From assembly GCA_002400495.2 (NCBI GenBank), contig NVQL02000015.1:22996-86995 (forward strand): a stretch of DNA of 64,000 nucleotides, in the 5' to 3' direction. This document shows, piece by piece, positions 1-64,000 of the stretch. The notes under the pieces are model-generated. The model did no database searches and was not told the origin of the DNA. It saw nothing but the letters and a program-made list of their open reading frames with translations. Within the stretch, counting starts at the first letter, position 1, and every line of letters begins with the position of its first letter. Made by a program: the position numbers and the translations under genes. This stretch comes from Alphaproteobacteria bacterium (GTDB lineage Bacteria; Pseudomonadota; Alphaproteobacteria; Rhizobiales; OSC116).

Positions 1-437
1 AGAATGATCATTCCACCAACGAAACCAACGAGTGTTGCGGTGATGCGTAATGAGCCGACATGCTCTTTAAGCAGCACACTGGCGGCAATGGTGATGAAAA
101 ATGGTGAAGTCATCAGCAACGCGATGGCTTGCCAAATCGGCACGCCATTGGCTAAGGCATAAATCCAACATTGTACGCCAAGGGCGGAGAAAATAACCCG
201 CAAAATTTGCACACCAAAACGTTTGGTTTTTAGGCTGTCAAAGCCTAGTTTAATCAACCATGGCAACATAGCAACGAGCGCAATAAAATATTGCCAAAAG
301 GCCATGCTCGATGAGGCAAGCCCCATATTTGCGGTTAAATATTGTGTGGCGACATTGATCAGCGCGTATATCGCACCGCCTGCCACCATAAAGCTAGCGC
401 CCGCAATGGGCGCGCTTAGATTAGATAAAAAACGCAT
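1..437 (-). CDS. ribN: EamA/DMT-family transporter, RibN-like riboflavin importer (partial, runs off window start)
   Basis: Minus-strand frame open from ATG at 437 to the window edge (MRFLSNLSAPIAGASFMVAGGAIYALINVATQYL...LKEHVGSLRITATLVGFVGGMIIL). The ORF track omits it because it has no stop in the window. It is preceded by an FMN riboswitch on the same strand. Confidence 0.75.
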   Translation of the reverse strand, partial: MRFLSNLSAPIAGASFMVAGGAIYALINVATQYLTANMGLASSSMAFWQYFIALVAMLPWLIKLGFDSLKTKRFGVQILRVIFSALGVQCWIYALANGVPIWQAIALLMTSPFFITIAASVLLKEHVGSLRITATLVGFVGGMII

Positions 438-444
438 TATACAG

Positions 445-463
445 CCCCTCCTAGTTGGAGTGG
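445..463 (-). promoter_or_regulatory. Candidate RBS-sequestering hairpin before ribN-like ORF
   Basis: Minus strand CCACTCC-AACTA-GGAGGGG. The 3' arm is the Shine-Dalgarno sequence, about 8 nt before the ATG. Confidence 0.45.
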
Positions 464-603
464 TAAAATAATGCTTGTGTATTTACAGGTCTGATTCATC
501 TGTTTAATCCTTTCATCAACAGTTTGAATCAGGACGCACAGGCAGTTTTCCAAGAGCCGCAACGCCTCATCATAAGGCGCAAACTTCCCTTGTATACTTT
601 CCT

Positions 604-744
604 GTTCTCTTCCATCCAGACTATAACTGTCGGCTCTGGAATTTAACCAGATCTGCTGACCCTCTCAACGTGAGAGGCGCTCGCGGGCTTGTGAGGTCTA
701 GCCTCATATACCGCCGGTGGGGAATTACGCCCCGCCCTGAGAAC
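604..744 (-). ncRNA. FMN riboswitch (RFN element)
   Basis: Minus strand reads GTTCTCAGGGCGGGGCGTAATTCCCCACCGGCGGTATATGAGG...AGCCCGCGAGCGC...GATCTGGTTAAATTCCAGAGCCGACAGTTATAGTCTGGATGGAAGAGAAC, the canonical conserved RFN blocks. Confidence 0.95.
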
Positions 745-843
745 ATGCGCAATATTGCGCGAGACTCTGATAACATGTTTTAGTTGGGAATGTAAAGGGA
801 GAATAAACGTGCCTCTCTTAAGTATGAGAAGTCTCGCTTTTTT

Positions 844-1190
844 GCTTGGCCCCTGCGGGCGCGATACTCCGCATCGCTTGCTGCGCCTAACGGCGACGCG
901 CGGTCGCGCTTGCCTCAGCCTAGCGGCTTCGGACTCTTTTTCCAAGATTGGCAGCACGGAAACAAGAAGCTAATGCTGAATTTGCTTCGTGGCACTTGAG
1001 TACGGAGTTTCGCCAAACTCCAGCTAACTTAGCTTAATGAGGTCAACTTGGGTGCCGAATTCACATCCGACCAGCGGCCGAGTGGCTTAGCAAGTGAACG
1101 GAGTGAACGCACGCAGTGTAAGCATAGGAGCGAAGCGACAAAGCGCGGAGCGAACGCACGCAGTGCCAAGTATAAAGCAAACTTCCAGAG
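844..1190 (+). repeat. Dispersed palindromic intergenic repeat, copy A
   Basis: Shares blocks with copies B-D: GCCTAACGGCGACGCGC.GTCGCGCTTGCCTCAGC, CCAGCGGC.GAGTGGCTTAGC, GGAGCGAACGCACGCAGTGCCAA, AACTTCCAGAGC. Confidence 0.8.
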
Positions 1191-1196
1191 CATTAA

Positions 1197-2078
1197 CTAC
1201 AAGCTAACTTTCTTTTCGCGGCTAAGGTAGCCATCGGCAATGACGCAGCAGATTAGCATGGCGCCGCCGAAATATAGGCCGGCGGACATGTATTCTTTTT
1301 CGCCGAATATGATGAGGGCTAGGGCGATGCCGTAGACGGCTTCTAGGTTGAGCGAAAGTATGGCGGTGAAGGCTGAGAGTTTTTTAACGGCAAAAACATA
1401 GAGGGTCATGGCCATGGCGCTGCATATGACGCCGAGAAATAGCACGCCCCAAATGTCGGCATTGGTGGTTAGGGTTAGCCATTGCCAATCGGGCTCGATG
1501 AATACATAGAGGCCGAATATTACGGCTGCTGCGCCTAATAATTGATATTGCGCCATGACGCTGCTGCTGATTTTTTGGTTGGTGCGACTGGTAAAAAATG
1601 TATAGAAGGCATCTAGTAAGCCCGCGCAAAGGCCGATTAGAATGCCCAAGGTATATTGGCTTTCGAATTTAAAAATAATTGCCAAGGCGACAATCGATGT
1701 GCTGCCTAGAAGGAGTTGGGTTTTTTTAATGCGGGTTTTGTCGACAAGTGGTTGCAGAAGCGCGATGAATATGGGGCCTGAGGCGATGCAGATTAAGCCT
1801 ATCGATACGGTTGAATGCTTTATTGAGGCGAAAAAACACCACCAATGAATGCCTAAAATAGCGCCGGTGAATAGCAATTGCATTTTTTCGCGGGTGGTGA
1901 GCTTGATGGCGGATTTGATGAATTGGTTGATGATGAGTAAAATCACAAAGGCGATGGCCGAACGATAAACTGTGATGCCTGCTGCGGGTAGTGACATTAA
2001 GTTGGCGGTCACGCCAGACGCACCCCAGCTGAATATGGCAAAATGCAAAGCGGTATAATTTAAAAGCTTGTTATTCAT
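1197..2078 (-). CDS. DMT/EamA family transporter
   Basis: 293 aa, about 10 hydrophobic segments, EamA-like (FAIFSWGASGVTANLMSLPAAGITVYRSAIAF). Confidence 0.85.
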   Translation of the reverse strand: MNNKLLNYTALHFAIFSWGASGVTANLMSLPAAGITVYRSAIAFVILLIINQFIKSAIKLTTREKMQLLFTGAILGIHWWCFFASIKHSTVSIGLICIASGPIFIALLQPLVDKTRIKKTQLLLGSTSIVALAIIFKFESQYTLGILIGLCAGLLDAFYTFFTSRTNQKISSSVMAQYQLLGAAAVIFGLYVFIEPDWQWLTLTTNADIWGVLFLGVICSAMAMTLYVFAVKKLSAFTAILSLNLEAVYGIALALIIFGEKEYMSAGLYFGGAMLICCVIADGYLSREKKVSL

Positions 2079-2140
2079 AGCGGGATTTCAATATATTTCA
2101 GACTAAAATACGATTACAATTGATGGGTAAACTTGTCGAA

Positions 2141-2578
2141 TCAATCTTTTTGATTGATTGCAGCATCTGCAAGCAATTTAAGGCCTTCGACCACTTTTTG
2201 TTGATCGGTTTCTGGTAGGGTTGCCAATAATTTTTCCAGCTTTTTGCCATCTAAGACTGAATTTTGAGCGATGGCATCACGGCCTGTTTGGGTGATGCTG
2301 AAAATGGTTTGTCGGGCGTCATTTTCATCCGTTGCAAATTTGGCAAAACCTAAAGAAACCAGATGATGTAGGGCTTCTGACATGGTCGAAGCGGCGATAT
2401 TCATGTGCGCGGCTAGGTTTTTGGGCGATTGAAAATAGCCTTCGGTTAAATGTGCCAAAATAGCGGCATCGCGGGCTGAAACCTGCTCATCAGAGCTGCG
2501 GCGTTTGATGTGCTCGACATGGCAGGCCATGTAAATACGCGGGTAGAGCATTTGTATTTGCAGTGCTATATTTTTCAT
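2141..2578 (-). CDS. MarR-family winged-helix transcriptional regulator
   Basis: 145 aa; AAHMNIAASTMSEALHHLVSLGFAKFATDENDARQTIFSITQTGRDAI is typical MarR HTH/wing. Confidence 0.8.
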   Translation of the reverse strand: MKNIALQIQMLYPRIYMACHVEHIKRRSSDEQVSARDAAILAHLTEGYFQSPKNLAAHMNIAASTMSEALHHLVSLGFAKFATDENDARQTIFSITQTGRDAIAQNSVLDGKKLEKLLATLPETDQQKVVEGLKLLADAAINQKD

Positions 2579-2648
2579 TTGGTTAGCCTAAATATTATTT
2601 CTATGATGATATTTAATATTATAATCAGCTAAATTTAAAGGAGAAATT

Positions 2649-3146
2649 ATGACTTATCTATATTATGGCTTCGGGTTTTTGGTATTTGTGATCGTGGCTA
2701 TTTTGGCCATTGGTGCGGTTTTGCCCGTTAAACATGTTGCTGCCCGAAATGTTGTACTCAGCGCCTCGCCTGCGAAAATATGGTTGTTGATTAGTGGTTA
2801 TGCCGATATGCCGCAATGGCGCAAAGAGTTGCTTAAAGTTGAAATGAAGTTGGATGGTGATGGAAATGAGATTTGGCAAGAATTTGAATCAGAAAAGGAA
2901 TCGCTTGATTTTATAACCATTGAGCAGATTGACGGGCAGAAATTGGTGCGTAAAATAGTTGGTGACAAGCTCGATTTTGGCGGCACATGGACATTTGAAC
3001 TGGTTGAGAATGATGGCAAGACCACGCTCACCATTACCGAAAATGGTGAAGTTTATAATATTTTATTTCGTTTTGTTTCTAAATTCATCATGGGGCATTA
3101 TGCCAGCATGGATAAATATATCAAACAGCTCGAAACGGCTTTATAA
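2649..3146 (+). CDS. SRPBCC-family (START/polyketide cyclase-like) protein with N-terminal TM
   Basis: 165 aa; ASPAKIWLLISGYADMPQWRKEL..., SRPBCC-like pattern; divergent from the marR-like gene. Confidence 0.7.
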   Translation: MTYLYYGFGFLVFVIVAILAIGAVLPVKHVAARNVVLSASPAKIWLLISGYADMPQWRKELLKVEMKLDGDGNEIWQEFESEKESLDFITIEQIDGQKLVRKIVGDKLDFGGTWTFELVENDGKTTLTITENGEVYNILFRFVSKFIMGHYASMDKYIKQLETAL

Positions 3147-4346
3147 TTCTTCGGGTAAATGATCGTTGCGATGGCGGAAGCTTGGGTAAAAATTTGCTAT
3201 GGAAATGAGCATGATTACTAGCGGTAGAATGAAGATATAATCCTCAATTAGGCTGCCAACCAGAGCGCCAGTGACCGCACCAAAAGTTACCTGCACCACG
3301 CCTGATAATGACGATGCCGCGCCTGCTTTATGCGGGAATTCGGCCATGCTACCAGCTTGGCTTTGTGGCATGATGATGCCATTGCCGAGCAGGTATAAAA
3401 ACATTGGGAAGGCGATTTGCGCAACATGGAATACGCCAACATTGTGCAATAAAAACATGCTGATGCCGCCAAAAATCTGCAACGATGTGCCGACAAATAT
3501 GGTTTTATAAAGCCCCAGCCGCCCCGAAAGACGCCCGCCTAGTAACGCACCTAACATAAAGCCTAAAACCACCGAGCCAAAAGCAAAGCCAAATTGTTTG
3601 GGCGTCAATTCAAAACGGGTTTGCATATAATATGATGAGCCTGTGATGAAGGCGAACAAGCCGCCAAAACCAAAGCCGATGCGGGCTGAGAAAAACCTGA
3701 ATACTTTGCTGGCAAATAGGCCGTCATAGATTTTGACAAAACCGAGTGGGGTTAGTTTTTCTGTGGTTTTTTTGTTGATGGTTTCGGGCAGAAAGAAAAT
3801 AACCAACAATATCAACATGGAGCCGAAGCCCAAAAATACATAAAAATGCGCGCGCCAGCCGAGGTAAGTTTCAATAAACCCGCCAATAACCGGGGCAATT
3901 AGTGGCACAAAGCCCATGATAAAACCCATTGATGCCAGCATTTTACCTGCTGCCGCGCCTTTATGGCGATCACGCACCACCGCACGGCTGATGATGACGG
4001 GGCCAGAGCCGCCCACCGCCTGAAAAAACCGTCCCAAAACAAGCGTTTCGATGCTGCCTGCAAATAGGCAGATTAAAGTGCCGAAAATATAAACGCCTAG
4101 CGAGATTAGCATGACGGGTTTACGGCCATATTTATCGGTGAACGGGCCATAAATTATTTGCCCGACCACAAAACCCAGCATAAAGGCTGTGAGGGTGAAT
4201 TGGACATGCGCCATATCGGTTTCATAAAATGCCGCAATGCTGAGCATTGAGGGCAGATATAAATCTGTTGATAGGGGCTGAATGGAGGTGATGGCGGCTA
4301 ATAATATAGTCATACCCCAAAAGGGGGCAGTGGTCTTTGATATCAC
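3141..4346 (-). CDS. MFS transporter, Bcr/CflA drug-resistance type
   Basis: 401 aa; STDLYLPSMLSIAAFYETDMAHVQFTLTAFMLGFVVGQIIYGPFTDKYGRKPVM. Confidence 0.88.
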   Translation of the reverse strand: MISKTTAPFWGMTILLAAITSIQPLSTDLYLPSMLSIAAFYETDMAHVQFTLTAFMLGFVVGQIIYGPFTDKYGRKPVMLISLGVYIFGTLICLFAGSIETLVLGRFFQAVGGSGPVIISRAVVRDRHKGAAAGKMLASMGFIMGFVPLIAPVIGGFIETYLGWRAHFYVFLGFGSMLILLVIFFLPETINKKTTEKLTPLGFVKIYDGLFASKVFRFFSARIGFGFGGLFAFITGSSYYMQTRFELTPKQFGFAFGSVVLGFMLGALLGGRLSGRLGLYKTIFVGTSLQIFGGISMFLLHNVGVFHVAQIAFPMFLYLLGNGIIMPQSQAGSMAEFPHKAGAASSLSGVVQVTFGAVTGALVGSLIEDYIFILPLVIMLISIANFYPSFRHRNDHLPEEL

Positions 4347-4376
4347 AGTGAGTATCGCTTTACATGAAAATTAGTT

Positions 4377-5117
4377 TTACTTAGCACGAATTTGGTGCAA
4401 TTGACCACCCTTAGTTTTTAGCCAATTGCGGCTGTCTTTCATATGTGGACAGACCTTATCGACATGCGCCCAAAATGTGGCTGAATGGTTCATTTCTAAT
4501 ATATGCGCCAGCTCGTGCGCCACCACATAATCTAGCACATCGGGCGGTGCTAAAACCAGCCGCCATGAAAATGACAAGGCTTTGGATGATGAGCAAGACC
4601 CCCAACGGCTTTTGGTGTCTCTTATGGTCAGCTTGCTGTGTTTTACATCCAGTAAGGGTTGGTATTTTTCAATGGCAATGAGGATGTCTGCCTTGGCCTC
4701 GGCTTTGAGCCAGGTGGTTAAGCGGCGCGGGGCGTAATCTGTACCGCCTGTTACGTGCAATTCATTTTCTATTTTCTGGGTTTGGCCGCGTAATTTATCC
4801 AAAAATATGAGTTTAACCTGCCCACCGCGCAGGGGGATGTGCTGATCATGTTCAAACATAATCATATCCTGCATATTGACTGATTTGTCGGCAATCCAGC
4901 CTGTATGTTGCCCGCAAAAATCTTCGGCTTGGGCTATGGTGCCGCGTATTGGCATTGAGAGTTTGAAATTTCCGCCGCTTAAATTTTGGCGTAAAGTCAA
5001 GCGTTTAGCTTGTTTGTTTCGGATCAGTAATATTTCTATCTGGCGGCCAGCTATGTCTATAAAAATAACAGTTTGTTTCGGCTTTTTGGGTTTTAAAAAA
5101 CTCGTTAAGCCGATCAT
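4377..5117 (-). CDS. M48-like/YgjP metallopeptidase (DUF45)
   Basis: 246 aa; RWGSCSS...VVAHELAHILEMNHSATFWAHV signature. Confidence 0.88.
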   Translation of the reverse strand: MIGLTSFLKPKKPKQTVIFIDIAGRQIEILLIRNKQAKRLTLRQNLSGGNFKLSMPIRGTIAQAEDFCGQHTGWIADKSVNMQDMIMFEHDQHIPLRGGQVKLIFLDKLRGQTQKIENELHVTGGTDYAPRRLTTWLKAEAKADILIAIEKYQPLLDVKHSKLTIRDTKSRWGSCSSSKALSFSWRLVLAPPDVLDYVVAHELAHILEMNHSATFWAHVDKVCPHMKDSRNWLKTKGGQLHQIRAK

Positions 5118-5716
5118 AAAAACTCTTTTATTTTGGCAACCATGTCTTCAATTTGGCTGTTGGGCGGCAAATGGGTGAGATATTTGTTATCCTCATCCAT
5201 TAAATAGCTATAGGCGCTATGATCCATCGTGTAGCCCATTTCGCTATCCTCTTCAGGAATTTTGGCATAATAAACGCGGTAAGCTTTGGCGGCTTTGGCG
5301 ACTTGCGCGACAGTTCCTGTGAGGCCAATGAAATCATCATGGAATGCTTCGACATATTCTTTCATCAATTCAGGCGTGTCGGTTTCAGGGTCGATGCTGA
5401 TGAATAGGACTTGCAATTTTTTGGCATCCTCTGCGCCTAATTCATCAAGTGTGGCTGAAATGTTATATAATTCGGTCGGGCATACGGCGGGGCAATTGGT
5501 AAAACCAAAAAATACCAGTTTTTTGGTTCCCGCATAATCGGCTTGGGTGACGGCTTGGCCATTGTGATCGGTCAACGCAAAATCGCCGCCAATCAATGCC
5601 GAGGTGCTGACTTGATCATAAGTTGCTGCGGATTTATCGTTGTAAACATAAATGCCTGCGCCAATGAGTATGATTATTAAAGCGACCAATGCCGAGATGA
5701 GTTTGGTTGAGGACAT
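5114..5716 (-). CDS. SCO1/SenC family protein
   Basis: 200 aa; KLVFFGFTNCPAVCPTELYNIS (CxxxC) and ...MDHSAYSYLMD. Confidence 0.9.
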   Translation of the reverse strand: MSSTKLISALVALIIILIGAGIYVYNDKSAATYDQVSTSALIGGDFALTDHNGQAVTQADYAGTKKLVFFGFTNCPAVCPTELYNISATLDELGAEDAKKLQVLFISIDPETDTPELMKEYVEAFHDDFIGLTGTVAQVAKAAKAYRVYYAKIPEEDSEMGYTMDHSAYSYLMDEDNKYLTHLPPNSQIEDMVAKIKEFL

Positions 5717-5773
5717 GATGAAACCTTTTTTAGAATCTGGGTTTAAGATATAGCATTGAAAATATTTAACAAG

Positions 5774-5788
5774 GCGACATGCTGTCGC
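5774..5788. promoter_or_regulatory. Candidate RegA/PrrA/ActR binding site
   Basis: GCGAC-ATGCT-GTCGC, a palindrome (GCGACA-TGC-TGTCGC) in the divergent sco/regB intergenic region. Confidence 0.5.
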
Positions 5789-5875
5789 ATAACGATAAAT
5801 TTACCCAAACCTAGCCATTCATTGGCAGCATGGCTATAATGCGGCGTAACTAAGTTAAATTGACTTGAAAAAAGA

Positions 5876-7333
5876 ATGAGTTTGCTACAAGTTGAGCCAA
5901 ATTATAATGGAAATTATATGACATCAATGGATTTGAATGCAAGCAATAACGATAAGCTAGCCAGCCCTGCGTCTGCTGGGCCAAACCATTGGCGCATGGC
6001 GCGGCAAGACCGCCATTTAAGGCTACAAACCTCTATTTTGTTGCGCTGGTTGGCGGTGATAGGTCAGAGCCTTGCGGTGTTATTTGTGCATTTTATATTG
6101 GGGTTTGAATTGCCGCTTATTTGGTGCTTTATTCCCATTGTTTTATCGGCAAATCTCAACATCACACTGGCGATATTATTTCCTTCGAGCAAAAGACTGT
6201 CTGGGGTTTATGCCGCTGCATTGTTTAGTTACGACCTGTTGCAATTGGCGACTATTTTTTATTTTACGGGCGGATTGCAAAATCCATTTGTGTTTTTATT
6301 CATCGTGCCTGTGTGTGTTTCGGCAACCATTTTACAGCGCAATAGCACCATTTGGTTGGCCAGTTTGGCCATTTTACTGATTACATTTTTGGGTTTTTAT
6401 CACGAAGCTTTGCCTTGGTCGCAAGGTGATCCATTTGAAATCCCTACTTTATATATGATGGGCGTATGGTCATCGCTTATTTTGGTGATGCTGTTTTTGG
6501 CTATTTATATCAGGCGTATATCGACTGAGTCCTATGCTATGTTTGCCGCATTGAGCGCCACGGAATTAATGCTGGAGCGCGAGCAGAAATTATCGGCACT
6601 CGATGGTTTGGCAGCAGCGGCGGCGCATGAATTGGGTACGCCATTGTCGACCATCACATTGGTCGCCAAAGAGCTTATGTTGGAGTTGAAAGATCAGCCC
6701 GAAGTTTATGAAGATTTGCAATTACTGACTGAACAGGCCATTAGATGCCGCGGTATTTTGGCCGAATTGCAAGCCCGTAAAAACCAAGATAGAGATGATT
6801 TCTTAGATTTCCCGATCACTGAAATGATGGATGATTTAATTTCCAACCACCGCATGGCTGATATCGACATTCAAGTGTTTGAAACTGCCGAAAATAATAG
6901 CCCAACGCCGATATTGCATCGCAACCCTGCGTTTTTATATGCCTTGGGCAATCTGGTGAATAATGCTGCCGAATTTGCCACACAAAAAGTGGTGATTGAG
7001 CTTGAATGGTCGGATCAATTTGTCAACATTCATATTGGTGATGATGGTGCAGGTTTTTCAGATGAAATATTGGATAAGTTGGGCGAGCCGTTTATTTCTA
7101 CGCGCACTGCCACGCCAGATAGTCTAGAATCGGGCGCGCATCATGGTATGGGGTTGGGGTTTTTTATTGCCAAAACAGTTTTAGAACGTAGCGGCGCGCG
7201 CATGCGGGTTGGCAATCAAAAAGCCTATAAAGAAATGATTGAATTTGGCCAAAAACACCCTGAAATATCGGGCGCACATATAAATTTGAAATGGCGCCGT
7301 GGTGAGTTTGAAAAAATTGGGCTTGAAGATTAA
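5876..7333 (+). CDS. regB: RegB/PrrB/ActS-family redox sensor histidine kinase
   Basis: 485 aa; TM N-terminus with GGLQNPFVFLFIVPV, AAAAAHELGTPLSTITLVAKEL H-box, HATPase_c; followed by a RegA-like regulator. Confidence 0.88.
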   Translation: MSLLQVEPNYNGNYMTSMDLNASNNDKLASPASAGPNHWRMARQDRHLRLQTSILLRWLAVIGQSLAVLFVHFILGFELPLIWCFIPIVLSANLNITLAILFPSSKRLSGVYAAALFSYDLLQLATIFYFTGGLQNPFVFLFIVPVCVSATILQRNSTIWLASLAILLITFLGFYHEALPWSQGDPFEIPTLYMMGVWSSLILVMLFLAIYIRRISTESYAMFAALSATELMLEREQKLSALDGLAAAAAHELGTPLSTITLVAKELMLELKDQPEVYEDLQLLTEQAIRCRGILAELQARKNQDRDDFLDFPITEMMDDLISNHRMADIDIQVFETAENNSPTPILHRNPAFLYALGNLVNNAAEFATQKVVIELEWSDQFVNIHIGDDGAGFSDEILDKLGEPFISTRTATPDSLESGAHHGMGLGFFIAKTVLERSGARMRVGNQKAYKEMIEFGQKHPEISGAHINLKWRRGEFEKIGLED

Positions 7334-7389
7334 TTTATTAGCCAATACTATAGTTTATATGTTGTCCCTCTCTGCATAAGGTAGAAAAA

Positions 7390-7938
7390 TTGATTAGAAA
7401 TATTGAACAGTTAGACGATAAAAGCCTGTTATTGGTTGATGATGATCTGCCGTTTTTAAACCGCTTGGCACGCGCCATGCAAAGCCGCGGGTTCGAACCA
7501 CAAACCGCCGATAGTGTCGAAGCGGCGATGATCATTGTTAAACAAAACCCACCCGCATTTGCGGTGGTTGATATGCGGCTTGGTGATGGCAATGGCTTAG
7601 ATGTGATTGCTGAACTTAAAGAAATACGCCCCGATAGCAAAACCATTATGCTGACAGGTTATGGCAATTTAACCACTGCGGTGAGTGCCGTAAAATTAGG
7701 CGCGATTGATTATTTGGCCAAACCTGCCGATGCTGATGAAGTGCTGGCCGCGTTACTGGCTTTACCAGGTGAGGCAGCTGACGCGCCGATCAACCCGATG
7801 AGTGCTGACCGTGTGCGGTGGGAGCATATTCAGCGGGTTTATGAATTGTGCAATCGCAATGTATCAGAAACCGCAAGACGGCTAAATATGCATCGGCGTA
7901 CATTACAACGCATCCTATCAAAACGTGCGCCTAAGTAA
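7390..7938 (+). CDS. regA: RegA/PrrA/ActR-family response regulator (TTG start)
   Basis: 182 aa; receiver domain plus C-terminal Fis-type HTH ...NVSETARRLNMHRRTLQRILSKRAPK. Confidence 0.92.
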   Translation: MIRNIEQLDDKSLLLVDDDLPFLNRLARAMQSRGFEPQTADSVEAAMIIVKQNPPAFAVVDMRLGDGNGLDVIAELKEIRPDSKTIMLTGYGNLTTAVSAVKLGAIDYLAKPADADEVLAALLALPGEAADAPINPMSADRVRWEHIQRVYELCNRNVSETARRLNMHRRTLQRILSKRAPK

Positions 7939-8094
7939 ATAATAACTAAACATTTATACCTACTTACAATTTTATTGCATTGTTGACAGTTATTGCCAAG
8001 TTCTAAATATTTAATAGCAATTCATTAACTTTATTAGACCAAAATCCTGATTAATTCTTTCATTAGATTTAACCCTTTCCCTTCAGGATTAAAT

Positions 8095-10137
8095 ATGTCA
8101 AATAAATTAAAAAACAGGCGAAAAACCACAAGTAAAATGATAAAAAAAGAGCGCGCCGCTTTATTTTCATCGTTTAGAATTTCCATTAGAATCAATGCAT
8201 TGGTAGTTATGGCTATCATTGCCATGGCGGTTACGTCTGGTTTGGCATTTTACAAAGAGATGCAGAGTACCAACTATTTAGCTCAACAAGATAACATTCG
8301 TTCTTTGGGCGCTCAGGCGCTGAATATCGAAAAAGATTTCTTAAAATTCTCATTACAGAAACAAGAGTTTTTTGTCAACGAGGATATTGAATTTGCCAAT
8401 GTGGTCAGCGGTTCTTTAACTAAGCTCATCAAATCTTTAGACTTTATGAAACAATTGCCAGGTGCTGATACCGTGACTGGCGAAATTGATGCGATTGTTG
8501 AAAGTGGTCGGGCGTTAGAAGTGACTTTTGCTGAACTGGCTGCCCAACAAGAAAAGCTCGGATTCTCCGAGCAATCAGGATTACATAAAGAATTTCATGA
8601 GACTGCTGAAGCGTTTGAAGTGGCGATTATTAAAATTGGCAACCTACCCAAAATGCAAATTGAACTCAGCAAAATGCGGCGTTTTGAAGCCGCTTATTTA
8701 AAAACTGGGGTGGAAAAAAATATCGGTAAATTGGTGAGTGCAAAATCAATTATTGCTGGGTTTTTCTATTCTCGCGGGTTGGATAAAGACCAGCGTGCTA
8801 GCCTCAAAACTCCGCTTGATAAATATGTTAAAGATTTTAGAACCTATGCGAATGAAAACCTGATTTTGAAGGGAATGCTCGAAAAATTTAACACTGAATT
8901 TGCAAAGCTTGCCCCTGCATTTCAACAATTGCGCATCGCCGCTGACATTCAAATGGAACAAGTTGTGAGAACCGCCCGCCAAGATGGTGCGCGCCTCACA
9001 CAAATTATTTGGTCTGGCATGGGTGGCATTGCTTTGCTCATTCTGGTTTTTGGTTTGATCATCAGCCGCTCCATCTCTAAGCCATTATCGACCATGGTGC
9101 GCTTGATGGAACGCTCTGCTCAAGGAGAAATTGGTTTTAATATCCCTGCCCGCCAACAAAAAGATGAAGTTGGTGAATTGGCAAGAGCGCTTGAAGTGTT
9201 CGATAAAAATAATGCCGAAGTGGCGCAGTTAAAACAACAAGATGAAGTTAACCGCCAAAAATCTGCGGCTGATCGCAGTGATGAACTTAATAGCATTGCA
9301 GGCTCGCTCGAAACTCAAGTGCAAAGTGTGGTCAATAATGTTGGTGAGCAATCAAAAACCATGAGCAGTGAATCGACCCGTTTAGATGGGGTGATTGACA
9401 CTTTGGTGGTTCATACCAACCAAGCCAACGAAAATGCCACCAATATTTCAAAACAAATTAATATGATCGCTTCAGCCTCTGAAGAACTTTCTTGTTCACT
9501 CAGCGAGGTGGCCAGTCAGGTCGAAACATCAAGTGGCATCAGTAAAAACGCCGTCGAGCAATCGCAGCAAACCAATGAAACCGTCAGAACATTGGCCAGC
9601 AGTGCGCAAGCCATTGGCGATGTGGTTAAGCTAATCTCGGACATTGCGGAGCAAACCAACCTATTGGCGCTGAACGCCACCATCGAGGCGGCGCGAGCGG
9701 GCGACGCGGGTAAAGGCTTTGCGGTTGTGGCCTCAGAGGTGAAAAATCTAGCCAGCCAAACCGCCGGTGCAACGATTGAAATTTCGAACCAAATCAACAC
9801 CATTCAAGAAGTGACCAATAACACAGTTACTGCCATTGGCGAGATTAGCAATACAGTGCGCGATATGGGCGAAATTACCAGCCAAATACAAACTGCAGTT
9901 GAGCAACAAGCCGCCGCCACTGACGAAATTAGCCGTAATGTGCAAGAGGCGGCGCAAAGCACTGATGAGTTTTCCAATATTTTGCAATCAGTATCAGACC
10001 AAACCAATACAGTGGGTGAGATTTCGGCGACGGTGTTGGCGGAGGCCGATAAAACTTCTGAGCAGATTGGTGAGCTCGGCGGCCGTATGACCGAAGTGAT
10101 CGGCAGCTTGCAGGAGAGTGCGAAAAGCGTAGCGTAG
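8095..10137 (+). CDS. Methyl-accepting chemotaxis protein (HBM-like sensor, HAMP, MCP signal domain)
   Basis: 680 aa; [26 protein letters not shown]; signalling hairpin [37 protein letters not shown]. Confidence 0.93.
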
Positions 10138-10154
10138 CTTTAGCTACGCTTTTT
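10131..10154 (+). terminator. Intrinsic terminator overlapping the MCP stop codon
   Basis: AGCGTAGC-TTTA-GCTACGCT followed by TTTT; the TAG stop (10135-10137) lies in the stem. Confidence 0.7.
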
Positions 10155-10473
10155 ATGCTTGGCACTGCGTGCGTTCGCTCCGCTCTCTAGCCACGCCTAA
10201 CGGCGACGCGCAGTCGCGCTTGCCTCAGCTTAAAGGCTTCGGACTCTTTTCCCAAGCAAAGCACAATGAGTAAACTATTTAGCACCTATACTCGGTGCTT
10301 CGCCAAACTCTAGCTAACTTAGCTCACTAAGCATAATGCGGTTAGGTTGGGTGGTGAGTTTACATCCGACCAGCGGCTGAGTGGCTTAGCTAGAGAGCGG
10401 AGCGAACGCACGCAGTGCCAAACATAATGCAGACTTCCAGAGCCTAGGCAGGAGTGCTACCCTGTATAGGCTG
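10153..10473 (+). repeat. Dispersed palindromic intergenic repeat, copy B, with long terminal inverted repeats
   Basis: TTATGCTTGGCACTGCGTGCGTTCGCTCCGCTCTCTAG (10153-10190) is the inverse of 10390-10427 with one mismatch; it continues to AACTTCCAGAGC-like and GCAGGAGTGCTACCCTGTATAGGCTG blocks. Confidence 0.88.
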
Positions 10474-10515
10474 TAAAAAGACAGTTGCTTGGTGACGTTT
10501 ACCATCTTAAAATAG

Positions 10516-11541
10516 GTGTATATGAAAATCTCAGAAGTAAAAACACATGCAAAGCATTGGGCTGAAGATAATATTTCTAACCTCAGTGGGTTTGTTGGAG
10601 CTTATTTAACGGGTTCGACAATCTGGAAGAATGAGGATGAGCTGCATGCGCCTAGTTCTGATGTGGATATATTTATTGTCATGCAAACTGATGAATTGCC
10701 AGCGAAAATTGGTAAGATAAATTATCAAAATGTTACGTTAGAAATTAATTTCATTAATTTTGCCAGCATTTCCGATCCACGGGTTATATTGGCGCAATAT
10801 CACATTGCCAATGCCTTTTATAAAGACTCGATATTGCTTGACCCCTTGGGGCAATTGGCGCCGATCCTCAAGGCTGTTAAGGCGCAATTTGCTGAACCTA
10901 TTTGGGTGACAAAAAGATGTGAAGATGCTCGAGAAAATGCTAAAAACTGGCTAAAAGTATTTCAGCAAGCTTCGGAATTACACGATCAAATCACGGCTCT
11001 GTTTTTTGCGGCTGGTGTTACGACTCACATGCTATTGGTGGCGGGGTTGAAAAACCCGACGATTCGGCGGCGCTATGTTGAATGTAACATTCTGCTGCAG
11101 CAATGTGATTATGGCGATATTTGTAACGCTCTGCTGACTACGCTTGGCAGCCAAAGTCTGAGCCAACAAACCGTCTTAGATCATCTGAACAAATTAAATG
11201 AGCATTTTACGACGGCCTGTAAAGTTATGAAATCACCTTATATGTTTGCGGCAGATATGAGTATGGATTTAAAATCCATCGCGATTGGTGGCAGCGCTGA
11301 AATGATTGAGGCTGGATATCATAGAGAGGCGGTGTTTTGGCTGATTGCCATTTATGGCCGCAGCCGCGCGGTTATATATGCTGATGGCAGTGAGGCACAA
11401 TTAAATGCCATTGATGCCGATTTATGGAGCTTGCTTAATGATTTAGGCATTGATAACCAGCAAGACATGGATATACGTGCCACAATGATTGCAGATGACA
11501 TTGAAACTACGTGGCAAATCGCGATGAAAATTATAGCTTAA
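10516..11541 (+). CDS. Nucleotidyltransferase-domain protein of unknown function
   Basis: 341 aa; YLTGSTIWKNEDELHAPSSDVDIFIV resembles the GS...DxD motif of the Pol-beta NTase fold. Confidence 0.6.
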   Translation: MYMKISEVKTHAKHWAEDNISNLSGFVGAYLTGSTIWKNEDELHAPSSDVDIFIVMQTDELPAKIGKINYQNVTLEINFINFASISDPRVILAQYHIANAFYKDSILLDPLGQLAPILKAVKAQFAEPIWVTKRCEDARENAKNWLKVFQQASELHDQITALFFAAGVTTHMLLVAGLKNPTIRRRYVECNILLQQCDYGDICNALLTTLGSQSLSQQTVLDHLNKLNEHFTTACKVMKSPYMFAADMSMDLKSIAIGGSAEMIEAGYHREAVFWLIAIYGRSRAVIYADGSEAQLNAIDADLWSLLNDLGIDNQQDMDIRATMIADDIETTWQIAMKIIA

Positions 11542-12665
11542 ATTAATTTATAAGTAACGCAGCCTGTGTCGTCGTAGGTTTTGAGTTTTTTCTTGAGCGT
11601 GCTGCGTTTTAGCAAACCAGATTGGGTATCAACTTTACCAACCACTGAGGCTGAATTTAGCGTTGCAGCATGGGCGGCATCTTGTATCGATGCGCCATCA
11701 ACCAAAAGTGAGGCAAATGTCGAGAAGAAAGCATCGCCAGCGCCTGCTGTGCCTTTCACTTCAACTTTATTGGCCTTGCAAAAATACATGCCGTCTTTGG
11801 TGCCAATATAAGCGCCTTCTTTGCCATTGGTCAGCACAAAGGTTTCAATGCCCAAATCAATAATGGTGGCGAAAAAATCACCTAATGACATTGTAAAGCC
11901 GCCCGAAGATAAGCCGTTGGCTACCAATTCTGGTATATTCTCGGATTCATCACCAACATTGATTAACGGATGGGTTTTGGATAGTTTGGCTTTTTTGGCA
12001 TCTCTTAAAATGAGTGGTATTAATTTGGCGGTCTCTGCGGAGTTTAAAGACAATATATCAATCAGCTTCAAACTTTTAAAGAAATCTTCACTGCGTGATG
12101 ACAATTGGCGAATGCCAGGGTTGGCCGCCACTTTGGCACCAGATTGTTTGGCCAAAGCCACAATGTGTGGAAAGGCCGCGCTTGAATCGCCTGAAAGACC
12201 TGTGATGTAAACCAAATCCATGCCAGCAAAATGTTCAGCCCTCACTTCATCGGAACGCAAACGGGTGTTAGCACCGCGCGCGACAAATATGGTTGGGTTT
12301 TTAACATGCGATGAAACCATGATAGAGCGGCCAGTGGCGGCTTTTTCAGTGACAATCACATGATCGGCATTGATACCTTCTTTTGCATAGACGTCAGTTA
12401 CATTAACACCTGCATAGTCATCACCAATTTTAACGATGGACGACATATCAAAGCCCAACCGCGCCATAGACACAGCCGCATTGGTGGCACCGCCGCCAAC
12501 AAAGGCTTCAATGCTTTCGGCTTCGACTTTGTGGCCTTCTTCAAACAATAGATAAGAAGAGGTGGCGTTATGCATGGTCATCCGTTCAATGAATTCATCT
12601 TCAATGATGGCGATAAAATCATTTGTTGCGCCGCCGATGGTAATGGCTTTCATAGTGGCATCCAC
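11538..12665 (-). CDS. PfkB-family carbohydrate/adenosine kinase
   Basis: 375 aa; GGGATNAAVSMARLG and C-terminal GTAGAGDAFFSTFAS (PfkB signatures). Confidence 0.88.
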   Translation of the reverse strand: MDATMKAITIGGATNDFIAIIEDEFIERMTMHNATSSYLLFEEGHKVEAESIEAFVGGGATNAAVSMARLGFDMSSIVKIGDDYAGVNVTDVYAKEGINADHVIVTEKAATGRSIMVSSHVKNPTIFVARGANTRLRSDEVRAEHFAGMDLVYITGLSGDSSAAFPHIVALAKQSGAKVAANPGIRQLSSRSEDFFKSLKLIDILSLNSAETAKLIPLILRDAKKAKLSKTHPLINVGDESENIPELVANGLSSGGFTMSLGDFFATIIDLGIETFVLTNGKEGAYIGTKDGMYFCKANKVEVKGTAGAGDAFFSTFASLLVDGASIQDAAHAATLNSASVVGKVDTQSGLLKRSTLKKKLKTYDDTGCVTYKLI

Positions 12666-12692
12666 TTAAATTATTATTTTTACATTTCATAT

Positions 12693-12721
12693 GCCAGCGG
12701 GGGTTTTTCTCCCCCGCTGGC
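12693..12721. terminator. Strong inverted repeat between aldolase and kinase genes (terminator or mRNA-stabilising hairpin)
   Basis: GCCAGCGGGGG-TTTTTCT-CCCCCGCTGGC; no clear T-tract on either side. Confidence 0.5.
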
Positions 12722-12746
12722 TAAACTTATATGTCCAGGTGGACGA

Positions 12747-13838
12747 TTATTTGGCGATAGATTTGCCATAAGATTGCAGGTCTTTAAACGATTCAACCAT
12801 ACGATCAGCAAAACCAATTTCGCAAGCCCGCACCCATTTACGTGGGTCGTAAAACTTCTTATATGGTGTGCCGTCTGCGGGGTCGATTTGGTGCTTAAAT
12901 GCAATGGCGTGGGCATCTACATAGTCACCAATTGGTTTGGCATAGGCAAATTGAGTGTCGGTGTCGATGTTCATTTTGAACACTCCATAACCCAATGCTT
13001 CGGCAATTTTGGCTTTTTCTGAGCCTGAACCGCCATGGAAAACCAAATGCAGTGGATTGTCAGCTAAATTGTGCGTTTTTTGAACTAAAGACTGAGAGTT
13101 TTTCAAAATTTCTGGGCGCAATTCAACATTGCCTGGCTTGTAAACGCCATGGACGTTGCCAAAACTTGCAGCTACAGAGAAATGGCCGATTGGGTTGAGC
13201 AGGTCGTAAGCTGCCAAAACATCTTCAGGTTGGGTGTAAAGATGGTCGGTATTGGCGCCTTCTTCAAGGTCATGACCAACGCCATCTTCTTCGCCGCCGG
13301 TGATGCCCAATTCAATCTCCAGCGACATATCGATTTTGGCCATACGTTCTAAATAACGGGCAGATGTTTCAAGGTTTACGCTTGTGTCTTCTTCGGACAA
13401 GTCAATCATATGGCTCGAGAATAATGGATGGCCGTGAATTTTGTAATAAGCTTCACCAAAATCAAGCAGGCCGTCAATCCATGGTAGGAATTTACGGTTG
13501 GCATGATCGGTATGCAAAACAACTGCCACGCCATAATGTTCGGCCATTAAATGCACGTGATGGCAGGCTGATACGCCGCCTTTTACACGGGCTGTATGCG
13601 AGTCGGCCAATGAAGGGCCGCCAAAAAATGCCGCGCCACCATTTGACATCTGAATGATGATGTCAGAGCCAGCTTTTGCCGCTGCTTCTAGTGCCGCATT
13701 GGCAGTGCTGGTGCTGGTTACGTTAACCGCAGGCAATGCATAGCCGCCAGATTTGCATGCATCGACCAATTCGAAATATGCTTTACCAGTCACAACGCCT
13801 GGTTTTAAAGAATTCGTACCCATAATTTTTCCCTTCAT
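12747..13838 (-). CDS. fbaA: Class II fructose-bisphosphate aldolase (FbaA type)
   Basis: 363 aa; YALPAVNVTSTSTANAALEAAAKAGSDIIIQMSNGGAAFFGG; VVLHTDHANRKFLPWIDGLL. Confidence 0.93.
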   Translation of the reverse strand: MKGKIMGTNSLKPGVVTGKAYFELVDACKSGGYALPAVNVTSTSTANAALEAAAKAGSDIIIQMSNGGAAFFGGPSLADSHTARVKGGVSACHHVHLMAEHYGVAVVLHTDHANRKFLPWIDGLLDFGEAYYKIHGHPLFSSHMIDLSEEDTSVNLETSARYLERMAKIDMSLEIELGITGGEEDGVGHDLEEGANTDHLYTQPEDVLAAYDLLNPIGHFSVAASFGNVHGVYKPGNVELRPEILKNSQSLVQKTHNLADNPLHLVFHGGSGSEKAKIAEALGYGVFKMNIDTDTQFAYAKPIGDYVDAHAIAFKHQIDPADGTPYKKFYDPRKWVRACEIGFADRMVESFKDLQSYGKSIAK

Positions 13839-13943
13839 GAGTTATTCAAAATTATCATTCTTGGTTATTCTTAAAGGCCTAATCGTTGCCCCTAATTTAC
13901 TCAATTTACCCGTTTTATTCAAGCGCAAACGCCATCTACCATG

Positions 13944-14723
13944 TTAGACAATAGACGGAAAGCGTGTGGTTTTTACATCCAATTGCAGTTCAGTTACAAA
14001 ATCATAGCTGTCGCCACGATAGAATGAGCGGGTAAATTCGACCGCGCGGCCATCCTTTAAATACGAGCGTCTTTCCATATAAAGCGCGACGCTATTGGCA
14101 CCCAGATTCAGCAATTCGGCCATTTCGGGGCTGAATAGCTCGGCGCGCAAACGCTGCAAGGCGCGGTATGGGCGGTGATTTGTCGAGGTTAGCACATCGT
14201 ATAAAGACAGGGTGACCAGATCTGGCGAGGGCAAAAATATGCGCGGCACGGTGGTATATTCAATGGCCACCGGTTTATCTGCACCATAACGTATACGCGC
14301 CAAGCGCGAAACTTCGGTACCGGGTGATATATTCAACGCCATGGCCTCTTCGGGGCTGGCAACGCCAATAGAGCGGTCAAGCCACTTTACTCCCGGGGTC
14401 ATGCCGCGTTTGGCCATTTCTTCTGTAAAGCCAGTGAGTTTGGACATTGGCTGTTCCATACGGCCTTTGACGAATGTGCCCGCACCTTGGCGTTGGACAA
14501 GCAAGCCTTCATCTACCAGTTCACGCACGGCTTTGCGCACCGTCACGCGTGAAATGCCCAAGTCGGCTGCAATGTCGCGTTCGGCAGGAATGGCATCATC
14601 AACTGCAATAGCACCAAGCTCCATAGCTTCTTTAATCAATTGTTGTAATTGACGATAAAGCGGAGTTGGGCTGCCTTCATTAAGATGGAAATTTGAAAAT
14701 ACTGTACTCTCAGATTTTGCCAT
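13944..14723 (-). CDS. GntR-family regulator with UTRA domain (HutC/NagR type)
   Basis: 259 aa; IPAERDIAADLGISRVTVRKAVRELVDEGLLVQRQGAGTFV plus C-terminal UTRA. Confidence 0.9.
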   Translation of the reverse strand: MAKSESTVFSNFHLNEGSPTPLYRQLQQLIKEAMELGAIAVDDAIPAERDIAADLGISRVTVRKAVRELVDEGLLVQRQGAGTFVKGRMEQPMSKLTGFTEEMAKRGMTPGVKWLDRSIGVASPEEAMALNISPGTEVSRLARIRYGADKPVAIEYTTVPRIFLPSPDLVTLSLYDVLTSTNHRPYRALQRLRAELFSPEMAELLNLGANSVALYMERRSYLKDGRAVEFTRSFYRGDSYDFVTELQLDVKTTRFPSIV

Positions 14724-14844
14724 TGTGATGTGCCTTATTCAATTTCACGAAGAAGCTGTTCAAATAATATTATGCATCATATGTACCAATTTAACCATTT
14801 AGTCCATAGAATATCGTAATATTGGCTAAAAATATGATAAACCA

Positions 14845-14880
14845 TAATACCAATGTGATACCATTTTTACGTTGGTATTA
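14845..14880. promoter_or_regulatory. Candidate GntR operator: inverted TAATACCAA...TTGGTATTA
   Basis: Perfect 9-bp inverted repeat, 18 bp apart, with a further ATACCA inside; more half-sites at 14968-14975 and 15098-15105. Confidence 0.45.
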
Positions 14881-15039
14881 CCCTGTGGAAATATTACTTT
14901 ATATTATATTTATCAGATAGTTATCTAACTACCATTTTAGTAAATATTGTGTATTGGGGGTAAAACATAATACCATTCATACAAATTATTGACAGAGGTA
15001 TTGTATTGGTTTCTAGATCGGCTATAAATATATTGTGAA

Positions 15040-15270
15040 CTTTTGTTGGACACGTTTTTTGTCAGAGTGCTCTTCGGAGCACACGCCCAATTTAATCTGG
15101 TATTATAACATACGCCCAATTTTTGTTATAAGTGAAAGTTAAACTTCGGTTTAATAGTGTTCATTGGTTTACAATCCTACCTTTGGTTGGCCCTTTAACC
15201 GCTCCATATCATTCTTTTAGAATGATTGGTGCGGTTTATCTTTGGCCCTTGGCCAAAGATAAACCTTTTT
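15040..15270 (+). ncRNA. Candidate structured non-coding RNA (5' end uncertain)
   Basis: Noncoding stretch with GTGCTC-TTCG-GAGCAC, TTATAACA...TGTTATAA, GTTAAAC-TTCG-GTTTAAT, an approximately 16-bp imperfect stem at 15200-15236, and an intrinsic terminator. Confidence 0.4.
15233..15270 (+). terminator. Intrinsic terminator
   Basis: GGTTTATCTTTGGCC-CTT-GGCCAAAGATAAACC followed by TTTTT; 15-bp perfect stem. Confidence 0.8.
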
Positions 15271-15273
15271 ATG

Positions 15274-15812
15274 TCAGGCCACTGCGTGCGCGATGCTCCG
15301 CATCGCTTGCTAAGCCACTCAGCCGCTGGTCAGATGCGAATTCGGCACCCCAATTATACTCATTAAGCTAAGTTAGCTGGAGTTTGGCGAAGCTCCGAAT
15401 TCTGGTGGTATCCTTGTTGATGCTCTGGAAGAAGTTTTTTGTTTGGCACTGCACCCCAAGGGCACTTTGTCGCTTCGCTCGGGCGCGTGCGTTCGCTCCG
15501 CTCTCTAGCTAAGCCACTCAGCCGCTGGTCGGGAGCAGATGCACCACCCAATCTAACCGCATTACGCTTAGTGAGCTAGAGCTTGGCGAAACTCCGCATT
15601 CTGGTGCCATGCTGTAAATTCAGAATTTGCTACTTGATGCCAAGCTGTCTGTCATGGAAAAAGGGTCCGAAGCCCTTGGGCTGAGGCAAGCGCGACTGCG
15701 CGTCGCCGTTAGGCGTGGCAAGAGAGCGGAGCGAACGCACGCTAGTGCTTATAGAGAGCAACGCGAACGATAAAAGAGAGGCGCAGCCGAACGAAAAAAT
15801 GCATCACCAAAC
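15274..15812 (-). repeat. Dispersed palindromic repeat, copy C (compound: a partial plus a full unit, inverted relative to A/B)
   Basis: Contains CTAAGCCACTCAGCCGCTGGTC twice; 22-bp inverted arms GCGTGCGTTCGCTCCGCTCTCT (15485-15506) and 15721-15742. Confidence 0.82.
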
Positions 15813-15817
15813 GCAAG

Positions 15818-15844
15818 AAGGGGCGAACTAAAAGTTCGCCCCTT
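15818..15844 (-). terminator. Hairpin downstream of rpsA
   Basis: AAGGGGCGAACT-AAA-AGTTCGCCCCTT, 12-bp perfect stem; T-tract weak. Confidence 0.55.
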
Positions 15845-15869
15845 CGGAATTAAAGCTTGTTCAGAACTA

Positions 15870-17564
15870 TCAGTCCTGTTTATTCAAAGCTGCACCAAGA
15901 ATATCACCAAGTGATGCACCTGAGTCGCTTGAGCCATATTGTGCGACTGCTTCTTTTTCTTCAGCAATTTCTAGTGCTTTGATTGAAACAGATACACGGC
16001 GTGAGCGGGCATCGAATTGCGTGATGCGGGCATCCAAAGTTTCGCCAACTTTAAAGTTGTCGGCATTTTGGTTGTCACGGTCACGCGATAGGTCATTACG
16101 GCGGATGGTGGTGGTTAAACCTGAATCGCCGATTGAAACTTCGACACCATCGTTAGATACACCGATAACTTCACAAGTTACAACAGCACCGCGTTTAAGG
16201 CCAGTTGCAGCTGAATCGCCCATTGGGTCTGCACCTAATTGTTTGATGCCAAGGCTAATGCGTTCTTTGTCGGTATCGACATCAAGCACAACAGCTTTCA
16301 CTTCTTGACCTTTTTTGAACTCTTTAATGGCTTCATCGCCAGAAATGTTCCAATCAAGATCTGACAAATGCACCATGCCGTCTACATCGCCATCAAGGCC
16401 GATGAATAGGCCGAATTCAGTGATGTTCTTAACTTCACCTTCAATTTCGGTACCTGCTGCATATGTTTCAGCAAATTTAAGCCATGGGTTGTCGAGGCAT
16501 TGTTTAAGGCCAAGTGAAATACGGCGTTTTGAAGGATCAACTTCAAGCACCATAACTTCAACTTCTTGGCTGGTTGCCACGATTTTACCAGGATGGATGT
16601 TTTTCTTAGTCCAGCTCATTTCAGAAACATGAACAAGGCCTTCAATGCCGTCATTCAATTCTACAAATGCACCATAATCAGTGATGTTGGTAACTGTACC
16701 TGTGAAACGTGCGCCGATTGGGAATTTAGCATCAACTTCTGACCAAGGATCAGCTTGTAGTTGCTTCATGCCAAGGCTAATGCGTTGGGTATCTGGGTTG
16801 ATTTTAACGATTTGAACTTGAACCGCTTCGCCAACTGTCAGAACTTCTGAAGGATGATTGATGCGTTTCCATGCAATGTCTGTAACATGCAATAGGCCAT
16901 CAATGCCGCCAAGGTCAACAAATGCACCATAATCGGTGATGTTCTTAACGATGCCTTCCATTTCTTGGCCTTCTGCAAGGTTAGCCACAATGTCAGCACG
17001 TTGTTCGGCACGAGCTTCTTCGAGGATTGAGCGACGTGATACAACAATGTTGCCACGGCGTTTGTCCATTTTTAGAACTTGGAAAGGTTGTGAGATGTTC
17101 ATCAACGGTGCGATGTCGCGGATCGGGCGGATGTCTACTTGTGAACCAGGTAGGAAGGCAATTGCGCCATCCAGATCAACAGTGAAACCACCTTTAACGC
17201 GGCCAAAAATTACGCCAGTGACTTTTTCGCCAGCTTCAGACGCTTTTTCAAGACGGATCCAGCTTTCTTCACGACGGGCTTTTTCGCGGCTTAGCATCGC
17301 TTCGCCCATGGCGTTTTCTACACGTTCAAGATAAACTTCAACTTTATCGCCAACAGAAAGATTGTTTTCTTCGCCAGCAACTTGGAATTCTTTGAGAGGA
17401 ATACGACCCTCTGTTTTTAGGCCTACATCGATAATCGCAAGGTCGTTTTCAATAGCAAGCACTGTGCCTGTTACAACTGAACCTTCTTCGATGCTGGTGT
17501 CTGCAAGTGACTCATTTAATAATAGTTCAAAGTCATCCATGCTTGGATTTAGGGATTCTGACAT
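15870..17564 (-). CDS. rpsA: 30S ribosomal protein S1
   Basis: 564 aa with repeated S1 domains (NITDYGAFVDLGGIDGLLHVTDIAWKRINHPSE...). Confidence 0.97.
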   Translation of the reverse strand: MSESLNPSMDDFELLLNESLADTSIEEGSVVTGTVLAIENDLAIIDVGLKTEGRIPLKEFQVAGEENNLSVGDKVEVYLERVENAMGEAMLSREKARREESWIRLEKASEAGEKVTGVIFGRVKGGFTVDLDGAIAFLPGSQVDIRPIRDIAPLMNISQPFQVLKMDKRRGNIVVSRRSILEEARAEQRADIVANLAEGQEMEGIVKNITDYGAFVDLGGIDGLLHVTDIAWKRINHPSEVLTVGEAVQVQIVKINPDTQRISLGMKQLQADPWSEVDAKFPIGARFTGTVTNITDYGAFVELNDGIEGLVHVSEMSWTKKNIHPGKIVATSQEVEVMVLEVDPSKRRISLGLKQCLDNPWLKFAETYAAGTEIEGEVKNITEFGLFIGLDGDVDGMVHLSDLDWNISGDEAIKEFKKGQEVKAVVLDVDTDKERISLGIKQLGADPMGDSAATGLKRGAVVTCEVIGVSNDGVEVSIGDSGLTTTIRRNDLSRDRDNQNADNFKVGETLDARITQFDARSRRVSVSIKALEIAEEKEAVAQYGSSDSGASLGDILGAALNKQD

Positions 17565-17714
17565 TCAAATGTCTCCGGTTTCATATAGTGTTGGCCAATT
17601 GTTGATCAACTGGTCTTCAACCATTTACACATGCAAATGACTGCGTTTGGGTATCTGCCCTTAAGTTTAAGCGCAAATGTTGATTGATGTGAACTTGGCC
17701 GTTGGCTATAAAAA

Positions 17715-18350
17715 TTAAGCAAGTTTAGCGTCTATATAAGCTGACATGGCTTCAACGACGCCATCTATAGACAGTTTTGTCGTATCAATCAAGTGCGCAT
17801 CTTGGGCTTTTTTCATCGGTGAAGCGGCTCTGGTGCTGTCTCTGTGGTCACGCGCTTCTATGGCGGCGGTCACTTGGGCCAATGTATCAGCCTTGCCTTT
17901 GGCTTGGTAGTCAGCAAATCTGCGGCTTGCACGCGATTCCAAGCTGGCAATGACCCAGAATTTAAGGTCGGCATTGGGGAATACAACGGTGCCGATGTCG
18001 CGTCCATCAACGACCGCACTGCCTTGCTGAGCGGCAAATTTTTGTTGAAGCACAGTGATTAAATTGCGAACTTCGGGGATAACTGCCACTTTGGAGGCCA
18101 TGATGCCGCCTTGCATGCTGCGCGCTTGGGCGGGTGGGTTGTCTAAATTATCGGTGGTAATTTGATGAGCTGCGGCTATTGCGGCTTTGACGAATGCGGC
18201 GTTATCTTGGAAAATTTGACCAATGAGATTAACACCAGTGAGGCGATATAGCAGGCCAGAATCTAAGTGTAAAAAACCATATTTTTGGGCAATGAGTTTG
18301 GCAACTGTGCCTTTGCCCGAAGCTTCGGGGCCATCAATGGCAATGATCAT
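17715..18350 (-). CDS. cmk: Cytidylate kinase
   Basis: 211 aa; MIIAIDGPEASGKGTVAKLIAQKYGFLHLDSGLLYR; upstream of rpsA as in many proteobacteria. Confidence 0.95.
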   Translation of the reverse strand: MIIAIDGPEASGKGTVAKLIAQKYGFLHLDSGLLYRLTGVNLIGQIFQDNAAFVKAAIAAAHQITTDNLDNPPAQARSMQGGIMASKVAVIPEVRNLITVLQQKFAAQQGSAVVDGRDIGTVVFPNADLKFWVIASLESRASRRFADYQAKGKADTLAQVTAAIEARDHRDSTRAASPMKKAQDAHLIDTTKLSIDGVVEAMSAYIDAKLA

Positions 18351-18450
18351 GAAAGGGGTTCCTGTTTATGATGAGTTTTAATGGAAAAAGAGGGGGGTGT
18401 CGATGAGTTTTTTGGGTTACTTGAGGCTTTCGTGGTTTTATATTTGGCCC

Positions 18451-18852
18451 CTCTTTTTTCGTTCGCGTTGCTCTCTAGTAGCCCTGCGGGCGTTCGCTCC
18501 GCTCTCTAGCTAAGCCACTCGGCCGCTGATGGGACGTAAACTCACCACCCAACCTAACCGCATTACACTTAGTGAGCTAGAGTTTGGCGAAACTCTGCAT
18601 TTCGGTGCGTCCAACAAATTCTGAATTTGCTGTTTGGTGCTATACTGCTTTTCATGGAAAAAGGGTCCTCGCCCGTAGGGTGAGGCAAGCGCGACTGCGC
18701 GTCGCCGTTAGGCGTGGCAAGAGAGCGGAGCGAACGCACGCTAGTGCTAATAGAGAGCAACGCGAACGATAAAAGAGAGGCAAAGCCGAACGAAAAAATG
18801 CAAACTTCCAGAGCATGGGCAGGAGTGCCACCCTGTATAGGCTGCATCACTT
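18451..18852 (-). repeat. Dispersed palindromic repeat, copy D, with nested inverted arms
   Basis: Outer 19-bp arms 18459-18477/18751-18769 and inner 18-bp arms 18490-18507/18720-18737, all perfect; highly similar to copy C. Confidence 0.85.
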
Positions 18853-18887
18853 AGATTAGCTTCAGTAAATAAATAGCGGCGAAGCCG

Positions 18888-19175
18888 ATGAGCATGGTTC
18901 GGACGACGTGGTTGGTGATTATTGCTGTCGATTTGGAGCGTGACCTGCTTAAGGAAATTGATGAATTTAAACGCCGTGCACGAGCAGAAAGCCAAGTTCA
19001 GCATAGCTATTGTGTGGCGGGGGATTGTGACTTTACGCTGATTGTGATTGCCAAAGATATGAAAGATTATGAAGCTTTTACGCATCGGTTTTTCTTTAAT
19101 GCTAGTAATGTCAGGCGGTTTCGAAGTTCTATTGTGGTGGCGCGGGAAAAAGTGACAAGTTATGTGCCGCTCTGA
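18888..19175 (+). pseudogene. 5'-truncated Lrp/AsnC-family regulator (ligand-binding domain only)
   Basis: RARAESQVQHSYCVAGDCDFTLIVIAKDMKDYEAFTHRFFFNASNVRRFRSSIVVAREKVTSYVPL matches the AsnC C-terminal half. No HTH; in-frame stop at 18870; begins next to repeat D. Confidence 0.6.
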
Positions 19176-19368
19176 CGTTAATGAAGTTGGTGTTAAGTTT
19201 AAGTTACTAGAGGGTAAATTTTTGCTTATTTGACAGGGTTCACGATTAAGGGTAATTAAGCAAAAAATCAAAAAAGTGCATTTATTTCAATTTCGTCTTG
19301 TTTCAGAAACAAAATGGGTGCTAAATAAAAACCACACCAAGTGAAAAACCCAACTCAAGGAAATATCT

Positions 19369-20298
19369 ATGCATATATATCTGCCGATTGCAGAAATTAG
19401 CGTGAATATTTTTCTTTTGCTGGCCATTGGTGGCGGCATTGGGTTTTTGTCTGGCTTGTTTGGGGTTGGGGGTGGTTTTTTACTCACTCCGTTGCTTATT
19501 TTTACGGGCATTCCGCCCGCTGTGGCTGTGGCCACTGGCGCTAACCAAATTGTTGCTTCTTCGCTGTCGGGTGTGATGGCGCATTTTCGGCGTAAAACGG
19601 TTGATATAAAAATGGGTTTGGTGCTGCTCTCTGGTGGTATTGTTGGCTCATTTTTAGGCGTTGGATTGTTTAACTGGCTTAAAAGTGTTGGGCAGGTTGA
19701 TCTGCTTATTTCTATTTCTTATGTGGTGTTTTTGGGTATTATCGGCAGTTTAATGCTGGCTGAAAGCCTGCGGGCTATATGGCGGTTGCGCAACGGCACT
19801 GCCCCACCGCGGCGGCGGCCTGGCTCGCATAACTGGGTGCATAAAATGCCGTTGAAAATGCGGTTTCGTGCCTCGCATTTATATATTAGTGCCATTCCGC
19901 CGATTATTATTGGCATGTTGGTTGGGGTGTTGGCGTCTATTATGGGTGTTGGTGGCGGGTTTATTATGGTGCCTGCGATGATTTATATTTTAAAAATGCC
20001 GACCAATGTGGTGGTCGGTACATCACTGTTTCAGATTATGTTTGTGACTGCTTTGGTGACGATTTTGCATAGTGGGCAAAACCAAACTGTTGATGTTGTA
20101 TTGGCCACCATCTCGCTGGTTGGCGGGGTGATTGGCGCGCAATTTGGCGTGCGGTTTAGCCAAAAATTAAGACCCGAATTGTTACGGGCATTATTGGCGG
20201 GCATGGTGATGTTGGTGTGCCTTAAATTGGGGTTTGATTTGGTGCTACAGCCCGAAGAAATGTTCCAGCTCATGCCACTCAACATGGCCAGCGAATAG
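19369..20298 (+). CDS. TauE/SafE-family sulfite exporter-like permease
   Basis: 309 aa; GGGIGFLSGLFGVGGGFLLTPLLIFTGIPPAVAVATGANQIVASS. Confidence 0.9.
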   Translation: MHIYLPIAEISVNIFLLLAIGGGIGFLSGLFGVGGGFLLTPLLIFTGIPPAVAVATGANQIVASSLSGVMAHFRRKTVDIKMGLVLLSGGIVGSFLGVGLFNWLKSVGQVDLLISISYVVFLGIIGSLMLAESLRAIWRLRNGTAPPRRRPGSHNWVHKMPLKMRFRASHLYISAIPPIIIGMLVGVLASIMGVGGGFIMVPAMIYILKMPTNVVVGTSLFQIMFVTALVTILHSGQNQTVDVVLATISLVGGVIGAQFGVRFSQKLRPELLRALLAGMVMLVCLKLGFDLVLQPEEMFQLMPLNMASE

Positions 20299-20306
20299 GG
20301 GAATTT

Positions 20307-21080
20307 ATGTCAATAATATTTAAATTATTCCTCAGTATATTGCTATTTGTCGGCACATCGAGTGTGGCGAAAGCCGATTTGGTGACTGACCTATCTGAAC
20401 GCCGCATTGACATTAACTCGACCTTTACGGGTGCTAGTCTGCTGCTGTTTGGCACTTTTACTGAAGCGTTTGACTATGACCCTAAGCGCCATGACATTGT
20501 GATTACGGTCAAAGGCCCCAATAAGCCGATGATATTGCGTAAAAAGGCCAAAAAAGGTGGGATTTGGATTAACTATTTCCGCGAAGAATATATGGAAATT
20601 CCGTCTTATTATTCGGTATTGAGCAGCCGCCCGCTTGAGGATATTTCTGACAAGCCAACGCTTGGCAAATATGGACTTGGCACAAGTTTTTTGTTTTTTA
20701 ACCCGAATTTAAACCGCCAAAGATTGCCTGATGAAAAAGCCTGGTTAGACTTTAGAAACGCAGCGGTGCGGCTTAAGAAGGAAGAAAAATTATATATCGA
20801 TCAGCCCAATGGGGTGAAATTTGTTGGCAATGGTTTGTTTCGTGCCAATGTTGATTTCCCTGCCAATGTCGATGTGGGAAAATATGAGGTGAGTGCTTAT
20901 TTATTCCGCGATGGCAACATGATTTTTGAAGAGCATTCGCCGATTACCATGAGTAAATTTGGCTTTAGCAACCAACTTACGCAATTTGCGCATAATTACC
21001 CGTGGACACATGGTTTTGCTGCGGTTTTATTTGCGTTATTTTCGGGCTGGTTGGCGGCCGTTGTGTTTAAACGTAAATAA
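20307..21080 (+). CDS. TIGR02186-family membrane protein
   Basis: 257 aa; signal peptide, DLSERRIDINSTFTGASLLLFGTF, C-terminal TM; directly follows TauE/SafE. Confidence 0.8.
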   Translation: MSIIFKLFLSILLFVGTSSVAKADLVTDLSERRIDINSTFTGASLLLFGTFTEAFDYDPKRHDIVITVKGPNKPMILRKKAKKGGIWINYFREEYMEIPSYYSVLSSRPLEDISDKPTLGKYGLGTSFLFFNPNLNRQRLPDEKAWLDFRNAAVRLKKEEKLYIDQPNGVKFVGNGLFRANVDFPANVDVGKYEVSAYLFRDGNMIFEEHSPITMSKFGFSNQLTQFAHNYPWTHGFAAVLFALFSGWLAAVVFKRK

Positions 21081-21123
21081 TTGGCAATGGCCAACGACTT
21101 GGCAAATGCGTAAAGATCTCTTA

Positions 21124-21160
21124 TAGATAAATGACAAATTTCTAGAATGTCACTTATCTA
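21124..21160. promoter_or_regulatory. Inverted repeat upstream of VOC gene
   Basis: TAGATAAATGACA ... TGTCACTTATCTA, 12 of 13 complementary. Confidence 0.4.
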
Positions 21161-21184
21161 GAACGACACTTATGAGGGTTATCA

Positions 21185-21649
21185 ATGTCCAAGAATGCAA
21201 TCCCAAAAAATTATCAAGCAACTCCCTATCTTATCTGTCGAAATGCTGTGGATGCACTTAAATGGTATTGCAAAGCTTTTGGCGCAACTGAAATGGTTTG
21301 CCTTGATGATGATACGAAAAAAGTGATGCATGCTGAAATTCGCATTGGTGAAGCGGCGATTATGTTGGCTGATGAATTTCCAGATATGGGATATAAAAGC
21401 CCTGAGACAATTGGGGGATCTGCTGTCTCTATTTTGGTGTATGTAGAAGATGTTGATTTAATATTTGCTCGCGCTATAGAATTAGGCGCAAAAGAGGTTA
21501 TGCCGATCTCAGATCAATTTGATGGTGACCGAAGAGGCACGCTTGTTGACCCATATGGCCATATTTGGCTTCTTGCCACGCGCAAAGAAGACATATCAAT
21601 GGATGAATTGAAACTAAGATTCAATAAAATGATGCAGAGCGGTAGTTGA
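21185..21649 (+). CDS. VOC/glyoxalase-family protein (PhnB-like)
   Basis: 154 aa; YQATPYLICRNAVDALKWYCKAFGATEM...GRRGTLVDPYGHIWLLATRKED. Confidence 0.85.
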   Translation: MSKNAIPKNYQATPYLICRNAVDALKWYCKAFGATEMVCLDDDTKKVMHAEIRIGEAAIMLADEFPDMGYKSPETIGGSAVSILVYVEDVDLIFARAIELGAKEVMPISDQFDGDRRGTLVDPYGHIWLLATRKEDISMDELKLRFNKMMQSGS

Positions 21650-21652
21650 AGT

Positions 21653-21859
21653 TTAAGAGTTTACTTCTAATTCTCTTTTGAGCGATGAGGCGCCGTCTAT
21701 ATAGGCTTCTTGGCGTTCGACATTCCAGTAATTTAGATTGTCGAGGGCGATTTTTTTGCCAGTGACGGCACATAAGACAAATGAGCCTTTTTTTCTGATC
21801 TCGTAATCGGCGGGATGATAAAATAATTCCGCTGGTTTATCTTTGCCCATTCCAAACAT
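21653..21859 (-). CDS. DUF2093-type small protein (tandem copy 2)
   Basis: 68 aa; YHPADYEIRKKGSFVLCAVTGKKIALDNLNYWNVERQEAYIDG. Confidence 0.8.
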   Translation of the reverse strand: MFGMGKDKPAELFYHPADYEIRKKGSFVLCAVTGKKIALDNLNYWNVERQEAYIDGASSLKRELEVNS

Positions 21860-21861
21860 AT

Positions 21862-22071
21862 TTATGCCTTATTAAATTCTTGTTCGCGCCGCATCATAGC
21901 CGCGCCATCAGTATAAGCTTCTTGGCGCTCAACGCTCCAATATTTTAAGTTTTCTAACAATATTCTTTGTTGGGTCACTGCGCATAATACATAATTTCCA
22001 GCCTTGATGATGATATAATCGGGTGTGTTATAATGTATTTTTGCTTCATTTTGGTCACTTAACCCAAACAT
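21862..22071 (-). CDS. DUF2093-type small protein (tandem copy 1)
   Basis: 69 aa; YNTPDYIIIKAGNYVLCAVTQQRILLENLKYWSVERQEAYTDG. Confidence 0.8.
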   Translation of the reverse strand: MFGLSDQNEAKIHYNTPDYIIIKAGNYVLCAVTQQRILLENLKYWSVERQEAYTDGAAMMRREQEFNKA

Positions 22072-22079
22072 TTATTTTC

Positions 22080-23543
22080 CTAATCAAACAGATTGCCTTG
22101 ACCCGTATCTATCTTTGGTTTGGGTTTTGGCTTAGTCGATTTTTTAGCGGTTTTTGGTGGTTTGTCAACCTTAGAAGCGTTTGCGCCAACTGTTGCGCCA
22201 AATTCGCCGTCGGCCAAGCGAATGTGAATGGGCAAACCTTGTTTGGCTTGTTTGACTGATTTGAGGCTTTTGCCTGCTTCATCTAGCACCAAAGCGAAAC
22301 CGCGGTTCAAGACGCCTTTATAAGAGTAGGAATTGAGCAATTTGCCAACATTGTCGAGCCGCGTGGTTTTTTGTTTCAGCTCAATGGTCACAGATTGTTT
22401 TAGGCGTTGCGAAAACTGGTTGATGTTTTGGGTTTTGTTGCGGATATTTTGCAGTAGGGATATTGGTGACAAACGGCCTGCTAAGCGTTCATATTGATTG
22501 CGCTTGTTGGCGGTGCCGGCTTTTAACGCGCCTTGTAAACGCAAAATGGCATGATCTAGTTTTTGGCGTGGCTGCATTAATAAGTCGTTTAACTTGGGCA
22601 GGCCGCGTTTGGCGGCTAGTAATTTTTGGCCGCCATGCTCAAGCATGCGGTGCATGCCTTGCTTAATGCGAAAGGCGCGGTCATCCATCATTAAAATGAG
22701 TTCGCGCTTGATTGGCACGGCCATTTCGGCAGCGCCTGTTGGGGTGGGGGCGCGTTTGTCGGAGGCGAAATCGATTAACGTGGTGTCGGTTTCGTGGCCA
22801 ATGGCCGAGATGATCGGGATGGCGCTGTTGGCGGTGGCGCGCACCACAATTTCTTCGTTAAAGCCCCATAAATCCTCGAGTGAGCCACCGCCACGGGCGA
22901 CAATGATTAAATCTGGCTTGGGCATGTTATCGGGGTTTTGGCTGGCATCATCACTTAGGGCGTTGAAACCATCGATGGCGGCGCTGACCTCGGCGGCGCA
23001 AGTTTCGCCTTGCACGCGGGCGGGCCAGATGATGACATGGCAGGGAAAACGGTCGTTAATGCGGTGCATAATGTCTCTGATCACCGCGCCTGTTGGTGAG
23101 GTGATGACGCCGATGACTTTGGGCAAAAATGGCAGTGGCTGTTTGCGGTCGGTATCGAACAGGCCTTCGGCGGCTAGCTTTTTTTTGCGTTCTTCGAGCA
23201 AGGCCATTAGTGCGCCGACGCCTGCTGGCTCTAAGCGCTCGATGATGATTTGGTAACGCGATGAGCCGGGGAAGGTTGAGAGCTTGCCGATGGCAATGAC
23301 TTCCATGCCTTCTTCGGGCTTGAAGCGCAATTTGCTGAACACGCCGCGCCATACGACAGCGTCCATGCGGGCTTTTTCGTCTTTGAGTGAAAAATAGGCG
23401 TGGCCGCTTGAATGGGGGCCTCGGTAGCCCGAAATTTCGCCTCTGATGCGCACGTAAGAAAAATTATCTTCGACCAAGCGTTTGAGGCTTTGGGAAATCT
23501 CTGAAACCGATAATTCCAAAACGTTGCTTTTCGACTCACTCAT
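22080..23543 (-). CDS. xseA: Exodeoxyribonuclease VII large subunit
   Basis: 487 aa; RIRGEISGYRGPHSSGHAYFSLKDEKARMDAVVWRG; VARGGGSLEDLWGFNEE. Confidence 0.96.
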   Translation of the reverse strand: MSESKSNVLELSVSEISQSLKRLVEDNFSYVRIRGEISGYRGPHSSGHAYFSLKDEKARMDAVVWRGVFSKLRFKPEEGMEVIAIGKLSTFPGSSRYQIIIERLEPAGVGALMALLEERKKKLAAEGLFDTDRKQPLPFLPKVIGVITSPTGAVIRDIMHRINDRFPCHVIIWPARVQGETCAAEVSAAIDGFNALSDDASQNPDNMPKPDLIIVARGGGSLEDLWGFNEEIVVRATANSAIPIISAIGHETDTTLIDFASDKRAPTPTGAAEMAVPIKRELILMMDDRAFRIKQGMHRMLEHGGQKLLAAKRGLPKLNDLLMQPRQKLDHAILRLQGALKAGTANKRNQYERLAGRLSPISLLQNIRNKTQNINQFSQRLKQSVTIELKQKTTRLDNVGKLLNSYSYKGVLNRGFALVLDEAGKSLKSVKQAKQGLPIHIRLADGEFGATVGANASKVDKPPKTAKKSTKPKPKPKIDTGQGNLFD

Positions 23544-23642
23544 AAATGTCTCGATTTATAAAAAATTGGGTTTAAGTTAACAGTTTTTACTGATAAACAT
23601 AGCTAAATTTATTTTAAAAATTGGTTTTTAAAAAGGTGCTGC

Positions 23643-24941
23643 ATGGCTAAAAAGTTAAATGTTTTGGTGTTGGGTTCTGGCGGGCGTGAACATGCTTTAT
23701 GTTATGGCATTGCCAAATCTTCCAAACTTAAAAAATTATATGTAGCGCCTGGGAATGGTGGCACTGATGATGTGGCACAGAGTGTTATTTTAGACATGAA
23801 AGACCATACTGAGATTGTTGAATTTTGCTTTGATAATGACATTGACTTTGTGGTGATTGGCCCTGAAGACCCGTTGGTTGATGGCTTAGCTGATAGTATA
23901 CGGGCGGCTGATATTTTGTGTTTTGGCCCGAGCAAAGAGGCGGCGCAAATTGAAGGCAGCAAAGGTTTTATGAAAGACCTGTGCCGTGAATTTGACATTC
24001 CGACGGCTAAATATGAACGTTTTTCGGAAGCTGAGGATGCCAAACGTTTCGCCAGCGAAATGGGTGCGCCGATTGTGGTTAAGGCCGATGGTTTGAGTGC
24101 TGGTAAAGGCGTGATTATTGCGCAAGATATGGCGGAAGCGCACAGGGCGATTGATGATATTTTTGGTGGTATGTTTGGTGCGGCTGGGGCTGAAGTGGTG
24201 ATTGAAGAATTTATGGTTGGCGAAGAAGCTAGCTTTTTTGCTTTGGTGAATGGCAATAATATTGCTGAGATGATTGGTGCGCAAGACCATAAAGCGGTTG
24301 GTGAAGGCGATGTTGGCCCTAACACTGGCGGTATGGGTGCTTATACACCTGCGCCTATTTTGGATGAGGCGATGACGCGGCGGGTGATGGATGAAATTAT
24401 AACCCCCACCGCCAATGCCATGGTGAAGCGCGGCACGCCGTTTGAAGGGGTGTTTTTCGCAGGCTTGATGATTACTGATGAAGGCCCTAAATTAATCGAA
24501 TATAATGCGCGGTTTGGCGACCCTGAAATTCAGGCCATCGTGATTAGATTGCAATCGGATATGTTGGAATTATTATTGGCAACTGCTGAAGATAGGCTTG
24601 AAGAATTGGACATAAAATGGTCTGATGAAACGGTGATGAATGTGGTGATGGCGACCCAAGGTTATCCGCTGAGCTATGAAAAAGGCAGTGTGATTGGCAA
24701 CCTTGCGAATGCGGCTGCTGGCGACAATATAAATATTTTCCACGCGGGGACAAAAGCTGATGGTGGAAACATCATAGCCAATGGCGGGCGCGTATTAAAT
24801 ATTGTGGCCCGCGCAAATAGCGTGACAGAGGCGGCCAAAGCTGCTTATGATGCAATTGATAATATTGACTGGCCAGAAGGCTTTTGTCGCAAAGATATTG
24901 GCCATCGTGCGATTGCCCGAGAAGCTGAAAATAAAGGTTAA
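23643..24941 (+). CDS. purD: Phosphoribosylamine--glycine ligase
   Basis: 432 aa; VLVLGSGGREHALCYGI; NARFGDPEIQAI. Confidence 0.97.
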   Translation: MAKKLNVLVLGSGGREHALCYGIAKSSKLKKLYVAPGNGGTDDVAQSVILDMKDHTEIVEFCFDNDIDFVVIGPEDPLVDGLADSIRAADILCFGPSKEAAQIEGSKGFMKDLCREFDIPTAKYERFSEAEDAKRFASEMGAPIVVKADGLSAGKGVIIAQDMAEAHRAIDDIFGGMFGAAGAEVVIEEFMVGEEASFFALVNGNNIAEMIGAQDHKAVGEGDVGPNTGGMGAYTPAPILDEAMTRRVMDEIITPTANAMVKRGTPFEGVFFAGLMITDEGPKLIEYNARFGDPEIQAIVIRLQSDMLELLLATAEDRLEELDIKWSDETVMNVVMATQGYPLSYEKGSVIGNLANAAAGDNINIFHAGTKADGGNIIANGGRVLNIVARANSVTEAAKAAYDAIDNIDWPEGFCRKDIGHRAIAREAENKG

Positions 24942-24945
24942 ATGA

Positions 24946-25842
24946 ATGGCGAATCCCCCACTTAAAATTGGTTTGGCACTTGGTGGCGGAGGGGCGCGTG
25001 GCCTTGCGCATATTTGGGCGATTAAGGCCATCGAAGAATTGGGGCTGAAAGTTGATTTGCTGGCTGGCACGTCTATTGGCGCGGTGATTGCTGCGGCGCA
25101 TGCTTCGGGCATAAATGGCGATGACATTGCGGGTTATATCGATGAGAACATGGCCAATGCAGGCAAAATTGCGGGGCAAATATTTTCGGCCAGTGCTAGT
25201 GAATTGGTCGATTTGCTCAACCCGTTTCAACCTGCTTTGGTCAATGGGTTGAAATTGATCCAAATATTAATGCCTGATACATTTGCTAGTGATTTTAATG
25301 AATTGAAAATTCCACTCAAAGTGATGACCACTAATTTTTATGAGGGCGGCGAACATATCATCACCAGCGGTGATTTGAAATTGGCCGTGGCGGCCAGCAT
25401 GGCGATACCTGCGGTTTTTAGCCCGGTTATCATCGGTCAGCAGGTTTATATTGATGGCGCTTATGCCAACCCAGTGCCTTATAGTGCGATATTGGATGAA
25501 TGTAATTTTTCGATTGCGATTAATGTCAATGGGCGGCCGATGAAAGACAAGCCGACCAAGACCAAGCTTAAAATTACCGCCAAATCCAAAGCGCGGGCTT
25601 TGGAAGAAGCTAAGAGAATGCAAGTGCCCAACAGCCGCGATGTGCTTTATGCTTCTAACCAATTGATGCAAAACGCCATTATGGCCGAAAAGCTCAAGCT
25701 GAGCGCGCCCAATATATATATTGATGCGCCGATTGACCAATTTAAGGTGATGGATTTTCATAAAGCCAAAGATATTTTACGTGCCACTGAGCCAATGAAA
25801 GATGAGCTAAAACGTAAAATTGCTGCGTATTTAGATGTTTAA
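24946..25842 (+). CDS. Patatin-like phospholipase family protein
   Basis: 298 aa; GLALGGGGARGLAHIWAI, GTSIG, DGAYANPVP. Confidence 0.9.
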   Translation: MANPPLKIGLALGGGGARGLAHIWAIKAIEELGLKVDLLAGTSIGAVIAAAHASGINGDDIAGYIDENMANAGKIAGQIFSASASELVDLLNPFQPALVNGLKLIQILMPDTFASDFNELKIPLKVMTTNFYEGGEHIITSGDLKLAVAASMAIPAVFSPVIIGQQVYIDGAYANPVPYSAILDECNFSIAINVNGRPMKDKPTKTKLKITAKSKARALEEAKRMQVPNSRDVLYASNQLMQNAIMAEKLKLSAPNIYIDAPIDQFKVMDFHKAKDILRATEPMKDELKRKIAAYLDV

Positions 25843-26201
25843 TCGGTAAATTTCCAGCTGTCGGCACCATCGAAATGTCGAATGCGGTATTGTGCTAAAA
25901 TTTTGGGATCAAGTAGAGCCATATTAAGTGCCATGCGCTCATCTTCGCCGCGTTTGACACTCCACCAATGGGTGGTGCAACCACAGGTTTTGCAGGTGTG
26001 GAACGCCAAAGATGCGTCTTTGCGCTTATAGGCTAATGTCGCGCTTTCTGGCATGGTGATTTCGGCATCTTTTTCGAGCGTATGTGCCCAGAGCGTGCCT
26101 AATTTACTGCATATTGAGCAATTACATTTAATGAGCCATTCGGGTTGAATGTTGAGTTTGAATTTTACGGCGCCGCAATGGCAAGATGCTTGGACGGTCA
26201 T
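25839..26201 (-). CDS. GFA/CENP-V-like zinc-binding protein
   Basis: 120 aa; ASCHCGAVKFKL...CNCSICSKLG...CKTCGCTTHW. Confidence 0.88.
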   Translation of the reverse strand: MTVQASCHCGAVKFKLNIQPEWLIKCNCSICSKLGTLWAHTLEKDAEITMPESATLAYKRKDASLAFHTCKTCGCTTHWWSVKRGEDERMALNMALLDPKILAQYRIRHFDGADSWKFTD

Positions 26202-26286
26202 TTTATTTCCTATTTTTGACTATCATTGAGTGAAAAACCTGATAAGTCAAATTGAAACAACCGCTGAATATGCAATTGACAGCGAT

Positions 26287-26298
26287 TTGCATTTGCAA
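26287..26298. promoter_or_regulatory. Candidate alphaproteobacterial Fur/Mur-type box
   Basis: TTGCATTTGCAA palindrome about 50 bp upstream of the siderophore-binding protein gene. Confidence 0.35.
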
Positions 26299-26346
26299 TA
26301 AGTTGCACCCACCCCCACGCTTTTGAAAATTATTCAGAGTGTAACA

Positions 26347-27258
26347 ATGAAAAAAAATCTATTTAAAGCAGGTATAGCCGCTTTGGTGCTATCTGCGGTT
26401 CAACTCACCCCGACATTTGCCGAAAGCTTTAGCATTGAAACCGCTAAAGGTGACGTGAGCATTGCGCAAGTGCCGCAAAAAATTGCGGCTTTTGATGTGG
26501 CGGTTATCGACAATCTCGACGCGCTTGGCATTAAGCCAGCGGGTATTTTGAACGGGCTGTATGTTGATTATCTTGATCATGTATCTGCTAGTGATGCGGT
26601 TAAATTGGGCACATTTTTTGAGCCTGATTTTGAGGCGGTGAATGCCCTTGCGCCCGACATGATTATTGTGGCGACGCGTAGTGCTAAATATCTTGAAGAG
26701 CTTGGAAAAATTGCACCTGCGGTTGACTTGACCAGTGAGTGGGAAGGATTTATGCAAGCTAGCATTGATGCGTTTAAACAAACTGCAAAATTGGTGGGCA
26801 AAACTGCTGAAGGTGATGTTTTGGTGGCTAAGCTTGAAGCTTCAGCCGATGATTTACGCAGCTTGGTGAAAGACAAAGGCAAGACATTGATTATTATGAC
26901 CAATGGGCCGAAAATTTCGGCGTTTGGCTCTGGCTCGCGCTTTGGTTGGGTGCATGATGATTTGGGTATTGTGCCTGCGATTGATGATGTGGAAGCGGTG
27001 ACGCATGGTGAAGCGGTGACGCATGAATTTGTGTTGAATGCCAACCCAGATTGGTTGATTGTGGTTGACCGTAGCGCGGCCGTTGGCCAAGACGGCAGTG
27101 CCAAAGCCACTTTGGACAATGAATTGATAGCTAAAACAACGGCTTGGCAAAAGGGGCAAGTTATCTATGTGAACTCAGCCACTTGGTATATTAGCGGCAA
27201 TGGCATTCAAGCCATGCAAGCGTCAATTGACGAGTTAACCGCAGCTTATAGCAAGTGA
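26347..27258 (+). CDS. Siderophore ABC transporter substrate-binding protein (CeuE/FatB/YclQ-like)
   Basis: MKKNLFKAGIAALVLSAVQLTPTFA signal peptide; periplasmic binding protein fold. Start taken at 26347 rather than the ORF-track start at 26323. Confidence 0.88.
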   Translation: MKKNLFKAGIAALVLSAVQLTPTFAESFSIETAKGDVSIAQVPQKIAAFDVAVIDNLDALGIKPAGILNGLYVDYLDHVSASDAVKLGTFFEPDFEAVNALAPDMIIVATRSAKYLEELGKIAPAVDLTSEWEGFMQASIDAFKQTAKLVGKTAEGDVLVAKLEASADDLRSLVKDKGKTLIIMTNGPKISAFGSGSRFGWVHDDLGIVPAIDDVEAVTHGEAVTHEFVLNANPDWLIVVDRSAAVGQDGSAKATLDNELIAKTTAWQKGQVIYVNSATWYISGNGIQAMQASIDELTAAYSK

Positions 27259-27303
27259 AAGCGCTCAAAGGATGAGTGATTGCTCATCCTTTGACCTCCC
27301 CAT

Positions 27304-28260
27304 ATGTTTTTAAAATATTTTTTTGCTTTTATATTCCTGCTATTTTTATTTGTCTTCAGCTTGTTTGTGGGGGTGAGTGATTTTGACCTTTTTGGCGCTT
27401 GGGCTGATGAAGGTGATCAGCAGTTGATTTTGCTGGCCAGCCGACTGCCGCGCAGCTTTGCGGTGGTTTTGACAGGCAGTGCATTGGCGATTGTTGGCGC
27501 GATTATGCAGATGATTGCGCATAATAAATTTGTTGAACCAACCACCGCGGGCACTATGGATAGCGCGGCTTTGGGCATATTGGTTGCCACTATTTTTATA
27601 CCCACTTCTAGCTTGATGATTAAGATGTTAATTGCCACGGTGTTTGCGCTGGTCGGCTCGTGGGTGTTTTTGCGGATATTGCGCCGCCTGCCCGTCACCA
27701 ACCCATTATTGGTGCCATTGGTTGGCATTATGCTGGGCGGGATTATTGGGGCGGTGGCGAATTTTATCGCTTATGAGACGGATCTGATCCAATATTTAAC
27801 GGTGTGGATGCATGGTGATTTTTCGGGAATATTACGCGGGCGTTATGAAATGTTGTGGCTGACTTTTGGCCTGTCGCTGTGCGCCTATTTTATTGCCGAT
27901 CAGCTGACCATTGTTGGCATGGGTAAGGATATGGCGGTTAATTTGGGGCTGAATTACCGTACCATTGTTAGTTTGGGGTTGATTATTGTGGCTATGGTCA
28001 CGGCTATTATTGTGGCGACGGTAGGGATGATTCCGTTTATTGGGCTGATTATTCCTAACATTGTCAATCGGTTTATGGGTGATAATTTACGCCATGCCCT
28101 GCCCGTTATCGCTTATATTGGGGCTTGTTTTACTTTGATTTGCGATATTTTTGGGCGGTTGATTATTTACCCGTATGAAGTGCCGATTGCTGCCATCATT
28201 GGGGTGATTGGGGCGGCGGTTTTCATCTATCTGTTGTTGAGGAGGGATGTGCATGCTTAA
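27304..28260 (+). CDS. Iron-siderophore ABC transporter permease (FecCD family)
   Basis: 318 aa; LASRLPRSFAVVLTGSALAIVGAIMQMIAHNKFVEPTTAGTMDSAALG. Confidence 0.9.
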   Translation: MFLKYFFAFIFLLFLFVFSLFVGVSDFDLFGAWADEGDQQLILLASRLPRSFAVVLTGSALAIVGAIMQMIAHNKFVEPTTAGTMDSAALGILVATIFIPTSSLMIKMLIATVFALVGSWVFLRILRRLPVTNPLLVPLVGIMLGGIIGAVANFIAYETDLIQYLTVWMHGDFSGILRGRYEMLWLTFGLSLCAYFIADQLTIVGMGKDMAVNLGLNYRTIVSLGLIIVAMVTAIIVATVGMIPFIGLIIPNIVNRFMGDNLRHALPVIAYIGACFTLICDIFGRLIIYPYEVPIAAIIGVIGAAVFIYLLLRRDVHA

Positions 28261-29221
28261 AACATCTTGGTTTAAGACAGATAAGCATATCATCATCGCA
28301 CTTAGCTTGTTGGCGGCCTTGTTGTGCATCTTGTTTTTGACTTATGGTGCCAAGGGTCAATGGGGGTTTGTGTTGAGCTTTCGTGGGGTGAAGATTTTTG
28401 CATTGGTGCTGATTGCTGTGGCGATTGCGGTATCGACCGTATTGTTTCATACCATTACCCATAACCGCATCATCACGCCGGCGATTATGGGGTTTGACGC
28501 GTTATATGTGTTTATTCAGACCAGTTTATTGTTTTTCTTGGGCGTTATAGAGTTTATAAACCTTAGTGGCATGGGCAAATATTTGTTGAATATCGTCATT
28601 ATGGTGGCTTTGTTTTTGGGCTTGTTTCATTGGTTGTTTTTAAAAGCCAATCGGTCGATTTTTTTGCTGGCGCTAACTGGCATTATCATTGGTATATTTT
28701 TTCGTAACCTGTCTTATTTTATCTTTCGGTTGCTTGACCCGAATATGTTTGCGGTGTTGCAGGGTGAGTTATTTTCGTCATTCAATGCGGTTGAGACAGA
28801 TTTGCTCGGCATTTCGGCGGTGATAATTGGCCTGTGTTTGGTGCCGATATATTTGATGCGTTATAAGTTGGATATTCTGGCTTTGGGGCGGGACAAAGCC
28901 ATTGCTTTGGGCATTAATTATAAGCCGAATGTGTTTGGGTTGTTGGCGGTCATTGCCATATTGGTGAGTGTGTCGACGGCTTTGGTGGGGCCGATTACGT
29001 TTTTTGGCTTGTTGGTGTCTAATTTGGCTTATCTGATTGTCAAAAACCAAAACCATGTCAATTTATTGATTGTGGCTTGTTTGATTGCCATTTGCACTTT
29101 GGTGGGTGGGCAATTTATTTTTGAAAAATTACTTGGCTTGCAAGGCACTCTGAGCATTGTGATTGAATGTTTGGGCGGCATTACATTCATTTGGATATTG
29201 TTGAGGACACATAGAAGATGA
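28247..29221 (+). CDS. Iron-siderophore ABC transporter permease (FecCD family)
   Basis: 324 aa; overlaps the preceding gene; FHTITHNRIITPAIMGFDALYVFIQTSLLF. Confidence 0.9.
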   Translation: MCMLKTSWFKTDKHIIIALSLLAALLCILFLTYGAKGQWGFVLSFRGVKIFALVLIAVAIAVSTVLFHTITHNRIITPAIMGFDALYVFIQTSLLFFLGVIEFINLSGMGKYLLNIVIMVALFLGLFHWLFLKANRSIFLLALTGIIIGIFFRNLSYFIFRLLDPNMFAVLQGELFSSFNAVETDLLGISAVIIGLCLVPIYLMRYKLDILALGRDKAIALGINYKPNVFGLLAVIAILVSVSTALVGPITFFGLLVSNLAYLIVKNQNHVNLLIVACLIAICTLVGGQFIFEKLLGLQGTLSIVIECLGGITFIWILLRTHRR

Positions 29222-29976
29222 TTAAAGTTCAGAATATATCGAAAAAGCTCGGGGCGAAATTGGTACTAGATGAGGTTAATTTTAGCCTTAAAAAAGGCGG
29301 CATTACGGCGATTATTGGGGCGAATGGGGCGGGAAAATCTACCTTGCTTTCGCTGATGGCGCGGTTGTTGCCGCTTGATTGCGGCCAGATAAGTTTTGAT
29401 GATTTGGACACTGGTAAAACACCGAGTGATGTGTTGGCTAAGAAAATTAGTATTTTGACCCAGAGCAACTATATTAGTGCGCGGTTGACGGTGCTGCAAT
29501 TGGTGATGTTTGGGCGGTTTCCGCATCATAAAGGGCGGCCACAGAAAGCCGATCACGCGCATGTGGCGAAAATACTGGAGCTGATGGAATTGGATGAAAT
29601 TGCTGATCGGTTTATTGACCAGCTATCGGGCGGGCAGCAGCAGCGGGCTTATATTGCGATGATTTTAAGCCAAGATAGCGATTATATTTTGCTTGATGAG
29701 CCGCTGAATAATCTGGATATGAAACATGCGCGTAACATTATGCAGAGCCTGCGCAAGATTGCTGATGAAATGAATAAAAGTATTATTTTGGTGATCCATG
29801 ACATTAATTTTGCTGCGGCTTATAGTGATTTATTCATCGCGCTTAAAGATGGCAAAATTATTGTTCAAGGCAGTGTTGATGAGGTGATGACTGAAGGTAA
29901 TATTGAGCTTATTTATGACATGCAGGTTGACATTAAAACAATTGATGGCAAAAAACATGCTTTTTACTACACATAA
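29218..29976 (+). CDS. Iron-siderophore ABC transporter ATP-binding protein
   Basis: 252 aa; Walker A GANGAGKSTLLS, signature LSGGQQQRAYIAM, Walker B YILLDEPLNNLD. Confidence 0.94.
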   Translation: MIKVQNISKKLGAKLVLDEVNFSLKKGGITAIIGANGAGKSTLLSLMARLLPLDCGQISFDDLDTGKTPSDVLAKKISILTQSNYISARLTVLQLVMFGRFPHHKGRPQKADHAHVAKILELMELDEIADRFIDQLSGGQQQRAYIAMILSQDSDYILLDEPLNNLDMKHARNIMQSLRKIADEMNKSIILVIHDINFAAAYSDLFIALKDGKIIVQGSVDEVMTEGNIELIYDMQVDIKTIDGKKHAFYYT

Positions 29977-30000
29977 CCGCACTTTAAATTAGGAGATAAT

Positions 30001-30300
30001 ATGAAAACTTCAACAGACATTAAGACAGAATCGGCACATAAATATATCGCGCAGCTTTGTAAGCATTTTGCGCATAAAGTTGAATCAACTTTTAGCATTG
30101 ACCATGAGGCCAAGACTGCAGAAGGGTTGACCAAATTCCCCATGGGACAGGCGGTTTTTACCGCCAAAGACAATGTTTTGAGCGTCCGTGCCGAATGTGA
30201 GAATGAGCAAGCGTGCAAAGCCATGCAAGGGGTGTTTGACTCGCATATCGTTAAATTCGCTTTTAGAGAAGAGCTTGAATATAAATGGTTGATTGAATAG
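30001..30300 (+). CDS. DUF2218-type small protein
   Basis: 99 aa; SAHKYIAQLCKHFAHKVESTF..., downstream of siderophore ABC genes. Confidence 0.7.
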   Translation: MKTSTDIKTESAHKYIAQLCKHFAHKVESTFSIDHEAKTAEGLTKFPMGQAVFTAKDNVLSVRAECENEQACKAMQGVFDSHIVKFAFREELEYKWLIE

Positions 30301-30454
30301 GGTTATTACAATTATCATTATGCTTTCGTATGATAGACTCTAAGCTTGTGCATATGGTCTTGCCAAGCTTTCTATATTAGGAAGCTTGACTAATCATTCA
30401 CGATTTATTTACCATTTTCGGCAATCATACAGATCTATTCTAATTTAAACCTAC

Positions 30455-30820
30455 GTGATGATGCCTACAATAACCCAAATACCGACCGCACAAATGAAAC
30501 CTGCTAAAAATAGCGAAAAGCGCGCCATGTGGCTTGCGTTGTTATTTGGCATTGGGCTTTTATTAAGCAGTTTTGCTTTAAGCCTTGCGCCGAAAGCTGG
30601 TGCTAAAGTTGCGGTGTTTACTTTGCCTTGGGCAACAAATAATCAAGCCATTTTTACCATAGCGCGCGCCAATGCAAATATTGCAGCGTTGGGCAAGGTT
30701 GAATGGATTGCCATTGCTGCCGATGATCAGACAAATTTAGTTTCGCGCCTCTATCAAGCGGGTGCGTTTTTAGTGATTGATGCGGCTTTGCTCATTTCGT
30801 GTGGTGTCATCTCAAATTAA
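30455..30820 (+). CDS. Hypothetical membrane protein
   Basis: 121 aa with two hydrophobic segments; immediately before an MCP gene. Confidence 0.55.
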
Positions 30821-30834
30821 GAAAAGTTAGGGAA

Positions 30835-32316
30835 ATGAAAATGAAAAATATGATTACAGATGAAGGAATTGATGGGTTTAGAGCTTCGTTCGGCAAGTTC
30901 TTTTTTCCATTTTTGTGGGCTAATTTTTTAGCTGTCACGGCAATGCAATTTTATAATGAAGTGTATTTGGCAACATGGATTGCTGGCATTGGATTTATAT
31001 CGGCGGCGGTGCCGACGTTTTTATGGTATAAAAGTGGTGCGATCGCCGCAACTCGCTATACCAGCTCTGCATCCATGGCGATTTTAGTGGTTATATTGAT
31101 CAATGCATTTAGCGGCACGGATTACCAAATTGACATTCATATGTATATTTTTGCCACCATTGCCATTATGGCAGGGTGGATTGATTGGCGCGCGGTTATT
31201 GTTTTTGTGGCAGTGATTGCGGTGCATCATTTGGTATTGAATTTCCTTTATCCGCTGGCTATTTTTCCCGAAGGGGCGAATTTATTGCGGGTGATTTTTC
31301 ATGCAGGTGTTTTGATATTACAAGCGTCATTTTTGGTTTGGTTGATACAGCGGCTTAGCTCGTCAATCCAATCGGCCGATGATGCGGTGCAGGAAGCCAA
31401 TGAGGCGCAGAAATCGGCTGAAAAATTGTCGCTTGAGCGTAATGAAGCTGGTGAAACAATTACCCAACGGCAACAAGAAGTTGAAGATTTAATCATTAAC
31501 TTTAAAACAAATGTGAGCCAAGCGTTGGAAAATGTCACTGGCAATAGCAGCCAAATGAAGAAAATTGCCAGTGATTTGACTGAAATATCTGATAACGCAT
31601 CGGGGCAAGTTTCGTTGGCATCAGATAGTTCGCAAGATGCGTCTAAAAATGTTAACACTGTGGCGGTGGCAGCTGAGGAGCTTTCTTCATCGATTGGTGA
31701 GATCACTCGACAAGTTGAACAAACCAACAGCATTGTGAAAAAAGCCAGCGAACAGGCGATACAAACCAATGAACAAGTGATTAGTTTGAGCGAAAAAAGC
31801 CAAAAAATTGGCGCTGTGGTTTCGTTGATTCAAGACATTGCTGAGCAAACCAATTTGTTGGCGCTGAACGCCACCATTGAAGCGGCGCGGGCTGGTGAAA
31901 TGGGCAAAGGCTTTGCGGTTGTGGCTTCTGAAGTTAAAAACCTTGCCAACCAAACAGCTAAAGCCACCGAAGAAATTTCGGCGCAAGTGACTGACATTCA
32001 AACATCAACCAAAGATGCAGTTGAGGGCATTCAGGAAATTACCAAAATTATGAGCGAAGTGGACGAATATACAACCGCCATTGGCTCATCTGTGTCACAA
32101 CAAAATGAGGCGACTATTGAGATTTCGGACAATGTATCACAAGCCTCTGACGGCACACAGGATGTGGCCAGCAATATGGGCAATATATCTAAAACCATAG
32201 AGCAAACAAATAAATCGGCAAGCCAAGTGGCCGAAATGTCTGGTCAGATGGATGTTCAAATTGACGATTTAAAAGGCTCGATTGATGATTTCTTAAAGAA
32301 TGTAGCGAGGGCTTAA
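30835..32316 (+). CDS. Methyl-accepting chemotaxis protein with multi-TM N-terminus
   Basis: MCP signalling domain [38 protein letters not shown]; likely ATG at 30835. Confidence 0.92.
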
Positions 32317-32336
32317 TTTTATCTGTTTACGAAGAA

Positions 32337-32363
32337 GGCCGCTTTTTGAGCGGTCTTTTTTTT
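32337..32363 (+). terminator. Intrinsic terminator of MCP gene
   Basis: GGCCGCT-TTTTG-AGCGGTC followed by TTTTTTTT. Confidence 0.85.
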
Positions 32364-32443
32364 GGCCTATATTGGCTAAATTAACCTTTTACCTGACAGT
32401 ATTTATCAGTAGAATGGGGTATGGTGAGGAATAGGAGATTGCC

Positions 32444-33061
32444 ATGACCAAAACTGACTTTAAGAAAACACTTAAGAAATTTTACAACCCGAAGCCGAAA
32501 CGATATGAAATTATTGAAATTCCGAAGATGAATTTTTTAATGATTGATGGCAAGGGTGTGCCCGGCACATCACAAGCTTATATTGACTCGTTGGCGGCTT
32601 TATACCCGTTGACCTATAAGCTTAAATTTATGGCCAAGGCGATGGATCAGGATTATGTTGTGCCATCGCTGCAAGCTTTGTGGTGGGCAGATGATATGAA
32701 TGATTTTGTGGCAGGCAACAAACATAATTGGCAATGGACATTGATGTTGATGCAGCCTGAGTGGATTACGCCCGATATGGTTGGGCAAGCGCGCGTGGAT
32801 GTGGAGGCGAAAAAAGATGCGCCTAAACTGTTGCAAAATGTGCGGTTTGAAGCTTATGACGAGGGGATGGTGGCGCAATATTTACACATTGGCTCTTATG
32901 ATGATGAGGGGCCCGTTCTTAAATTTATGCATAAAGAATTTATCCCTGCTGAGGGCTATAGAATGCATGGCAAGCATCATGAGATTTATATATCCGACCC
33001 ACGTAAAGTGGCGGCAGTGAAGCTTAAAACTATTCTTAGACATCCAGTTATAGTTGTTTAG
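32444..33061 (+). CDS. GyrI-like small-molecule-binding domain protein
   Basis: 205 aa; IPKMNFLMIDGKGVPGTSQAYIDSLAALYPLTYKLKF. Confidence 0.75.
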   Translation: MTKTDFKKTLKKFYNPKPKRYEIIEIPKMNFLMIDGKGVPGTSQAYIDSLAALYPLTYKLKFMAKAMDQDYVVPSLQALWWADDMNDFVAGNKHNWQWTLMLMQPEWITPDMVGQARVDVEAKKDAPKLLQNVRFEAYDEGMVAQYLHIGSYDDEGPVLKFMHKEFIPAEGYRMHGKHHEIYISDPRKVAAVKLKTILRHPVIVV

Positions 33062-33139
33062 TACTATGATAATTATGTAGTTTGTTAACTTATAGTTGCT
33101 ATACCTTATTGAAATTGAATAAGGCGAAGCTAATTACAA

Positions 33140-33412
33140 TTGTCGCCATCATTACCTTGTGTCGGGAACAATTTGAAAAAAATACTTACTATTTTAGTTC
33201 TTGTCATGATGATTGCCAGCTGCACCTCAAGAACCGAATATGTTCAGGCATCATATACCAGCACAGCGCTCTATGATGGTTGGGAATGCCGCAAATTACG
33301 CGAAGAATATATAGCGGTTGAGGAGATGTTTATTCGGGCTTCTCAAGCTCAAGATAAGTCGATAAATACTGACGTTGCGAGCCTAAAAGGCCAGCGTGTG
33401 GCTTTGCCGTAA
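33140..33412 (+). CDS. Small putative lipoprotein (true start probably TTG near 33173)
   Basis: KKILTILVLVMMIASC lipobox followed by about 60 aa. Confidence 0.55.
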   Translation: MSPSLPCVGNNLKKILTILVLVMMIASCTSRTEYVQASYTSTALYDGWECRKLREEYIAVEEMFIRASQAQDKSINTDVASLKGQRVALP

Positions 33413-33484
33413 TGCGGGATGTGGTGGCCACACTGTGTCTGAAAATATTACGGTTGAGCCTTAAATAAATATGATCTAGCTGGG

Positions 33485-34120
33485 TTATTTTGCTAATTGT
33501 AGAAGCTGATGCGGCTGATCGAAAATGAATTGTGGGTTATATTCATTTAATTCATCGGCTGATCCAAAGCCCCATAGAACGCCTGCTTTGTCGAGCTGGT
33601 TATTTTTTGCTGCGCGCATGTCATATAGTCGGTCGCCGATCATGATGCTGTTTTTGGGCGCTTTGCCGCTGGCTAATAGTGCAGCTAATTGTTGGCTTTT
33701 GCTGGTGCCCTCATTGGCGCCGCTGACAAATTCAAAAAAGTCGAACAGGCCATGCATTTTTAAAATACGGATGGCAAAATCTTCGCGTTTTGAGGTGCAA
33801 ACACCGAGGCGGATGTTTGGCATGTCGTATAGTTTTTGTAAAACTTCCTCAATACCATCATAAACTAGGTTTTCTTGGTAGCCTGTGAGGGTGTAATTTT
33901 CGCGGTAGCTGACGATTAATTTTTCGGCCAATTGGGGATCGTCATCTGCCAACACTAACATTGTTTGGTCGAGTGGTGGGCCGATATATTGTGCCATATT
34001 CTCGGCGGTTTGCAAGGGTAAACCATGGGTTTTGAGTGCGTAATTTATGCTGTTGACATAACCTAATTGGGGGTCGGCTAATGTGCCATCCAAATCAAAA
34101 ATTAGCATTTCATAGGGCAT
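33485..34120 (-). CDS. HAD-family hydrolase (phosphoglycolate phosphatase-like)
   Basis: 211 aa; LIFDLDGTLADPQLG; MIGDRLYDMRAAKNN. Confidence 0.88.
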   Translation of the reverse strand: MPYEMLIFDLDGTLADPQLGYVNSINYALKTHGLPLQTAENMAQYIGPPLDQTMLVLADDDPQLAEKLIVSYRENYTLTGYQENLVYDGIEEVLQKLYDMPNIRLGVCTSKREDFAIRILKMHGLFDFFEFVSGANEGTSKSQQLAALLASGKAPKNSIMIGDRLYDMRAAKNNQLDKAGVLWGFGSADELNEYNPQFIFDQPHQLLQLAK

Positions 34121-34123
34121 AGA

Positions 34124-34687
34124 TTATCCTTTATAGCGGGAAATTATAATTTGGGTGTCGCCATATTTGCGCTCGTCGATGATGTCGAAACAATCGGGCA
34201 TTTCGATGGTGGCGCGTTTGGTTTCTTCTAGTACCAAAATGGCGTTTGGTTTAAGCCAACCGTGAATGTGTAATGAAGCCAAGGCTTTTTCGCCCAAGCC
34301 TTTATTATAAGGTGGATCGGCAAATACTAGATCGAATTGCGGTGAGCGTTTGGAGCGCGGGCCAATGTCGGTGGCATCTTGGCGGGAGATTTTGCTTTTG
34401 CCGTTGAGGCCTAATGCCATGGTGTTTTCGCGGATTAGGCCGCGAGAGGCTGCGGCATCATCGACAAATAGGCACCATTGTGCGCCGCGGGACAGAGCCT
34501 CGATGCCTAAGGCGCCTGTGCCTGCAAAAAGATCGGCAATATAGGCGCCTTCTAGCTCGAGATTTTCGATGCCATGGGCTAGAATGTTAAATAGGCTTTC
34601 GCGCACCCGATCTGATGTCGGGCGCACTGCATTGTCTTTAGGAGTGAACAGGTTTTTACCCTTGAGCGAGCCGCCAACTATACGCAT
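34124..34687 (-). CDS. rsmD: 16S rRNA (guanine(966)-N(2))-methyltransferase
   Basis: 187 aa; MRIVGGSLKGKNLFTPKDNAVRPTSDRVRESLFNIL; FADPPYNKG. Confidence 0.95.
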   Translation of the reverse strand: MRIVGGSLKGKNLFTPKDNAVRPTSDRVRESLFNILAHGIENLELEGAYIADLFAGTGALGIEALSRGAQWCLFVDDAAASRGLIRENTMALGLNGKSKISRQDATDIGPRSKRSPQFDLVFADPPYNKGLGEKALASLHIHGWLKPNAILVLEETKRATIEMPDCFDIIDERKYGDTQIIISRYKG

Positions 34688-34707
34688 ATTTTTATACTCA
34701 TTGATGG

Positions 34708-36270
34708 CTATCTGTCACGACTGCCACGGCGTGGTGCGCCGCTGCGGTTACCAGCAGGTTTACCGCCACGGGCGCGTTCGCGATGGCCTGTGCCAGATTT
34801 ACCGGGTTTGCCTTTGTTGAAGCCTTCGGACTTGCCACCATATGAACGACCGCCTTTTTCATCACGGCGATCAGAGCCTGGGCCTGAACGATATTCGCTA
34901 CGTTCGGCATTGCGGCCATCATTGCGTTTGCCGCGTGTATCGCGCTCATCGCGGCCACGATCATCACGGCCTTTATTGTCTCTATCATCGCGTTTGCGAT
35001 CGCGGTTATAAGAGGGGCGTTCATTGTTACGGCCTGGACGTTTTGCATCACCGAATGAACGGCTGTCGCGTGAATCGCTTTTTTCATTGCGATCTCCACG
35101 GCGGTCATCTCTGTCGCCACCGAATGAGCGGCCACCGCGTGCGTCGCGTCTTTCGCCACCATCTCTATTGTCGCGGCGGTTATCGCCATCACGGCCTCTG
35201 CTGCCGCCTCTGTCGTCTCTTTTGCCACCACGATCATCTCTTTGACCGTCTCTGGATCCACGGGTGGCGCGGCTGTCATCACGATAACCGACTTGGTCTT
35301 GTGGGCGTAATTCGGCATCATAGCCTTCGTCAATTTCGTCATAAACATCACCGAGCTGGTCTTTTAGCATTTGGGTGGTGATGGGTTCGACTGTGCCGCG
35401 TTCCATGTTTTCTAACTTGAATGGGCCATATGACAGGCGGATGAGGCGGTTGACTTGCAGGCCAAGTGCGCCCAAAACTTCTTTAATTTCGCGGTTTTTG
35501 CCTTCTTTTAGGCTGATGCTTATCCAGCAATTGTCGCCTGTTTGGCGCTCAAATGTTGCTAAGATAGAGCCATATCTGACGCCTTCAACGGTGATGCCAT
35601 TTTTAAGTGTATCGAGTTTGGCTTGGCTGATTTTGCCATAAGCGCGGGCGCGATATTTGCGCACCCAGCCTGTGCTTGGCATTTCTAGATGGCGGGCTAA
35701 TGAGCCGTTATTGGTGATCAGCAACAAACCTTCGGTGTTGATATCCAAACGACCAACGGACACCACGCGTGGCAAGCCTTCTGAGCGCAAGCGTGAGAAT
35801 ACGGTCGGGCGGCCTTCTGGGTCACCATGTGAGGTGACGAGGCCTGATGGCTTGTAATATTTCCACAAGCGGGTGGCTTCTGGGGCTTTGATTAATTTGC
35901 CATCGACTTTGATGATGTCTTTTTCTGAGACTTTTACGGCGGGGGTGGTGAGCAAGCGGCCATTGACTGAAACGCGTTTGTCTTCAATCCACCGTTCGGC
36001 ATCGCGGCGCGAACACAGGCCAGCACGTGCCATAACTTTGGCAATGCGGTCAAATTTTACCGTCATTTTTTTGGGGGTTGAGCCATGCATATCAAGGCTT
36101 TTGTTTTTATCGTCGAACTTTTTGTCGCCGAATTTTTTATCGCCGAACTTTTTGTCGCCGAATTTTTTATCGCCGAACTTTTTGTCATCGAATTTCTTAT
36201 CGCCGAATTTTTTGTCTTTAAAGGGGGGATTATTGTCGTAGGACATGTCGCTATACCATCTGTTGAGCAT
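34708..36270 (-). CDS. RsuA/RluB-family pseudouridine synthase with low-complexity N- and C-terminal tails
   Basis: 520 aa; S4 domain RVSVNGRLLTTPAVKV, GRLDINTEGLLLITNNG; DKKFG repeats at the N-terminus, R/D/G-rich tail. Confidence 0.92.
   Translation of the reverse strand: MLNRWYSDMSYDNNPPFKDKKFGDKKFDDKKFGDKKFGDKKFGDKKFGDKKFDDKNKSLDMHGSTPKKMTVKFDRIAKVMARAGLCSRRDAERWIEDKRVSVNGRLLTTPAVKVSEKDIIKVDGKLIKAPEATRLWKYYKPSGLVTSHGDPEGRPTVFSRLRSEGLPRVVSVGRLDINTEGLLLITNNGSLARHLEMPSTGWVRKYRARAYGKISQAKLDTLKNGITVEGVRYGSILATFERQTGDNCWISISLKEGKNREIKEVLGALGLQVNRLIRLSYGPFKLENMERGTVEPITTQMLKDQLGDVYDEIDEGYDAELRPQDQVGYRDDSRATRGSRDGQRDDRGGKRDDRGGSRGRDGDNRRDNRDGGERRDARGGRSFGGDRDDRRGDRNEKSDSRDSRSFGDAKRPGRNNERPSYNRDRKRDDRDNKGRDDRGRDERDTRGKRNDGRNAERSEYRSGPGSDRRDEKGGRSYGGKSEGFNKGKPGKSGTGHRERARGGKPAGNRSGAPRRGSRDR
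36109..36218. repeat. 15-bp tandem repeat encoding (D)DKKFG units
   Basis: About seven tandem copies of CGCCGAACTTTTTGT/CGCCGAATTTTTTAT on the + strand. Confidence 0.9.
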
Positions 36271-36366
36271 GTGGCTTATAGATATCGCATCTTATAAGCG
36301 CACTGGGTTAAAATTTTTCTCTTTGTAACAGAGCTTGACCTGTAGGGAAAGTGATTTTATAAAATT

Positions 36367-36822
36367 ATGATGAATCATAAAAGCCACATGCAAATTGCCC
36401 TAGATGAAGCCCGTGCCGCCGAAGCGCGCGGCGAAGTGCCGATTGGCGCGGTGATTGTTGATAAGACGGGTAAAATTATCGCCCGTGCGGGCAATGAAAC
36501 GCGGGCAGCAAATGACCCGACTGGCCATGCTGAAATTTTGGCAATTAGGCGAGCATGTGCGGTATTGGGCGTTGAGCGGCTTAACGGGTGCGACTTATAT
36601 GTAACGCTTGAGCCGTGCAATATGTGCGCCACGGCGATTAGTTTTGCACGCATCGACAGGCTTTATTATGCGGCGCAAGATGTGAAAGGTGGGGCGGTTG
36701 ACAATGGCACGCGGTTTTACCATAGCGCCATCTGCCACCATGCGCCTGAGGTGATTGGTGGTATAGAAGAAATTGAGGCCAGTGAGCTGCTGAGTGGGTT
36801 TTTTAAGGCGAAACGGGGTTAG
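36367..36822 (+). CDS. tadA: tRNA-specific adenosine deaminase-like nucleoside deaminase
   Basis: 151 aa; GHAEILAIRRA...LYVTLEPCNMCATAISFARIDRLYYAAQD. Confidence 0.92.
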   Translation: MMNHKSHMQIALDEARAAEARGEVPIGAVIVDKTGKIIARAGNETRAANDPTGHAEILAIRRACAVLGVERLNGCDLYVTLEPCNMCATAISFARIDRLYYAAQDVKGGAVDNGTRFYHSAICHHAPEVIGGIEEIEASELLSGFFKAKRG

Positions 36823-36824
36823 GC

Positions 36825-37610
36825 TTAAAAATTTTCGAAGAATTGTTTGGTTGGTGCGTCATTGGCGATGAAGCTTTCGATCGACAGTTCGCTCAACGCG
36901 ATGTTTTGTGACATCATGAATCTGGTTTGCATGCTGATTAAGTTTAGCGTGATGTGGTCTTTTTGATAAATGATTGGAATGATGGCTTGTTCGGTGATTT
37001 GGGTTTTTGCTTTGGTTAATGACTTCTTATTGGCTGTGCTTAGGTTTGCGGTCATTGCGGTTAGTTCGGCTTGGTTGCAAATGCCATCATTGAGCGCGCG
37101 ATTGCTCATATGTGCGGCGATCTCCGCCCAATTTTTTATGTGGGGGCGCAAACGCGGATTGCATAATATAAGCTCTAAAATATTGTTTGGTGTGTTTTGC
37201 ATGATGGTGATTTCATCAGGTGTTAAATCCATAAGCCAAACTAGTAATTTTTGCGCAGCTAAGTTGGATTTGACAATGTTCCATTTGGCATCAAGCAAAA
37301 TTGTTGGGTAAGGCATTTGGCTTTCGAGCATGAAATCTACGGCTTGCCAAATATATTTATGCTCTTGCTGGTCGGCTGCTTGTTTATAATGTGGCGCGAG
37401 GCCAGCGGCTAATAAGAGGCGGTTGATGGATGGGAAATCTAGGGTTAGGGCTTTGGCTAGTTTATGTACCATATTGGCGCTGGCATTGGCTCGGCCTGAT
37501 TCTAAAAAGCTGATATGGCGTTGTGAGATATCGGCCTCGACCGACAGGCTCAACTGGCTGAACCGCTTGGTTTTGCGATGTTGTTTTAATAAGTTGCCGA
37601 AATTTGCCAT
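36825..37610 (-). CDS. XRE-family regulator with MmyB-like ligand-binding domain
   Basis: 261 aa; LLKQHRKTKRFSQLSLSVEADISQRHISFLESGRA plus MmyB-like C-terminus. Confidence 0.88.
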   Translation of the reverse strand: MANFGNLLKQHRKTKRFSQLSLSVEADISQRHISFLESGRANASANMVHKLAKALTLDFPSINRLLLAAGLAPHYKQAADQQEHKYIWQAVDFMLESQMPYPTILLDAKWNIVKSNLAAQKLLVWLMDLTPDEITIMQNTPNNILELILCNPRLRPHIKNWAEIAAHMSNRALNDGICNQAELTAMTANLSTANKKSLTKAKTQITEQAIIPIIYQKDHITLNLISMQTRFMMSQNIALSELSIESFIANDAPTKQFFENF

Positions 37611-37683
37611 TTATGACTTTTGAGGTAATTGATTTGATTACATTATATGAATATATTAGATTTAATCAAGTTATGGAGTTTTT

Positions 37684-38076
37684 ATGCTGAAGAAAATATT
37701 GGGGTTTAATGCGGCTTTTTCACTAGCCCATGCGGTTGCTTTGTTGTTTTGGCCGGTGACGTTGGCGCATATTTTGTTTGTGCCTGATTTTACTTTATTT
37801 GATTTATCGGCGGCGGTTATTTTGCAGATATTGGCGGGTGGGTTGTTTGGGTTTGGCGCTTATGTTGGTTTTGTGGCGTTTAAATTGCCTGCGCTTAAAA
37901 ACCAAGCTAGACTCATCATCATGGCCGATTGGTCTTGGGTGATTGCCACTATTTTGCTGTTTGTTTTTGTTGGCTCTATATTCACCGCGGCTGGCATGGT
38001 GTTTTTTGCCATCATTGCGGCCATTGTTGCGGGGTTTGCTTTGAAGCAGAGCCGATGTTTAAAATTGGGTGATTGA
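37684..38076 (+). CDS. Hypothetical multi-TM membrane protein
   Basis: 130 aa, about four TM segments; divergent from the XRE gene. Confidence 0.65.
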   Translation: MLKKILGFNAAFSLAHAVALLFWPVTLAHILFVPDFTLFDLSAAVILQILAGGLFGFGAYVGFVAFKLPALKNQARLIIMADWSWVIATILLFVFVGSIFTAAGMVFFAIIAAIVAGFALKQSRCLKLGD

Positions 38077-38852
38077 TGGCGATACCAGCAAGCTATAGAG
38101 AGTTGGATGTTTTATTGCCGCCGCGCTTGGCGGTTGAGACGGTGTGGACTAGTTTATCGGACAAAATAACGGATGCGTTGATATTGCCTGATGGGCGTGC
38201 TGATTTAATTCTGAGATTTATGTTGGATGATGATGACAGACCCTATGACATTATACCCATTATCGCGGGGCCATCGGCCGATTATTGGTTCTCGCCCGCA
38301 ATACCGTGCCGTGGTTTTGTTGGTTTGCGGTTTAAGCCTGGGTTTGGTGGGTATTTTTTGGGTGTGGATTTGGCAGGCATTGCGGGGCGGGCTTATAGTG
38401 GAGATGAAGCCTTGGCTTTGGCGCCTCAGCTTGTTGCGCTATGCCAACCCGCAACCGATGTTGAGAGTTTGATCATTCGCATGGAACAGTTTTTTGACGA
38501 TTATGCCGAACCGCAAATATCGGCTATATTGGTGCGGGTGATGAATGATATGCATTTATCTGGCGGTCGTGCGGCCATTAAAGATTTGGCGCGGGACAAT
38601 GGGGTGACGGTGCGGGGGTTGCATCGTTTATTTGTGAAATTTGTTGGCCTATCACCTAAGGCTTTTGCGGCGGTTTTGCGGTTTCATCGGGCATTGAGGC
38701 TGCTCACTCGCGCTGGTTTGAGCTTGAGCCATGCGGCGTTGGAAGCTGGTTATGCCGACCAAGCTCATATGACTCGCGATTTTAAACGCCATGGTGGTTT
38801 TACCCCTGCGGCCATTCCGCCTAATTTGGTGATGGTTGGATTGCCTTTATAA
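38073..38852 (+). CDS. AraC-family transcriptional regulator
   Basis: 259 aa; FVGLSPKAFAAVLRFHRALRLLTRAGLSLSHAALEAGYADQAHMTRDFKRHGGFTP. Confidence 0.9.
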   Translation: MMAIPASYRELDVLLPPRLAVETVWTSLSDKITDALILPDGRADLILRFMLDDDDRPYDIIPIIAGPSADYWFSPAIPCRGFVGLRFKPGFGGYFLGVDLAGIAGRAYSGDEALALAPQLVALCQPATDVESLIIRMEQFFDDYAEPQISAILVRVMNDMHLSGGRAAIKDLARDNGVTVRGLHRLFVKFVGLSPKAFAAVLRFHRALRLLTRAGLSLSHAALEAGYADQAHMTRDFKRHGGFTPAAIPPNLVMVGLPL

Positions 38853-38920
38853 TTTTGTCCGATTTATTCAATAGCCTGTTTTGTTAGCTGTTATAGTGAG
38901 CGCATTAACAGGAGAGAAAA

Positions 38921-39310
38921 ATGAAATTTGGCTATACGATTATTTATGTTGCACAAGTGGTTGAAACCATCGAATTTTACGAAAAGGCGTTTGGCATGAC
39001 ACGCAAATTCATCCATGAAAGCCACACATACGCCGAGCTGGATACGGGCGAAACTATATTGGCTTTTGCTGCACATGAAGCGGCGGAATTGAATGACTTA
39101 TCCATCACGCCCAACCGTAGAGATGGCATTGCAGCAGGGTTTGAAGTGTGTTTGGTGACTGATAATGTGCAGGAAGCTTATGGGCATGCGGTTGAGAATG
39201 GGGCGAGTGGGGTGTCAAAGCCCGCGCAAAAGCCATGGGGGCAAACGGTGGCTTATTTACGGGATTTAAATGGCTGTTTGGTGGAGATTTGTACGGAGAT
39301 TGCAAATTGA
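38921..39310 (+). CDS. VOC/glyoxalase-family protein
   Basis: 129 aa; VVETIEFYEKAFGMTRKFIHESHTYAELDTGET...YLRDLNGCLVEICTEI. Confidence 0.85.
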   Translation: MKFGYTIIYVAQVVETIEFYEKAFGMTRKFIHESHTYAELDTGETILAFAAHEAAELNDLSITPNRRDGIAAGFEVCLVTDNVQEAYGHAVENGASGVSKPAQKPWGQTVAYLRDLNGCLVEICTEIAN

Positions 39311-39314
39311 GTGC

Positions 39315-40226
39315 CTAATTGGCTCGCACTTTGCGGGCTTTGGACCGTGAAATGCCGAGGCTGCTTTCGCGCCAGATGATGAGTATGCCCGCGGCGATTA
39401 CCACGGCTGCACCGATGAGCATGATGGTGGTTGGCACTTCATCGAACACAAAATAGCCGACGATGAGGGCAAAAATCATCGAGACATAATCGAACGGGGC
39501 GATGACTGCGGTGGGGGCGAAGCGATAGCTGGTGGTTAGGAATATTTGCCCTAATCCGCCTGTGAGGCCTGCAAAAATGAGTATAATCGCCTCTTGCATG
39601 CTGGGCACGACCCAGCCGAATGGCAGCGATAATAATGACAATAAGGTTGATGAGAGGGTGAAATAAAATACGATGGTTACGGTTTTTTCGACCAACACCA
39701 ACCTGCGGGTGAAGATTTGGGCGAACGCACCAAAAGTGGCGCTGAGCAATACGGCAATGGCGCCGAATGTGGCGGCATTGTCAAATGTGGCGGCTGCGCC
39801 AAAGCGGGGTGAGAGGATGATTAGCACGCCGATCAGCCCCAATATAACTGTTGAGATTCTGAAGGCGCGGATTTTTTCGCCTAGCAATATGGCGGCGAAA
39901 ATAACTGCTAAAATGGGTGAGGCAAAGCCAATGGCGGTGGCTTCGGGCAGTGGCAACAGGCCAAGGCCGGTAAAGCCGAAACCCATGGCGACGCTGCCAA
40001 TGATGCCGCGCCAAATATGGCCTTTGAGATTTTTGGTTTTTAGGCCTGTGCTGAGTTCATGGGTATAAAATAGCCAGACGAAAATAACGGGTAGAGCGAA
40101 AAATGAGCGGAAGAAAACCGCCTCGCCTGCGGGGACATGGCCTGATGAGGCTTTGATTAAGCTGGCCATAACCATGAAGGTGGTAACGGAGATAATTTTA
40201 AATGCGATGCCGCGCAATGGTTGCAT
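39315..40226 (-). CDS. DMT/EamA family transporter
   Basis: 303 aa, about 10 TM; PLPEATAIGFASPILAVIFAAILLGEKIRAFR. Confidence 0.88.
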   Translation of the reverse strand: MQPLRGIAFKIISVTTFMVMASLIKASSGHVPAGEAVFFRSFFALPVIFVWLFYTHELSTGLKTKNLKGHIWRGIIGSVAMGFGFTGLGLLPLPEATAIGFASPILAVIFAAILLGEKIRAFRISTVILGLIGVLIILSPRFGAAATFDNAATFGAIAVLLSATFGAFAQIFTRRLVLVEKTVTIVFYFTLSSTLLSLLSLPFGWVVPSMQEAIILIFAGLTGGLGQIFLTTSYRFAPTAVIAPFDYVSMIFALIVGYFVFDEVPTTIMLIGAAVVIAAGILIIWRESSLGISRSKARKVRAN

Positions 40227-40297
40227 TATTATGGCCTTTTGAGGAAGAATGCCTTAACGTTAATCTCGCATATTCGCTTTATAAAAACAAATCAATC

Positions 40298-41254
40298 TTA
40301 TTTATGTTTAGCTAATTTGCGTGTGGCCTTGATGAGATGGTGGCGGGTTTCTAGTTCTGCCGATGTATGCCCTGCGGCTTGGCTGATGACCAGTTCGGCA
40401 TTGGGCAAATGTTTGATTAATGTATGAGCGTTTTCCATGGTGCAAACAATGTCGTAACGGCCATGCACGATGATGGTGGGGATGTGTTTGATTTTGTGGC
40501 AATTGTCGATGATTTGGCTGGGGGTGATGAAGCAATTATTGACCATATAATGGCTTTCATGGCGGGCCAATGTCCAGCATAGGGCTTCGTCTTCGGCTTC
40601 TTTTATAAATTCTGGGTTGGGCAATAAGGTGCAGGTGCTTAGCTCCCACAATGTCCACGCTTTGGCGACGGCCATGGCGGCTTTTTGGTCGGTGCCTGTC
40701 ATGACTTTGTAGGCAGCTTTGATGCTGACCTCGTCGGTATATTGGGTCAGTATATTGGTATAATCTTGCCAATAATCGGGAAAAATTTCGGCCGCGCCAC
40801 CACCGCCGAATAGCCAATGGGCATTTTGTGGGCGGGCTAAGAATATGCCGCGTAGGGCTAGACTTATCACGGCTTCGGGGTGAGTTTGGGCGTAGACTAG
40901 GCTTAGAGTAGAACCCCATGAGCCGCCGAAGACGTGCCATTTGTCGATGTTTAATTTTTGGCGGATGGCTTCTATATCGGCGATTAGGAAAGCTGTTTCG
41001 TTATGCTCTAGGCTGCCATGTGGCAGGGAGCGGCCGCAGCCACGTTGGTCTAGTAGGATGATGTGGTAAATATCGGGGTCAAAAAATCGGCGGTCATTTT
41101 CGCCGCACCCGCCGCCTGGGCCACCGTGCAGAAATATGACGGGTTGGCCATTGGGGTTGCCGCATTGCTCGACATAGATTTGGTGGTCGTTGCCGACATC
41201 TAACATGAAGGTTTTGAAGGGTTTTATTTCGGGGTAAAAATCTATCAGTTCCAC
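40298..41254 (-). CDS. pip: Proline iminopeptidase
   Basis: 318 aa; FLHGGPGGGCGENDRRFFDPDIYHIILLDQRGCGRS; GGSWGSTLSL. Confidence 0.93.
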   Translation of the reverse strand: MELIDFYPEIKPFKTFMLDVGNDHQIYVEQCGNPNGQPVIFLHGGPGGGCGENDRRFFDPDIYHIILLDQRGCGRSLPHGSLEHNETAFLIADIEAIRQKLNIDKWHVFGGSWGSTLSLVYAQTHPEAVISLALRGIFLARPQNAHWLFGGGGAAEIFPDYWQDYTNILTQYTDEVSIKAAYKVMTGTDQKAAMAVAKAWTLWELSTCTLLPNPEFIKEAEDEALCWTLARHESHYMVNNCFITPSQIIDNCHKIKHIPTIIVHGRYDIVCTMENAHTLIKHLPNAELVISQAAGHTSAELETRHHLIKATRKLAKHK

Positions 41255-41257
41255 AAG

Positions 41258-43180
41258 CTATCTCCGCTCAAATAATTTTTCGATGTCGTGTAATTTTAGC
41301 TCAACATAAGTTGGGCGGCCATGGTTGCATTGGCCGCTATGGGGGGTGGATTCCATATCGCGCAATAGCTGGTTCATTTCATCGGCATTGAGCCGCCTGC
41401 CCGAGCGTACGCTGCCGTGACAGGCCATGGTGGCTAAGATGTGATCGATCTTTTCTTTGATTTTTAGCTCTTGGCCTAATTCCATTAGGTCATCGATGAT
41501 GTCTTTGACTAGTTTTTCGACGCTGGTTTTGCTTAGAATGGCGGGTATTTCGCGTACAATGACGCTGTCATTGCCGAAGCTTTCTAGGTTGAGGCCGAAT
41601 TTTTCTAGTTCTTGTTGGGCTGACATGATGAGGGAATATTCTTGGCTGGTCAGCTCGACAATTTCGGGGATGAGCAGTATTTGGCGTTCCATTTGGGCAT
41701 TGTGGAACATGTTTTTCATGCGCTCGTAAACGATGCGTTCGTGGGCTGCATGTTGGTCGATGATGATCATGCCAGTTTTGCTTTGGGCGATGATGTAATT
41801 CTCGTGCACTTGGGCGCGGGCGGCGCCGAGTGGCAGGGTTTCGACATCATGGTTGACTTCTTGCACATGGGCGCGGGCATCGGCTGATGGGGTGTCGACC
41901 ACGCTGCCTAAAGTGGGGGCGTAAGAATTTGTCGGCATTGTGCCGCCATGATGGGGTTGATTGACGCGCTGGGAATAGGTTTTGAACCTGTCGAAGCCGC
42001 CGCGTGGGACATCTGGCGGGGTGTCGTAGGGGACATAATCTTCATTTGTTTCGCCAGCGGAACGATTAGAAGTGGAATGGTTGTTTAATTGTTCTTGAGA
42101 GAACATGGCGACTGCGCCTTCGCCTAGGCTATTTGCGGCGCGATGGCCTGCTTCGGTGATGGCTTGTTTGATGGCGCCGATGATGAGGCCGCGCACATAG
42201 CCTGCATCTTGAAAACGCACTTCGGATTTGGCGGGGTGGACATTGACATCGACAAATTCGGATGGGACGGTTAGGAAAAGCGCTAATAGAGGGTGACGAT
42301 CGCGGGGGAGGAAATCCATATAAGCGGCTTTGACGGCGCCGATTAGGGTTTTGTCTTTTACCGGGCGGCCGTTGACAAACATATATTGCATTTGGGCATT
42401 GCCGCGGTTGAGGGTTGGTAAGGCGGCATAGCCTGCGAGGTTGATGGTGTGTCGGTGGGCATCATCGGCGCCGCGGGTGGCGTCTATCCATAATGCATTG
42501 TCTCTGAACTCTGCGCCCATGATTGCGCCAAGGCGTTTTTTGAGTGCGGCTTCTGGGTTGCCTTGCTCGGCAATGTAGCGGACGGGTTTGCCATTGCCAG
42601 TTTGTACGGTGAAGCCGACATGGGGGTGGGCCATGGCGAAGCGTTTCATCACGTCCATGACCGCCATATTTTCGGCGCGTTCGGACTTCATGAATTTTAG
42701 GCGTGCAGGGGTGGCGAAAAATATGTTTTCGACGCGGATTGTGGTGCCTTTGTTGCACGGTGCTGGGGCTGCGGGGGTTATTTTGCCGCCTTCTAAGTTG
42801 ACTACATGGCCAGTGTCTGAATCGGCTTGGCGTGAGGTGATTGACATTTGGCTGACCGCGCCGATTGATGGCAGAGCCTCGCCGCGAAAGCCAAAATGAT
42901 TGATGGTGAGCAGATCATCATCGGGTAATTTGCTGGTGGCGTGGCGCTCTATGGCGAGCATTAAATCATCGGCTGACATGCCGAAGCCATTATCGACCAC
43001 TTGAATGAGTTTTTTGCCGCCTTCAATTAGCGTGACATCAAGGTGGGTTGCACCTGCATCTAATGAATTTTCGACCAGTTCTTTGACCGCGCTGGCGGGG
43101 CGCTCAATCACCTCACCTGCCGCGATGCGGTTGATGGTGATGTCGGGCAGACGGCGTATATTAGGTGGCAAATTACTCAT
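41258..43180 (-). CDS. mutL: DNA mismatch repair protein MutL
   Basis: 640 aa; RLPDITINRIAAGEVIERPASAVKELVENSLDAGAT; GFRGEALPSIGAVS; C-terminal ACHGSVRSGRRL. Confidence 0.97.
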   Translation of the reverse strand: MSNLPPNIRRLPDITINRIAAGEVIERPASAVKELVENSLDAGATHLDVTLIEGGKKLIQVVDNGFGMSADDLMLAIERHATSKLPDDDLLTINHFGFRGEALPSIGAVSQMSITSRQADSDTGHVVNLEGGKITPAAPAPCNKGTTIRVENIFFATPARLKFMKSERAENMAVMDVMKRFAMAHPHVGFTVQTGNGKPVRYIAEQGNPEAALKKRLGAIMGAEFRDNALWIDATRGADDAHRHTINLAGYAALPTLNRGNAQMQYMFVNGRPVKDKTLIGAVKAAYMDFLPRDRHPLLALFLTVPSEFVDVNVHPAKSEVRFQDAGYVRGLIIGAIKQAITEAGHRAANSLGEGAVAMFSQEQLNNHSTSNRSAGETNEDYVPYDTPPDVPRGGFDRFKTYSQRVNQPHHGGTMPTNSYAPTLGSVVDTPSADARAHVQEVNHDVETLPLGAARAQVHENYIIAQSKTGMIIIDQHAAHERIVYERMKNMFHNAQMERQILLIPEIVELTSQEYSLIMSAQQELEKFGLNLESFGNDSVIVREIPAILSKTSVEKLVKDIIDDLMELGQELKIKEKIDHILATMACHGSVRSGRRLNADEMNQLLRDMESTPHSGQCNHGRPTYVELKLHDIEKLFERR

Positions 43181-43227
43181 GCTATTTTATTGCGCGATTC
43201 TGCAATGAATACAAGAATTAACTCAGC

Positions 43228-43929
43228 TTAATGCGCGGCTGAGAATTTCTTCATCGTCGCCAGACCGACACCGATGAGCATTAAGAATATGCCCGCTGTG
43301 CCATCTATCCATAACATCACTTTGGCTTTGACCCATTTGGCGAGTTTAACACTGAGGCCGATATAGGCGATGAGTACGAAGAATTCGATGAGTACCGAGA
43401 CAATTGCAAGAACTGAGAATTGGGCGGTGAGTGAGATTTCGGTCGCCAATTCGGGGATGACAAATTGCGGTAAAAACGCCACGAAAAATACTAGGTTTTT
43501 GGGGTTTGAGGCTTGGATGACAAAACCTTTGGTAAAGGCTGAGCCGCTACTTACAGGCGGTTCTTGCGCCAGCATTTCGCTTAGGCCAGCTTCATCATCG
43601 GCCTGTTTGTTGAACCAAGATTTGACCAGAGGGATGAGCATTTGTATACCCATGAAAATCAGATAAGCCGCGCCGATATATTTAACGATGGTGAATAAGG
43701 TGACCGAAGCGATGAGCAAAGCGCCAACGCCAATGGCTGAGAGGATGAAATAAATTGTGTTGGCGGCCAATATGCCCATTGTGCCCCACATGCCTGTGGC
43801 AAACCCGCGTTTCATCGATTGTGATATGGTCAATAATACGGCTGGGCCTGGCGATATGCATAATAGAGCCTCGGCAAAGATAAACAAAATGACCGCATCT
43901 ATAAAGGCGGCGGGTAAAAAATTAGACAT
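43228..43929 (-). CDS. LysE-family amino-acid exporter
   Basis: 233 aa; ALLCISPGPAVLLTISQSMKRGFATGMWGTMGI. Confidence 0.88.
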   Translation of the reverse strand: MSNFLPAAFIDAVILFIFAEALLCISPGPAVLLTISQSMKRGFATGMWGTMGILAANTIYFILSAIGVGALLIASVTLFTIVKYIGAAYLIFMGIQMLIPLVKSWFNKQADDEAGLSEMLAQEPPVSSGSAFTKGFVIQASNPKNLVFFVAFLPQFVIPELATEISLTAQFSVLAIVSVLIEFFVLIAYIGLSVKLAKWVKAKVMLWIDGTAGIFLMLIGVGLATMKKFSAAH

Positions 43930-44097
43930 ATAGGCTCCTTGATATTGCCGTTAGAGTATCATTGATTAAAATAAAGGCAATATTTTTTAGTTCAAATTTT
44001 TTGATGAATTTTTAAGCATGTTTTATGGGTCTTGTAATTTATGGTGTAATCACTATATGATTAAGCATAGAATTTGGAACGCTAGGACGCATAAAAT

Positions 44098-44388
44098 ATG
44101 AATGGTTTATTTGGCAATCAGCCTATAAAAATGATCATTAAATTGATTTTAATGTGTTTATTTGTGGGTTTTGTGCTTAAGATATTGAACATCACACCTG
44201 TTGGTTTGTTTGAATGGGCGGTCGAAAGCATTGCTTATGTGATCAACATCAGCTTTGACAGTGTCGAAAAAGTTATTTCTTATGTAATAACGGGTGCGGT
44301 TGTGGTGATACCTGTTTGGTTATTTATGCGCATATCCGAGAAAAAGCGCGAAGACAAAATTAAAAGCACATTTGGTGATAAATTATAA
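44098..44388 (+). CDS. Small membrane protein (possibly DUF6460-like)
   Basis: 96 aa, two TM segments; in tandem with the next small membrane ORF. Confidence 0.6.
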   Translation: MNGLFGNQPIKMIIKLILMCLFVGFVLKILNITPVGLFEWAVESIAYVINISFDSVEKVISYVITGAVVVIPVWLFMRISEKKREDKIKSTFGDKL

Positions 44389-44407
44389 TTTGAAAAAGGG
44401 AAATATT

Positions 44408-44791
44408 ATGCAAGCTCAAGGTAAAAATAATTTTTGGATTAAAATTGCGGTGACTTGTGTGGTTTTGGCGCTGGTGTTCAACTTATTTAGCGTCGGGCTT
44501 GGCCTGATGTTTAGCATGCTGGTTGGCGGCTTTGTTGATCTGATTTTATTTGTGGTGTTGGATGTTGTTGTGGCGACCATTTTAATGGCAGTCGACCTAT
44601 TGGTGTTTGTGATTGTTGATGTATTTGTTGCAGGGCTGTTAATTGTCATTGATGTGTTTGTATTTTTGCTGTTGGGCGCATTGAGTGTGGCTGGTTATGC
44701 AGCTATGTTGGCTGTGGTTGTGATACCGTTGGCGTTGATTTATAAATATTCGCAAAAGCAAAAAATATCTGCCGACGCTGACTATAAATAA
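44408..44791 (+). CDS. Small, very hydrophobic V/L-rich membrane protein
   Basis: Start at ATG 44408 (MQAQGKNNFWIKIAVTCVVLALVFNLFSVGLG); about 128 aa. Confidence 0.6.
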   Translation: MQAQGKNNFWIKIAVTCVVLALVFNLFSVGLGLMFSMLVGGFVDLILFVVLDVVVATILMAVDLLVFVIVDVFVAGLLIVIDVFVFLLLGALSVAGYAAMLAVVVIPLALIYKYSQKQKISADADYK

Positions 44792-44841
44792 TGCTGGTCA
44801 TGAACCACTAAAATTCCTACAAGAGCATAGAAGGACATTCT

Positions 44842-45933
44842 ATGCTCGACATTTTTAAATATATAAAACCTGCTCTGTTTAAGCTAGAGCCTGAACAAGC
44901 CCATAAAGCCGCCATTGTGGCGTTGAAAATGGGGCTTGCGCCGAATGGTCGTTTGTCTAATGACGGGCTGAACCAGCGGGTTTTTGGCTTGGATTTTGAC
45001 AATCCGATTGGTGTGGCGGCAGGGTTTGACAAAAATGCCGAAGTGCCGAATGAGATTATAAAAGTCGGGTTTGGGTTTGCTGAAATTGGCAGCGTGACGC
45101 CCAAGCCGCAAGCTGGTAATGCCAAACCGCGGGTGTTTCGAGTGCCTGAGCATTTGGGTATGATTAACCGCATGGGCTTTAACAATGATGGCCATGCAGC
45201 GGTGCTGGAGCGTATGCGCAATGTGCGGATGAATAAGACGTCTGGGCAAATTGGGGTGAATATCGGCGCCAATAAAGACAGTAATGATTTTATTGCTGAT
45301 TATGAATTGGGCATTGAGATTTTTTACAATGTTGCTGATTATTTTGTGGCTAATATTTCCAGCCCCAACACCCCTGGGTTGCGTGCCTTGCAATCTAAAG
45401 AAAGCCTTGCGCAATTGGTGGAGCGGATTTGCGACAAACGTGACGAAATGCAAGAAAAATTACATAAATATGTGCCAATAATTTTAAAAATTGCGCCTGA
45501 TTTAACTGATGAAGATATTGCTGACATTGCGGCGATTTGTTTGGAGTCTGAGCTTGATGGGGTGATTGTTTCTAACACCACCATTAGACGCGATTTTATT
45601 GCGGGGCATTTGCATGAGAATGAGGCGGGCGGCTTATCGGGCAAACCGTTATTTGAGTTTTCGACCCATATGTTGGCGCGGTTTTACCTAGCGACGGGCG
45701 GCAAAATACCGCTGATTGGTACGGGCGGTATATATGATGGGGCGAGTGCTTATGCCAAAATTTGTGCGGGTGCGACATTGGTGCAATTATACTCCTGCCT
45801 GATTTATAGCGGCACGGGCATTATTGATGATTTGCGCCAAGGCATATTGGATGGGCTTAAGCGTGATGGCTTTGATACGATAGAGCAAGCGGTTGGTAGC
45901 CAAGCTGGATTTTGGGCGGATAAGGAAATTTAA
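44842..45933 (+). CDS. pyrD: Quinone-dependent dihydroorotate dehydrogenase
   Basis: 363 aa; NPIGVAAGFDKNAEVPNEIIKVGFGFAEIGSVTPKPQAGN; ISSPNTPGLR. Confidence 0.96.
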   Translation: MLDIFKYIKPALFKLEPEQAHKAAIVALKMGLAPNGRLSNDGLNQRVFGLDFDNPIGVAAGFDKNAEVPNEIIKVGFGFAEIGSVTPKPQAGNAKPRVFRVPEHLGMINRMGFNNDGHAAVLERMRNVRMNKTSGQIGVNIGANKDSNDFIADYELGIEIFYNVADYFVANISSPNTPGLRALQSKESLAQLVERICDKRDEMQEKLHKYVPIILKIAPDLTDEDIADIAAICLESELDGVIVSNTTIRRDFIAGHLHENEAGGLSGKPLFEFSTHMLARFYLATGGKIPLIGTGGIYDGASAYAKICAGATLVQLYSCLIYSGTGIIDDLRQGILDGLKRDGFDTIEQAVGSQAGFWADKEI

Positions 45934-45934
45934 C

Positions 45935-46279
45935 ATGACAGTGACGATTTATCACAATCCTAGATGCAGCAAATCGCGTGCGGCGCTAAAATATCTTGAA
46001 GATGAAAAGGTAGAGTTCGAGTTGGTGACTTATTTGGATGCTGGTTTGACGGCTGATAAAATAACTGACATTTTGCAGGCGCTTGATGTGAAAGCCAAAG
46101 ATGTGATGCGTAAGGGTGAAAAAGTCTATAAAGAATTGGGGCTGGGCAATGAGGATGACGAGGCAAAATTAATTGCCGCCATTGTAGCCAACCCGATATT
46201 GCTGGAGCGGCCAATTGTGGTTAAGGACGACAAAGCGGCGATTGCGCGGCCGCTTGAAAATGTGATGGCTTTGTTTTAG
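45935..46279 (+). CDS. arsC: Arsenate reductase (glutaredoxin)/ArsC-family protein
   Basis: MTVTIYHNPRCSKSRAALKYLEDEKVEFELVTYLDAG; start at 45935. Confidence 0.9.
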   Translation: MTVTIYHNPRCSKSRAALKYLEDEKVEFELVTYLDAGLTADKITDILQALDVKAKDVMRKGEKVYKELGLGNEDDEAKLIAAIVANPILLERPIVVKDDKAAIARPLENVMALF

Positions 46280-47619
46280 AAAGCTTCGGCTTTTAATTTG
46301 GGTATACGGCTGTGCAAGGTGATACCGCGGGTGAAGAGCATAATGGCGTATGCCGCCCAATGGCCATGATTGCCGAATAATTCGACCAGAATAAACCAAG
46401 ATATAAAATAAACGGCTAGGCTGATTAGCATCATATTGCGCATGTCAGCGCCTCTTGTTGCGCCTAGAAATACACCATCTACGGTATAGCACCACGCGCC
46501 AATGATGATCGCAATGGCAGGCCAGAATAGATAATCCATCGCGGCAGATCGCACCTCGGCATCTTGACTTAAGAAATTGACCAATTGCTCGCCAAATAAC
46601 AAGGTCAGCACCACCAAAAATGCTGCCATAGCGAACGCCCAACCCAAAGATAATTTAAACACACGGTCAAATATTTTATTGTTTTTTGCGCCGACCGATT
46701 GGCCGATAAACACTTCGCTTGATGTGGCAAAACCATCTAAAATATAGGCAAAAAGCACAAGAAATTGCAACAATATGGCATTGGCAGCGAGCAGAGTATC
46801 GCCCATATTACCACTTTGCACGGTGAACCAAGTGAGGCTAGCCAGCAGAGCCATTGAACGGATGAGGATGTCGCGATTGACGTTGAACATGCGCAATAAT
46901 TTAGCACGATCGAGAAATTCGACACGTGGGATTTTGAAAAATTGCGGTTTATATATAGCCAAAATAATGGTGATGGAAATGGTGAAGGCGACCAATTCGG
47001 CCAACGCGCTTGCCCACGCCACGCCTGCCACCGCCAGGTTGAGCACAAATACAAAATATAGGTTAAGCGCTATATTGGAAATGTTTAAGACCAGCTGAAT
47101 GAGCAAGCCAAGTTTGGCGCGCCCCTGCCCCATCAACCAGCCTAAAATGACATAATTCATCAAGGTGAAGGGTGCGGCTAAGGCACGTATTTGGTAATAT
47201 TCGCTTGATAGGCGTTGCACATCGGCACTGGCATCGCTCCAGTAAAACATGATGTCTATCACCGGTTGGCGCAATAAGATGATCGCCACACCAATGGCAA
47301 GGCCGACCAATAAGACGCGGAGAAAAATGGCTGCCAACTCGGTTTTGTCACCTGCGCCTTTGGCTTGCGCCGTAAAGCCCGATGTGCCCATACGGAAAAA
47401 GCTGAGCGAGCCGAATATCAACCCAAATATCATGCCGCCGAACGCCACTGCGCCAGTTGCTGCCGCGCTGCTAATGCCGCCAGCCAATTGCGCATGGCCA
47501 ATCACCGCCATATCGGTCAAGCCGACCAAAGGTGTGGTGATGTTGGACAGGATGACGGGTATGGCAATGGTCAGGATTTGTTTGTGACCGAAATTTTCAA
47601 ATGTTAGACTTTGACTCAT
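46276..47619 (-). CDS. MATE-family efflux transporter
   Basis: 447 aa; ILTIAIPVILSNITTPLVGLTDMAVIGHAQ. Confidence 0.92.
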   Translation of the reverse strand: MSQSLTFENFGHKQILTIAIPVILSNITTPLVGLTDMAVIGHAQLAGGISSAAATGAVAFGGMIFGLIFGSLSFFRMGTSGFTAQAKGAGDKTELAAIFLRVLLVGLAIGVAIILLRQPVIDIMFYWSDASADVQRLSSEYYQIRALAAPFTLMNYVILGWLMGQGRAKLGLLIQLVLNISNIALNLYFVFVLNLAVAGVAWASALAELVAFTISITIILAIYKPQFFKIPRVEFLDRAKLLRMFNVNRDILIRSMALLASLTWFTVQSGNMGDTLLAANAILLQFLVLFAYILDGFATSSEVFIGQSVGAKNNKIFDRVFKLSLGWAFAMAAFLVVLTLLFGEQLVNFLSQDAEVRSAAMDYLFWPAIAIIIGAWCYTVDGVFLGATRGADMRNMMLISLAVYFISWFILVELFGNHGHWAAYAIMLFTRGITLHSRIPKLKAEAF

Positions 47620-47960
47620 TATAATGTCACCTTGGCATGGGTTGTTTTGTCAATGTCGCAAATTTCGACCGATAGGATTATTGACTGCAAATTGAGCGTC
47701 TCAAGCGCGGTCAAAATCTCACCCGAAAGTTGGGTTTTTTGTGCATCATTGCGGCCGATCATAATGCGCAAAGTCACGTGGATGAAACTGTGTTTGTCGG
47801 CGCGGATTTGATAATCATCAAACGCTGTGGCGCGTGAGCGAATGTCTTGTGGGTCGAACAGATCAGATTCGATGGCCGCTTGATGAACCACCGCAATTAA
47901 TGCTGATGGTTCAACTGATTTTTGTAGGTTTTTTGAATATTCGATAATGCAATGTGGTAT
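47619..47960 (-). CDS. 5-carboxymethyl-2-hydroxymuconate isomerase (CHMI)-like tautomerase; apparent AUA start
   Basis: Extending the tracked ORF upstream gives (ATA)PHCIIEYSKNLQKSVEPSALIAVVHQAAIESDLFDPQDIRSRATAFDDYQIRADKHSFIHVTLRIMIGR..., CHMI-like including Pro-2. No ATG/GTG/TTG between the in-frame TAG and the Pro codon; GGGGGA lies 7 nt upstream of ATA. Confidence 0.75.
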   Translation of the reverse strand: MPHCIIEYSKNLQKSVEPSALIAVVHQAAIESDLFDPQDIRSRATAFDDYQIRADKHSFIHVTLRIMIGRNDAQKTQLSGEILTALETLNLQSIILSVEICDIDKTTHAKVTL

Positions 47961-47981
47961 TTCAACTTCCCCCTACTGTTG

Positions 47982-49595
47982 TTAGCTCATATCTGCGCCT
48001 GATAGGGCTTTTTCGATTAAGGTTTTTGTGGCTTTGATGCCGTAGAGCGCGGCGAAACCACCGAAGCGTGGGCCTTGGCTTTGGCCGAGAAGGATCTCAT
48101 ATAGAGCCTTGAACCAATCGCGTAGGTTTTCGAAATTATGTTCTTTGCCGATAGCAAAAACTTCGGTCATGATGTCGCTGGGGCTTAGGTCTTCTGGCAT
48201 TTTTTCCAAACGCTTGGCAAGGTCTTCTAAGGCGGTGCGTTCTTGATCGGTTGGGGTGCGGAATTTTTTGGTGGGTTTGACAAAATCTTCGTAATAAGTC
48301 AGGGCGTAGCTGATTAATCTATCTAATAATGGATAGGTTTCGGCATTGGCTTCTACGCCATCAATTGGTTTGACATAATTGCGAATGAAGCCCCATAGGG
48401 TGGCTTTGTCATCGACATTGGCGACGCTGACAAGATTGAGCAACAGCGCAAAACTTATGGGCATGTTTTCTTTGGGCAGGTTGCCATTATGCACGTGATA
48501 GGCGGCATTGCTTAGCTTGTCTTTTGGTTCTTGAGCGTCATACTTATCTAAAAATGTGATGTATTCATCGACGGCTTTAGGGATGACATCGAAGAATAAT
48601 CTTTTGGCCTTGCGCGGGCTTTGGAACATGTAATATGACAGGCTTTCGGGCGTGGCATAGCGTAGCCAATCTTCCATCGTCAGGCCATTGCCTTTGGATT
48701 TGGAGATTTTTTTGCCTTCTTCGTCTAAGAATAATTCGTAAGAAAAACCGACGGGTGGGGTTTTGCCGAGGGCGCGGACGATGCGGGAAGAGAGGATAAC
48801 GCTCTCGCTTAAATCTTTGCCAGCCATTTCGTAATCGACGCCTAAGGCTGCCCAGCGCATGGCCCAATCGGCTTTCCATTGCATTTTGCAAGCACCACCT
48901 GTGACAGGTAGTGTGATTAGCTCGGCTGTTTCTGGGTCTTTATAGGTGATTGTGCCTTTGGCTAGATCCTTTTCGACCACTGGCACTTGCAATACGATGC
49001 CTGTGCGGGGGCAGATGGGTAGGAATGGGCTGTAGGTGGCGCGTCTCTCTTCGCCTAATGTTGGCAGGATGATGGCCATGATGTCATCGAATTTTGCGAG
49101 CATTAGCAGCAAAGTTTTATCCATCATGCCTGATTTATAGCATTGGGTGGCGCTCATGAATTCATAATCAAAACCGAAGCTGTCGAGGAATTCTTGCAGG
49201 CGTTGGTTATTATGTTCGGCGAAGCTTTTATTGGTGCCGAACGGGTCTTTGACTTGGGTGAGTGGCAAGCCTAGCTGGGTGGCTAGCATGTCTTGGTTGG
49301 GCAGGTTGGTTGGGACTTTGCGGAAACCGTCCATATCATCTGAGAAGCATATTAATCTTGTGGGGCGGCCAGTTAATAGCTCGAACGCGTGGCGCACCAT
49401 GGTGGTACGTGCCACTTCGCCAAATGTGCCGATATGTGGCAGGCCTGAAGGGCCGTAACCTGTTTGAAAAACTACGGGTTTTGACTTGTCTGAACCTAGC
49501 TTATCGAGACGTTTTATAAGGTTTTTAGCCTCTAAATAAGGCCATGCTTTGCTGTCATTTGCGACATTTTTAAGCTCTTGCTGTAGGTCAGACAT
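47982..49595 (-). CDS. lysK: Class I lysine--tRNA ligase
   Basis: 537 aa; TGYGPSGLPHIGTFGEVARTTMV (HIGH-like) and KKISKSKGNGLT (KMSKS-like). Confidence 0.94.
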   Translation of the reverse strand: MSDLQQELKNVANDSKAWPYLEAKNLIKRLDKLGSDKSKPVVFQTGYGPSGLPHIGTFGEVARTTMVRHAFELLTGRPTRLICFSDDMDGFRKVPTNLPNQDMLATQLGLPLTQVKDPFGTNKSFAEHNNQRLQEFLDSFGFDYEFMSATQCYKSGMMDKTLLLMLAKFDDIMAIILPTLGEERRATYSPFLPICPRTGIVLQVPVVEKDLAKGTITYKDPETAELITLPVTGGACKMQWKADWAMRWAALGVDYEMAGKDLSESVILSSRIVRALGKTPPVGFSYELFLDEEGKKISKSKGNGLTMEDWLRYATPESLSYYMFQSPRKAKRLFFDVIPKAVDEYITFLDKYDAQEPKDKLSNAAYHVHNGNLPKENMPISFALLLNLVSVANVDDKATLWGFIRNYVKPIDGVEANAETYPLLDRLISYALTYYEDFVKPTKKFRTPTDQERTALEDLAKRLEKMPEDLSPSDIMTEVFAIGKEHNFENLRDWFKALYEILLGQSQGPRFGGFAALYGIKATKTLIEKALSGADMS

Positions 49596-49764
49596 GATTG
49601 TCTCCTTAGGTTTTTATTTCCCCTCTTTCATCATAAAAAAAAGCCCAAAAGTCAATATAATATTGGTTTTGAGCGCATTATACGTGTATTTTGCATTTTA
49701 TGGTTTGCATTAAATCGGTTTAAGTATAGCTTGAGCAGAACAAAAGATAAACAAAGAATCAGTT

Positions 49765-52758
49765 TTGCCCCAAAGCCAGCCTGCAAATTCGCCTCCGACT
49801 GATGAGGCCAAACCATCGCTCAACAACTGCCCGATTATGCTGAATAATGGCATAAAAGCTTTGTTGATTGATGAAGATGGCAGCATTGAAAATCTGGATG
49901 CATTTGATGCCTTAATGCGGCTTAAAACCAAGCCGCATTTGGTGGTGCATAGTGTGTTTACCATTGATCGGTTGGCGCGGTTTTCTAGCAAAAATGGCAA
50001 TGGTTTGTTTACGGCGGCGATTAATGTGGCGCATTTTGATGTGCTGGAGTTGTTTGCGTTTATTCACCCGACTGTATTTGTGCGGCCATCGATTGGTGGG
50101 TTACTTGACGCTTTGGGCATTGAAAACTCTGAAAGTTTGGAAGAGCAGGCGATAAAATTGCATGAAGTGGTGGGCATTATGCTGAATAGTTGCTCGCCGC
50201 AGCAGATTAACAAAGCCGGTATTAGTGACCCACGGCAAGCGCGGCAATTGGCGCAGGCTATGCATTTGGCGGGTTGGGTTTGGGGTGCGCCGATATTGGA
50301 GCAAATGGGAGCTGAGGTTCATGATCGGCCTGAGGTGGCGCATGACAGTACGGGGGTGAATATATGGGCGCGGTTGCCGAATTGGGAAGAATTTGCGCCA
50401 CGGCCACCTGCGGGTAGTTTGGAAGTTAGCGCCAAGGAAGCTGTGGATTTATTGACGCGGTTTACGGGTAAAGATGCCGAAATACGTGAAGGCCAGCAGA
50501 AATATGCGGCCGAGGCTAGCAAGGCATTTAATGCGCGGGAGAGTGACCAACACCCGCATATTGTGTTGGGTGAAGCGGGCACTGGTATTGGCAAAACTTT
50601 TGGTTATTTGGCGCCAGCTTTGGCGTGGGCGCGGAAGAATGACGGCAAGGTGCAGATTTCGACTTATACCAAGGCGTTGCAGCGGCAGATTGACCAGCAG
50701 TTGATTCATATTTATCCGAATGTGCAATCTAAACAGGCCTCGACGGTTATTCGCAAGGGGCGCGAGAATTATATGTGCCTGCTGAATTTTGAGGAATGGG
50801 CTGGTAAGGCGATTCACCAAAAAGGTGCGCAGGCTGTGGTAGCGGGTTTGTTGGCGCGTTGGGGGATGAATACTTTGGATGGCGATATGGTTGGTGGGGA
50901 TTTGCCGAGTTGGCTATTGCCATTGCTGACCCATCGGGCGCAAGATGGGGCTAACCGTTTGAGTGTTAACCTGACTGATACGCGCGGGGAATGCATTCAT
51001 GGTGCCTGCCCGCATTATGGCAAATGTTATATTGAAAAAAGCAAGCGCCGTGCCAATCGTGCTGAATTGGTAATTAGCAACCATGCTTTGGTGATGCATA
51101 CCTTGGCTTATGACGGATTTATGAAGCAGCATAACAGCGCGAAGCCGCAGCTGGTGCAGATGGTTGATGGCGAAGAGGTTGAACCGCAACGGCCGCGGTT
51201 GGTATTTGATGAGGGGCATCATTTGTTTGATGCGGCGGATAGTTGTTTTGCGGCGCATTTGACTGGGCTTGAAATGGCTGAATTGCGGCGTTGGTTGCGC
51301 GGGGCTGAAACGGGCACATCGGGTGGGCGAACGCGCGGGTTGAAATCGCGACTTGAAGAGTTGATTTATGATGATGATAGTGGCATGGAGGCCTTGGCTG
51401 ACGTGTTGCATAATGCGATGAAATTGCCTGCGCCGCGTTGGAATGCGCGACTGAGTGAGAATATGGCTGAGGGGCCTGCTGAGGCGTTTTTGGGTGTGTT
51501 GCGGGGGCAGGTTTATGCCCGCGCTAAAGCTAACCATAGTTATGATTTAGAGGTGGATTGTTATCCGCTGGTTGATGGGGTATTGGCGGCGGCGGAGAAT
51601 TTGCGTGAGGCTTTGACGGCGATTGTGATGCCGCTTAAGGCTTTGTGCAATCGGCTTTCGCGCAAATTGGTTGATGAGGCGGAGAATTTAGAACCTGCGC
51701 AAAAGGCCAAGCTTGAAGCGGCGATTACGGGCATTGAGCGGCGCTCGATTATGCAAATTCCGATGTGGATTGAAATGCTGAAACAGCTTGAGGTTAGTGC
51801 CAAGGTGATTGAAGTTGTGGGGCAATATCACCCTGATTTTGTGGATTGGTTTCACATTCATCGGCGGTTTGGTAAGGATTTTGATGTGGGTATGTATCGG
51901 CATTATATCGACCCGAGCAAGCCGTTGGCTAAATATATATTGTCCGAAACTGATGGGGTTCTTATTACCTCGGCGACTTTGCGTGACCATGTTGATGACA
52001 TTACGGCGATTGACAATAATATTGTTAATCTGACTTCCGACAATAACAATCTACTTGATTGGCGAAGTGCTGAAAGTCGTACGGGGGCGAGCCATTTGCC
52101 TGTGCCTGCTTATCGGTTTTCATGTGACTCGCCGTTTGATTATGCCAAAAATACTGACATTATCATCATTCAAGACATTAATCGGGATAACCCTGAACAG
52201 GTGACCGCGGCGATGCAGGCTTTGTTTATTGCTGCGGGTGGCGGGGGGCTTGGGTTGTTTACTGCCATATCGCGTTTGCGGCAGACCTATGACAAGCTGA
52301 TATTGCCGATGAGTGAAAAAGACATTCAGCTTTATGCGCAACATGTTGACCCGTTGGATATCGGCACTCTGATTGACATGTTTCGTGCCAATAAAAATAG
52401 TTGTTTATTGGGCACTGATGCGGTGCGTGATGGGGTGGATGTGCCTGGTGAAAGCCTGCGCTTGCTGGTTTATGACCGTGTGCCTTGGTTGCGACCATCT
52501 ATTTTGGAGCGTGCGCGCAAGGCGGAATTTGGTGGCAACCAATATGCTGATATGATGACGCGGTTTAAATTGAAACAAGCGTTTGGGCGATTGATCCGCC
52601 GTGCCGATGACAAGGGGGTTTTTGTGATGCTCGACAAGCGCATGCCGACGCGTTTGCAGACGGCTTTTCCCAAAGATGTGACGGTGCATAAGATTGGTTT
52701 GAAAGAGGCGGTTAGGCTAATTGCTATTAAATTAAATCAAAATAAAGACTTGAATTAA
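49765..52758 (+). CDS. DinG-family ATP-dependent DNA helicase with about 220-aa N-terminal extension (TTG start)
   Basis: 997 aa; GEAGTGIGKTFGYLAPALAW, CIHGACPHYGKCYIEKSKRRANRAELVISNHAL (Fe-S Cys), FDEGHHLFDAAD, AFGRLIRRADDKGV. Confidence 0.88.
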   Translation: MPQSQPANSPPTDEAKPSLNNCPIMLNNGIKALLIDEDGSIENLDAFDALMRLKTKPHLVVHSVFTIDRLARFSSKNGNGLFTAAINVAHFDVLELFAFIHPTVFVRPSIGGLLDALGIENSESLEEQAIKLHEVVGIMLNSCSPQQINKAGISDPRQARQLAQAMHLAGWVWGAPILEQMGAEVHDRPEVAHDSTGVNIWARLPNWEEFAPRPPAGSLEVSAKEAVDLLTRFTGKDAEIREGQQKYAAEASKAFNARESDQHPHIVLGEAGTGIGKTFGYLAPALAWARKNDGKVQISTYTKALQRQIDQQLIHIYPNVQSKQASTVIRKGRENYMCLLNFEEWAGKAIHQKGAQAVVAGLLARWGMNTLDGDMVGGDLPSWLLPLLTHRAQDGANRLSVNLTDTRGECIHGACPHYGKCYIEKSKRRANRAELVISNHALVMHTLAYDGFMKQHNSAKPQLVQMVDGEEVEPQRPRLVFDEGHHLFDAADSCFAAHLTGLEMAELRRWLRGAETGTSGGRTRGLKSRLEELIYDDDSGMEALADVLHNAMKLPAPRWNARLSENMAEGPAEAFLGVLRGQVYARAKANHSYDLEVDCYPLVDGVLAAAENLREALTAIVMPLKALCNRLSRKLVDEAENLEPAQKAKLEAAITGIERRSIMQIPMWIEMLKQLEVSAKVIEVVGQYHPDFVDWFHIHRRFGKDFDVGMYRHYIDPSKPLAKYILSETDGVLITSATLRDHVDDITAIDNNIVNLTSDNNNLLDWRSAESRTGASHLPVPAYRFSCDSPFDYAKNTDIIIIQDINRDNPEQVTAAMQALFIAAGGGGLGLFTAISRLRQTYDKLILPMSEKDIQLYAQHVDPLDIGTLIDMFRANKNSCLLGTDAVRDGVDVPGESLRLLVYDRVPWLRPSILERARKAEFGGNQYADMMTRFKLKQAFGRLIRRADDKGVFVMLDKRMPTRLQTAFPKDVTVHKIGLKEAVRLIAIKLNQNKDLN

Positions 52759-52831
52759 CTACAGAATTTAACGAAAAAATCAGAAATTGCCACTAGAGTG
52801 ACCTTAGAGTTTACTATTAGTGAGATTTTTT

Positions 52832-54022
52832 ATGCGATTTTTAGCCTTGGACAGTTGGCGTGGTGTTTGTGCCGTGCTCATCACCCTTTATCATTTGCCT
52901 GTCTTGTTCCATTTTAGTGGCAGCGATTTTATGCATGGCACTTATATGGCGGTTGATTTTTTCTTTGTGCTGTCGGGTTTTGTGATCACACATAGTTATT
53001 TTAAGAAGGTCAATAAAATTAGCGATCTGGTTGGGTTTATCATCAGGCGGGTGGCCCGTTTGTGGCCGTTGCATGTGTTTATGCTGGTGATGCTGATTGG
53101 ATATGAATTTTTGCTATTGGGCGCGACCAAAGCGGGCATTGACTCACCGCGCGAGATTTTTGATCACCGCACCAGCATTGAGGCGATTTTTAGTAATGTG
53201 TTTTTTCTGCATAGTATGGGCTTGCATGATACGAACACTTGGAACTTGCCGAGTTGGAGCATCAGTGTTGAATTTTATACCTATATGGTGTTTGCATTGA
53301 TGGCGGTGACGGTTAAAAAAATCTGGTATGCGGCTTGTATATTGGTGGTTGGATTGTCTGCCGCTGTGCTTATTTATATTAGCCAAGACAATGGCATGTA
53401 TATTGACTGGGCTTATGATTTTGGTTTTTTTCGTTGTGTTATGGGGTTTTTCTCTGGTTCGATTGCCTATGGTATTTATATGAAAATCAGCCGAAATGGT
53501 GAGAGAAAATTGCAATATGCCAGTTTGTTTGAGGTTTTGGCAGTGATTTTGGTGGCATATTTTGTGACTTTCCAATCCAAAACCGCATTGAATATGTTGG
53601 CACCGAGTGTGTTTGCATTTACCATTATCATTTTTGCTTATGAAGGTGGGGCTTTGTCGCAATTGATGAAAATTAAGCCGATTAATGTATTGGGCAAATG
53701 GAGTTATTCTATATATCTAACGCATTTTTTGCTGATTCAAATCGTGATGTCATTTATTGTGGTGTTTGAAAAAGTATTTAAAATCAACCTGAAGCAAGAG
53801 ATTATGTTTTTTGGCGATGCTAAATTTGTGGTTGATTTTGGCAACATGGCATTTAATGATTTATTGGCGTTGGGTTATTTGGTGGTCACTTTGGGTGTAT
53901 CGGCGTTGACTTATAAATATATTGAGCTTAAAGGCCAGAAATGGATTAATGGCTTTGCCGCTAAGAAGCAAAAACTCAAGCTATGCCTGCGAAATAGTGC
54001 CATCACCAAATGCCATGTCTAA
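52832..54022 (+). CDS. Acyltransferase family 3 (OafA/YrhL-like)
   Basis: FLALDSWRGVCAVLITLYHLPVLFHF...MAVDFFFVLSGFVITHSY. Confidence 0.9.
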   Translation: MRFLALDSWRGVCAVLITLYHLPVLFHFSGSDFMHGTYMAVDFFFVLSGFVITHSYFKKVNKISDLVGFIIRRVARLWPLHVFMLVMLIGYEFLLLGATKAGIDSPREIFDHRTSIEAIFSNVFFLHSMGLHDTNTWNLPSWSISVEFYTYMVFALMAVTVKKIWYAACILVVGLSAAVLIYISQDNGMYIDWAYDFGFFRCVMGFFSGSIAYGIYMKISRNGERKLQYASLFEVLAVILVAYFVTFQSKTALNMLAPSVFAFTIIIFAYEGGALSQLMKIKPINVLGKWSYSIYLTHFLLIQIVMSFIVVFEKVFKINLKQEIMFFGDAKFVVDFGNMAFNDLLALGYLVVTLGVSALTYKYIELKGQKWINGFAAKKQKLKLCLRNSAITKCHV

Positions 54023-54520
54023 TGTAAGCGGTGATGTGGGAATGTCGCCTTTGATGATTTTGGGTAATTCGACTCGTAACGCTGGCGGAATGATGTTTTC
54101 TGTGGTGATTTTAAGCTCGTCGGCTGACCACCATTTAAAACCGACCATAAAGCCTAATTCCTCTTCGGTCAGGCCTTGGGGTATAATGTCATCAGCGGCT
54201 ATTTCGCGCTTCATATGGGCCAGCATATAGGTATGGTGCGCGGTGCGATGTTTGCCATTATATACAACTTCATTTTGGCCTTGCCAAATGATGGGGCCGA
54301 CATTTATATCGTCGGCTGTCAGACCCGATTCTTCATAGGCTTCACGCATTGCGGCTTCGAGTAATGTTTCGCCTTCATCAATGCCGCCACCAATGGTTTC
54401 CCAATGGTTGTCTAAGCGGCCAAAGCCAGGTTCGTAAATATCTAGGCCTTCATAACGGCTTAAAAGTGTTTCATTTTTGTCATTTAAAATAAGCAATCTG
54501 ACTGATTTTCGAACGCGCAT
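53981..54520 (-). CDS. NUDIX hydrolase
   Basis: 179 aa; GGGIDEGETLLEAAMREAYEESGL Nudix box. Confidence 0.93.
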   Translation of the reverse strand: MRVRKSVRLLILNDKNETLLSRYEGLDIYEPGFGRLDNHWETIGGGIDEGETLLEAAMREAYEESGLTADDINVGPIIWQGQNEVVYNGKHRTAHHTYMLAHMKREIAADDIIPQGLTEEELGFMVGFKWWSADELKITTENIIPPALRVELPKIIKGDIPTSPLTLDMAFGDGTISQA

Positions 54521-54592
54521 AAGTTTGCCTTGCTAAGCTAAAAGATAGTATTATGGTGATAAAATATTTTATTCATAAAACATCGATTCTCA

Positions 54593-55915
54593 ATGCAAAA
54601 GCAAGTGAAATATAAATTTAAAAACCTGCCTGAAGCCGCACGAAAACACGTGCGGCTATTTCAAGTTCACCAATTTTTTACTTTAGGTGCCGTGGGCATC
54701 ACTATGGTTATTTTGGTATTGTTGTTGCAAGAGCGCGGTTATAATTTGTTCGACATTGCCATTTTAATGGGCACTTATTCGGCTGCAACATTGTTGTGTG
54801 AACTGCCACTTGGTGGCTTGGCCGATGGCATTGGCCGTAAGCCTGTTTTCATCGTCTCACTGTTGGCTAATATTGTTAGTGTTTTGGTGCTGCTTTTTTA
54901 TCAATCTTATATCTCTGCCCTTATAAGTTTTGCGTTGTATGGCGTTGGCCGCGCGCTTAGTTCTGGCACTATGGATGCTTGGTATATAGAGACATTTAAC
55001 AGGCTAGCCCCACGATTTGGCACTGTGCCAATATTGGCAAAAATGCACTTTGCAGGCGCAACGGGGCTTGCTATTGGTGCCGTTGCGGGCGGTTTTATGG
55101 CTGATTATTTTGGCCCAAAACTCGCGGTATATGGGTTTGGTATTTATGATGCACCGCTTATGGGGGAGCTAGCCATTACATTATTTGTTCTGTTTTTCAA
55201 CCTTGCGCTGATTAAAGAAGATCGTCATCCGCTCAATCGGCAAGTGATAAAATCAGGTTTTACCAATGTGCCTTTGATGATTAAAGACTCGTTTCATTAC
55301 GCGTCGCGGCATCATATTGTATCCATTCTTTTGGTATCTATAGGACTGGCAAGTGCGGCTTTATTTGCGCTCGAAACTTTTTGGATACCGTTTGCTAAGC
55401 CGATGATTGATAGTGAATTCGCGGTGGTTTTCATTGGCATTATTAGTGGGGTATACTTCTTTTCGATGGCCATTGGCGCGGCTTTTTCTGAGCCTGTGGT
55501 GAATATATTTAAAGGCCATAATGCCAAAGCATTGGCTTTTTTGGTGGTGCTTTCTGGGTTGCTTTTTATTGGCCTATCACTGACCAACAATATTTATATT
55601 TTCATTGTGGTGCTGTTTGCGCTTAATAGCATATTGGGGGCGCAAAATGCGCCTGGGGAAAGCCTGTTTCATGATTATGTGCCTGATAATAAACGCTCGA
55701 CCTTATTGTCATTGCAATCGGTTATCGGGCAAGTGGGTGGATTGCTGGGTGTAATAAGCTTGGGTTATATTGCAGAACAATTTGGCATTGCCACAGCTTG
55801 GCAATTGGGCGGGGTGATTGTGATTATTGCTGGCTTGGTTTTGTTGGTTTTGCCAAAACGTATGGCGAATACGCCTGTGGTTAGCCATGATATGGGGGGA
55901 AATAATGAAGACTAA
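54593..55915 (+). CDS. MFS transporter, tandem paralogue 1
   Basis: 440 aa; FDIAILMGTYSAATLLCELPLGGLADGIGRKPVF. Confidence 0.9.
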   Translation: MQKQVKYKFKNLPEAARKHVRLFQVHQFFTLGAVGITMVILVLLLQERGYNLFDIAILMGTYSAATLLCELPLGGLADGIGRKPVFIVSLLANIVSVLVLLFYQSYISALISFALYGVGRALSSGTMDAWYIETFNRLAPRFGTVPILAKMHFAGATGLAIGAVAGGFMADYFGPKLAVYGFGIYDAPLMGELAITLFVLFFNLALIKEDRHPLNRQVIKSGFTNVPLMIKDSFHYASRHHIVSILLVSIGLASAALFALETFWIPFAKPMIDSEFAVVFIGIISGVYFFSMAIGAAFSEPVVNIFKGHNAKALAFLVVLSGLLFIGLSLTNNIYIFIVVLFALNSILGAQNAPGESLFHDYVPDNKRSTLLSLQSVIGQVGGLLGVISLGYIAEQFGIATAWQLGGVIVIIAGLVLLVLPKRMANTPVVSHDMGGNNED

Positions 55916-57209
55916 TTATAAATTTAAAGACCTACCGATTGCAGCCCGAAGGCATGTGAGGATTTACCAATTTCAGCAGTTTTTAAGTTGGGGCGGGTTT
56001 GGCATCACTATTGTTGTGTTGGTTTTATTGCTGCAAGAGCGCGGTTTTAACTTGTTTGACATTGCGATTATCACTGCCACATATTCTGGTACAGCTTTAT
56101 TGTTTGAACTGCCTTTGGGCGGTTTGGCTGATGGCATCGGCCGCAAGCCTGTTTATATATTGGGTGTATTTGCTGACATTGCCGGGCTTTTAACTCTGCT
56201 GTATTTTCGTTCATTTGAAGCTGCGGTTGCTAGTTATGCATTTTATGGGTTTGGGCGGGCTTTGTCATCTGGCAGTTTGGACGCTTGGTATATTGAGACG
56301 TTTCATAAATTAGCACCTAAATTTGGCACGGTGTTGATATTGGCCAAAGTTCAATTTGGTGGCGCCATTGGTTTGGCAATTGGTGCTATATTTGGTGGGC
56401 TTATCGCCGACTTTTTCGGCTCGTATATGCACACTATTGGTTATGGAAAATATGATGCGCCGTTGATTGCTAATTTTATCGTGTCTATTTTTATGCTTTT
56501 TTATACCATTTTGGTGATTAAAGAAGATGGCCGCCCGTTCAACCGACAAGCTATAAAAAATGGCTTTGCTAATGTGCCGATTATATTGCGGGACTCGCTT
56601 AAATATGGTTTGGGGCATCAAATAGTTTTGGTTTTGTTGGTGTCTGTTGGTTTTAGCTCGCTGGCATTTTTTGTGCTTGAAACGTTTTGGATTCCGTTTG
56701 CAAAACCCATGATTGGAAGCCAATATGCGGTTTCGATCATTGGCATCATCACCTCGATATATTTCTTTTCGATCGCCATTGGGGTTAGTTTTTCAACGCC
56801 ATTGGTTGCGCTATTTAAAGGGCAAAATATCAGGGCGCTTATTTTTATCGTTGTGCTTTCTGGGATGTTTTTTATTGGCCTTTCTTTTGCGACCAATATA
56901 TATATTTTCAGCTTGGTTTTGTTTGCGCTTAACGCGGCCAAAGGCGCAAGTGGCGCGCCGCGGGATAGCCTGTTTCATGCCTATGTACCTAATAATAAGC
57001 GCTCTACATTATTGTCATTACAATCGCTTGTTATGCAAGTTGGCGGCTTGGTGGGCATGCTGGGCCTCGGCTTTGTTGCCGAAAAATATAGCATTGCGAC
57101 AGCTTGGCAATTTGGTGGGAGTATAACTATAATCTCTGGCCTTGTTTTGCTGGTTTTGCCGAAGCGCATGGAAAATACGCCTGTTGTAGGGCGTGATGAT
57201 GCGGATTGA
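55905..57209 (+). CDS. MFS transporter, tandem paralogue 2
   Basis: Start ATG 55905 overlaps the stop of paralogue 1; FDIAIITATYSGTALLFELPLGGLADGIGRKPVY. Confidence 0.9.
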   Translation: MKTNYKFKDLPIAARRHVRIYQFQQFLSWGGFGITIVVLVLLLQERGFNLFDIAIITATYSGTALLFELPLGGLADGIGRKPVYILGVFADIAGLLTLLYFRSFEAAVASYAFYGFGRALSSGSLDAWYIETFHKLAPKFGTVLILAKVQFGGAIGLAIGAIFGGLIADFFGSYMHTIGYGKYDAPLIANFIVSIFMLFYTILVIKEDGRPFNRQAIKNGFANVPIILRDSLKYGLGHQIVLVLLVSVGFSSLAFFVLETFWIPFAKPMIGSQYAVSIIGIITSIYFFSIAIGVSFSTPLVALFKGQNIRALIFIVVLSGMFFIGLSFATNIYIFSLVLFALNAAKGASGAPRDSLFHAYVPNNKRSTLLSLQSLVMQVGGLVGMLGLGFVAEKYSIATAWQFGGSITIISGLVLLVLPKRMENTPVVGRDDAD

Positions 57210-58485
57210 TTACGAGCTTAAAGACCTGCCGCTTGAAGCGCAAAAGCATTCGCGAATTTTTCGCATTCATCGGTTTATAGATGCGGCGAGTGTGGGGTTT
57301 TTTGCTGTCATTATCTTGCTGCTGTTGCAAAGCCGCGGGTTTGGATTGTTTGATATTGCGGTGCTTTTGGCGGTGTTTTCAGGAACAAGTTTAGTGCTTG
57401 AATTGCCGCTGGGTGGTTTGGCCGATGGCATTGGCCGCAAGCCAGTTTTTATGCTGTCAATTGTGGCGTTTCTATTGAGCATTCTCACCTTAATTTTATT
57501 TGAAAGCTATTGGCTCACCATGTTGAGTTTGGTCTTTATGGGGCTTCGCATGGCACTTGTGTCTGGCACATTGGCGGCATGGTTTGTCGAAAAATTTAAT
57601 CGGCTTGCGCCTGAATTTTCTACCCAACCTGTTTTGGCTAAAAACCAATTTGCAATGTTAATGGGGCAAGCAATTTCTTCGGTGGCGGGCGGTGTTATTG
57701 CTGATTTTTATGGATCGAGCTTTATTGATTATGGCATCGGTAAATTTGAACTGCCGTTGGTTGGGGCGTTTATTCTTGGTATTGTTGTTTTCATTTATAC
57801 GCATTTTTTGATTATTGAGGATCGGCATAAAATTGACCTTGTGTTGATTAAAAGTGGGTTTTCTAATTTGGGTCATATCATTTATGATTCAGGAATATAT
57901 GGTTTTAAACATCGTTTCATACTACTCATGTTGGTTGGCACCACCTGCACGAGCCTGGCTTTATACACCTTTCAAACCTTTTGGGTGCCGTTTGTGAAAC
58001 CCATGTTAAATGATGGATATGCAGCGTCAATTATTGGCATTCTAACCTTTGGCTATTATAGTTCCCAAGCCTTCGGTTCGATGATTGCGGCCCCTGCCAT
58101 TCGGCTTTTTAACGGTGATGTTGCCAAAGCATTGGCGGGTTTGACATTCATTTGTGCTTTGTGCCTTATCGGCATCTCGTTCACGACGCATATCTATGCA
58201 TTTATAGTGATGCTCGCGCTGTACACTCTATTTGTTGGGTCAACTAGCTCACCCCATAAAAGTATTTTCCATGAGCATATACCCGATGACAAACGCTCGA
58301 CTTTGTTGTCGCTTGAAGCGCTGATGGCACGGCTAGGCGGCCTTGTTGGGCTTTTATTCATTGGCTATATTGCTGATGAATTCTCCATCGCAACGGCTTT
58401 TAAGGCTGGCACTATATTCATTTTTGCGGCAAGCTTTTTATACTATATTTTGTCTCGACGCATACGCAACATTAGCAATCACTAA
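57193..58485 (+). CDS. MFS transporter, tandem paralogue 3
   Basis: 430 aa; overlaps the end of paralogue 2; FDIAVLLAVFSGTSLVLELPLGGLADGIGRKPVF. Confidence 0.9.
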   Translation: MMMRIDYELKDLPLEAQKHSRIFRIHRFIDAASVGFFAVIILLLLQSRGFGLFDIAVLLAVFSGTSLVLELPLGGLADGIGRKPVFMLSIVAFLLSILTLILFESYWLTMLSLVFMGLRMALVSGTLAAWFVEKFNRLAPEFSTQPVLAKNQFAMLMGQAISSVAGGVIADFYGSSFIDYGIGKFELPLVGAFILGIVVFIYTHFLIIEDRHKIDLVLIKSGFSNLGHIIYDSGIYGFKHRFILLMLVGTTCTSLALYTFQTFWVPFVKPMLNDGYAASIIGILTFGYYSSQAFGSMIAAPAIRLFNGDVAKALAGLTFICALCLIGISFTTHIYAFIVMLALYTLFVGSTSSPHKSIFHEHIPDDKRSTLLSLEALMARLGGLVGLLFIGYIADEFSIATAFKAGTIFIFAASFLYYILSRRIRNISNH

Positions 58486-58488
58486 TAT

Positions 58489-59310
58489 TTGATATGCAAT
58501 TTATTGCTAATGGCTTATAGTGCGGTTATGGAATTAGAAAATTACAGATTATATATATTTATTGGCTTGGTGGCATTGCTTGGTATGGCCGAGTTTGCTT
58601 TGCCGATTTATAAAGACCGTGCGCATACATTATGGCGTTGGACGACCAATTTTGGCCTGTCTTTTTTCAGCACTGCGATTGTTAGGTTTATGTTTCCGTT
58701 TTTGGCGGTTGGGTTCGCGCAACTTATGGCGTCTGAAGGCATTGGGCTGTTTAATTGGTTGCAATTTAATGATTATATTGTGTTGTTTGTCAGTGTATTA
58801 CTGCTGGATATGGCGATATATTGGCAGCATGTTTTGGCACATAAATGGCCACTTTTATGGCGTTTGCATAAGGTGCATCATAGTGACCAGCAGATGGATG
58901 TTTCGACCGCTGTGCGGTTTCACCCGTTTGAGATTATTTTCAGCATGTTGTATAAATTTGTGGTGATTGCATTGATTGGTGCCTCGCCGATGGCGGTGAT
59001 ATTGTTTGAGCTTATTCTGTCATCGGGGGCGTTGTTCAATCATAGTAATATTCGCATTTCTAAGGGATTGGATAAGCTGCTGCAATATATTATCGTCACG
59101 CCGAATATGCACCGCATTCACCATAGCGACAAGCGGGTTGAAACTGATAGTAATTATGGGTTTTCAATTAGCTTGTGGGATCGGTTATTTGCCAGCTATA
59201 CGGCGAATTATGATGCCGATAAGGATATTGACATTGGTTTGAAAGAAAGCGTTGACCAGCCGACATATAATTTTTTGTGGAGTTTGAAATTTCCATTTAA
59301 GAAGAAATAA
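58489..59310 (+). CDS. Sterol desaturase/fatty acid hydroxylase family protein
   Basis: 273 aa; HVLAHKWPLLWRLHKVHHSDQQMDVSTAVRFHPFE...NMHRIHHS histidine motifs. Confidence 0.9.
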   Translation: MICNLLLMAYSAVMELENYRLYIFIGLVALLGMAEFALPIYKDRAHTLWRWTTNFGLSFFSTAIVRFMFPFLAVGFAQLMASEGIGLFNWLQFNDYIVLFVSVLLLDMAIYWQHVLAHKWPLLWRLHKVHHSDQQMDVSTAVRFHPFEIIFSMLYKFVVIALIGASPMAVILFELILSSGALFNHSNIRISKGLDKLLQYIIVTPNMHRIHHSDKRVETDSNYGFSISLWDRLFASYTANYDADKDIDIGLKESVDQPTYNFLWSLKFPFKKK

Positions 59311-59311
59311 C

Positions 59312-60142
59312 TTAAATATCATCGGCGAAATAGGCCGCGAAAATCTCTTCGTAACGGCCTGATGCCCATAGGTTCACTAAGGCTTGATTGATCCAATCTC
59401 GCAGAAATAAATTGCCTTTATGTAGGGCAATGGCAGCACCTTGACCGAAAAATCGTGTTTCATAGAAATCACCCCTGGCGAATTTGCAACAGGCTTGGCT
59501 GTTTTTGCCGTTCAGCCAATTTTGGCTGGTGATGGCATCTGCAAACACTGTCATCACCTTGCCGTTTTGCAATTTACCCAGCGCGATGTTTAAGTTGGCA
59601 AAGCTCAAAATATTAGTTTGTGGGAAAAACTCCAGAATATATGCCTCGTGACCGCTACCCGAAACCACGCCGATATTTTTATGGCGCAAAGCGTTCAAAT
59701 CCACCGTTTCAAGAATGCTATCTTGGCGGATGATAAAACGTGCGGGCGTGTCGTAATATTTTTGACTCAATTCAAATTGTTTGAGATTTTGCTGAGAAAT
59801 GGCCAAAGAAGCAATGGCAAAATCGGCTTTGTCATTCGTAATGTCAGATTTTAAAGCTTTCCAATTTTTGGCAATGATTTGACACGATAGATTCAACTCT
59901 AGGCATAGGGCTCGGGCAATGTCGATGTTAAAGCCTGTTATGCGGCCTGTTTGATCGCGATAATTAAATGGCGGATAATCTTTACCGACCAAAATGCGAT
60001 AGGTTCGCTGGGGCAAGGGTTTTAGATTCGGCTTGATATAATGGCCATAACCAATGACTGATGGTTTTATTTCGGCGGTTGCGACGCCATTTAAACACAA
60101 AAAGATATTTATTGTTAAAAATATTTTAAAAAATTTATTCAT
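59312..60142 (-). CDS. Extracellular solute-binding protein family 3
   Basis: 276 aa; signal peptide, VGKDYPPFNYRDQTGRITGFNIDIARALC. Confidence 0.88.
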   Translation of the reverse strand: MNKFFKIFLTINIFLCLNGVATAEIKPSVIGYGHYIKPNLKPLPQRTYRILVGKDYPPFNYRDQTGRITGFNIDIARALCLELNLSCQIIAKNWKALKSDITNDKADFAIASLAISQQNLKQFELSQKYYDTPARFIIRQDSILETVDLNALRHKNIGVVSGSGHEAYILEFFPQTNILSFANLNIALGKLQNGKVMTVFADAITSQNWLNGKNSQACCKFARGDFYETRFFGQGAAIALHKGNLFLRDWINQALVNLWASGRYEEIFAAYFADDI

Positions 60143-60338
60143 GTTGTTTTAACTATTAAGCCCTCGCTTTTTATGTTCAAGATTTGTTTATATTGGATAT
60201 TTTTGACAATTTCAAAACATAAATATATCGGCTAGAGCACTCATAAGTTGCATTAACCATATTCTGCTCTCTGGTTGGTTTTAAGCTAGCGAAACTAAAT
60301 CATATACTTCGAATCATCCATTTTTACTTTGCGATTAT

Positions 60339-62183
60339 ATGCCTTTTACCGAAAATAACACCGCCACGGCTCACCTCTTTCCTGAATTACGAGATTTATT
60401 GTTGAGTGGCAAGCTGATTAGTGCAAAGGCCTATGACAATTGCGAACAACAAGCCAAGGCACATGGCCAAAGCATAGAGGAATATCTGTATAAAAGCGGG
60501 CTAATTCCACATCAAATATTGCAACAGGCCATTGCCATTTCGCAAAATTTATCGCTTGAATTTGTTGATGGAAAAGCCGTAAATAACCCTTATTATGTAA
60601 AACAGACATTGTGTGAAATCAATGGCTATAATCTAATTGAGAATTATAAGCCGCTCAATGAAATATATTCATCAAATCTAGAAAAACCGTATATAAAATT
60701 CGCCACTGCGCGTGATTTTCGTGATTTATTCATTCGGCAAAATAAAAATACTCTCATTCATCAATCGGTACATTTTTTGGCTGACAAAACGCCCAACTTG
60801 GCCGCCAAGTTTGGCATGCATATAGGGCAAAAAATCGTGGTTATTGGCTTATTGTTGGCCGCCATTATGGCAACAATTATTTGGCCTGAATTCGGTTATT
60901 ATTATATAAGTATCATACTTTCTTGTGTATTTTTATTTGCTTCATCGGTTAAAATCTATAGTTTGTTTTTACCAAAAACTGCCAATGTACGGGCCAAACT
61001 CGATGACAATGATGAGAGCTATTTGGATGTGCTTGTTGATAAATTGCCTGTATATTCGATTCTTGTACCGTTATTTAAAGAAGAGAAGCTGATCAAACAA
61101 CTGACATCTAATTTGCTTAAATTAAACTACCCACATAGCAAACTTGATATAAAATTGCTATTTGAACAGGAAGACAAGGATACCATTGCGGCGGCGAAAC
61201 GATTGAATTTACCCGAATGCTTTGAATTTATCATTGTGCCGCCGCATGAATTGCAAACCAAACCACGCGCGATGAATTTTGCCCTGCCGTTTGTGCGCGG
61301 TGAATATGTAACCATTTATGACGCGGAGGATAAGCCAGAGCCAGACCAATTGCTTGAAGCGATAGATAAATTTAAACGAGGCGATGACAAATTGGCATGC
61401 TTACAAGCTAGTTTGGAAATTGAAAATTGGAATGAAAATTGGATGGCACGGCATTTTTTCATCGAATATGCGACGCTTTTCAATCACTTTTTACCCGCTT
61501 TGGAATGGCTCGGCATTCCGCTGCCCTTAGGCGGTACATCTAATCATTTTAAAGTTAATATATTGCGTGAAATTGGCGCTTGGGATGCCCATAATGTCAC
61601 TGAAGACGCGGATTTGGGCATTCGTTTGGCACTTTGTGGCTATCATTCAAATGTTTTAAACTCCGTCACTTTAGAGGAAGCCAATCACCGTCTTATTCCT
61701 TGGTTTAAGCAACGTACACGCTGGCTAAAGGGCTGGTTGCAAACCATTATTGTGCATAGCCGCCACCCTTCGAACCTATATCACGCCATTGGGCCGCTGC
61801 GATTTGCGGGTTTTCTGGCGCTGATGATGGGTATGTTATTTTCGTCACTTTTGCATCCGCTCATATTTGTTATGCCATTTGTAATTTATTACACATTTGA
61901 TTTGGCTAGTGTTATGAATTCGACCTTACATATGAGTCTGTTTTTGCTAAGCTTTTCAACTTTGATTATTGGGTATGGAGCGGTGTTATGCTCTAATTAT
62001 CAGGCGCTTGCGGAGTTTAAGCGGTGGCGCTTATTATTGACTTTATTGACCGCGCCGATTTATTGGTTATTGGTCTCGTTTGCGGCGTGGCTGGCCATTC
62101 ATGAATATATTAGAAAACCTTTTTATTGGGCAAAAACCGAACATGGCGTGTCGAAATATTTAAATGATCAAGCGGCCGAGTGA
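60339..62183 (+). CDS. Membrane glycosyltransferase family 2 with T2SSE-N/MshEN-like N-terminal region
   Basis: 614 aa; YSILVPLFKEEKLIKQL...YDAEDKPEPDQL...VTEDADLGIRL...RTRWLKGWLQT (Q/RxxRW-type). Confidence 0.88.
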   Translation: MPFTENNTATAHLFPELRDLLLSGKLISAKAYDNCEQQAKAHGQSIEEYLYKSGLIPHQILQQAIAISQNLSLEFVDGKAVNNPYYVKQTLCEINGYNLIENYKPLNEIYSSNLEKPYIKFATARDFRDLFIRQNKNTLIHQSVHFLADKTPNLAAKFGMHIGQKIVVIGLLLAAIMATIIWPEFGYYYISIILSCVFLFASSVKIYSLFLPKTANVRAKLDDNDESYLDVLVDKLPVYSILVPLFKEEKLIKQLTSNLLKLNYPHSKLDIKLLFEQEDKDTIAAAKRLNLPECFEFIIVPPHELQTKPRAMNFALPFVRGEYVTIYDAEDKPEPDQLLEAIDKFKRGDDKLACLQASLEIENWNENWMARHFFIEYATLFNHFLPALEWLGIPLPLGGTSNHFKVNILREIGAWDAHNVTEDADLGIRLALCGYHSNVLNSVTLEEANHRLIPWFKQRTRWLKGWLQTIIVHSRHPSNLYHAIGPLRFAGFLALMMGMLFSSLLHPLIFVMPFVIYYTFDLASVMNSTLHMSLFLLSFSTLIIGYGAVLCSNYQALAEFKRWRLLLTLLTAPIYWLLVSFAAWLAIHEYIRKPFYWAKTEHGVSKYLNDQAAE

Positions 62184-62253
62184 AGCACATAAACAAGCAA
62201 ACAATTAAATGTGATATAGGCATTTTTATATGGCAATTTCTGAATAACTTATT

Positions 62254-63252
62254 ATGTTTGTCAGAATGTTAGCTTATGAAAAAGATATCACGCCGTTGGC
62301 GTTACAAAAATTCGTCGACCCCGATAAAACCGCCAAAGGCGATGATCGAGCGTTGGTGCCGCTTAAAAAGCTTGAAACTTTATGGATCAATACAGGTACA
62401 TTGTGCAATATTACCTGCAGCCATTGCTATATATTGTCCAGCCCGACCAATGATGATTTGGTCTATTTTACCACAGACGAATTGGTGCGGTTGCTGGACG
62501 AGATTAGAAACCTGAATTTGGGCACACGCGAGATTGCCTTTACGGGTGGCGAACCATTTATGAACCCGCAAATGTGCGATATGTTGCAGCTGGTGCTTGA
62601 GCAAGGTTTTGACGCCTTGGTGCTGACCAATGCCACGCAGCCTATGCAGCGGCCAAAAGTGATGCAAGACCTGCTTGGGTTGCAAAAACAATATGGTGAG
62701 CAGCTGACATTGCGCATTTCGCTGGATCATCACTCGGCCGAATATCATGACAAAGAACGTGGCTTGGGCAATTTTAGCAAGGCGCTTGAGGGCATAGATT
62801 GGTTGAGTGAAAATGGCTTTACGCTCAACATTGCCGCGCGCTCTATTTGGAATGAAGACGAAATGCAAGCCCGTGCGGCTTTTGCCAAACTGATTGCAGA
62901 GCGCAATTATCAGATAGATGCCAATAGCGGTGCTGAATTGATTATTTTTCCTGAAATGGATGAACGGGTGGATGTGCCCGAGATTACCACTGATTGTTGG
63001 GATATTTTGAGCCTTGACCCGATGGATATGATGTGTGCAACCAGCCGCATGGTGGTACATCGTAAGGGTGAAGATGGGTTTAAGGTGTTGCCTTGCACAT
63101 TGATCGCTTATGATGAGACGTTTGAAATGGGCGAAAGCTTAGAGGCTAGCCTGAGTGCCGATAAAGGCAATTTTAAAGCTGGTGCGGTGAAGCTTAACCA
63201 CCAACATTGTGCAAAATTTTGCGTTTTGGGTGGTGGGTCTTGCAGTGCCTGA
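62254..63252 (+). CDS. Radical SAM protein with Cys-rich C-terminus
   Basis: 332 aa; CNITCSHCYI (CxxxCxxC), AFTGGEPFMN, C-terminal HCAKFCVLGGGSCSA. Confidence 0.9.
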   Translation: MFVRMLAYEKDITPLALQKFVDPDKTAKGDDRALVPLKKLETLWINTGTLCNITCSHCYILSSPTNDDLVYFTTDELVRLLDEIRNLNLGTREIAFTGGEPFMNPQMCDMLQLVLEQGFDALVLTNATQPMQRPKVMQDLLGLQKQYGEQLTLRISLDHHSAEYHDKERGLGNFSKALEGIDWLSENGFTLNIAARSIWNEDEMQARAAFAKLIAERNYQIDANSGAELIIFPEMDERVDVPEITTDCWDILSLDPMDMMCATSRMVVHRKGEDGFKVLPCTLIAYDETFEMGESLEASLSADKGNFKAGAVKLNHQHCAKFCVLGGGSCSA

Positions 63253-63254
63253 AA

Positions 63255-63278
63255 AGCCACGCAAATGAATGCGTGGCT
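63255..63278. terminator. Hairpin downstream of radical SAM gene
   Basis: AGCCACGCA-AATGAA-TGCGTGGCT perfect 9-bp stem between convergent genes; a second stem CGGTTA-TATC-TAACCG follows (63282-63297). Confidence 0.6.
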
Positions 63279-63298
63279 CGTCGGTTATATCTAACCGT

Positions 63299-63625
63299 TT
63301 ACATTTTAAGCTTGGCTTTCATGTTGCGGTGAATGTTACATCTATATTCTAAGCCCATACCTGCAATGACAGTGATGGTTTCGGACTCGCCTTTTTTTAG
63401 TGTCTGGGTTGTCCAGCTGCCATCTAAGGCGGTGGCGGTATGTGGCGCGCCGTCTTTATTGGTCCAAGTGATTGTATCACCAACCTCTACGTTCAGCTCT
63501 GCAACTGAGAATTTAAAACTGGCAATGTCGATATTGTGGGTTTTGGCGTTGGCCGCGCTAACTGAGCCAAAGCTTATCATTACTATTGCCAGTATGGCTG
63601 CGAGTGCTTTTACGAATCTATTCAT
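63299..63625 (-). CDS. Cupredoxin (amicyanin/plastocyanin-like)
   Basis: 108 aa; signal peptide, VEVGDTITWTNKDGAPHTATALDG...YRCNIHRNMKAKLKM (Cu ligands H, C, H, M). Confidence 0.9.
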   Translation of the reverse strand: MNRFVKALAAILAIVMISFGSVSAANAKTHNIDIASFKFSVAELNVEVGDTITWTNKDGAPHTATALDGSWTTQTLKKGESETITVIAGMGLEYRCNIHRNMKAKLKM

Positions 63626-63723
63626 ATATTTCCCTTTTTTTGTATTTTACTTGCTACCCAAATAAATATAAATAATTTTTTTACTTACACAATAAATAAT
63701 TTTTTACTTAGACAACAGATTGT

Positions 63724-64000
63724 TTAACTGTCTTTGGTCTTGGTGGATACAAAGTATATAGCAAACAAAATCAATGCGAGGGCAATGAAGGCGTTGACAC
63801 CAAGTGCCTCGTTTAAAAATACAATGCCCAACAGCGCGCCAACCACTGGCACCATGAAATTAATTTGCGACATGCGCGCTGCGCCCAATTTTGGCACCAG
63901 ATAAAAATATATCCAGGTGGCCAAAGCGGTGGGGAAAATGCCTAAATAAACCGCGGCGGTTAATGAATGGAAGTTGGGCAAATTGCTAAGCAGTGGCGGG
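63724..64000 (-). CDS. DMT/EamA family transporter (partial, 5' end beyond window)
   Basis: Frame stays open to the window edge: ...PLLSNLPNFHSLTAAVYLGIFPTALATWIYFYLVPKLGAARMSQINFMVPVVGALLG. Confidence 0.85.
   Translation of the reverse strand, partial: PPLLSNLPNFHSLTAAVYLGIFPTALATWIYFYLVPKLGAARMSQINFMVPVVGALLGIVFLNEALGVNAFIALALILFAIYFVSTKTKDS

Follow-up and report, generated by a model that had tools for sequence, protein, structure and literature searches.

A real and hitherto undescribed small RNA gene very probably lies on the plus strand of the DNA analyzed here, a stretch of 64,000 nt (the window). The best explanation, to which we assign a probability of about 0.62, is that it encodes a non-coding RNA of about 210-235 nt that is divergent from the regulator gene nagQ, is controlled by NagQ and pairs with mRNAs. 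Sequence comparison among the six genomes of the genus (G000-G005, Hyphomicrobiales/OCS116-cluster MAGs), of which the source genome, G000, is a 3.96-Mb draft in 122 contigs, showed a conserved RNA block with its helices, the strand on which it lies, and two NagQ-type sites (Table 1).

An earlier note on the same DNA had proposed an independent structured small RNA at this position, and the comparative evidence favors that proposal, because the block is conserved in all six genomes, the helices show compensatory changes, a G·U bias points to the plus strand, promoter-like elements keep a fixed spacing, no plus-strand gene follows and Rfam holds no match. With a hairpin at its end and no conserved ORF, the block has the properties of an independent conserved non-coding unit, as in bacterial small regulatory RNAs. 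The link to NagQ, which was absent from the earlier note, is the most informative part of the analysis.

Table 1. Features of the small RNA locus and of the divergent nagQ operon (window coordinates)
Feature	Position	Strand	Details
PfkB-family sugar kinase gene, after the aldolase gene, same strand	11538..12665	-	PF00294
Class II fructose-bisphosphate aldolase gene, after nagQ, same strand	12747..13838	-	NF006628, 471 bits (cut-off 297)
nagQ-like regulator gene, GntR HTH + UTRA	13944..14723	-	Pfam PF00392, PF07702
NagQ-type site TGGTATCACATTGGTATT before the nagQ operon	14846..14863	-	Score 22 of 23; 22-23 in 6/6 genomes
NagQ-type site AGGTATTGTATTGGTTTC at the RNA promoter	14996..15013	+	Score 19 of 23; 17.5-19 in 6/6 genomes
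Candidate promoter, TTGTAT (15001-15006), 16-nt spacer, TATAAA (15023-15028)	15001..15028	+	Conserved, aligned without gaps
Small RNA gene, conserved extent	15035..15245	+	Kept in 6/6 genus genomes; blastn blocks stop at 15237-15244
Helix P1 (15060-15066 with 15096-15102)	15060..15102	+	100% of cells paired; one-sided changes in two pairs
Hairpin P2, GTGCTC-TTCG-GAGCAC	15067..15082	+	Two pairs changed on both sides
First CGCCCAA, candidate contact site	15084..15090	+	Invariant, identical in 6/6; predicted unpaired within P1
Hairpin P3, TTATAACA with TGTTATAA	15103..15131	+	98% of cells paired; one-sided changes in three pairs
Second CGCCCAA, candidate contact site	15113..15119	+	Invariant, identical in 6/6; in P3 loop
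Hairpin P4, GTTAAAC-TTCG-GTTTAAT	15138..15155	+	Four pairs changed on both sides; lost in G004
Hairpin P5, AACCGC...GCGGTT	15197..15236	+	In 6/6; one pair changed on both sides; followed by TTATCTTT
Perfect 15-bp intrinsic terminator + TTTTT (stem 15233-15265)	15233..15270	+	Lineage-specific, G000 and G001

The conservation of the RNA in relatives, which the earlier note had left to be checked, is evident from blastn, by which positions 15030-15280 strongly matched all five other genomes of the genus, with matches elsewhere at chance level. The block lies divergent from the same GntR gene in each of the six genomes. Against the distant members of the genus, identity is about 93% at 15081-15110, dips at 15141-15170, is mostly high up to about 15236 and falls off on either flank. 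The 5' end at 15035 was deduced from the -10 element, and the transcript may run on to about 15270 in the source genome.

A covariance model built from the six sequences did not find the RNA outside the genus: it recovered the six among 398 genomes of the order, and apart from these it gave only weak matches, both there and in 385 genomes of the class. Those in G093 and on contig C34 of G002, which have an unrelated context or fall inside a coding gene, were taken as chance, as was an 18-bit match in G609. The comparison with Rfam likewise revealed no known family, either at the gathering threshold or up to an E value of 10, the sub-threshold matches looking like chance, and no match to the RNA was found in phage and plasmid collections. 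The RNA sequence of G001 was joined across a 27-nt overlap of contig ends: both ends of the 24705-bp contig C40 of that genome lie inside the RNA gene and share identical 27-nt termini (L028 1-27, L029 12679-12705), indicating that the contig is circularized or misjoined. Elsewhere in the window, an FMN riboswitch (RF00050, 117 bits) occupies 600-748 of the minus strand.

All the hairpins described in the earlier note (P2 to P5 and the perfect 15-bp stem with its TTTTT tail) are present, and P1 encloses P2 together with the first CGCCCAA. The covariation that the note had suggested looking for was found in three of the five helices. Over the six sequences, 94% of the cells are paired, vs 90.5% in shuffles, and 7 of the 45 pairs have changed on both sides, vs 1.9 in shuffles; none of 500 shuffles reached the observed values. 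When the partners were slid by 1-3 columns, pairing dropped to 35-43%. G000, G001 and G003 being nearly identical, about four lineages contribute to these compensatory changes. Counting within the helices gives 24 G·U and 3 A·C cells, which favors the plus strand. As for stability, 15040-15275 folds far more stably than 200 shuffles (z -6.5), owing to the two 3' hairpins; taken without them, the 5' 138 nt do not exceed shuffles in stability (z -0.2, and between -1.0 and +0.2 across the six genomes), so that the support for the 5' hairpins comes from covariation.

The gene from which the RNA diverges has the GntR HTH and UTRA domains of the HutC subfamily expected of a NagQ-type regulator. NagQ belongs to the HutC subfamily, regulates the use of N-acetylglucosamine in alpha- and betaproteobacteria and is unusual in recognizing direct repeats (PMC4494728, PMC5343134), its published motif being a direct repeat of TGGTATT (PMC4494728; PMC5343134). 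In relatives, the regulator gene is linked in its operon to nagK, nagB and nagA: G004 has nagB, nagA, an aldolase and a PfkB-type kinase behind the regulator, and in G005 nagK and nagB lie on either side of it, with nagK placed between the regulator and the RNA. The nag operon of G000, G001 and G002 contains a paralogue of about 73% identity, and just the aldolase and the kinase remain with the nagQ copy next to the RNA. Within the genus, the aldolase and PfkB-family kinase genes behind this copy (window 11538-13838) form an unusual extension of a NagQ operon.

Sites with the TGGTATT direct repeat occur in all six genomes both before the nagQ operon and at the RNA promoter. The latter site, AGGTATTGNATTGGTT, is in reverse orientation and overlaps the -35 region, with TATA(A/G) following at a fixed distance; the candidate promoter itself is weak with respect to the consensus and was missed by a promoter scan. 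Besides the two NagQ-type sites, just two 18-mers in the window reach a score of 19. Operator-like sites elsewhere in the genome were also considered and set aside, as those read fall in coding sequence and their counts equal the backward control. The operon of the paralogue (nagK-nagQ2-nagA) carries, in place of the direct repeat, the inverted site ATACCAATATTATATTGGTAT (L057 8440-8470, L058 4045-4085), a hint that the two paralogues differ in operator geometry.

From the conserved site at its promoter, control of the RNA by NagQ appears likely. The small RNA gene might instead be independent of NagQ, with AGGTATTGNATTGGTT conserved just as part of the promoter. This would fit both the overlap with the -35 region and the lower scores of this site compared with the one before nagQ. 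Against this, both half-sites are kept at an 11-bp step, including bases outside the -35 box, and the mirrored site precedes amino-sugar genes in another family, which makes promoter function by itself an improbable account. Three genomes from another family of the same order indeed have the mirrored pair of NagQ sites; their divergent gene, as read from the sequence without a profile search, is murQ-like in two and encodes a sugar ABC binding protein in the third. Thus, a NagQ-type divergent promoter exists elsewhere, and within the genus the RNA replaces the protein gene.

If NagQ does control the RNA, the position of its site suggests a repressor: NagQ would occupy the site overlapping the -35 region and block the RNA promoter, an amino-sugar phosphate would free the promoter from NagQ, and the RNA would be made along with the nagQ operon when N-acetylglucosamine is present. 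The RNA would then act in trans on mRNAs by means of its two exposed CGCCCAA(UUU) copies, and the pairing would probably lower the translation of genes for uptake or for competing pathways during N-acetylglucosamine use.

Provided that the RNA is real, base pairing is the somewhat favored mode of action, and the searches for its targets, by pattern and by duplex, gave no candidate better than chance. The seed complement AATTGGGCGT occurs genome-wide at the control frequency, mostly inside genes. TTGGGCG before RGG and ATG is above the backward control, but this is uninformative, because the same excess is found in G006 and G007, genomes that lack the RNA. The gene glmS was rejected as a target, as complementarity is found in G004 only and the glmS leader contains none that is conserved. 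Among 140 genes of the source genome, the best duplex was obtained with an Asparaginase_2-family gene beside nagA (-20.4 kcal/mol; -15.8 in G001), which is a weak lead. Near their called starts, two tandem MFS transporter genes (window 55827-58485) contain stretches that could pair with the CGCCCAA copies, and they rank in the top 10 of these 140 genes for both copies; they may be either targets or chance matches.

That no mRNA target emerged would also be expected if the NagQ-linked RNA bound a protein rather than mRNAs, with the CGCCCAA stretches serving as a protein-binding motif or decoy. Both copies of the motif lie in a predicted loop or bulge beside a helix, as in protein-titrating RNAs. 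We know of no RNA-binding protein with a CGCCCAA motif, though, and small RNAs that act by base pairing often have duplicated seeds as well; protein binding is considered unlikely.

The 3' end of the RNA requires a revision of what had been proposed. The earlier note took the perfect hairpin as the terminator, preceded by an imperfect AACCGC stem. Both elements are present, but they overlap in GGTT (15233-15236), so that four pairs can form in just one of them at a time, and conservation across the genus is limited to the AACCGC stem. The perfect terminator is found in G000 and, with 14 bp, in G001; in G003 one arm of the stem is changed and the T-run is missing, and in G002, G004 and G005 the element is absent. 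It was consequently rejected as a defining feature of the RNA. The AACCGC hairpin is likely to be the ancestral terminator, since it is present in all six genomes, conservation across the genus stops just past it, and it is followed by TATTTTT in G002; its tail is poor in G004 and G005. Transcription would thus end at this hairpin, with the second, perfect one strengthening termination in the source genome.

The neighboring genes also favor an independent RNA. As the earlier note had stated, no plus-strand gene precedes or follows it. A convergent LysR gene is the 3' neighbor in G001, G002, G004 and G005, and the block is therefore no leader of a downstream gene; in the source genome, repeats and then rpsA are found instead, which shows that the RNA is not tied to what lies downstream and suggests a local rearrangement on that side. 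The dispersed repeat that adjoins the RNA on its 3' side belongs to a family seen at window 848-1118, 10162-10477, 15280-15803 and 18496-18844, as well as in close relatives.

In G004 and G005, about 13-40 nt separate the end of the LysR gene from the 3' end of the RNA, so that the block could be thought of as the 3' untranslated region or terminator of a convergent minus-strand gene. This is very improbable, because the RNA is unchanged here, where the downstream gene is a different one (rpsA behind the repeats), the G·U bias favors the opposite strand, and the AACCGC hairpin has no T-run on the minus strand. Still less probable is a dual-function RNA that also encodes a short peptide: frames of 8-31 codons starting with ATG, GTG or TTG do occur, but indels break them, and not one retains its length, frame and sequence throughout the genus. 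The ORFs of the region are short (60 aa on the minus strand, 79 aa on the plus strand), and no small ORF in the RNA core is conserved across the genus.

With its probable control by NagQ, the RNA gene divergent from nagQ would be a new example of a familiar type of control. In the enterobacterial pairs SgrS/SgrR, OxyS/OxyR and GcvB/GcvA, the small RNA gene likewise adjoins and diverges from the gene of its controlling regulator. SgrR, OxyR and GcvA mainly activate their RNA, whereas repression is inferred here, the signal differs and the RNA has no Rfam match. Activation of SgrS by SgrR is one such case (PMC4098024). The alphaproteobacterial small RNAs AbcR1 and AbcR2 are directly controlled by the metabolic regulator VtlR/LsrB (PMC7486931) and are comparable in this respect; VtlR/LsrB is a LysR-type activator, in contrast to the GntR/UTRA-type NagQ-like protein, and again the RNA described here is without an Rfam match. 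GlmY/GlmZ and ChiX, small RNAs that act in the metabolism of glucosamine and chitin sugars in enterobacteria (PMC4098024), share the tie to amino sugars, and no relation in sequence or structure to the RNA was found. The NagQ regulon of alpha- and betaproteobacteria has the same type of regulator, the TGGTATT direct repeats and the nagKAB genes (PMC5343134, PMC4494728), but its described members are protein genes, whereas the putative member considered here is an RNA gene.

Among the papers searched, small RNA and NagQ were found together in a general review only. There is about an even chance that this is the first small RNA in a NagQ regulon, specific to the genus, which replaced a murQ or sugar transporter gene at a divergent NagQ promoter and added post-transcriptional control of amino-sugar use in marine alphaproteobacteria. 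Among the important carbon and nitrogen sources in the sea are chitin and cell-wall N-acetylglucosamine; the control of their use by small RNAs is known mainly from enterobacteria and vibrios. Given that another family has a protein gene at the mirrored promoter, the NagQ-linked RNA of OCS116-type alphaproteobacteria would, if true, represent a clear and testable case of how an already existing sugar regulon recruits a small RNA.
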